Of a DNA stretch of 32,207 bases, positions 1 to 32,207 are shown in pieces. Source of the DNA: a bacterium (GTDB taxonomy: Bacteria > Sysuimicrobiota > Sysuimicrobiia > Sysuimicrobiales > Segetimicrobiaceae); NCBI GenBank assembly GCA_035295165.1, contig DATGJN010000010.1:1-32207 (forward strand), given 5' to 3'. The notes under the pieces were generated by a model. The model had not been told where the DNA came from. It made no database searches and was given only the letters and a program-made list of their open reading frames with translations. A program made the translations under genes and the position numbers. Positions within the stretch are counted from its first letter, which is position 1. Every line of letters starts with the position of its first letter.

Positions 1-93
1 CCGGATCGTGCGGAGCGGGTGATCCGGGGGCACGCGTTGCTCGGGCGAGATGTAGCTGAACATCGCGTCTTGGTGCAGGTCGTCACCGCACAT
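1..93 (-). CDS. IS5/IS1182-type transposase, N-terminal fragment (partial)
   Basis: The frame opens with ATG at 93-91 after a GGAGGA ribosome binding site and stays open for 31 codons to base 1. The peptide starts MCGDDLHQDAMFSYIS and continues with VPPDHPLRTIR. The pattern FSY(I/L/V)S, a short charged stretch and then P-x-DHPLR-xIR is the usual N-terminus of IS5/IS1182 transposases (DUF772, InsH N-terminal domain). The catalytic DDE domain would lie beyond the left edge. It is incomplete because of the window, and nothing visible indicates that it is mutated. Family assignment rests on this short motif only. Confidence 0.72.
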   Translation of the reverse strand, partial: MCGDDLHQDAMFSYISPEQRVPPDHPLRTIR

Positions 94-192
94 GCGAGGG
101 TCCTCCGACAGGTGGTGTGTATGAGCAGCGAAGTGTCGCAGCATCAATTCATCACATCTTGTCGGATGCCTGCTTTTTCAGCATCCTGCTAG
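1..192 (-). mobile_element. Left-edge insertion sequence, truncated by the window
   Basis: The first 93 bases encode the N-terminus of a DUF772-type transposase on the minus strand. About 80 bases upstream of its start is TGCTTTTTCAGCATCCTGCT (171-190, followed by AG). Read inward from the outside this is CTAGCAGGATGCTGAAAAAG, which resembles terminal repeats I know from IS5/IS1182-type elements. I infer the element enters from the left and ends near base 192. The other end and the target duplication lie outside the window, so the boundary is approximate. Confidence 0.6.
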
Positions 193-200
193 AGATGCTG
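179..200. repeat. Short inverted repeat at the IS border
   Basis: CAGCATC (179-185) and GATGCTG (194-200) form a perfect 7-bp dyad around an 8-base loop. It straddles the inferred end of the left insertion sequence. It could be part of the transposase recognition end, or a hairpin limiting read-through in either direction. No T-run follows it. Confidence 0.4.
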
Positions 201-413
201 TTCGCCGCGCCCAGGCCCGCGAACGTCCGCCGGGGTCCCGGGGGTCCTGGAGCCTCCAGAGCTGGGGCAGGGGAAGACCGGCCGGGTGCGCGAAATACGG
301 TTCTTGACGGAAGATTCGCGGACGTGGGCGACCGTGCGCGCACCGGGACGTGCGTGCTCGCCGGACGCTGCCGAGGTGCAGCGCGATGTCCCCGGCGGGA
401 CGGAGGAGCCTCC

Positions 414-2420
414 ATGCAACCGTCAGACCGTTCGAATGACCTCGCGGTTGTGTGTGACGCCTGGACGCGCTTCACGGAGACCGGTCAGCTCGGCGCGGGC
501 CTCGACCCGCTGGTCGCGGTCTCCTGGAAGCGGTGTGCCCCCCGGTTGAACCCGCTTGGCGCGCCGCAATGGGCGTACCTCAGTGACGACGTCCTTCCAT
601 TGACGCTGAACCAGCACGCTTCTATGCGGGCGATCGCCCGGCCGCTGATGGAGGACGTTCACCAGTACATCGAGGGCGCCGGGGCCGCGCTGCTGTTTTG
701 CGACAGCACCAACTGTCTACTGGAGATGTTGGGCGACCGCGAGGCCGTAGCGGCAGCCACGCACCTGGGATTCCGCCGCGGGGCGTTTCTCGACGAGACG
801 CGCATCGGGACCACGGCGTTCTCGGTGGCACTGATCGAGCGTGCGCCCGTCCAGATCGTCGGGCCCGAACACTTCCTGCAATGCTTCCACGCACTCGGAT
901 CGGCGGCCGCGTCGATCTTCGACCTGGACGGAGGCCCCGTCGGGGTGATCGGCCTCCTTGGTCCGGTGGACCGGCACAGCCGCCACGTGTTGGGGATCGT
1001 GGTGGGCGCGGCCAAGGCGATCGAGAACCAGCTGCAGGCGGACCTGTTCATCCACGAGGCCAACACGCAGGCCACCGAGCTGAACGAGACGATGGACGCG
1101 ATCTCCGAGGGCGTGCTCGCGTGGACGGCCGGGGGGGTGATCACGCACCTCAACCACCGTGCCGGGTTGCTCCTCGGGCTCACGCCGACGATGGTCGTCG
1201 GGCGGCCGCTCGCGGAGTATCTGACGCTGCAGCAGGGATTTGCGCGCGCACTCGTCCTTGGGGAGGAACTGCACGACGTCGAGGCCACGCTGGCCGTGCA
1301 GGGCCGACCCGTCGAGTGTCTCGTCAGCCTGCGCATCATCCGCACGCGACAGGGTGATCCCGCGGTCTACATCGCGACGCTGCAGCGGATCGAGCGGGTG
1401 CGTCAGTTGGTGCACCGTCAGCTCGGCGCGCAGGCCCGTCTCACGCTCGACGACATCGTCGGGCACGGGCCGGCCGCGCGGCGCGTGAGACGGCAGGCGC
1501 TCGCCGCGGCAAACGCGCGGGGATGCGTGCTGTTGATCGGAGAGAGCGGTACCAACAAGAACCCGCTCGCGCGCGCGATCCACAACAGCGGCGCGCGCGC
1601 GGACGGTCCGTTCATCGCGATCAACTGCGGCGCGATCCCCCGCGCCCTCGTGCTCGGCGAGTTCCTCGGGTTCGCCGCGGGGGCGTTCAACAGCGGGCGT
1701 TCGACCGGGCAGCCGAGTAAGTTTGAGTTGGCGGATGGCGGCACGCTGCTCCTCGAAGACGTCGAGGCGCTGCCGCTCGAGATGCAGGCCGCGTTGCTCG
1801 CAGTCATCGAATCGGGCGAGGTGACCCGCCTCGGTGGCACGCGCACGGTTCCCGTCGACATGCGGGTGATCGCGTCCACGGAAGTCGATCTCGAGGCACG
1901 CGTCGCGGAAGGGGCGTTTCGCCCCGACCTGCTCTTCCGTTTGAGTTCGTTTGTGATCATGCCTCGGCCGCTCCGCGAACGTCCGGAGGACCTGCCGTTG
2001 TTGATCGATCACTTGCTGGAGCAGTTGAGCGCGCAGATCGGGCGTCCGCTGTCGATGACGGCCGCCGCAAGGCGCCTGCTGCGCGCCTATCCGTGGCCGG
2101 GCAACATCAGCGAACTCGAGGCGGCGATCGAGCGCGCGGCACTCCGGTGCATGGGACGTGCGATCCAGCCCGCGCACCTGCCGGACAGCGTGCGTCGGCC
2201 GCACGCGAAGGTGCCGAACAAACCGATCGCCGAACCGGTCCGGAGCCTCGCGCAGGCGGAAGAGGTAGCGATTCTGAGCGCGGCGCGGTTCACGCAGGGT
2301 AACCTGAGTCGTGCAGCCGAGCTCCTCGGGATCGGTCGGACAACCCTGTGGCGGAAGATGCGGGAGCTCGGTCTCAGCGCGAAGGATTTCGGCACGGACC
2401 GGCCGCGCGCGGCCGGCTGA
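414..2420 (+). CDS. AcoR-like Fis-family regulator (GAF-PAS-AAA+-HTH) with degenerate sigma-54 motifs
   Basis: Predicted 668-residue cytoplasmic regulator with the architecture of AcoR/NifA-type enhancer-binding proteins. A GAF-like sensor lies at about 85-205, a PAS-like region at about 225-330, an AAA+ module at about 350-590, and a Fis-type HTH near the end (NLSRAAELLGIGRTTLWRKM). I chose the ATG at 414 because GGAGG precedes it closely; the frame stays open upstream, but that extension looks non-coding. Key motifs depart from the family. The Walker A region reads GESGTNKN instead of GESGTGKE (lysine kept, about 376-383). The sigma-54 contact loop GAFTGA is GAFNSG (423-428). The Walker B acidic pair is E448-D449 rather than D-E. 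It probably still binds DNA, but activation through sigma-54 is doubtful. It converges with the stress-protein gene downstream. The effector is unknown. Confidence 0.88.
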   Translation: MQPSDRSNDLAVVCDAWTRFTETGQLGAGLDPLVAVSWKRCAPRLNPLGAPQWAYLSDDVLPLTLNQHASMRAIARPLMEDVHQYIEGAGAALLFCDSTNCLLEMLGDREAVAAATHLGFRRGAFLDETRIGTTAFSVALIERAPVQIVGPEHFLQCFHALGSAAASIFDLDGGPVGVIGLLGPVDRHSRHVLGIVVGAAKAIENQLQADLFIHEANTQATELNETMDAISEGVLAWTAGGVITHLNHRAGLLLGLTPTMVVGRPLAEYLTLQQGFARALVLGEELHDVEATLAVQGRPVECLVSLRIIRTRQGDPAVYIATLQRIERVRQLVHRQLGAQARLTLDDIVGHGPAARRVRRQALAAANARGCVLLIGESGTNKNPLARAIHNSGARADGPFIAINCGAIPRALVLGEFLGFAAGAFNSGRSTGQPSKFELADGGTLLLEDVEALPLEMQAALLAVIESGEVTRLGGTRTVPVDMRVIASTEVDLEARVAEGAFRPDLLFRLSSFVIMPRPLRERPEDLPLLIDHLLEQLSAQIGRPLSMTAAARRLLRAYPWPGNISELEAAIERAALRCMGRAIQPAHLPDSVRRPHAKVPNKPIAEPVRSLAQAEEVAILSAARFTQGNLSRAAELLGIGRTTLWRKMRELGLSAKDFGTDRPRAAG

Positions 2421-2470
2421 GGCCGGCGTCCCGACGTGGCGAGGGTGGGGACCGGGTCCTCCGAGCGGAT

Positions 2471-2905
2471 CTAGCGCGCGATCACCACGGAGCAATGGGC
2501 GCCGTGGAGGACCCGTTCGCTCACGCTCCCGAGGACCAATCCCCCGATCCGGCCGAGGCCTCGCCGGCCAAGGACGATCAGATCTGCACGGACCTCCTGC
2601 GCGAGTTTGAGGATCTCCTCGGCCGGGTCTCCAGTCCGATACACCGTCGTCACGTGTGTCCCATGTTCCGTGAATGCACGCGCGGCGTGGACGAGGATGT
2701 CTTCGCCTTCGGATTCGAGCCGCTCGGCAATGATACGAAAGTCGGAGAGGCGGTGCACGCCGGGCCCGACGGCCGGTGCGTGCGGGATATGGCCCACGTT
2801 GATCAGGGTCACGTCGAGGCCGCCGAACGTGTGCCCCCATCGCGCCACCCAGAGGACCGCTCGGTCCGCGTGGGGCGACCCATCCGTGCCGATGACAACT
2901 CGCAT
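2471..2905 (-). CDS. Universal stress protein, single UspA domain
   Basis: 144-residue small cytoplasmic protein of the UspA family. It begins MRVVIGTDGSPHADRAV, with the conserved Asp of the first strand. It ends with the ATP-binding signature G-2x-G-9x-G-S, seen as GRRGLGRIGGLVLGS, so it is likely the ATP-binding type. The ATG at 2905 follows a strong GGAGGGAGG ribosome binding site; longer in-frame starts upstream lack coding character. It lies 106 bases downstream of the ATP synthase subunit D gene on the same strand and could be co-transcribed. USPs of this kind respond to starvation and energy stress, but the specific role cannot be read from sequence. Confidence 0.92.
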   Translation of the reverse strand: MRVVIGTDGSPHADRAVLWVARWGHTFGGLDVTLINVGHIPHAPAVGPGVHRLSDFRIIAERLESEGEDILVHAARAFTEHGTHVTTVYRTGDPAEEILKLAQEVRADLIVLGRRGLGRIGGLVLGSVSERVLHGAHCSVVIAR

Positions 2906-3011
2906 TGTTCCGCCTCCCTCCGTGTGATCCGTCAAGGCTTCCCCGGCCGCAACCTTCGACCGGACCCGGGATCCACAACGCGCGCCCCAACGATGGTCCC
3001 GGCCGCTTGTC

Positions 3012-3662
3012 TCACGGAGGACGGTCCCGCCCGGGCCCGTCCGCAAGCTTCTTCTTGACCCGCTTGAGCCGAAATACGTCTTCCCGCGCCCGTTCCTCCA
3101 ACTTGGCGGCGATCTGCTGGATCTCCTCACGCAGGCGGGGGATCAGGATCTGTTCAAGCGCGTTCACCCGGCGGGTCGTCTTCCTAATCTCATCACCGAC
3201 CTTGGCCATCGTCGCCTCGGTGCCTGCGGCGCTCAGCAGGACGGACACCAGTTCCTCGAAGTGATTCGCGCATTCGACGGCACGCCACGAGACGGCGATC
3301 GGATCGTGTCCCCGCTCGAGCATGGTCCTGTGTACGCCGTTTCCCGTTACCGCGGGAACCTGAACACCCCACAGATTGTTCGTGCCGATCTCGACCGACA
3401 GATTTCGAGTGTCCACGAACGCCACAGATTCCAGCACTTCCGGCCCCTCGACCGCTTTGGCGACGCTCAGGATCCGATAGGACGCGTCTGCAATCCGGAT
3501 CAATCGGGTTCGAGCGATGTGCGCTTGCCGAACGAGGTCCCAAAAATTGGATGCGAGGGCGTCGCGCTTCCGCGTGAGGAGATCGGCAGCTTGCAGGGCT
3601 TGGGCCATCCGGCTCCTGCGCTGCAGCAGATTCATTCGCGTGGGACTGATCGTGTCGCTCAT
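3012..3662 (-). CDS. ntpD: V/A-type ATP synthase subunit D (central stalk), isolated gene
   Basis: 216 residues, the normal length for the family. The N-terminus (SPTRMNLLQRRSRMAQAL, then LLTRKRDAL) and the C-terminal coiled-coil segment (TTRRVNALEQILIPRLREEI) are typical of the D subunit, which forms the rotating central shaft of V/A-type ATPases. This subunit works only inside the whole complex (A, B, C, E, F, I, K). In most bacteria ntpD closes an operon directly after ntpB. Here no other ATPase gene is adjacent: upstream on its strand are 305 bases without a recognisable gene, and downstream is a universal stress protein. It may be a second copy or a relocated subunit. The reading frame is intact. 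The ribosome binding site is weak (GGGAG about 12 bases before ATG). Confidence 0.9.
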   Translation of the reverse strand: MSDTISPTRMNLLQRRSRMAQALQAADLLTRKRDALASNFWDLVRQAHIARTRLIRIADASYRILSVAKAVEGPEVLESVAFVDTRNLSVEIGTNNLWGVQVPAVTGNGVHRTMLERGHDPIAVSWRAVECANHFEELVSVLLSAAGTEATMAKVGDEIRKTTRRVNALEQILIPRLREEIQQIAAKLEERAREDVFRLKRVKKKLADGPGRDRPP

Positions 3663-3967
3663 CTACGCCCGCACTCCCATGGAGCGCCGAACAACCGCGT
3701 TTCCCGGCGCGGTCACAGCGCGCTCACCGGGCCCGATCTCAACGTACCACACGGGATTCCCAAATACTTCCGTTGGGGGGGCGGCGGGCGCGCACCCCGG
3801 TTCTCGTGTCGGCACTTGCGTGGCGCCGGCGCACTCATCCGGGCTCCAGCAGGCGGCCACACGAGGCATCCGGGGGACGACCGCGGACACTCGCTGGGCG
3901 GCCGGACGGTCACATTCCGGCGCCGGGCACTCAAGGAGCGACCGCCGGCCCGGCGAACCCGGATCTC
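3663..3967. other. Intergenic stretch between ntpD and the carbamoylase gene
   Basis: 305 bases between two divergent genes. I see no convincing gene. A minus-strand frame of about 75 codons ends in TAG immediately before the ntpD ATG, but it has no recognisable domain or ribosome binding site. No clear -35/-10 pair was found for either neighbour, although their promoters should lie here. Confidence 0.5.
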
Positions 3968-5203
3968 GTGACCTCCACCTCTCCTGCTCGTGTCGACGGC
4001 GACCGGCTCTGGGCCGCGCTCACGGCGATGGCCGAGATCGGCGCCACGCCCGCCGGAGGGGTGCGGCGTCTCGCGCTGACCGATGAAGACCGGGCCGCTC
4101 GGGACTTACTCGTCCGCTGGCTCGAGGACGCGGATTGCGCGGTCCGCGTGGACGACTTAGGGAACATCTACGGGCGACGCCTCGGTGCCGTCGTGGTCCT
4201 ACCGCCGGTGGTCATGGGCTCCCACCTCGATACCGTGCCCACCGGGGGGCGGTTTGACGGCGCGCTCGGTGTGCTCGCGGCACTCGAGGTTGTGCGCGCG
4301 CTGAACGACGCGGACATCGTGACGCGGCATCCGCTCGAGGTCGTCTGCTGGACGAACGAAGAGGGCGTTCGGTTCGCTCCGGCGATGCTGGCGAGCGGCG
4401 TCGTGTGCGGGCAGTTTACGCTGGAGCAGGCGTACGCGACGCCCGATCTCGACGGGCGCACGTTTGGAGCCGAACTGCGGCGCATCGGCTACGCCGGTGA
4501 CGCGACCCATCGGCTCGCCGCGGCCGCCGCGTACCTGGAACTCCACGTCGAGCAGGGGCCGGTCCTGGAGCGCGCGGGCGATGAGATCGGGGTCGTCGAG
4601 GGTGTGGAGGAAATCTCGTGGAGCCGGGTCGACGTCGTCGGACGCGCCGCGCACGCGGGCCCGACGCCGATCGCCGATCGGCGGGATGCCTTGGTCGCGG
4701 CGGCGCGGGTCGTGCTCGCCCTCCGGGAAGCGGCCCAGGCGGTGCCGGGTGTCCGTGGCACGGTGGGACGGCTCGAGGTGGTGCCGAACGCGGTCAACGT
4801 GGTGCCCGGGTCGGTGCGGTTGACCGCCGATCTCCGGGCGCCGCGGGGTGAGGATCTGGATCGCGCGCGTGCCGCGTTCCGCGATCGGTGCGCGGACGCC
4901 GCACGCCGGGACGGAGTTGAGGTCCGCGTGGAAGAGTTCTGGCGGAGCCCGGCGACCTCGTTCTCGCCGATCGTGATCGAGGCCGTGTCCCAAGCGGCGC
5001 GAACCCTGGGCTACTCCAGCCGCCGGTTGTGGGCGGGCGCGGGACACGACGCCAAGTACGTGGCGGATCGCTTCCCGGCCGGCATGATCTTCGTGCCGAG
5101 TGTCGGCGGCCTGAGCCACAACGAGCGCGAGTGGACCGAACCGGAGGCCTGTGCACGCGGCACCGCCGTGCTCCTCGAAGCCGCGCGCACGCTCGCCGGG
5201 TAA
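3968..5203 (+). CDS. M20-family Zn-dependent amidohydrolase (N-carbamoyl-L-amino-acid hydrolase / allantoate amidohydrolase type)
   Basis: 411 residues from the GTG at 3968, the usual length of the HyuC/AllC group. These enzymes remove carbamoyl or ureido groups from N-carbamoyl amino acids, allantoate or related compounds. The bimetal site is recognisable: HLDTVPTGGRFDG with H87, D89 and D98, the pair E131-E132 in TNEEGVRF, H193 in ELHVEQGP, and the C-terminal GLSHNEREW with H384. AGAGHDAKYVA and GMIFVPS are subgroup signatures. An upstream extension of 65 codons exists but is low-complexity. GTG was chosen because similarity begins there; its ribosome binding site is weak. The next gene encodes a second M20 enzyme, suggesting amino-acid or pyrimidine-derivative breakdown. 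The substrate cannot be decided from sequence. Confidence 0.87.
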   Translation: MTSTSPARVDGDRLWAALTAMAEIGATPAGGVRRLALTDEDRAARDLLVRWLEDADCAVRVDDLGNIYGRRLGAVVVLPPVVMGSHLDTVPTGGRFDGALGVLAALEVVRALNDADIVTRHPLEVVCWTNEEGVRFAPAMLASGVVCGQFTLEQAYATPDLDGRTFGAELRRIGYAGDATHRLAAAAAYLELHVEQGPVLERAGDEIGVVEGVEEISWSRVDVVGRAAHAGPTPIADRRDALVAAARVVLALREAAQAVPGVRGTVGRLEVVPNAVNVVPGSVRLTADLRAPRGEDLDRARAAFRDRCADAARRDGVEVRVEEFWRSPATSFSPIVIEAVSQAARTLGYSSRRLWAGAGHDAKYVADRFPAGMIFVPSVGGLSHNEREWTEPEACARGTAVLLEAARTLAG

Positions 5204-5402
5204 TCCGCCGCCCCTGCGCGCGATCGCGCTCCGGCGTCTGTGGTGGATCTTGCGAGAACGGCCGCGGCGCGCTGCCGCGCCCGATGCGACCCATGCGACA
5301 CGGCCGCTTCGGGTTCGCCCGGGAGGAGGCATCGCGAGCCTGCGGGAAGGTTCCGTCAGCGGCCGCAGGAGGTCGCCCGAGAGCGTTTCGCGGAGGGATC
5401 GG

Positions 5403-6740
5403 ATGCCCGCACCCGATGTTGGCCGGATTGCCGAAGAGCACGGTGAGGAGATCGTCGCGCTGGCGCGCGATTTGGTCAGGATCGACACGACGAACACGGG
5501 TGTGATGCCGACGGGCAACGAGACCGAGGCGGCGACCCTGTTGCAGCGCATCCTCCGAGCCGCCGGGGTCGAGTCTGAAATCCACGGGCGCGTCCCGGAG
5601 CGTGGCAATCTCTTCGCGACGGTTCCCGGGCGGAGCGGGAGGACGGCTCTCGTCTTGTTGTCGCACACCGACGTCGTGCCCGCAGGCGACGCTGCGCAGT
5701 GGACCCACCAGCCGTTCGCCGGTGCGGTCGAGGACGGATATCTCCACGGCCGCGGTGCCGCCGACATGAAGGGCACGGTCGCGGCGCAGGCGATGACGCT
5801 GATCCTGCTGCGGCGGCTCGGGGTGCCGCTCGCGCACGGTGTGGGGTTCGTCTGCGTCGCGGACGAGGAGGCCGGAGGAGCCTACGGCGCCGGGTGGGTG
5901 GCGAAGACACATCCCGATTGGTTCCAGGCGCAGTGCTGCCTCAACGAAGGTGGGGGGACGTTCGTGCCGGCGCCCGGTCGCGACTGGTGCCTGCTCGGTG
6001 TCGGCGAAAAGGGCAGGTACGAGGTGACCGCGACGTTTCACGGGCGCGGCGCCCACGCGGCGCGTCCGTGGGAGGGCGACAACGCGTTCTACAAAGTCGC
6101 GGCGGCGCTGGCCCGCCTGCAGGGGTACGAGCCGGAGCGGGACACCGGCGCGCCGGTCTTCGAGGCGCTCTCCCGTGCAGTCGGCCCGGTCACGCCGGCC
6201 ACGGTCGACGCGGTGATCGCGCGCCTCGCGCCGTCCCATCCGCGCCTCGCCGACCACGTGCGGCAGACCTCGCGCCTCGTCATCACCCCGACGCTGGTCT
6301 CGGGCGGGGTTAAGTCGAACAGCGTGCCCGATGCGTGCCGGTTGACCTGCGACGTCCGGGCGCTGCCCCATCAGGGGCCGGCGTACGTGCAGGAGCTCGC
6401 GCAGCGCCTGCTCGCCGGCGCCGACGTCCGCGTGGACCAGACGGCGGTGTCCAACAAATCGGATGCCCCCGCCGACCTCGTGGCCGTGTTCCAGGATGCG
6501 CTCGCCCGCGCGATCGGCCGGACGGTCGAGGTCGTCCCAAGCATCAGCGGCGGGTTCACCGATTCCCGGTTCGTGCGCGCGCTCGGGGTGCGGGCGTACG
6601 GATTCTCGCCGGGGGCCCCCGAGAGCGACCCGTCGCGGCATCGCGCGCACGGGCCGAACGAGTCGGTCGCGGTGCGGGATCTGGTCGTGCAAACGGCGAC
6701 ATACCTCGGGATCGCGGACCGGCTCGCCGCATCGAGCTAG
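5403..6740 (+). CDS. M20-family metallopeptidase (ArgE/DapE/aminoacylase-like)
   Basis: 445 residues, starting at ATG 5403 with GGAGG 7 bases upstream. The catalytic domain carries SHTDVVP (H88, D90), GRGAADMKG (D121, metal-bridging) and DEEAGG (E155-E156, general base and metal ligand), with a final His in HRAHGPNES. The lid domain is in the middle. The family hydrolyses N-acyl amino acids or dipeptides (ArgE, DapE, acetylornithine deacetylase, carboxypeptidase G2 types). The sequence does not separate these, so I leave the substrate open. It is 199 bases downstream of the carbamoylase-type enzyme, in the same direction, and 51 bases before a RAM-domain gene. Confidence 0.88.
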   Translation: MPAPDVGRIAEEHGEEIVALARDLVRIDTTNTGVMPTGNETEAATLLQRILRAAGVESEIHGRVPERGNLFATVPGRSGRTALVLLSHTDVVPAGDAAQWTHQPFAGAVEDGYLHGRGAADMKGTVAAQAMTLILLRRLGVPLAHGVGFVCVADEEAGGAYGAGWVAKTHPDWFQAQCCLNEGGGTFVPAPGRDWCLLGVGEKGRYEVTATFHGRGAHAARPWEGDNAFYKVAAALARLQGYEPERDTGAPVFEALSRAVGPVTPATVDAVIARLAPSHPRLADHVRQTSRLVITPTLVSGGVKSNSVPDACRLTCDVRALPHQGPAYVQELAQRLLAGADVRVDQTAVSNKSDAPADLVAVFQDALARAIGRTVEVVPSISGGFTDSRFVRALGVRAYGFSPGAPESDPSRHRAHGPNESVAVRDLVVQTATYLGIADRLAASS

Positions 6741-6791
6741 CACGGCGTCGGCGGGGAGCGACCCAAGCGCAGGGTCGAAGGAGGAGGCACG

Positions 6792-7109
6792 ATGTTCACC
6801 GCGTTTGTGATGATCCAGACCGAGCGGCGGCGTACCCAGGAGGTTGCGCGGCAACTCGCCGAGATTGCCGGCGTTGCGGAGGTCTATTCGGTGACCGGTG
6901 AGTGGGATATCATCGCGGTGCTGCGGCTGAAGGACTACACCGAACTCGCCGACACGGTGACGGGGAGAATGGTGGAGATCCCCGGGATCACGCGGACGAA
7001 CACCCATCTGGCGTTCCGGGCGTTTCCGGAGTCGCTGCTCGAGCGGTCGTTCTCCGTTGGCCTCGAGGAAGATCCGGGGGCGTCAGGGCCGGGGCCGCAC
7101 GGACGATAG
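6792..7109 (+). CDS. Stand-alone Lrp/AsnC ligand-binding (RAM) domain protein
   Basis: 105 residues. It consists of a single RAM domain (alpha/beta sandwich, residues about 1-78) without the N-terminal HTH of Lrp. The pattern VAEVYSVTGEWDIIAVLRLKD, followed by IPGITRTNTHLAF, matches the AsnC C-terminal domain. Start ATG 6792 follows AGGAGGAGG. Such single-domain proteins bind amino acids and oligomerise, sometimes modifying full-length Lrp proteins or enzymes. Here it follows two M20 hydrolases that probably release amino acids, so sensing their product is a plausible but unproven role. The tail after about residue 88 is Gly/Pro-rich and probably disordered. Confidence 0.88.
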   Translation: MFTAFVMIQTERRRTQEVARQLAEIAGVAEVYSVTGEWDIIAVLRLKDYTELADTVTGRMVEIPGITRTNTHLAFRAFPESLLERSFSVGLEEDPGASGPGPHGR

Positions 7110-7125
7110 CGCGCGCCATGCATGC

Positions 7126-7131
7126 TACAAT
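7126..7131 (+). promoter_or_regulatory. Putative -10 element for the J-domain gene
   Basis: TACAAT lies 12 bases before the ATG at 7144, within GCTACAATGG. With a start site about 7 bases downstream, the mRNA would be nearly leaderless (about 6 bases), in keeping with the absence of a Shine-Dalgarno sequence. No good -35 was found at 16-18 bases upstream, so this is a weak call. Confidence 0.4.
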
Positions 7132-7143
7132 GGTGGCGCGACG

Positions 7144-7593
7144 ATGCGGTTCCGGCCGGAGATCGACTACTATGAGATTCTTCAGGTGCACCCGCGCGCC
7201 TCTCAGGAGATGGTCAAGAAGGCGTACCGCACCCTCATGGGCGAGATGGGCGCCCACCCCGATCTCGGCGGAGACGAAGAACGGGCGAAACTGATCAACG
7301 AAGCCTACGCCGTGCTGGGAGACCCGGATCTCCGCGGCGCCTACGACCGCGCGCGGGGGGGACAGGCCGCAAGAGGAGGGTTCGCGCCCACCCCGGCCGG
7401 CGGGAGAGGCGGCGAGCCCGATCAGGTCGCGGCGTTTCTCCGCAAGCTCATGCTCTCCGCCGCCGTGATCGCCGCAGGCATGGTCCTCGCCCGGCTGCTC
7501 GAAAACCCCGTGCTCAGCCTGGCCGACCTCGCGGCGATGGTCGGCGTCCTGCTGCGGATCTGGAGCCAGGTGGCTGTGCTCGGCGGACGCTGA
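7144..7593 (+). CDS. DnaJ-domain membrane protein
   Basis: 149 residues. A J domain fills about residues 8-70, with the essential HPD at 38-40 (GAHPDLGGD), so it should stimulate a DnaK ATPase. There is no Gly/Phe region, zinc finger or DnaJ C-terminal domain, so it is not the housekeeping DnaJ. A Gly-rich linker (71-95) leads to two hydrophobic helices (about 101-118 and 124-145), which suggests anchoring of Hsp70 at the membrane, with the J domain cytoplasmic. Start at ATG 7144 is preferred because the domain begins directly after it. It converges with the amidase gene, 65 bases away. Client unknown. Confidence 0.85.
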   Translation: MRFRPEIDYYEILQVHPRASQEMVKKAYRTLMGEMGAHPDLGGDEERAKLINEAYAVLGDPDLRGAYDRARGGQAARGGFAPTPAGGRGGEPDQVAAFLRKLMLSAAVIAAGMVLARLLENPVLSLADLAAMVGVLLRIWSQVAVLGGR

Positions 7594-7658
7594 GGCGGCC
7601 TGACTCCGCGGAGCCACACCGGGGTGCGCGTGTCACCGCGGGTTCCGACGCGCCCACG

Positions 7659-9023
7659 CTACAGTGGCGGCACGGCTTCGCTCCAGGACGTCGCGCCCTC
7701 GTATGCGGCGGCGACCCGGAGAATCGTCGACTCCTCGAACGGGCGTCCGGCGAGCTGTAGGCCGAGCGGGAGCCCGTGCAGCGTCAGGCCGCACGGTACG
7801 GTGAGGCTCGGGAAGCCCAGGAAGCTGAACGGCCGGTTCATGACCGGCGATCCGGTGGACGCCAGGCCCTCGGGAGCCGGCCCCGGCGCCGCCGGGGTGG
7901 CCAGCACGTCGACGTCCCGGAACAACTCGCGCATCGCCTCGATCAGCTTGGTCCGCACCTGTTGGGCGCGGACGTACGTCGGCGCCGGGACCTGAAATCC
8001 GGTCTCGATGAATGCCCGGAGTTTCTGCCCGTAGTCCGCGGCGCACGTCCGGTAGCGATCCACGTGCACCGCCGCCGCCTCGACGTTGTGGATGAGGTCG
8101 TGGGCGTCCATCCCCGCCTCGAACAGGTCCGGGAGTCGCACGTCGCGGACCGTGCTGCCGAGCTCGCCGAGCGTGCTCAACGCGGCGCGATAGGCGCCTG
8201 CGGCTTCGATGTCCAGCCCGTCGAAAAAGTAGCGGTCCGGCACGCCGATCCGCAGGCGGTGCAGCCCCCGTTCCCCCGCGCCGGCGTCGTCAAGCGCCAA
8301 CACGTAGCGCTCGGCCGGGGGCGCCGAGAGCGTCGCAGGATCGTTTGGGTCCGCACCGGCGATCGCGTCGAGCAGGAGCGCGACATCGCGCACGGTGCGG
8401 CCCATGGGGCCTGGATGGTCGAGTGTCCAGGCGAGCGGGTGAACGCCGTACCGGCTGACGCGCCCGAACGTCGGCTTGAGCCCGACGATCCCGCAGAACG
8501 CGGCGGGCCGCACGATCGACCCGGAGGTTTGCGTGCCGAGCGCGCCGTGGCACATGCGCGCGGCGAGTGCTGCGGCGGACCCGCTGCTCGATCCCCCGGG
8601 GGTGTGGTCGAGCGCCCAGGGATTGCGGGCGGGCGACGGGTCGAACGACGCGAACTCCGTGGTGTGCGTCTTGCCGAGGAGGATCGCGCCGGCCTCACGC
8701 AGGCGCACGACCGTCGTGGCGTCGTACGTCGGGACGAAACCGGCCATGATGCGCGACCCGCACGACGTTTCGATGCCCGCGGTGTAGAAGATGTCCTTGA
8801 CGCCCACCGGGATCCCGTGCAGCGGGCCGATCGCCGCGGTCGCGCCGAGGCGTTCGGCCTGCCGACGCGCCTCCTCCGGCCGGAGGCGCGCCCACGCGAG
8901 CACGCGGGGCTCGACCCGCTCGATGTGGCCGAGCGTCGAGTCGAGCAACTCGACCGGCGACAGCCGGCGGTTTGCGACGGCGGCCGCCGCCTCGCTGAGC
9001 GACAGCGCGTACGGCTCAGTCAT
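7659..9023 (-). CDS. Amidase of the amidase-signature family
   Basis: 454 residues, typical for amidase-signature enzymes, which hydrolyse carboxamides through a Ser-cisSer-Lys triad. All parts are visible: K76 in GIPVGVKDIF, the cis-Ser among S145-S147 in TPGGSSSGSAAALAA, and nucleophile S169 in GTQTSGSIVRPAAFCG. The GTQT-x-GS-x-xRPA-x-FCG form is common in stand-alone amidases and biuret/allophanate-type hydrolases, and less so in GatA. There is no GatB or GatC nearby, so a role in tRNA amidation is unlikely. The start ATG at 9023 overlaps the end of the upstream 61-codon gene by 8 bases, indicating translational coupling. With the upstream hydrolase gene it forms a three-gene minus-strand cluster. 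Substrate unknown. Confidence 0.88.
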   Translation of the reverse strand: MTEPYALSLSEAAAAVANRRLSPVELLDSTLGHIERVEPRVLAWARLRPEEARRQAERLGATAAIGPLHGIPVGVKDIFYTAGIETSCGSRIMAGFVPTYDATTVVRLREAGAILLGKTHTTEFASFDPSPARNPWALDHTPGGSSSGSAAALAARMCHGALGTQTSGSIVRPAAFCGIVGLKPTFGRVSRYGVHPLAWTLDHPGPMGRTVRDVALLLDAIAGADPNDPATLSAPPAERYVLALDDAGAGERGLHRLRIGVPDRYFFDGLDIEAAGAYRAALSTLGELGSTVRDVRLPDLFEAGMDAHDLIHNVEAAAVHVDRYRTCAADYGQKLRAFIETGFQVPAPTYVRAQQVRTKLIEAMRELFRDVDVLATPAAPGPAPEGLASTGSPVMNRPFSFLGFPSLTVPCGLTLHGLPLGLQLAGRPFEESTILRVAAAYEGATSWSEAVPPL

Positions 9024-9201
9024 CGTCGCGCCGCAGCCGCGGAGCGCCGGCGGGTTCGGTGTCGTGCGTGACGGGCGCACCGTGCACCGCCTTGATGCGG
9101 CGCCTGACCGCCTCGAACTCATCGTCGAAGTACCGGCCCGTCTCCGTGGGGAGGGCCAGTAGCACGCGAGTCCACGCCAACGCCGACGCGTCACGCTCCA
9201 T
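9016..9201 (-). CDS. Small 61-residue protein coupled to the amidase, function unknown
   Basis: A short reading frame starting at ATG 9201 with a strong AAAGGAGG ribosome binding site 7 bases upstream and ending inside the amidase start region (8-base overlap). The protein begins MERDASALAWTRVLLALPTE, continues with an amphipathic helical segment (YFDDEFEAVRRRIKAVHGA) and has a charged tail. I do not recognise a family. Several amidase-signature enzymes have small helical partners encoded just upstream (GatC for GatA, AtzG for AtzE), and the position here fits that logic, but sequence similarity to those is not evident. The ribosome binding site and coupling are the main support that it is real. 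Confidence 0.62.
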   Translation of the reverse strand: MERDASALAWTRVLLALPTETGRYFDDEFEAVRRRIKAVHGAPVTHDTEPAGAPRLRRDDD

Positions 9202-9277
9202 GCCTCGCCTCCTTTGCCCCCGCGGTACAGGGGTCTTGGTCCGCGGGCGCCGGAGTTCCTCCAGCGGCCGCGCGGGC

Positions 9278-10168
9278 TCAGCGCAGGTGCTCGGTGAGAA
9301 ACTGAGCGATGCGCGTACGGGCGTCCTGAGTGGCTGTCTCATCGTAGCGGAGGTGGAACGTCCGGTTGTTCTGCCGAACGATCCGATCCGGCCCGGGCAT
9401 GTCGAACACATGCGTCGCCTCCGGATAGACGTGCCAGTCGATCGGCGCGCCGGCGTTCCTGAGTTGGGTTGCGCGGACCACGCACCCGGCGGGCGGCTCC
9501 TCGTCGTCCGCGCCTCCCGCCAGGATCAGCAGCGGCGAGGCGATGCCGCCCGGCAGAAACGACGCGCAGTGCGGATACACGGCGATCGCCGCCGCGAAGC
9601 CGCCCCCGGGCGGCTTGACCGCGGCCACCATCTGCGCGCTGGCTGCCTCCAGGGTCGCGCCGCCGCCGTGCGACCATCCGATGACGGCGATGCGCGCCGG
9701 GTCTGTCCCAGGGTGGGAGCGGAGGGCGATCAACGCGCCGAGCGCGTCGAGCGCGTGATCGCGGAACGACGATTCTCCTGCGGCGCACAGGCCCCGCGTG
9801 CCCCGGGGCGCGAGGCTGTCCGGCATGACGACTTCGTAGCCGGCGCTGAGGAACCACGACGCCCACGTGCGTTCCGTGTTCGTGATGCCTTCGCATCCGT
9901 GCAGCAGCACGATCGACGGAAACGGTGCGGGGCCGTCGGGCCGGTACAGGGTGGCGGGCACCGGCTCGGCGAGCGACGGCGAGAGGCTCTGGAAGGTGAT
10001 GCGTTCCTGCGGCTGGAGTGCCTCCGCGCGACCGGTCGGGGGGGACGCGGCGACCGCCAACACGGCGGCAAGGACCGCGAGCGTGCGCGCGACCGCACGC
10101 ACTCGCCGACGTCGGGGCGCCGTGGCGCGCCGCGCGCCCGCCCGGGGCGTCTCGCCGTGCGTGGTCAC
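9278..10168 (-). CDS. Secreted dienelactone-hydrolase-like alpha/beta hydrolase
   Basis: 296 residues from GTG 10168. An Arg-rich N-terminus and hydrophobic core (about 28-41, LAVLAAVLAVAA) make a Sec signal peptide, with likely cleavage after an Ala near 48-50; the long n-region suggests the true start may be internal. The mature part is an alpha/beta hydrolase: oxyanion region LLHGCEG, nucleophile S166 in GWSHGGG, an acidic residue in GGADDEEP and the His in EATHVFD. The layout resembles the DLH family, whose members cleave esters or lactones. It is the first gene of the minus-strand group ending with the amidase. Only 18 bases separate its start from the divergent gluconokinase start. Substrate unknown. 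Confidence 0.82.
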   Translation of the reverse strand: MTTHGETPRAGARRATAPRRRRVRAVARTLAVLAAVLAVAASPPTGRAEALQPQERITFQSLSPSLAEPVPATLYRPDGPAPFPSIVLLHGCEGITNTERTWASWFLSAGYEVVMPDSLAPRGTRGLCAAGESSFRDHALDALGALIALRSHPGTDPARIAVIGWSHGGGATLEAASAQMVAAVKPPGGGFAAAIAVYPHCASFLPGGIASPLLILAGGADDEEPPAGCVVRATQLRNAGAPIDWHVYPEATHVFDMPGPDRIVRQNNRTFHLRYDETATQDARTRIAQFLTEHLR

Positions 10169-10186
10169 GGACAGGGGTGTTGGCGC

Positions 10187-11722
10187 ATGGGACGGAAACT
10201 TCCTCTCGGGATGTCGACGGTGTCCGCGCGGTACGCTGAGGCGCCGCTGGTGCTGGCGCTCGATCTCGGGAGTTCCTCTGTCCGGGCGATCGGCTACGAT
10301 CGTCTCGGCCGCGAGATCGACGGGTCCGAGGGACGGTTCGCGTACGCGTGGCACCGGACCCCCACTGGCGGCGTCGAGGTCGACCCCGAGATGATCCTGG
10401 AGGGGACGTTCGCGGCGATCGATCAGGCGCTGGCCGGCGTCGGGGATCGCGCGCCGGAGGTGCGCGCGGTCGGCGTGTCCACGTTCTGGCACAACATCAT
10501 GGGGATCGGGCCGGCGGACCGGTCCGTCACCCCGTTGTACTCGTGGGCCGACGAACGGAGCGCCGGCGCGGCGGCGGTCCTGCGCGCGCGCTTCGACCAG
10601 GAGGCGCTGTGGCGCCGGACGGGGTGCGTCTTTCACCCGAGCTACCCGGCGGCGCGCCTCCTGTGGTTGCGGGATGCGTTTCCCGATCGTCACCGCGCGG
10701 CGACGCGCTGGGTCAGCATCGGAGAGTACCTGTCGCTGCGGTGCTTCGGCCGGACCGCCTGCAGCATCTCCATGGCGTCGGGTACCGGTCTGCTCGACCA
10801 GCGGCGCTGCACCTGGGACGAGGAGCTGCTTGCGGTCCTCGGCCTGACCGCGGATCGGCTGTCGCCGCTCGTCGACGTCGACACGCCGTTTCGAGGGCTG
10901 CGGCCGTCGTTCGCGAGGCGGTGGCCGGCGCTCGCGGAGATTCCGTGGCTCCCGGCAGCCGGCGACGGCGCGCTCGCCAACATCGGGACCGGGTGCATCG
11001 GTCCGGGACGCGCCGCGCTGTCGATCGGCACGACCGGTGCGATTCGCGTGCTGCGGTCCGGTCCCGTCCCGGACGTCCCCCGCGGGCTCTGGGTCTACCG
11101 CGCGGACCGCTCGCGCGTCCTGGTCGGCGGAGCGCTCAGCAACGGCGGCAGCGTGCACCGGTGGGTCGAGGACCGCGCGGCACTGGGCGCTCCGGCAGAC
11201 GTGGACCGCGCGCTGCTCGACCGGCCGCCGGACGGGCACGGGCTCGTGGTGCTGCCGTTCTTCGCCGGCGAACGCAGCCCGGACTGGCCCCTGGCCGTCC
11301 GGGGCGCGATCGTGGGAATGACGCTCCGGACGGACCCGCTGGATCTCATGCAGGCGGCGCTGGAGGCGGTGGCGTACCGCTTCGCACTGATCTGGGACCT
11401 TGTCCGAGAGGCGTTTCCGGAGGTGCGAGAGATCGTCGCGAGCGGGGGCGCCCCCGCCCGGTCACCGGCGTGGATGCAGATCATCGCCGACGTCTTCGGC
11501 CACGAGGTCGTGGTTTCGGACGAAGCGGAGGGTAGTAGTCGGGGCGCCGCGCTCTTAGCCCTCGAGGCGGTGGGCACATCGCCGGTCGACCTCGCGCTGG
11601 CTGCGTCTGGGCGCGTGTACGCCCCCGACGCGGAAAGACACGCGCGCTACCGCGAGGCCCGGGCCCGGCAACGTCGCGTGGAGGCGGCGCTCGCCCCGCT
11701 CCAGCACCGCGTCACGGGGTAA
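10187..11722 (+). CDS. FGGY-family carbohydrate kinase, probable gluconokinase
   Basis: 511 residues, normal for FGGY kinases. The N-terminal phosphate-binding loop is LALDLGSSSVRAIGYD, the first lobe contains GVSTFWHNIMG, WADERS and SIGEYLSLR, and the second lobe has IGTTGAIR and ASGGAPARSPAWMQIIADV. The stretch SISMASGTGLLDQRRCTW is characteristic of FGGY proteins annotated as gluconokinases, which convert gluconate and ATP to 6-phosphogluconate. The neighbourhood supports this, since the next operon encodes the enzyme that consumes 6-phosphogluconate. Two starts are possible: ATG 10187 (AGGGG about 9 bases upstream) and ATG 10211; similarity begins after both. Substrate is inferred from context and overall pattern, and xylulose or other sugars are not excluded. 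Confidence 0.82.
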   Translation: MGRKLPLGMSTVSARYAEAPLVLALDLGSSSVRAIGYDRLGREIDGSEGRFAYAWHRTPTGGVEVDPEMILEGTFAAIDQALAGVGDRAPEVRAVGVSTFWHNIMGIGPADRSVTPLYSWADERSAGAAAVLRARFDQEALWRRTGCVFHPSYPAARLLWLRDAFPDRHRAATRWVSIGEYLSLRCFGRTACSISMASGTGLLDQRRCTWDEELLAVLGLTADRLSPLVDVDTPFRGLRPSFARRWPALAEIPWLPAAGDGALANIGTGCIGPGRAALSIGTTGAIRVLRSGPVPDVPRGLWVYRADRSRVLVGGALSNGGSVHRWVEDRAALGAPADVDRALLDRPPDGHGLVVLPFFAGERSPDWPLAVRGAIVGMTLRTDPLDLMQAALEAVAYRFALIWDLVREAFPEVREIVASGGAPARSPAWMQIIADVFGHEVVVSDEAEGSSRGAALLALEAVGTSPVDLALAASGRVYAPDAERHARYREARARQRRVEAALAPLQHRVTG

Positions 11723-11749
11723 CCCCCTCGGCCGGCGCCGGCGGGACGC

Positions 11750-11778
11750 GTGACAGCCGGCGGTCCGAACTTTAGAAT
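11750..11778 (+). promoter_or_regulatory. Promoter of the pentose-phosphate operon
   Basis: GTGACA (11750-11755) and TAGAAT (11773-11778) are separated by 17 bases, a housekeeping-type promoter. The -10 sits in the only AT-rich patch between gluconokinase and transketolase. The predicted leader of about 100 bases is GC-rich. A start here would transcribe tkt-tal-gnd-zwf-pgl independently of the kinase gene. Confidence 0.6.
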
Positions 11779-11884
11779 ATATGATTGAAGCGCATCACGC
11801 CCCGTTGCGATCGCATACGATGTTCTGTGAGACATCTCGGAGAGACGTACCCGCGGTCTCCCGTCGAGGGTCGTGGAGGCGAGC

Positions 11885-13954
11885 ATGGCGATCGAGACCA
11901 AGACGCTGGACGAGCTCTGCGTCAACACGATTCGCACGTTGTCGATCGACGCGGTGCAGAAGGCGAAGTCCGGGCACCCCGGGATGCCGATGGGCGCGGC
12001 CGCGATGGCGTACGTGCTGTGGACACGCCATCTCCGGTACAACCCCAAGAACCCCGGCTGGCTCGACCGCGACCGGTTCGTGCTCTCCGCCGGGCACGGC
12101 AGTATGCTCTTGTACAGTCTGCTCCACCTCACCGGCTACGACCTGACGATAGAGGATCTCCGGCAGTTCCGGCAGTGGGGCAGCCGGACGCCGGGGCATC
12201 CGGAGCGCCACTGCGCGCCGGGGGTAGAGGTCAGCACCGGCCCCCTCGGGCAGGGCGCCGGGAACACCGTCGGGATGGCGATCGCCGAGCGGTGGCTGGC
12301 CGCCACGTTCAACCGGCCTGAGCACACCATCGTGGATCACTACACATACGCGATCACGAGCGACGGCGACCTCATGGAAGGGGTGGCCGCCGAGGCGGCC
12401 TCGCTGGCGGGGCACCTGCGGCTTGGGCGCCTGATCTGGCTCTACGACGCCAATCTCGTGACGCTGTCGGCGACGACCTCCGTCACGTACACCGAGGACG
12501 TCGGCCGCAGGTTCGAAGGGTACGGCTGGCACGTCCAGCACATCGCCGACGGGAACGACCTTGCGGCGGTGGACCGCGCGCTGACCGCGGCGCGGGCGGC
12601 GGACGACCGTCCATCGCTCGTCGTCGTGCGCACACACCTCGGGTACGGCAGCCCGCACCGCCAGGACACGTTTCAGGCGCACGGGGAACCCCTCGGAGAC
12701 GACGAGGTGCGCGCCACCAAGCGCGCGCTGGGGTGGCCCGAAGACAAGACGTTCTACGTTCCGGACGACGCGCTGCGGCACTTTCGGGAGGCCGTGCCGA
12801 GAGGCGCGGCGCTCGAGGACGCGTGGGGCAAGCGGTTCGACGCGTACCGGGCCGCGTTCCCCGATCTCGGGCGGGCGTTCGGACAGGCGTTCACGAACGG
12901 ACTTCCCGAGGGCTGGGAGTCCGCGCTGCCGGCGTTTGGTCCGGGGGACGGCCCCCTCGCCACGCGGGAGGCCTCGGGGAAGGTCATGAACGCGATCGCC
13001 GCGTCGGTTCCCGCGTTGATCGGCGGGTCCGCGGATCTCGACCCCTCGACGCACACGATGCTCAAGGGCGCGGGCGACTTCGAGAGCCCCGCGGCGGACG
13101 GGAGCGCGAGCGCGCAGGGTCGCGCCGGCGGCGTCTGGGGCTACGCGGGGCGGAACGTGCACTTCGGCATCCGCGAACACGCCATGGGCGCGGCGCTCAA
13201 CGGCATGGCGGCGCACGGCGGCGTCCGGCCGTTCGGGGCGACGTTCCTTGTGTTCTCCGACTACATGCGGCCGAGCGTCCGCCTCGCGGCGCTGTCCGAT
13301 CTCCCGGTCATCTACGTCTGGACCCACGACAGCGTCGCGCTCGGTGAGGACGGGCCGACGCACGAACCCGTGGAACACCTCGCCAGCCTCCGAGCGGTCC
13401 CCAACCTGCTCGTGCTCCGGCCGGCCGATGCCAACGAGACCGTCGAGGCGTGGCGCGTCGCGCTGCGGCACACGGCCGGTCCGGTAGCGCTTGTGCTCTC
13501 GCGGCAAAAGCTGCCGGTGTTCGACCGCACGGGGCTCGGCGCTGCCTCGGGGACCGAGAAGGGCGGGTACGTGTTGGCCGACGCCGCCGGAGGATCGCCC
13601 GACACCATTCTGATCGCGACCGGATCCGAGGTCGCGTTGGCGCTTGAGGCGCACGCGCGGCTGACCGCGGAGGGCATTCGGTGTCGCGTCGTATCGTTGC
13701 CCTGTTGGGAGCTGTTTGAGGCCCAGCCCGAGGCCTACCGCGACCGTGTCCTGCCGCCGGCGGTGCGGGCCCGCGTGACCGTCGAAGCGGCGGCATCCTT
13801 CGGATGGGAGCGGTACGCGCGGGATGACGGCGTGATCATCGGGCTCAATCGGTTCGGCGCCTCGGCGCCCGGGCCGGTGGTGATGCGCGAGTTGGGGTTC
13901 ACGGTCGAGCGCGTGGTGGCGGCCGCAAAGACCGTGTGGGATCGGACCCGGTGA
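11885..13954 (+). CDS. tkt: Transketolase
   Basis: 689 residues, full length. Thiamine-diphosphate enzyme of the non-oxidative pentose-phosphate pathway that moves two-carbon units from ketoses to aldoses. Signatures in order: [21 protein letters not shown] at the N-terminus, [17 protein letters not shown], the ThDP/Mg motif [17 protein letters not shown] from about residue 160 ending in YDAN, the pyrimidine-binding domain with [10 protein letters not shown] and [17 protein letters not shown], and [20 protein letters not shown]. Start at ATG 11885 with GGAGG 6 bases before it; a GTG four codons upstream is less likely. First gene of a five-gene plus-strand operon, 19 bases from transaldolase. 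Confidence 0.97.
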
Positions 13955-13973
13955 GGCCTGAGGAGGGACGGTC

Positions 13974-15137
13974 ATGACTGAGAACCGACAGGCGACCGCG
14001 AAGAATCCGTTGCGCATGCTGCGAGAGGTGGGGCAGAGCGTCTGGCTGGACTTTATCGAGCGCGGCCTGCTGCGGTCCGGCGGGCTCGGGCGCCTCGTCG
14101 CAGACGACGGCATCGCCGGGGTCACGAGCAACCCGACGATCTTCGACAAGGCGATCTCGGGCGGCGCCGAGTACGACGAGGCGATCGCCGCGCTCGTCGC
14201 CGCGGGCAAAAGCGCCGGGGAGATCTACGAAGCGCTGGTCGTCGCGGACATCCGCGCGGCGGCGGACGTGCTGCGGCCGGTGTTCGATGAGACGCGCGGC
14301 GCCGACGGATACGTGTCGATCGAGGTGTCCCCGCTCCTCGCGCACGACACGGCGGGGACGATCCAGGACGTGCGACGGTGGTCGGCGCTCATCGACCGGC
14401 CGAACGTTATGGTCAAGATTCCCGCGACCACGGAGGGCATTCCGGCGATCGAGGAGATGATCGCGGAGGGGCGCAACATCAACATCACGCTGATCTTCTC
14501 GCTGGAGATGTACCGCCGCGTCATCGAGGCCTACCTGCGGGGATTGGAGCGCCGGGCCGGTGCGGGCGGATCGCTCCACCAGGTGGCGTCGGTCGCGAGC
14601 TTCTTCGTCAGCCGGATCGATACCGAGGTGGACAAGCGGCTCGAGGCGCGCCTCAAGGACGCGGCCCCCGAGGAGGCCGCGCGGCTTCGGGCGTTGTTCG
14701 GCAAAGCCGCGATCGCGAACGCTAAGCTCGCCTATCGGGTGTTCCGCGAGACCTTCACGGGCGCCAGGTTTCAGACGCTCGCGGGCCGGGGCGCGCGCGT
14801 GCAGCGTCCGCTGTGGGCGAGCACCAGCACGAAGAACCCGGCGTACCCGGATCTCCTGTACGCGGAGGCGCTTGTGGGACCCGACACGGTGGACACGATG
14901 CCGCCCCAGACGATCGCGGCCTTCCGCGACCACGGGCGCGTCTCGCCGGGCGCCGTGATGGAGGACGTGGAGGGGGCCGCCAAGGTGCTGGTCGATCTGG
15001 CCGCCGCGGGGGTTCCCATCGACGATGTCACTCTCATGTTGCTCGACGCCGGGGTGGCGTCGTTCTCGCAATCGTTCAACGAGCTGTTCGCCAGCATCGA
15101 GACGAAGCGGCGGGGCGCGGCCGCCACGCCCCGCTGA
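13974..15137 (+). CDS. tal: Transaldolase
   Basis: 387 residues, the longer type found in actinobacteria and relatives. It transfers a dihydroxyacetone unit between sedoheptulose-7-phosphate and glyceraldehyde-3-phosphate. Motifs: GVTSNPTIFDKAIS at the N-terminus, the Schiff-base lysine at about K148 in NVMVKIPATTEG, NINITLIFSLEMY, and the phosphate-binding RPLWASTSTKNP. A good ribosome binding site (GAGGAGGG) lies before ATG 13974. Linked to tkt with a 19-base gap. The next start, gnd, is 91 bases downstream. The C-terminus contains no fused phosphoglucose isomerase domain. Confidence 0.96.
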   Translation: MTENRQATAKNPLRMLREVGQSVWLDFIERGLLRSGGLGRLVADDGIAGVTSNPTIFDKAISGGAEYDEAIAALVAAGKSAGEIYEALVVADIRAAADVLRPVFDETRGADGYVSIEVSPLLAHDTAGTIQDVRRWSALIDRPNVMVKIPATTEGIPAIEEMIAEGRNINITLIFSLEMYRRVIEAYLRGLERRAGAGGSLHQVASVASFFVSRIDTEVDKRLEARLKDAAPEEAARLRALFGKAAIANAKLAYRVFRETFTGARFQTLAGRGARVQRPLWASTSTKNPAYPDLLYAEALVGPDTVDTMPPQTIAAFRDHGRVSPGAVMEDVEGAAKVLVDLAAAGVPIDDVTLMLLDAGVASFSQSFNELFASIETKRRGAAATPR

Positions 15138-15228
15138 CCGCGTGGTCGCACACCCGCTCGATCTCGACGGGGGCGGCGGCCCCTCCGGCGCCGGGTGCAT
15201 CACCACGGGTGAGAAGGGAGTCACGCTG

Positions 15229-16125
15229 ATGAAGGTCGGGTTCGTCGGATTTGGCCGCATGGGCGGGAACATGGTGACGCGGTTGCTGGAGCGGGGGCAC
15301 GAGGCGGCCGTGTACGCGCGCCGGGCCGAGGTGCGGCAGGAGGCGGCCGCCAAGGGCGCGGTCGCGGCCGCATCGCTCGCCGAGCTCGTCGAGCGGCTGG
15401 CGCCGCCGCGGGTCGTCTGGATGATGGTGCCGGCGGGCGATGCGGTGGAACAGACGATCGCGGAGGTGGCGCCGCGGCTCGCCAAGGGCGACGTGCTGGT
15501 CGACGGCGGCAACTCCTACTATAAAGACTCCATGCGCCGCGCCGCCGCCGCGAAGTCGCGGGGCCTTTTCTACGTCGACGCGGGGACGAGCGGCGGCATC
15601 TGGGGGCTTCAGGTGGGCTACTGCATGATGGTCGGCGGGGACCCGGAGGCGGTGAAGATCGTGGAGCCGTTGTGCCGGGCGCTGGCACCCGAGCGCGGGT
15701 ACATGCACGTCGGGCCGAGCGGGGCCGGTCACTACGTCAAGATGATCCACAACGGCATCGAGTACGGCATGCTGCAGGCGTACGCAGAGGGGTTCGCCGT
15801 GCTCCACGCCGCGCCGTTCCCGTTCGACCTCCACGCCATCAGCGCGATGTGGAACCACGGGAGCGTCGTGCGTTCCTGGCTGCTCGAACTGGCGGAGCGC
15901 GCGTTCGCCGAGGATCCCGAGATCAAGGGCATTAAGGGCTACGTTGCGGACTCGGGCGAGGGTCGGTGGACCGTGCAGGAGGCGATCGAGCGGGACGTCC
16001 CGGCGCCGGTGATCACCTTGTCGCTGCTGCAGCGCCTGCGGTCGCGCGAAGACGAGAACTTCGGCGACAAGGTCATCGCGGCGCTGCGCAACCAGTTCGG
16101 CGGACACCCCGTCCGCACCGAGTAG
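15229..16125 (+). CDS. gnd: 6-Phosphogluconate dehydrogenase, decarboxylating, short form
   Basis: 298 residues, the short (about 300-residue) branch, in contrast with the 470-residue E. coli type. Converts 6-phosphogluconate to ribulose-5-phosphate and CO2. N-terminal Rossmann motif VGFVGFGRMGGNM, then VDGGNSYYKDS, DAGTSGGIWGLQ, and the catalytic lysine at about 171 in GHYVKMIHNGIEYGMLQAYAEG. The loop after the second strand reads VYARRAE, basic rather than acidic, which leans towards NADP but does not prove it. The ATG at 15229 has GGGAG 8 bases upstream. Only three bases separate its stop from the zwf GTG, so translation is coupled. Confidence 0.94.
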   Translation: MKVGFVGFGRMGGNMVTRLLERGHEAAVYARRAEVRQEAAAKGAVAAASLAELVERLAPPRVVWMMVPAGDAVEQTIAEVAPRLAKGDVLVDGGNSYYKDSMRRAAAAKSRGLFYVDAGTSGGIWGLQVGYCMMVGGDPEAVKIVEPLCRALAPERGYMHVGPSGAGHYVKMIHNGIEYGMLQAYAEGFAVLHAAPFPFDLHAISAMWNHGSVVRSWLLELAERAFAEDPEIKGIKGYVADSGEGRWTVQEAIERDVPAPVITLSLLQRLRSREDENFGDKVIAALRNQFGGHPVRTE

Positions 16126-16128
16126 GCC

Positions 16129-17679
16129 GTGAGCGTCGTCTCTGCGCCGTCGCTGCGCGAGAGCGGCCGGTCGCGCCGCGTCCCGGACCCGTGCACGGTG
16201 GTCATCTTCGGCGCCACGGGGGATCTGACGCACCGCAAGCTGATGCCGGCGCTGTACCGGCTCGCGCGACTGGGCCGTATCAGCCCCGCCTGCGCGGTGG
16301 TGGGCGTGGCCCGCCGCGCGAAGACCGACGACGCCTTTCGGACGGAAATGGCGGACGCGGTGCTCGGGCCGTCCCCCTCCCAGGCCGACCGGTCGGCCTG
16401 GGAGACGTTCGCGCAGGGTCTGTCCTACGTGCAGGCGGAGTTCGGCGATGCCCAGGCGTACGAGCGGCTGCGGGACGCGCTCGACCGTCTGGACCAGGAT
16501 CGGGGCACCGGCGGCAATCGCGTGTACTATCTCGCGACCGCGCCCGAGTTCTATGCCGAGATCGTCCAGCACCTCGGCAGCCGCGGGCTCGTCGCGAATG
16601 CCTCGCCGGCCGTCGACGGGGGGCGGCGGTGGACCCGCCTCATCGTGGAGAAGCCGTTCGGCCGCGATCTGCGGAGCGCGCGGGAACTCAACCAGACGCT
16701 GCAGCGGGTGTTCCGCGAGAACCAGATCTACCGCATCGACCACTATCTCGGCAAGGAGACCGTCCAGAACATCCTGGTGTTCCGGTTCGCCAACGGCATC
16801 TTCGAGCCGATCTGGAACCAGCACTTCATCGATCACGTCCAGATCACGGTCGCCGAGACGGTCGGCGTGGAGGCGCGGGCCGGCTACTACGAGACCGCCG
16901 GGGTCGTGCGCGACATCGTGCAGAACCACATGATGCAGCTCCTGACGCTCGTCGCGATGGAGGCCCCGGTCGCGTTCGAGGCCGACGAGGTGCGCGAGGA
17001 GAAGGTCAAGGTGCTCCGCGCCGCGAGGCGGTTCTCCTCGGAGGACGTCGCGCGAAACGTCGTCGTCGGCCAGTACGGTCGCGGCACCGTTGGGCCAGAA
17101 CAGGTGTCCGGCTACCTGCAGGAGCCGCGGGTGGCGGAGGATTCGCGCACGCCGACGTTCGTCGCGATGCGTGTGCTGATCGACAGCTGGCGGTGGGCCG
17201 GGGTGCCGTTCTTCCTGCGGTCGGGCAAGCGCCTGCCGAAGCGGGTGACCGAGATCGCCGTGCAGTTCAAACGCCCGCCGCTCAGGATGTTCCGCGAGGG
17301 CGGGCGCGAGCCGAACCTGCTTGCACTCAGGATTCAGCCAGACGAGGGGATCTCGCTGCGGTTCGTCGCGAAGGCGCCCGGGACCACGACGACGCTGCGT
17401 CCGGTGGACATGGGCTTCGCCTACGCGGAGGCGTTCGGGGTCGGCGAGGAGTTGTCGGAGTACGAACGGCTCCTGCTGGACTGCATGGCCGGCGATCCGA
17501 CGCTGTTCACCCGCCGGGACGAAGTCGAGGAGGCCTGGGAGTTGTTGGCGCCCGTGCTCACATGGTGGGAGGAGGCTGCGGCGCCGTCCGTGCCGCAGCC
17601 CTACGCCGCCGGCACCTGGGGACCCGACGCCGCCCGCGTGCTGATCGAGCGGGATGCCCGTCGCTGGCGGACGCCGTGA
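16129..17679 (+). CDS. zwf: Glucose-6-phosphate 1-dehydrogenase
   Basis: 516 residues from GTG 16129. It oxidises glucose-6-phosphate to 6-phosphogluconolactone, the first step of the oxidative pathway. Visible signatures: nucleotide-binding VVIFGATGDLTHRKLMPALY, EKPFGRD at about 174-180, and the substrate and active-site motif RIDHYLGKE at about 202-210, followed by ETVQNILVFRFAN. The C-terminal domain has FFLRSGKRLPKR and DCMAGDPTLFTRRDEVEEAW. It lies between gnd and pgl with gaps of 3 and 4 bases. No opcA gene (the G6PDH assembly protein often beside zwf in actinobacteria) is present here. Confidence 0.97.
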   Translation: MSVVSAPSLRESGRSRRVPDPCTVVIFGATGDLTHRKLMPALYRLARLGRISPACAVVGVARRAKTDDAFRTEMADAVLGPSPSQADRSAWETFAQGLSYVQAEFGDAQAYERLRDALDRLDQDRGTGGNRVYYLATAPEFYAEIVQHLGSRGLVANASPAVDGGRRWTRLIVEKPFGRDLRSARELNQTLQRVFRENQIYRIDHYLGKETVQNILVFRFANGIFEPIWNQHFIDHVQITVAETVGVEARAGYYETAGVVRDIVQNHMMQLLTLVAMEAPVAFEADEVREEKVKVLRAARRFSSEDVARNVVVGQYGRGTVGPEQVSGYLQEPRVAEDSRTPTFVAMRVLIDSWRWAGVPFFLRSGKRLPKRVTEIAVQFKRPPLRMFREGGREPNLLALRIQPDEGISLRFVAKAPGTTTTLRPVDMGFAYAEAFGVGEELSEYERLLLDCMAGDPTLFTRRDEVEEAWELLAPVLTWWEEAAAPSVPQPYAAGTWGPDAARVLIERDARRWRTP

Positions 17680-17683
17680 GCCG

Positions 17684-18469
17684 ATGACGGTTCCGCGATC
17701 GCCGGCCCCGTCTCTCTCCGTCGTCGTTCGTCCCGATTTGGAACGGGCGTCCGCGGAGGTGGCGGAGCACTTGGTCTCCTCCGTGCGATCGGCCGTGGCC
17801 GCGCGCGGCGAGTGCGCGATCGCGCTGGCCGGAGGCAATACGCCGAGACGACTCTACGAGTTGCTCGCGGGCGAGCCGTACCGCGACCGCATTCCGTGGG
17901 GTCGGCTGCGCGTGTTCTTTGGCGACGAGCGGGACGTTCCGCCCGACGACGCCCGGAGCAACTACCACATGGCGCGAGTGGCGCTGCTGGCGCGCGTTCC
18001 GGTGCCGGCAGAACGTGTGCACCGTATGCCGGCGGAGCGGCCCGACCTCGATGCGGCGGCCGAGGAGTACGAGCGCACGCTGCGCCGCTACCTCCCCATC
18101 GCGTCGGACAGGTGGCCGCGGCTCGACTGGGTATTGCTCGGTCTGGGCGACAACGCCCATACGGCGTCGCTGTTTCCTGGGACGCCGGTCGTGCGCGAGG
18201 CCCGCCGAGCGATCGTGGCCCTGTACGTCCCGGAGCTGCGCGCGAATCGGATGACCGTGACGCCGCCGCTCCTCAACCACGCTGCCGCGGTGGTGTTCCT
18301 CGCGGCGGGCGCGGGCAAGGCGGACGCGGTGCGGCGGGTGTTGGAGGGTCCCTGGGATCCGGACGCGGCGCCCGCCCAGGTCGTGCGTCCCGTGGACGGT
18401 ACGCTTCTGTGGCTCCTGGATGTGGCTGCGGCCGCGCGGCTCACCCAGCCGGTGCCGGGGCCGCGCTAG
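17684..18469 (+). CDS. pgl: 6-Phosphogluconolactonase
   Basis: 261 residues from ATG 17684, four bases after the zwf stop. Hydrolyses 6-phosphogluconolactone to 6-phosphogluconate. SugarP-isomerase fold with LAGGNTPRRLYELL (about 47-60), FFGDERDVPPDDARSNYHMA and LLGLGDNAHTASLFPG, all expected for the DevB/Pgl family. It completes the oxidative branch in this operon (zwf, pgl, gnd). The stop codon overlaps by 3 bases with the stop codon of the convergent ATPase gene, so the two transcripts must overlap. Confidence 0.96.
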   Translation: MTVPRSPAPSLSVVVRPDLERASAEVAEHLVSSVRSAVAARGECAIALAGGNTPRRLYELLAGEPYRDRIPWGRLRVFFGDERDVPPDDARSNYHMARVALLARVPVPAERVHRMPAERPDLDAAAEEYERTLRRYLPIASDRWPRLDWVLLGLGDNAHTASLFPGTPVVREARRAIVALYVPELRANRMTVTPPLLNHAAAVVFLAAGAGKADAVRRVLEGPWDPDAAPAQVVRPVDGTLLWLLDVAAAARLTQPVPGPR

Positions 18470-18894
18470 ACTCTCCCGGCGCGTTCCGCCATCGGCGCGG
18501 GCAGACGCCGGCTGAGAGAGATCGTCGTCCCGCCTGGACCCTGCGTGACCTTCCACGCGTCGGTGAAACGATCGATGACGAACAGTCCGCGACCGTTCGG
18601 CGCCATCGGACCCGGGCATGTGGCGAGGTTGACGGCCCATCCCGTCTTGGGGCTGGTGACCTCGATGACGCAAAAAGCTGCATCCGTCCGCAGGGTCACA
18701 GCGATGTCGTCCGCGGCCTGGCTGTCCGGCCCGGGCGCGCCGTAGAGCACGGCGTTCGTCATCGCTTCGCCGACCGCGACCAGCAACTCATCCACCACAT
18801 CGTCCGGATAGCCCAGCTCCCGCAACCGGGGCCGGATGCGCCACCGGGCTTCCCTCGGCGCGGTGGAGCGCCGCAGCAGTCGAAATGTCAGCAT
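18466..18894 (-). CDS. RsbW/SpoIIAB-like histidine-kinase-type ATPase (anti-sigma factor family)
   Basis: 142 residues with a single HATPase_c_2 domain. The N box is GEAMTNAVLYG (conserved Glu and Asn), the G1 region is SPKTGWAVN, and the lid/G2 region is NGRGLFVIDRFTDAW. Proteins of this size are serine kinases that bind sigma factors or phosphorylate STAS-domain antagonists. No sigma factor, STAS protein or PP2C phosphatase is adjacent, so the partner is unknown. Start ATG 18894 has only a weak ribosome binding site. It converges with pgl with overlapping stops and is divergent from nothing nearby; hisC lies upstream on the same strand, 217 bases away. Confidence 0.85.
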   Translation of the reverse strand: MLTFRLLRRSTAPREARWRIRPRLRELGYPDDVVDELLVAVGEAMTNAVLYGAPGPDSQAADDIAVTLRTDAAFCVIEVTSPKTGWAVNLATCPGPMAPNGRGLFVIDRFTDAWKVTQGPGGTTISLSRRLPAPMAERAGRV

Positions 18895-19082
18895 TTGGTC
18901 TCGCCACCGCTACCTATTTTCCCCGTTTTCCCGTGAGGCTCACGCCACGGCGCCGGGCCGGCCGCGGCCGCGCCCGCACCCACACCATGGAGCGCGTCCC
19001 GCACGCATGGCTGCGGGCGAGGGTGGTGCTCCTCCGCGTGCGCGCCACCAATCGACGCTTCGCGGCGGCGTCCGCAGGCACC

Positions 19083-19108
19083 GCCTCCGGGCGATCCCGC
19101 CCGGAGGC
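19083..19108 (-). terminator. GC-rich hairpin after hisC, probable terminator
   Basis: GCCTCCGGGCG (19083-19093) and CGCCCGGAGGC (19098-19108) form a perfect 11-bp stem with a 4-base loop, starting 4 bases beyond the hisC stop codon. There is no U-tract, so termination would be of the U-less kind or the hairpin would only protect the 3' end. Confidence 0.6.
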
Positions 19109-19111
19109 CCA

Positions 19112-20212
19112 TCAACGCTCCCCGAGTACCTGCGCCAGCGCTTCGACGAGCCGCGCGTTCTCCGCGGGGGTCCCCACGGTGATGCGCGCCCAGGTCGGGA
19201 GCCTCCACAGGGCGCCCGGTCGGATGATGACCCCGCTTGCGAGGAGTCGCTCCGCGATCTCGGCGGCCGGGCGGCCGAGGCCGACGAGGATGAAGTTGGC
19301 CTGGGTCGGCAGGTGCTGGAGCCCCATCTCCGTGAACGCGCGTCCCAGGAACGCCTTGCCCGCGCGGTTGTTTTCGAAGGACGCGCGCAGGTACGCGTTA
19401 TCGTCCAGGATCGCCTCTGCGGCGACCTGGGCGAGCCGGTCCACGGCAAACGGCTCCCGAACCTGGTTCATGCACGCGATGAGGCCCGGGTCCGCGATCG
19501 CGTAGCCTACCCGCAGCCCCGCCAGGCCGTAGATCTTTGAGAACGTCCGCAGGACCATGAGGTTAGGATGCTCGCGCACGAGCGCCGCGCCGTCGGGGAA
19601 CGCCGCATCGTCCGCCCATTCCGCGTAGGCTTCGTCGAAGACGACGAGCGTGTCCGGAGACACGCTCGCCAGCAGCGCGTCCGCCTCGTCTCGCCGGATG
19701 GTTGTGCCGGTTGGGTTGTTGGGGTTGCAGACGATGACGGCCTTCGCCCCGTCCGCTGCGGCCGCCATCGCCTGGACGTCCACACGCCAGTCTTTGAGCG
19801 GTACTTCAACCGGGACCGCGCCCAAGACGAGGGCCAGGGACGCGTACGCGGTATACGTGGGCGCGGCGACGACGCAACGGTCGCCGGCGTCAAGAAACGC
19901 GAGCCCGAGGCACGTCAGCACGTTGTCCACGCCGTTCGCGAAGAACAGGTGCTCGGGCGTGACCCCGAGGCGTGCGGAGACCAGGCGTCGCAGCCGCGAG
20001 CACTCGGGGTCCGGGTAGTGGTGGATGCGGTCGATCGCGGCGATGAGTGCCTCGCGGACGCGCGGGGACAGCCCGAGCGGGTTCTCGTTGCTGCCCAGCT
20101 TGGTAACGTCACACACTCCGTACTGCTCCATGACGTCCTCGGCGGACCGGCCCGGTATGTAGGGCTCGAGCGCAGACAGCGCCTTTCGTGCGAGGGGGTG
20201 GGTCTGGCTCAC
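19112..20212 (-). CDS. hisC: Histidinol-phosphate aminotransferase
   Basis: 366 residues. Class I/II PLP aminotransferase of the HisC type, converting histidinol phosphate and 2-oxoglutarate to imidazole-acetol phosphate and glutamate in reverse. Signatures: KLGSNENPLGLSPRV near the N-terminus, CNPNNPTGT, DEAYAEW, and the PLP lysine in RTFSKIYGLAGLRVGYA. The GTG at 20212 was preferred to an ATG at 20275, because GGAAGGGAG stands 7 bases before it and the family length is then normal. No other his genes are in the window, so a broader role on aromatic amino acids is possible. A strong hairpin follows the stop. Confidence 0.92.
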   Translation of the reverse strand: MSQTHPLARKALSALEPYIPGRSAEDVMEQYGVCDVTKLGSNENPLGLSPRVREALIAAIDRIHHYPDPECSRLRRLVSARLGVTPEHLFFANGVDNVLTCLGLAFLDAGDRCVVAAPTYTAYASLALVLGAVPVEVPLKDWRVDVQAMAAAADGAKAVIVCNPNNPTGTTIRRDEADALLASVSPDTLVVFDEAYAEWADDAAFPDGAALVREHPNLMVLRTFSKIYGLAGLRVGYAIADPGLIACMNQVREPFAVDRLAQVAAEAILDDNAYLRASFENNRAGKAFLGRAFTEMGLQHLPTQANFILVGLGRPAAEIAERLLASGVIIRPGALWRLPTWARITVGTPAENARLVEALAQVLGER

Positions 20213-20359
20213 GGTCTGGCTCCCTTCCTTGATGCTCTCGGCGAGTGTTTCAGCGTACGCGCGGCTCGCGGTCATGCGGCTTGCCGCTACCTCTGTGATG
20301 CGCGGGGCGCCGCGGGTTCAGGGTATCGGGAACGCGCCCGGGTGTCCAGGCCTCGCGGC

Positions 20360-20935
20360 TCACCGCCGTCTGCGGCCGGTCCGAGGAATGGTGCCCGCCA
20401 GCACGAGCGCAACGAAGCGGCGGAGAACATCAGCGCTGACCGCTGGCGGGAGACCTGCCTGCCGCGCCCATCCGCGAAGCCGCCCCTCCGCGAGCGCCGC
20501 CGCGACCGCTTTGGCGGTGATCCGAGTCGATCCGGGAGCCCGTCCCGCGTAGTCCGCGGGTTCCTCTGCTACGGCATCCGCGGGGGCTTCGGTCGGCGGG
20601 ACCGAAAGACGCCGGTCAAGCGCCCGGAGCAGCCGCAGGTGTTCCGCTCGGACCTTAGCCGGCGAACGGAGCGAGGTCGACCGAGCCACCCTGGGCCGGC
20701 GGCGCCCTGCGCCGGTGCCAAGGAACGTCTCAGCCGGAACTTCCAGCACCTCAGCCATGCGCACCAGTTCTGCCAAGGCGATCCTGCGCTGACCCATCTC
20801 GTACCGGTCGATCGCGCTCGCGGACCGCCCGAGGCGAACGCCGAGTGCAGCCTGGGACAATCCCGCCTCGAGGCGAAACGTTCGGATCTGCTGCCCGAGC
20901 CTCATGTAGAATCCGGCGGTGGGGCGCGTTGACAT
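20360..20935 (-). CDS. XRE-family transcriptional regulator
   Basis: 191 residues. The N-terminal HTH_3/Cro-C1 domain spans about residues 11-67 (LGQQIRTFRLEAGLSQAALG, then SASAIDRYEMGQRRIA). The rest is an unrecognised alpha-helical region, with a basic tail. The start at 20935 is chosen because a good promoter places the transcript start about 6 bases upstream, giving a nearly leaderless mRNA; the next ATG at 20905 is an alternative. The start codon itself lies inside a TGACATTTTGTCA dyad, so repression at this site would block its own transcription. Divergent from a second HTH gene at 21105. Confidence 0.85.
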   Translation of the reverse strand: MSTRPTAGFYMRLGQQIRTFRLEAGLSQAALGVRLGRSASAIDRYEMGQRRIALAELVRMAEVLEVPAETFLGTGAGRRRPRVARSTSLRSPAKVRAEHLRLLRALDRRLSVPPTEAPADAVAEEPADYAGRAPGSTRITAKAVAAALAEGRLRGWARQAGLPPAVSADVLRRFVALVLAGTIPRTGRRRR

Positions 20936-20942
20936 TTTGTCA
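20930..20942. promoter_or_regulatory. Operator-like dyad A, TGACA-TTT-TGTCA
   Basis: A perfect 5-bp inverted repeat with a 3-base centre. It covers the predicted start point and the start codon of the minus-strand XRE gene. The same motif recurs at 21031-21043 and in degenerate form between them. Confidence 0.6.
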
Positions 20943-20947
20943 CACCG

Positions 20948-20976
20948 ACCATACCACACGATCCCCACATTGCCAA
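20948..20976 (-). promoter_or_regulatory. Promoter of the XRE regulator gene (minus strand)
   Basis: On the minus strand TTGGCA (20976-20971) and TATGGT (20953-20948) are exactly 17 bases apart, the latter with a TGTGG extension just upstream. The start point would be near 20941, inside the dyad at 20930-20942 and about 6 bases before the ATG at 20935. Confidence 0.65.
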
Positions 20977-20983
20977 GACACCT

Positions 20984-20996
20984 CGACGATTCGTCA
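20984..20996. promoter_or_regulatory. Operator-like dyad B (degenerate), CGACG-ATT-CGTCA
   Basis: Same 5-3-5 geometry as the perfect dyads, with GACG/CGTC arms in place of GACA/TGTC. It lies just upstream of the minus-strand -35. Calling it a binding site is inference from geometry. Confidence 0.35.
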
Positions 20997-21008
20997 ACGA
21001 CGGAACAA

Positions 21009-21021
21009 TGACATTTCGGCA
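21009..21021. promoter_or_regulatory. Operator-like dyad C (half-degenerate), TGACA-TTT-CGGCA
   Basis: The left half-site is the perfect TGACA; the right half has two changes from TGTCA. Positioned 22 bases (centre to centre) from dyad D, about two helical turns, which would allow side-by-side binding on one face. Confidence 0.4.
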
Positions 21022-21029
21022 AGTTTGCA

Positions 21030-21058
21030 TTGACAAATTGTCACATTCTCGTTAACCT
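21030..21058 (+). promoter_or_regulatory. Promoter of the plus-strand HTH gene
   Basis: A consensus TTGACA (21030-21035) is followed after 17 bases by TAACCT (21053-21058). The predicted leader is about 40 bases and holds an AGAGGAG ribosome binding site before ATG 21105. Confidence 0.6.
21031..21043. promoter_or_regulatory. Operator-like dyad D, TGACA-AAT-TGTCA
   Basis: A perfect inverted repeat (6-bp arms, one-base centre, if the inner bases are counted). It overlaps the -35 hexamer of the plus-strand HTH gene promoter, a position at which a bound repressor would exclude RNA polymerase. Confidence 0.6.
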
Positions 21059-21104
21059 GGGCACGACCGCTTCGCCTCACGACGGCCAGAGGAGTCGGCG
21101 GAAC

Positions 21105-21563
21105 ATGCAGGTGCGTTTGAAGCGCGAGGTAGTCGAGATGGCTATTCTTCGCCGGAACCTGACAAAGACGGCGCTCGCCCGCCTGGCCGGGCTCCACCGG
21201 ACACACCTGTCCGATCTGCTCGCCGGCCGTACCGCTCCCGGTCCCCAGACCAGGCAACGGATCCTCGACGTGTTGGGCGGGGTGTTTGACGACTACTTCG
21301 AGGTCATGCGGGTGCGGGGCAGGGTTCCAGACGCGGAACGCGTCCAGCAGCTCCTCGGCGCAAGCCGCAGTCTGGTGGGGAACGAACCGGTTGGAACACA
21401 GGACCGTCTGCTCCGCATGCGCGACACCCTGCAGATTGGACTTCCACTCGCGCCCGAAGACCGAGTATGGCTCGACGTCGCGTGGAAGTCGAAACGCACC
21501 GGGACGCGTGGAGGTCGGGCGGCTCCGTCGGCCGGAACAACCGCCCCGAGGACACGCCGGTGA
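21105..21563 (+). CDS. Small HTH (Cro/C1-like) protein
   Basis: 152 residues from ATG 21105 with AGAGGAG upstream. Residues about 8-58 form a helix-turn-helix domain of the XRE superfamily (LTKTALARLAGLHRTHLSDL, then QTRQRILDVLG). The remaining part is helical and basic, and I recognise no domain. The frame upstream of 21105 overlaps the promoter and is not used. The gene is divergent from the larger XRE regulator, and the shared 169-base region carries the dyad motifs, so one or both products probably act there. No toxin, integrase or phage gene is recognisable next to it. Confidence 0.75.
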   Translation: MQVRLKREVVEMAILRRNLTKTALARLAGLHRTHLSDLLAGRTAPGPQTRQRILDVLGGVFDDYFEVMRVRGRVPDAERVQQLLGASRSLVGNEPVGTQDRLLRMRDTLQIGLPLAPEDRVWLDVAWKSKRTGTRGGRAAPSAGTTAPRTRR

Positions 21564-22143
21564 CAGCCTGCCTCGGCCGTGGGCACCTCGCGCGGCGCGA
21601 AAACGAGTTGCGAACTACCTCCCGCGTAGGACGGGATGCTCCTGAGCAATGGACGCTCTGGACGACACATTTGCAAGGTTGGACGCGAGACGTTCAGTCA
21701 TCCTCGCCCACTCGCATCGTATGGTTTCCGGCTAAGTACTGAGTCGAGGCGGCGCAGAAAGAGGCGCGCCACCACTATGACAAGATGACGTCGGAAGGTG
21801 CAGGCCTCCTCATCGGACAGGCCTGGATGTGATCCCTGCGGGCGCAGACGTTTATCATCACTCCATTCGTTGAGGTCGCGGCTAACAAACGGCGGCGCGA
21901 GATTCGCCAGGTGTTGGAGTCGGGCTTCACCGGGTTTGATCGCTGGTCCGTTCTTCGGATCGAGCAGCGGGGCCATCTCATCGAAAAGGGATTCGTACCA
22001 TGTACGGAGCTGGCCGTTCCCCGAGGCGCAATGCCCCTGCGGACGAGCAGTGCGTGCCTGATCGACGTGCCCGAGCGGGGGTTCTTAGGTTACTGTGGAT
22101 GACCCGGTGAATCGACGGACCTCTCCACACGCATCATTTGCTC
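21564..22143. other. Gap between HTH gene and glycosyltransferase, possible decayed gene
   Basis: 580 bases without a convincing gene. On the plus strand three protein-like stretches occur in succession, interrupted by stops: a 28-codon frame from ATG 21648 (MDALDDTFARLDARRS), a segment ending at a stop near 21830 (EAAQKEARHHYDKMTSEGAG), and one from about 21836 to 22102 containing TFIITPFVEVAANKRRREI. I do not recognise any of them. They may be fragments of one or more decayed genes, but chance open frames are also possible. Local GC is visibly lower than in the flanking housekeeping genes. Confidence 0.35.
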
Positions 22144-23103
22144 TCAGAGCGCGAAGTATCGCCGCACAACGTTCGGCGCACTCCGAGCGAGGACCTCGCC
22201 GAGAAAACACAGGAGGTAGAATGCCGTGGCCGCCGCGAACCCCGCCGGAACACTCACGCGGGGCGTACTTGCCTCGCCATGTCTGTAAACCGCGCTGCGC
22301 CATGCTCGCGCCTCGTCTCGCCAAAACCTCCTGACCATGGCGCGGAACGTCAACATCTCGTGGGTTCCCGCGATGCGGGGGAACTGATAGCGATCGTGCC
22401 CCTCGCAGATGCCGGTGCGGACAAAGTGACCGACCCCGCGGGGCGCCGGGTGTGCCGTCCGCGCAGACGGGTTCATATGGATCGCAATCCCATCCGCGAG
22501 TAAGCGCTGCGCGAGCCGGTAGCATTGGCCCCGGAATTGTTCGACGTCGTCCGGGAAGGGGTACCGCGTGAAGACGTCGCGACGGAACGCAACGTTGTTG
22601 GCGAAGAACCATGAGTTGGGATGCGGCGCTCCATCGCGTGACCGCACCGGAAACATCAGCCATCCGACCGCCATCGCATCACGGTAGAGGCCGCCGGTCT
22701 CGATGTATGTGTTGCCGGCGCAGACGAGGATCGCGGGATCATCGAATGCCCGCAGCAACTGGCGCAGCCAGCCGCTCTCGGGGACGACATCGCAATCCAC
22801 GAAGACGAGGATGTTCCCGTTGGCAAGGCGAGCCCCTTCGTTCTTCAACTGGTAGTACGCGAGGCCACGGGTTGGAATCACGCGCACGGCGGCCGACGTG
22901 CGGCCCAGGACGCGATCGGTGATCCCACGGACGTGCGAGCCGTCGATCGAGAGTTCATTGTAGAGTATCAGTATTTCACACGGTTCCGGTACCTCCTGAA
23001 CCTGATCGCGCAGCGCCTCGAGCATCTGTTGGCCGCGGGCGATTTCCGCAAACCGCACGTTGTCCCATTCCACGATCAGCGAAACGGCGCAGGTTCCAGT
23101 CAT
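22144..23103 (-). CDS. Family 2 glycosyltransferase
   Basis: 319 residues. GT-A fold transferase: an N-terminal nucleotide-sugar region, LKNEGARLANGNILVFVDCD with the metal-binding D-C-D at 103-105, and FANNVAFRRDVF in the acceptor part. A hydrophobic segment near 290-310 (FAAATAFYLLCFLGEVLA) would tether the C-terminus to the membrane. Such enzymes build cell-surface polysaccharide or glycolipid; donor and acceptor are unknown. It stands alone, without other polysaccharide genes, between a gene-poor gap and another gap. Start ATG 23103 is preceded by GGGGGGAC. Codon usage is less GC-biased than in the pentose-phosphate genes, which may indicate later acquisition. Confidence 0.85.
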   Translation of the reverse strand: MTGTCAVSLIVEWDNVRFAEIARGQQMLEALRDQVQEVPEPCEILILYNELSIDGSHVRGITDRVLGRTSAAVRVIPTRGLAYYQLKNEGARLANGNILVFVDCDVVPESGWLRQLLRAFDDPAILVCAGNTYIETGGLYRDAMAVGWLMFPVRSRDGAPHPNSWFFANNVAFRRDVFTRYPFPDDVEQFRGQCYRLAQRLLADGIAIHMNPSARTAHPAPRGVGHFVRTGICEGHDRYQFPRIAGTHEMLTFRAMVRRFWRDEARAWRSAVYRHGEASTPRVSVPAGFAAATAFYLLCFLGEVLARSAPNVVRRYFAL

Positions 23104-23544
23104 TTCGTCCCCCCGGCGAGCAGCTCGGGTAGGTGCAAACCTCGGCCAATTGATTCCGCGATCCCTCCTCCTCGTCCCTCCTCCGTTTGACCGATCCGAC
23201 GCTCGTCGACGGCGTGGTTGCCGTGCTGGCCGGCCCGCCGTTCTTCAGCCGCTCTTCGGTTGCTGGCGCATCTCTCGGGCGCGTTTTGCCGTGCCCTCGA
23301 AAGAGGCGGGCGCGCCGAGGTGTTGAACCGTCCCGAACGGCCCCGAACCTCTACGAAGGCCAGGCACGAACTCGGCCCGGTAGCCTATATGAACCCAGAC
23401 GTTCCGCGAAAGCCCCCGATCCGAAACGATTATCCAATCTTTACTTGCCCTTAGCGCATCTCCGTACCGCTCATTCGGATCCCCTCGGATAATGAAGACG
23501 CCGGGCCGCGGAATGCGACGAGGCCCAGGCGGAAGGGGGTCGCC
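23104..23544. other. Intergenic region upstream of glycosyltransferase and MBL gene
   Basis: 441 bases between two divergent genes. Short frames exist on both strands, but none has a ribosome binding site or recognisable domain. GATAAT (23488-23493) could be a -10 for the downstream metallo-hydrolase, but no matching -35 is present. I see no repeats or RNA gene. Confidence 0.5.
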
Positions 23545-24348
23545 ATGGACTTCGAGGTGATCGGTCCGGCTGCCGCCAGTCCAGGGAAATACGGGCCGTG
23601 CTCGAGCTACTTGGTCCGCAGCGACCGTGCCGCGGTGTTGCTCGACTGCGGTCCCGGCGCGGTGGCCGAGTTCGTCCGACGTCACGGTCTCAGCGAAATT
23701 ACCGGGGTCGTGTTGTCGCACATGCACGCCGATCATGCACTGGACGTCTACACATTGTCGAAGGCGATTCTCGCACGTCAGCGTCTCGACGGCAGGGCTC
23801 CGATTCGACCGAGGCTGTTCCTGCCCCCGGGGGGAGCGGAGGTCCTGCTCGATGTCGCCGCCGCGTTCTCGCCCATTACGCCGGGTGTGTGGGGAGCGCC
23901 GTTCGCCGAGGCGTATGACCTGATCGAGTACGATCCCGCACGAGCGGTCCACATCGAGGATATGACGTTGACGTTCGTTGGTCCCACGAACCATCCGGCG
24001 CCATGTTGGGCGATCCGGGCCGCGGCCGGCGGCGAGACGCTGGCGTTCAGCGCCGATTCCGCGTGGGACGAGGTCCTCGTTCGGGTTGCGCGGGACGCGG
24101 ACGTGTTTCTTTGCGAGGCGACATACGGCATCGGTGACCCGCGCCATATCCACCTGACCGCCGGGGAGGCCGCGCGCGCGGCGCAGGCAGCCGGTGCCCG
24201 CCGGCTCGTGCTCACGCACCACCGGTTGCCCGACGACGAGGAGATGGATCGCCTCCGAAGGTACGTGGCGGCGATTGTCCCGTGCCCGGTCGACGTCGCC
24301 GTTTCCGGTCTCGGCGGTCCCGTTGGGGCCGCGGTGGGAGTCCGGTGA
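23545..24348 (+). CDS. Metallo-beta-lactamase-fold hydrolase (RNase Z-like group)
   Basis: 267 residues. The metal-binding motif SHMHADHALD (H59, H61, D63, H64) is complete. Further ligands are the His in TNHPAP, the Asp in FSADSAWDE and the His in LVLTHHRLPDD. The arrangement (NPxx-like, FSAD, CEATY, HLTAGEAA) resembles RNase Z/phosphonate PhnP-like phosphodiesterases and other MBL-fold hydrolases, but lacks the exosite of true RNase Z. A cyclic phosphodiesterase or lactonase role is possible. ATG 23545 follows AAGGGGG. Just after its stop begins a broken ABC-transporter remnant. Confidence 0.85.
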   Translation: MDFEVIGPAAASPGKYGPCSSYLVRSDRAAVLLDCGPGAVAEFVRRHGLSEITGVVLSHMHADHALDVYTLSKAILARQRLDGRAPIRPRLFLPPGGAEVLLDVAAAFSPITPGVWGAPFAEAYDLIEYDPARAVHIEDMTLTFVGPTNHPAPCWAIRAAAGGETLAFSADSAWDEVLVRVARDADVFLCEATYGIGDPRHIHLTAGEAARAAQAAGARRLVLTHHRLPDDEEMDRLRRYVAAIVPCPVDVAVSGLGGPVGAAVGVR

Positions 24349-24397
24349 GGCGGGCCGCGGAGGCGTTCTCGGCGGCCCGCTCCAGCTGGTCCGACAC

Positions 24398-24833
24398 GCG
24401 ATCGGGTTCCTGTACATCAACGCGGACCTGTTTCGCCGGGCCGGGCTGGATCCGAAACGCCGGCCTGCAACCTGGGCCGAACTGCGCGCCGACGGGCAGC
24501 AGCTCACGCAGAAGACCGTCAAGGTCGGAGCGTTCATCATTCGGTCGTCTTCGTTCGGCGCCGCGGAGCTGATCGCGTCCGGCGGCGGCCGCACGGTCGG
24601 TCTCGACGGCCGCCCCGCGTTCGCCCGGCGTCGCGGCGCCTGGCCCCTACTGACGGCACCGGCGACCTCGATGCACACCGTGCAGACAGGCATCGCGCAG
24701 TTCCTTGGCGAAGGCGCAGAGTTGTGGGGACCGCTGACCGCCGCGAGTACGGTCGTGTGCGCGCTGGTGGTGGTCGCCTTTGATCTGGCAGCGGCAGATC
24801 ATCGAAACGTTCGTGGCATCGGCGGGACGGTAG
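24398..24833 (+). pseudogene. Relic of a sugar ABC transporter: binding-protein fragment joined to permease C-terminus
   Basis: A single frame shows two unrelated homologies joined end to end. From about 24398 the translation reads IGFLYINADLFRRAGLDP, then ATWAEL and QQLTQKT, then ELIASGGGRTVGLDGRPAF. This is the central part of an extracellular solute-binding protein (UgpB/MalE group). After about 24637 it changes to WPLLTAPATSMHTVQTGIAQF and ELWGPLTAAS, the last third of a MalG/UgpE-type permease. Near 24778 the frame shifts by one: in the next frame the expected ending LIWQRQIIETFVASAGR is read and stops with TAG at 24831. The signal sequence, most of the binding protein and most of the permease are missing. 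I read this as a deletion between two genes of a former transporter operon, followed by a frameshift. It has no start or ribosome binding site of its own. Confidence 0.78.
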
Positions 24834-24912
24834 CGTCCGGACGGGCCCGGGCGGACGAACGCGGGACGGCGGCCGACCGCCGGCCGGCCCCGCCATAGGG
24901 GAGGCAGCGCGG

Positions 24913-25746
24913 ATGCGCGTGCTCATTACGAACGACGACGGCATCGAAAGCGAGGGGCTGCACGCGCTGGTGCGCGCGTTCGCGCCCGTCCACGAGGTCG
25001 TCGTGCTCGCGCCGAGCGACGACCGCAGCGCCTCGAGCTCGGCGCTGACGGTGCGCAGCGACATCGATGTGCACGCAGCCCCGGCGCTCCTCCGCATGGG
25101 CGCCGCGCTCGCGTATCATCTGAACGGTACGCCGGCGACCTGCGTCGTCCTGGCCGCCTGCGGCACCGTGGTGCCGCGCCCGGATCTCGTGGTGTCTGGG
25201 GTGAACCCCGGACCGAACCTCGGGTGCGACGTCTTTCTCTCCGGGACGGTCGGCGCGGCCCGCGTGGCGACCACGCTCGGGATTCCCGGCGTGGCGGCGT
25301 CGTGCCGCCGCGACCCGGCCGGGCCCGCATGGGAGACCGCGGCCCGCATGGCCCTGCGCACGGTGGAGCTGCTGGGCGACGGACACCTCGACACGGGCGG
25401 CATCGGCGGTCGGCCGCCGCTGGTGAACATCAACGTGCCGTCGCTCGCCCCTCGGTCCGTCGTGGCAACGACGGTGGCCGGATACCACGTCGTCGAGCAC
25501 ACGGTCATCGAGCAGGCTGCGCCATCCGGGAACGTCGGGCGGCGGTTGCGCCTCGAGCTGCGGGCCGCCGTGCCCCAGTCTCTGGAACCGGGCACAGACG
25601 CGTGGGCGTTTTTCGCCGGGGATACCTCGGTGACCGTGCTGGACCATCCCGCCGACCGGCCGGCGCCGAACGATCCGTCCGACCTTGCATGCTACTTGGC
25701 GCGCCACCTCGTCGAGGAAGTCTCCGGGGCGCACAACTCCCGCTAG
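24913..25746 (+). CDS. surE: 5'/3'-Nucleotidase SurE
   Basis: 277 residues. SurE hydrolyses nucleoside 5'- and 3'-monophosphates and short polyphosphates and is linked to stationary-phase survival. N-terminal RVLITNDDGIESEGLHALV has the metal-binding pair D8-D9. APSDDRSASSSALT supplies the conserved Ser. SGVNPGPNLGCDVFLSGTVG has the Asn and Ser-Gly-Thr motif of the active site. A strong GGGGAGG precedes ATG 24913. The C-terminal domain is normal in length. It follows the transporter relic by 79 bases and converges on the LD-carboxypeptidase gene, with 28 bases between the stops. Confidence 0.95.
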   Translation: MRVLITNDDGIESEGLHALVRAFAPVHEVVVLAPSDDRSASSSALTVRSDIDVHAAPALLRMGAALAYHLNGTPATCVVLAACGTVVPRPDLVVSGVNPGPNLGCDVFLSGTVGAARVATTLGIPGVAASCRRDPAGPAWETAARMALRTVELLGDGHLDTGGIGGRPPLVNINVPSLAPRSVVATTVAGYHVVEHTVIEQAAPSGNVGRRLRLELRAAVPQSLEPGTDAWAFFAGDTSVTVLDHPADRPAPNDPSDLACYLARHLVEEVSGAHNSR

Positions 25747-25774
25747 GCGGCCCGCTCGAACCGCGACCTCGGGT

Positions 25775-26728
25775 TCAGTCCGAGGCCACCCCGGCCTCGA
25801 GGATGCGGACCACACCCCGCGTGGCGTCGAGGTGCGCCCGCACGCCTACCGGCAGCGTCAGGTGATACGCCCCATGTCCGCACGCCAGCCCGTAGATCGC
25901 CGGCTTCCCGAGCGGCACGATGAGGTCGTCCAGGACCTGGCGCAGCGCGAGTCCTTCCGGCTCCGCGGGGTACCGGCACTCTCCGACGATGATCCCCGCA
26001 ACGCGCTCGAACACTCCTGCGAGGCGCAGGTGAGCGAGCTTGCGGTCGAGCCGGTAGATGCGATCGCCCAGATCCTCGAGAAACAGCAGCCGGCCCGTGA
26101 ACTCGGGTTCGTAAGGCGTCCCCAACAGCGCGGTCAGGAGCGCCGCGTTGCCGCCGATCAACTCCCCCTCGGTCTCCCCCGGGACGAGCGTTTCGATCGG
26201 GGGCGCCCCCGGGGGATTGGCGAGCGCGCCGAGCGGCTCGGGGCGCGCCACGGCCCGCAGGCAGGAGAGGAAGTCGTGCGGATCCGCGCGGGAAAGCGCC
26301 GTCGTCATCGGACCGTGGAACGTCACAAACCCGCTCCGTGCGTGGAACGCGAGGTGGAGCGCCGTGATGTCACTGTAGCCGATGAAGACTTTCGGGTGGG
26401 CCCGGATCATCTCGTAGTCCAGTGCGTCCAGCAGTCGGTGCGTGCCGTATCCGCCGCGCACGCAGAGGATGCCCTGCACCGCAGGATCGGCGAACATCGC
26501 GTGGAGGTCGGCAACCCGGTCCGCGTCGCTCCCGGCGAGGTAACCGCGGACGTCGAGCGCATGGGGGGCGAGTACCGTGCGGAACCCGGCGCCGAGAAGC
26601 CGCCGCCGCGCGAGCTCGATGTGCTCGGGCGTCGTGGCTCCGGCCGGTGTCGTCGGTCCCGACGGCGACACCAACCCGATCGTGTCCCCGGGCGCAAGAC
26701 GCTTGGGCTTTCGGGGTGCCGGCAGCAT
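25775..26728 (-). CDS. LD-carboxypeptidase, peptidase family S66
   Basis: 317 residues. Family S66 serine peptidases cleave the L,D bond of murein tetrapeptides (LdcA, muropeptide recycling) or inactivate microcin C (MccF). The triad is complete: S119 in IGYSDITALH, E218 in LFLEDLGDRIYRLDR, and H285 in GLACGHGAYHLTLPVG, positions very close to those known for LdcA. The N-terminal GDTIGLVSPSGP and CVRGGYGTHRLLDALDY are also characteristic. No signal peptide, so it is cytoplasmic, as expected for recycling. Start ATG 26728 has no clear ribosome binding site. Divergent from the membrane-anchored protein gene. LdcA and MccF functions cannot be separated here. Confidence 0.9.
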   Translation of the reverse strand: MLPAPRKPKRLAPGDTIGLVSPSGPTTPAGATTPEHIELARRRLLGAGFRTVLAPHALDVRGYLAGSDADRVADLHAMFADPAVQGILCVRGGYGTHRLLDALDYEMIRAHPKVFIGYSDITALHLAFHARSGFVTFHGPMTTALSRADPHDFLSCLRAVARPEPLGALANPPGAPPIETLVPGETEGELIGGNAALLTALLGTPYEPEFTGRLLFLEDLGDRIYRLDRKLAHLRLAGVFERVAGIIVGECRYPAEPEGLALRQVLDDLIVPLGKPAIYGLACGHGAYHLTLPVGVRAHLDATRGVVRILEAGVASD

Positions 26729-26780
26729 ACCCGAGGGTTCGGGAACTGCTCGCCCTCGTCCTGGCGGCGTCCGCGCGGGC

Positions 26781-26810
26781 TTGCCGATTTGCGGGCCCGG
26801 CCGCTACACT
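26781..26810 (+). promoter_or_regulatory. Promoter for the His/Cys membrane-anchored protein gene
   Basis: TTGCCG (26781-26786) and TACACT (26805-26810) are 18 bases apart. The start point would be about 22 bases before GTG 26839, leaving room for the GAGGAG ribosome binding site. The same TACACT -10 occurs before mntR. Confidence 0.6.
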
Positions 26811-26838
26811 CGGTGGGGACCGACGACGAGGAGATGTC

Positions 26839-27531
26839 GTGGCTCAAGGGCGCCGCGCGACCCGGAACCGAGGACCGGTGAAGGCGCGGCCGCGGCGCCG
26901 CGCGCCGTGGCTGATCCTGGTCCTGTTCGCGGTCGGCGCGCTCGCGGCCGTCGTCACGTTCACGCGCCTGACGCCGTCCCGGACCGGCGGCGGCGCGGCG
27001 CCGTTCCCGTTCCCGTGTCTCTCGTTCGAAGGGACGCAGCAGCACATTCACCCGTACCTCCGGATCTTCCTCGATGGGCAGCCGGTGACAATCCCGGCGT
27101 ACGTCGGCATCCGCGACGGCGACCAGACCTGCTTCGAGCCCGTCCACACGCACGACGCGTCGGGGATCATCCACATCGAGTCCCCCAGCCCGACCCAGAC
27201 CTACACGCTCGGCGACTTTGTTGCGGTCTGGCGCGCCACGTACGGGACGGCCACCGTCAAAGGCGTCGACCTCCCAATCGTCTACACGGCGGGGGAGCTG
27301 CTGGGCCGGAAAGCCGACGCGACCCACGCGGTCCGGCTCCTCGTCGACGGCAAGCCATCGTCGGCTGGGCCGGCGCTGGTGCTCAACCGCCTCGACTACT
27401 GCACGGCGGCGATGACGAACCCGCCGTGCTACCCGACGGCCGCCGGTGATCCGTACCCGCCATCGCTCGCGAGCCAGTACGGGACCGGTCATACGATCGT
27501 GCTGGAGTACGTCGCGACCGGCGCTCGGTAG
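26839..27531 (+). CDS. Membrane-anchored extracytoplasmic protein with conserved-looking His/Cys motifs, function unknown
   Basis: 230 residues from GTG 26839 (GAGGAG upstream). A basic N-terminus and one hydrophobic helix (about 24-44) suggest a signal anchor with residues from 45 outside. The outer part contains a cluster of possible metal ligands: H69 and H71 (QQHIHPYL), H103, H105 and D106 (PVHTHDASG), H112 (IIHIES), plus Cys 60, 98, 188 and 197, which could form two disulfides. YTLGDFVAVW follows. The HIHP...HTHD arrangement resembles uncharacterised conserved proteins, but I cannot name the family or its function. It has its own promoter and stands next to the manganese regulator operon. 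Metal binding is an inference. Confidence 0.75.
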   Translation: MAQGRRATRNRGPVKARPRRRAPWLILVLFAVGALAAVVTFTRLTPSRTGGGAAPFPFPCLSFEGTQQHIHPYLRIFLDGQPVTIPAYVGIRDGDQTCFEPVHTHDASGIIHIESPSPTQTYTLGDFVAVWRATYGTATVKGVDLPIVYTAGELLGRKADATHAVRLLVDGKPSSAGPALVLNRLDYCTAAMTNPPCYPTAAGDPYPPSLASQYGTGHTIVLEYVATGAR

Positions 27532-27541
27532 CCCCGGGCGC

Positions 27542-27571
27542 TTGACGCCCCGCGGTGCCGTTCGGTACACT
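27542..27571 (+). promoter_or_regulatory. Promoter of mntR-mntH
   Basis: TTGACG (27542-27547) and TACACT (27566-27571) with an 18-base spacer. The transcript would start near 27578, directly before an AT-rich stretch with repeated TTTAGT. The repressor and transporter genes follow. Confidence 0.65.
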
Positions 27572-27584
27572 TCAGGCGGGGAGA

Positions 27585-27610
27585 TTTAGTCGGCAATAAA
27601 ATAGTTTAGT
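27585..27610. promoter_or_regulatory. Possible MntR operator in the leader
   Basis: TTTAGT occurs at 27585-27590 and again at 27605-27610, exactly 20 bases (two helical turns) apart, in an AT-rich stretch unlike the surroundings. The first copy is part of an imperfect dyad ending in TAAA (27597-27600). It lies just after the predicted start point. MntR/DtxR proteins bind AT-rich dyads in such positions, so autoregulation is likely, but binding is inferred. Confidence 0.4.
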
Positions 27611-27636
27611 TACCCTCCCGAGCTCGGAGCCCCGCG

Positions 27637-28287
27637 ATGGCCGCGATCACCGGCGTCATGCAAGACTATCTCAAGGCGATCTACAAGCTCGAGCGAATCC
27701 ACGGCGTCGCGTCGACGTCGGACGTCGCCGCGCGGCTCGGCGTCTCCGCGGCGTCGGCCACCAACATGATCAAGCGGTTGGCCCACCACCGGCTCGTCGT
27801 CCGCACGCCGTACCGGGGGTTCACGCTGACCCCGACGGGCGAGCGCATCGCGTTGGAGACGATTCGCCACCACCGTCTGCTCGAACTCTATCTGACGCAG
27901 GCCCTCGGGGTGAGCCTCGACCACGTCGATCGAGAGGCCGAGCGCCTTGAGCACGTGCTGTCGGACGACGTCGAGGCCAAGATCGCCGCGATGCTGGGCG
28001 AGCCCACGCGTGATCCCCACGGCGATCCGATTCCGGCCAAGGACGGGACGGTGCGCGACGTGCGCTACCCCGATCTGACGCAGCTGCCTCCCGGAGAAGC
28101 CGGGGTGGTGGACCGCGTGAGCGACCGCCGTCCCGATCTGCTCCGGCGGCTCGCCGCGCTCGGGGTGTTGCCGGGCGTCGCCGTGTGCGTGATCGCGCGG
28201 CTCTCGGGGCGGCGGGTGCGCGTGGAGTTGGGGGGACATCAGCTCGTGCTGACACACGACCTTGCCCAAGGGGTGTACGTCCGATGA
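27637..28287 (+). CDS. mntR: DtxR/MntR-family manganese-responsive regulator
   Basis: 216 residues. N-terminal winged helix (1-70, with SDVAARLGVSAASATNMIKR), dimerisation and metal-binding domain (70-140), and a C-terminal SH3/FeoA-like domain (about 145-216), i.e. the long IdeR-like architecture. The primary metal ligands can be read by alignment: D10, H79, E102, E105, H106. Having Asp at position 10 and Glu at 102, where DtxR/IdeR have Met and Cys, is the MntR pattern and points to Mn rather than Fe sensing. Position 13 is Lys. PTRDPHGDPIP corresponds to the CPxGNPIP segment of IdeR. The stop codon overlaps the mntH start (ATGA), so the two are translationally coupled. Confidence 0.92.
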   Translation: MAAITGVMQDYLKAIYKLERIHGVASTSDVAARLGVSAASATNMIKRLAHHRLVVRTPYRGFTLTPTGERIALETIRHHRLLELYLTQALGVSLDHVDREAERLEHVLSDDVEAKIAAMLGEPTRDPHGDPIPAKDGTVRDVRYPDLTQLPPGEAGVVDRVSDRRPDLLRRLAALGVLPGVAVCVIARLSGRRVRVELGGHQLVLTHDLAQGVYVR

Positions 28288-29588
28288 GCGACGACGTCCG
28301 GAGCGCGCCGGCGCCGGGCGACGCGTCGACCGTGAACGCCGCCGCCGACGTGCTGTCGGGGCGCAGCACTCGCCGGGGGTTGGCCCGCGCGCTTCCGTTC
28401 CTCGGGCCCGCGTTTATCGCGTCCGTGGCCTACATCGACCCCGGCAACTTTGCAACCAACATCCAAGGCGGCGCCCAGTTCGGCTACCGCCTGGTCTGGG
28501 TCGTGCTGGCCAGCAACCTTATGGCGATGCTCGTTCAAACACTGTCCGCCAAGCTCGGCATCGCCACGGGCCGGAACCTGGCCGAGATGTGCCGGGAGCA
28601 GTTTCCGCGCCCTGTGGTCTGGGGCATGTGGGTCGTCTCGGAGATCGTCGCGATGGCCACTGATCTGGCCGAGTTCCTCGGCGCGGCGATCGGTTTCAAT
28701 CTCCTGCTCGGGGTGCCGCTGTTGGGGGCGGGGCTGCTCACCGGGGCGGCGACCATGGCCATTCTGGCGCTTGAGCACCGCGGGTTCCGCCCGCTGGAGG
28801 CCGTGATCACCGCGCTCGTCGGGGTGATCGCGGGGTCGTATCTGGTCGAGACGCTGTTGGACCGGCCCGGGTGGGCGGCGATCGGGCACAGCGTCATCCA
28901 TCCGGTGTTGGGGAACAGCGACGCCATCCTCCTCGCCGTCGGCATCCTCGGGGCGACCGTGATGCCGCACGTCGTCTTCCTGCACTCCGCGCTGACGCAG
29001 AACCGGATCGCCACCAAGAGTCCGGAGCAGGCGCGGCGGCTGTTCCGCTTCAACGTGCTGGATGTCGCCATCGCGATGACCCTCGCGGGCCTGGTCAACG
29101 CGGCGATGCTCGTGATGGCCGCGTCGACGTTCTGGGTGCACGGGTTGACGAAGATCGCCACCATCGAAGAAGCGCACCGCACGCTCGTCCCGCTCCTCGG
29201 CGGCGCGAGCAGCTTCGTGTTTGCGATTTCGTTGCTCGCGTCGGGGCTCTCGTCGTCCGCCGTGGGGACGATGGCCGGGCAGACGATCATGCAGGGCTTT
29301 ATTCACCGGCAGATCTCCGTCTGGGTGCGCCGACTCGTGACGATGATCCCGGCGATCGTGGTGATCATGATCGGGCTCGATCCGACGCGCACGCTGGTGA
29401 TCAGCCAGGTCATCCTGAGCTTCGGGCTCCCGTTCGCCCTGGTGCCGCTCATGCTCTTCACGCAGCGCCGCCGGCTGATGGGCGTGCTGACGAACGGCAC
29501 GTTGATGACGGTGGCCGGCTGGCTCGTGGTCGGCCTCATCGTGCTGCTCAATCTCTACCTGTTGTACCAGGTCTTCACGGGCGGTTGA
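28284..29588 (+). CDS. mntH: Nramp-family Mn(II)/H+ symporter
   Basis: 434 residues with about 11 membrane helices. The first helix has the metal-binding DPGN (52-55, in YIDPGNFATNIQGGAQFG), and the sixth has MPH (227-229, in GATVMPHVVFLHSALTQ). These are the signatures of Nramp transporters that import Mn(II) and Fe(II) with protons. The N-terminal 30 residues are hydrophilic and variable. Its ATG overlaps the TGA of mntR, giving a repressor-transporter operon. Regulation by the adjacent MntR is the natural expectation: expression falls when manganese is plentiful. Followed after 62 bases by a tandem stress-protein gene in the same direction. Confidence 0.95.
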   Translation: MSDDVRSAPAPGDASTVNAAADVLSGRSTRRGLARALPFLGPAFIASVAYIDPGNFATNIQGGAQFGYRLVWVVLASNLMAMLVQTLSAKLGIATGRNLAEMCREQFPRPVVWGMWVVSEIVAMATDLAEFLGAAIGFNLLLGVPLLGAGLLTGAATMAILALEHRGFRPLEAVITALVGVIAGSYLVETLLDRPGWAAIGHSVIHPVLGNSDAILLAVGILGATVMPHVVFLHSALTQNRIATKSPEQARRLFRFNVLDVAIAMTLAGLVNAAMLVMAASTFWVHGLTKIATIEEAHRTLVPLLGGASSFVFAISLLASGLSSSAVGTMAGQTIMQGFIHRQISVWVRRLVTMIPAIVVIMIGLDPTRTLVISQVILSFGLPFALVPLMLFTQRRRLMGVLTNGTLMTVAGWLVVGLIVLLNLYLLYQVFTGG

Positions 29589-29650
29589 CCGGGCGTCGAA
29601 ACGCCGCTCGCAGGGACCCGGAGCGCCCGGCGACGAATCCGAAGGATGAC

Positions 29651-30640
29651 ATGGGGGCGGCCGAAGGACGAGCGAGCCTTAGGCGACTTCTCGTTCCGCT
29701 GGACGGATCGCGGCTGGCCGAGTGCGTGCTGCCGCTCGGCGTGTCGCTGGCGGCCCACCTCGACGCGCGCCTTACCCTGCTGCATGTGCTGGAACGGCAG
29801 GCGCCTTCGACCGTGCACGGGGAGCGACACCTGACCGGGGCGGAGGAGGCCGAGGGGTACCTGAACGAGGTGTCCGCCCGCGTGCTCGCATCCGGGGTCG
29901 CGGTCGACCGGCACGTACACCCCAACGAGGAGGACGACGTCGCAAAGAGCATCGTCGATCACGCCGACGACCTGGGCGCGGACCTCATCGTCCTCTGCAC
30001 GCACGGCGGCGGCGGGACCCTGCCCGGTCGGCGCGCGTTCCATCGCGTCCTGTTTGGGAGCGTCGCGCAGCAGGTGCTCGGGCGAGGCCTGCGCCCGGTG
30101 CTGCTGGTGCGTCCGCCTGACGCGCTTGCGTCCCACGCCGCGGTCTCGCCCGAACTAGAGCGGTTGCTGGTGCCGTTGGATGGGGAGTCGGCTGCGGAGG
30201 CCGCGCTGCCCTTGGCGGCGACCCTGGCGGCCGCGTACCGGGCCGAGGTGGTGCTCCGCCGCGTCGTCCCGACGCTCTCGACGCTCGGCGGCGAGCGGGG
30301 GACCGCGGCCCGCCTCGTGCCGACCGCCGCCGCGGCGTCGCTCGACCTGGAAGAGGGCGAAGCCGTGCGCTACCTTGAAGACGTCGCGGCCCGGCCGCTC
30401 CTCGAGGGGTTGCGGATCAACGCGTCGGTGATACGCGGCGACCCGGCGCAGACGCTGCTGGACGTCGCGGCGCAGATCGCGGCCGACATGATCGTCATGG
30501 TGACGCACGGGCGGTCCGGTCTCGACGCGGTGCTGACGGGAAGCGTGGCGTCGCGGATCGCCGCCCGGTTTCTGAAACCGCTGCTGCTCGTGCGTGCCCC
30601 CCGAGGGGGCTCCGCGCCTCCGGCCGGGACGCCGTCCTAA
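29651..30640 (+). CDS. Tandem-domain universal stress protein
   Basis: 329 residues comprising two UspA domains: about 8-155, and about 168-318. The first opens RRLLVPLDGSRLAECVLPL and ends with THGGGGTLPG...FGSVAQQVL. The second opens ERLLVPLDGESAAEAALPL and ends with THGRSGLDAVLTGSVASRI. Both retain a recognisable G-x2-G-x9-GS-type ATP-binding motif; the first has a longer loop. ATG 29651 has GAAGGA four bases upstream. It is 62 bases after mntH and could be co-transcribed, linking it to metal or oxidative stress, although that is inference. This is the second USP in the window; it is not close in sequence to the first. Confidence 0.92.
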   Translation: MGAAEGRASLRRLLVPLDGSRLAECVLPLGVSLAAHLDARLTLLHVLERQAPSTVHGERHLTGAEEAEGYLNEVSARVLASGVAVDRHVHPNEEDDVAKSIVDHADDLGADLIVLCTHGGGGTLPGRRAFHRVLFGSVAQQVLGRGLRPVLLVRPPDALASHAAVSPELERLLVPLDGESAAEAALPLAATLAAAYRAEVVLRRVVPTLSTLGGERGTAARLVPTAAAASLDLEEGEAVRYLEDVAARPLLEGLRINASVIRGDPAQTLLDVAAQIAADMIVMVTHGRSGLDAVLTGSVASRIAARFLKPLLLVRAPRGGSAPPAGTPS

Positions 30641-30651
30641 CCGGCCGCTGA

Positions 30652-30713
30652 TCGCCCGACCGGGCGACATGTCGCCGACGCGCAGCGCGTCACCGCCGGC
30701 GGGCCGTATTTTT
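30652..30713 (+). terminator. Possible terminator after the USP gene
   Basis: Two small dyads follow the stop: TCGCCC/GGGCGA (30652-30667, 4-base loop) and GACGCG/CGCGTC (30677-30691, 3-base loop). The palindrome CCGCCGGCGG (30693-30702) comes next, and five bases later ATTTTT (30708-30713). The last palindrome plus the T-run is the best candidate for termination, but its loop is poor. It lies just before the insertion sequence. Confidence 0.35.
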
Positions 30714-30725
30714 CGCGATCTTTCA

Positions 30726-30775
30726 TGTCGTAGTTCAGCAATCCTGTCATGCTAACGGTTCAGCGAAAATGTCAC
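30726..30775. repeat. Left terminal inverted repeat of the IS
   Basis: TGTCGTAGTTCAGCAAT matches the other end with one change in 17 bases. Two copies of TGTCA, at 30741 and 30766 (25 bases apart), follow, the second extended to TGTCACCCCC. These are probably binding sites for the transposase HTH. The last codons of the transposase lie inside this repeat. Confidence 0.75.
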
Positions 30776-32128
30776 CCCCTGGGCGCTGAGCTCTTTGCGG
30801 CGAGCGATCTGAGCGTATTGCCTCCAGGGATGATCGGGCCCGGGACGTGGATCACGCGGCGGTGGTGACGGCGGCGGCGTGAGCGGCGCCGCCGGGATCG
30901 GCGGCGCAGTTGGCCGAGAGTCAGGTGATTGGAGCGGACGGTTGCGACGTGCCCGGAGGAGGTGGATGTCCACAGGCGGTGGAGTGAGATGGCGCACCGA
31001 GAGGACGGCATCGCGGAACTGGACGGCAAAGGTGCCATCAAGGCGCTCGAGGACATAGACGTGTGCTTTCGCATAGCTCCGGCCGCCGGGTCCCGGGCTG
31101 AGTTGCAACAGGTGCGGCCCGACACGGACCGTGTTATCGTTGGCGACCGTGCGCGGGTACTTGAAGCACAGCGTCGTTTCGAGCACCGTCCGGGATGGAC
31201 AGGGTCGAAACGCGGGCGGGCGCTGCGCGGGCGCTTGGGCGAAGCGGCGATTGAAGCGCGGCAGAAACGTGCGCAGCAGCGCATTGGCATCATCGAGCGT
31301 CCGCGCGTCGGCGAGGCGGAGTTCCTGCACGAGCCGATCTTGGAGCGTGCCAAAGAGCCGCTCCACCCGCCCCTTTCCCTGGGGCGAGCTCGCCGGGATC
31401 CAGCGAATACCAAGGGTATGCAGCGCGCGGCCGATTTGGGTCAGGCGGGGCGTATCCGCGAGCTGGGCCGCAATGGACGGGCCTGTGCGCGCCTCGCGAC
31501 GGAAGATGCCGTGTCGGTCGGTGTAGACGGCGGCGGGCACCCCGTAGCGCCGCAGGACCTGGGACAGCAGCAGGAAGTAGCCATGCGCGTCTTCGTGCGG
31601 GCGAAAAACGGCCCCGAGGACCCGACTCGTCGCATCGTCGATCGCGGCGAGCAGCACGAAGTGAGGTCCCTGGGGGCCCAGCCAGGGGTGATGGCTCCCG
31701 TCGAGTTGGACGAGCAAGCCGGGGTGCGGCATCCGCGGCCGCCGGCGACGGTGTCGGGGGGGCCGGCGGGTGCGCGGACGCGGGACCCCCGCCTCCCGCA
31801 GCACTCGAAACACGGTCGGGCGGGACAGTTTGAGGGCATGCTGCTCCCGGAGCAGATCGGTGAGATGGTGATCGTTGATCCCCGCGTACACGGACCGCGC
31901 CAACATCACGACTTGCTTCCGGATCGATTCGGCGATCCGGTTGGGTGCGGCGCGTCCCCGATTACCATGACTCAACGCAGCGACGCCGTGGGCGCGGAAC
32001 CCCGCCAAGAGCCGTTGCACGTGGCGATGGCAGAGGCGGAGCACCTGAGCCGCTTGGGATACCGTCACCGTGCCCCGATGGACCTGTGTCAGGACCTGCA
32101 CGCGCTGTTGATCCTTCTGACTCAACAT
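30752..32128 (-). CDS. DDE transposase (ISNCY/IS1202-like, rve integrase core)
   Basis: 458 residues from ATG 32128, preceded by GGGAG; an upstream ATG at 32146 in frame is an alternative. The N-terminus has a helix-turn-helix region (TVSQAAQVLRLCHRHVQRL) followed by a linker rich in Arg. The catalytic core keeps all three acids: D143 in VQLDGSHHPWL, D204 in VYTDRHGIF, E256 in PQGKGRVERLFGTLQ. The C-terminal part is Pro-rich (about 400-430) and ends within the terminal repeat. No frameshift or internal stop is seen, so the enzyme may be active. Confidence 0.9.
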   Translation of the reverse strand: MLSQKDQQRVQVLTQVHRGTVTVSQAAQVLRLCHRHVQRLLAGFRAHGVAALSHGNRGRAAPNRIAESIRKQVVMLARSVYAGINDHHLTDLLREQHALKLSRPTVFRVLREAGVPRPRTRRPPRHRRRRPRMPHPGLLVQLDGSHHPWLGPQGPHFVLLAAIDDATSRVLGAVFRPHEDAHGYFLLLSQVLRRYGVPAAVYTDRHGIFRREARTGPSIAAQLADTPRLTQIGRALHTLGIRWIPASSPQGKGRVERLFGTLQDRLVQELRLADARTLDDANALLRTFLPRFNRRFAQAPAQRPPAFRPCPSRTVLETTLCFKYPRTVANDNTVRVGPHLLQLSPGPGGRSYAKAHVYVLERLDGTFAVQFRDAVLSVRHLTPPPVDIHLLRARRNRPLQSPDSRPTAPPIPAAPLTPPPSPPPRDPRPGPDHPWRQYAQIARRKELSAQGVTFSLNR

Positions 32129-32154
32129 GATCGTCTCCCTGGTCATAGTCCCAG

Positions 32155-32207
32155 GGTGACATAGTCACGGAACTGTTAGGGGGTGACATTATTGCTGAAC
32201 TACTACA
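32155..32207. repeat. Right terminal inverted repeat of the IS
   Basis: Read on the minus strand from 32207: TGTAGTAGTTCAGCAAT, then two TGTCACCC copies 27 bases apart. It mirrors the left end with a 2-base length difference between the subterminal motifs. Confidence 0.75.

Follow-up and report, generated by a model that had tools for sequence, protein, structure and literature searches.

A MalG-type permease has a full set of membrane helices together with the EAA loop. With these permeases (MalG/UgpE type) the locus described here shares a C-terminal segment, running onward from the conserved WPL, together with a tail in the next frame; it differs from them in lacking the first three quarters and in carrying a frameshift. 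With the UgpB-type, family-1 solute-binding proteins (SBPs; PF01547, PRK10974) it shares a middle segment, without the N- and C-terminal parts. The locus also invites comparison with disabled genes in general. Many prokaryotic pseudogenes have been linked to failed horizontal transfer (PMC522871). The present case resembles such pseudogenes in being a disabled, truncated and frameshifted family copy in DNA that is absent from relatives. It differs from them in that two neighbouring genes appear to be joined in one frame across a deletion.

The locus is an ordinary pseudogene: it is homologous to intact families and carries disabling lesions, namely loss of the SBP start, a large deletion at the junction and a frameshift. 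We consider it, with a probability of about 0.85, to be the non-functional remnant of one SBP-MalF-MalG ABC importer operon, contained in a block of ∼4.2 kb gained by this genus. As such it is a clear small example of the decay of an ABC importer operon.

Layout and coding state of the frame

Within the window, the whole stretch of 32,207 nucleotides that was analysed, the remnant lies between a metallo-beta-lactamase (MBL)-fold gene and a surE gene:

23545..24348, plus strand: upstream neighbour, MBL-fold gene; nearest NCBIfam families are a cyclic-nucleotide phosphodiesterase and RNase Z, both below cut-off
24392..24616, plus strand: remnant, middle of a family-1 (UgpB/MalE-like) SBP gene, from profile and relative alignments; the first ∼130-150 and last ∼200 residues are gone
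24617..24640, plus strand: SBP/permease junction zone, same frame on both sides, from the end of the SBP match to the start of the MalG match
24641..24778, plus strand: C-terminal quarter of a MalG/UgpE-type permease, first frame, from MalG matches in its own genome, relatives and profiles
24780..24833, plus strand: extreme C-terminus of the permease, next frame, ending at TAG 24831-24833; low score of its own, in register
24913..25746, plus strand: downstream neighbour, a second copy of surE, with 68% identity to that of the same-genus genome G001

The junction zone was placed by alignment to relatives rather than to an ancestral sequence. The MBL gene looks whole, with a C-terminus 5-7 residues longer than in most of 22 homologues, and the SBP match begins about 44 bases past its stop. 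The genome's other surE copy (C92) is 41% identical to the one in the window.

The fused frame occupies 24302..24895 within a span open from 24194 to 24895 (TAG at 24896). A start-codon scan found no ATG, GTG or TTG in this frame from the MBL stop (24348) to 24671, nor anywhere in 24323-24671; the start codons that precede 24671 lie inside the MBL gene, which is read in a different frame. At 0.86 and 0.83, GC3 in the frame remains coding-like, which suggests that the decay has not been under way for long. The window contains no tRNA.

Identity of the two parts

Public profiles recognise the binding-protein part at modest scores. It matches PF01547 (SBP_bac_1) with 25.7 bits (E 1.4e-5, 50 of 307 profile positions), just under the Pfam gathering cut-off of 26 bits, and NCBIfam UgpB (PRK10974) with 30.8 bits (E 1.1e-7, profile positions 148-189 of 439), far below the curated cut-off of 411. 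Solved chains of sugar-binding proteins and UgpB are matched as well (7bvt, E 1.4e-5; UgpB 6x84, E 0.0012, and 4aq4, E 0.0021). Over 37 residues, identity to SBP genes of relatives is as high as 62%. Among 43 genomes of the phylum that were searched, 23, its own included, contain a match at E 1e-6 or better. The closest match outside its own genome, G032:C6, is 40% identical over 72 residues without gaps; the equal length on both sides of this alignment indicates that the segment has suffered no net internal deletion. Matches stop about half way along other SBPs and begin only at residue ∼127-150 of them, which means that the protein has lost its beginning. The N-terminus with its secretion signal and the complete pair of lobes that define an SBP are thus not present.

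The substrate of the broken importer cannot be told from ∼75 SBP residues, which do not allow a choice between the sugar and the glycerol phosphate named in the first-pass annotation. The setting of G032:C6, with putative dihydropyrimidinase-like and isochorismatase-like neighbours, was discarded as a guide, since 40% identity over 72 residues carries no substrate.

The permease part falls below the cut-offs of the public profiles tried (Pfam and NCBIfam). No Pfam permease family matches it; its sole Pfam match, DUF6611 (E 0.015, below cut-off), was taken as chance, and NCBIfam MalG reaches only E 0.085. Its identity comes from individual genes and purpose-built profiles. In its own genome, three of its best hits (C86, E 5.9e-5; C16, E 0.0017; C26, E 0.03) and a weaker one (C120, E 0.12) fall at the ends of MalG genes. 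It also matches MalG ends in relatives (best E 9.7e-5), and at E 0.1 or better it is matched in 11 of the 12 genomes of the family, its own among them. A profile of 25 distinct MalG sequences (26 rows), some of them fetched with the remnant itself, gives it 28.6 bits, and 27.0 bits in the window scan over columns 196-244 of 260. Because this profile contained loci fetched in that way, a second was built from six operons that SBP or neighbour searches had turned up, one of which (C120) also had a weak permease-side match. The second profile scores the permease part at 25.3 bits, and at 23.6 bits in a six-frame scan of the window, where the part ranks first (E 7.7e-7) and the frameshifted tail second (E 0.21).

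The tail scores low by itself (4.9-8.2 bits, the upper value with the second profile). It is assigned to the permease because the frame beginning at 24780 resumes at position 244 of the first profile, where the first frame, covering positions 196-238 or 244, leaves off; it then continues to position 257. What survives of the permease is therefore only positions 196-257 of 260, split over two frames.

Shuffled sequences do not reproduce these matches. The real sequence scores 55.3 bits with the SBP profile and 27.0 bits with the first MalG profile in the window scan, against a best of 5.9 and 2.4 bits, respectively, among 1000 dinucleotide shuffles of 24349-24912. With the second MalG profile, 720 of 1000 codon shuffles scored at all, the best at 4.9 bits. 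One of 6000 17-residue peptides from the window reached the 5.1 bits of the tail with the first profile, and this peptide may be the tail itself, as the draw covered the whole window, the remnant included. The passage of one frame from an SBP into a MalG-type permease, read from the sequence in the first-pass annotation, is thereby borne out, as is the frameshift ahead of a true C-terminus that is readable to a stop. The permease segment is indeed the C-terminal end, and amounts to the last quarter.

Operon order and lesions

A deletion that joins these two parts requires the gene order SBP-MalF-MalG. This order is found in five of the six complete operons read in the phylum (C120, C86, G032:C6, G002:C27 and G001:C69, the sixth, C16, being MalF-MalG-SBP) and in six of nine overall when those outside the phylum are added (G237, SBP-MalF-MalG; G176 and G171, MalF-MalG-SBP). 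The MalF-MalG-SBP order of the remaining three does not fit such a deletion. No relative with an intact operon between the MBL and surE genes, as the first-pass annotation had thought possible for close relatives, was found in the searches made, so the deletion is deduced from operons elsewhere. By arithmetic on coordinates, the DNA between the two joined points measures about 2.3 kb in C120 and about 2.9 kb in G032:C6. A scripted value of 2.07 kb for C120 rests on a MAFFT placement that scatters the last SBP residues, and that placement was not used for the junction.

These comparisons suggest a course of decay. The operon would have lost the start of its SBP gene, before or after arrival; a deletion of roughly 2.3-2.9 kb would have removed the SBP end, malF in full and malG up to its last quarter; and a frameshift would have arisen near the end of the permease. 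No striking repeats that could have caused the deletion were seen. The pseudogene has at least three lesions (junction deletion, loss of the SBP start and frameshift). A deletion joining two neighbouring genes was rightly proposed at the outset, but it does not explain the locus in one step, because the SBP has in addition lost its first ∼130-150 residues and a frameshift is present.

The derivation of both parts from a single operon is probable. It fits the fact that G032:C6 has the best SBP match and also a permease nearly as close to the remnant as any (identity 0.38 vs 0.39 for the best). Against it, the top permease matches (G001, G002, G003 and G007, all 0.39) lie outside the operon of the best SBP match.

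The remnant should do nothing as a transporter: there is no signal peptide, the SBP N-terminus being absent, only ∼75 binding-protein residues are left, the first permease is missing and the frame has no start between the MBL stop and 24671. The appropriate annotation is a pseudogene rather than a fused transport protein. Nor can it be concluded that this kind of import has been lost, since the genome has at least three further sets with near-full-length SBP, MalF and MalG matches (C120, C86 and C16), the three components that the search covered.

The MBL gene was considered as a partner of the lost transporter and rejected. An SBP-MBL gene pair exists in relatives (G002:C44, G005:C71), and an SBP end with an MBL gene in the genome itself (C67); the paired MBL proteins are only about 28-31% identical to that of the window, which is nearer to other homologues (35-41%). 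The missing operon was in neither of the two surroundings of such homologues that were read: at L202 genes that are not transporter genes adjoin the homologue, with ABC-like frames (putative names) more than 6 kb off, and at L203 its neighbour on the opposite strand is a putative peptide-type SBP-like frame. An MBL-SBP-MalF-MalG-SurE operon elsewhere was likewise set aside, the operons at L200 and L224-L226 having no MBL or SurE matches.

An SBP gene with an MBL-fold gene after it on the same strand forms a conserved pair at L198 (5132-7237), L199 (8145-10348) and L204 (29-1187, starting within the SBP gene); the sequence read there gave no match to MalF or MalG. At L201 (G001:C45, 6410-6688), an SBP C-terminal remnant (profile positions 350-406, 15.5 bits) precedes an MBL gene; the SBP is whole in G002.

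The probable insertion site and its history

The gene order of the family around the site is hisC, HTH, HTH2, peptidase S66, MntR-like and Nramp-like (hisC, MntR-like and Nramp-like being putative names). In this genome it is interrupted:

21564..25774, no strand assigned: block flanked by HTH2 and the peptidase S66 gene, holding a glycosyltransferase, the MBL gene, the remnant and surE; absent from 9 of 9 other-genus family members; ends approximate

The site is empty in the other genera. About 60-100 bases separate the HTH2 match from S66 in four members (G005, G004, G009 and G007), and about 70-240 bases separate hisC from it in five (G008, G010, G006, G003 and G011), distances that leave no room for a transporter, an MBL gene or surE. 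Within the genus, the slot of G001 holds surE and about 2.4 kb of other content without an MBL gene; at E 1 it shows no remnant of an SBP or MalG gene. S66 was not found in G001 at E 1e-40, and its contig ends about 0.8 kb past surE. At the thresholds applied, neither HTH2 nor S66 was matched in the third genome of the genus (G002). As the remnant sits in a block absent from all nine other-genus members, it more likely arrived with inserted DNA, the ∼4.2-kb block having presumably entered, in this genus, between HTH2 and the S66 gene. It may have come together stepwise, since the G001 slot carries surE but no remnant. GC content dips to 0.62-0.65 at 21001 to 23500 relative to the surroundings; this is weak evidence for foreign origin, because the dip starts in the family-shared HTH2 and the remnant and surE lie outside it.

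These observations bear on whether an importer had been present at the site in the ancestor of the family, with all other lineages losing it and this genome keeping the last trace. A remnant is present, and SBP decay does occur in the genus, as the C-terminal end kept in G001:C45 illustrates. Such a history is nevertheless unlikely: parallel clean losses would be needed, the flanking genes being adjacent in all nine other-genus relatives, and the same-genus G001 has different slot content. The remnant alone does not imply ancestral loss. It is simpler and more likely that the genus gained the DNA and that the operon then decayed, the site comparison indicating that the gain probably came first. 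The assertion of the first-pass annotation that the lineage had lost an importer here runs against both the empty sites and the lack of a remnant in G001.

A misjoin of two operon pieces during assembly would produce a similar junction, and the assembly is in 121 contigs; no second genome with the junction, and no close strain with the same remnant, came to light in a search of 146 other genomes that scored few candidates in each. We regard this as very unlikely, given that the hisC-HTH-HTH2 and S66-MntR-Nramp flanks keep the family order on both sides, that surE in the slot is common to G001, and that the frame's next-best match in its own genome is 54% over 37 residues. Even less credible is a functional small protein fused from parts of a transporter, for example a cytoplasmic ligand-binding fragment. 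Like a small gene that has been retained, the frame has no stop in either part and a coding-like GC3, which also counts against the remnant reading. However, the N-terminus is absent, the permease end is frameshifted, every start before 24671 belongs to MBL sequence in another frame, and a 564-base query was matched whole in 0 of the 146 genomes and by short matches in only 14 (again with few candidates scored per genome). That the fused frame is translated from a start inside the MBL gene, as a small protein recruited from transporter pieces, is the least probable proposal of all.

The reading as a decayed importer operon in a gained block is therefore preferred. A plasmid search with the frame returned 348 records, all below 60% identity and none covering 80% of the frame; the 15 matches listed among them are SBP genes. 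In G007, HTH2 and HTH are about 3.1 kb apart (L248; G007:C10, 5685-8830), so the hisC-HTH-S66 region may be one into which DNA has inserted repeatedly.
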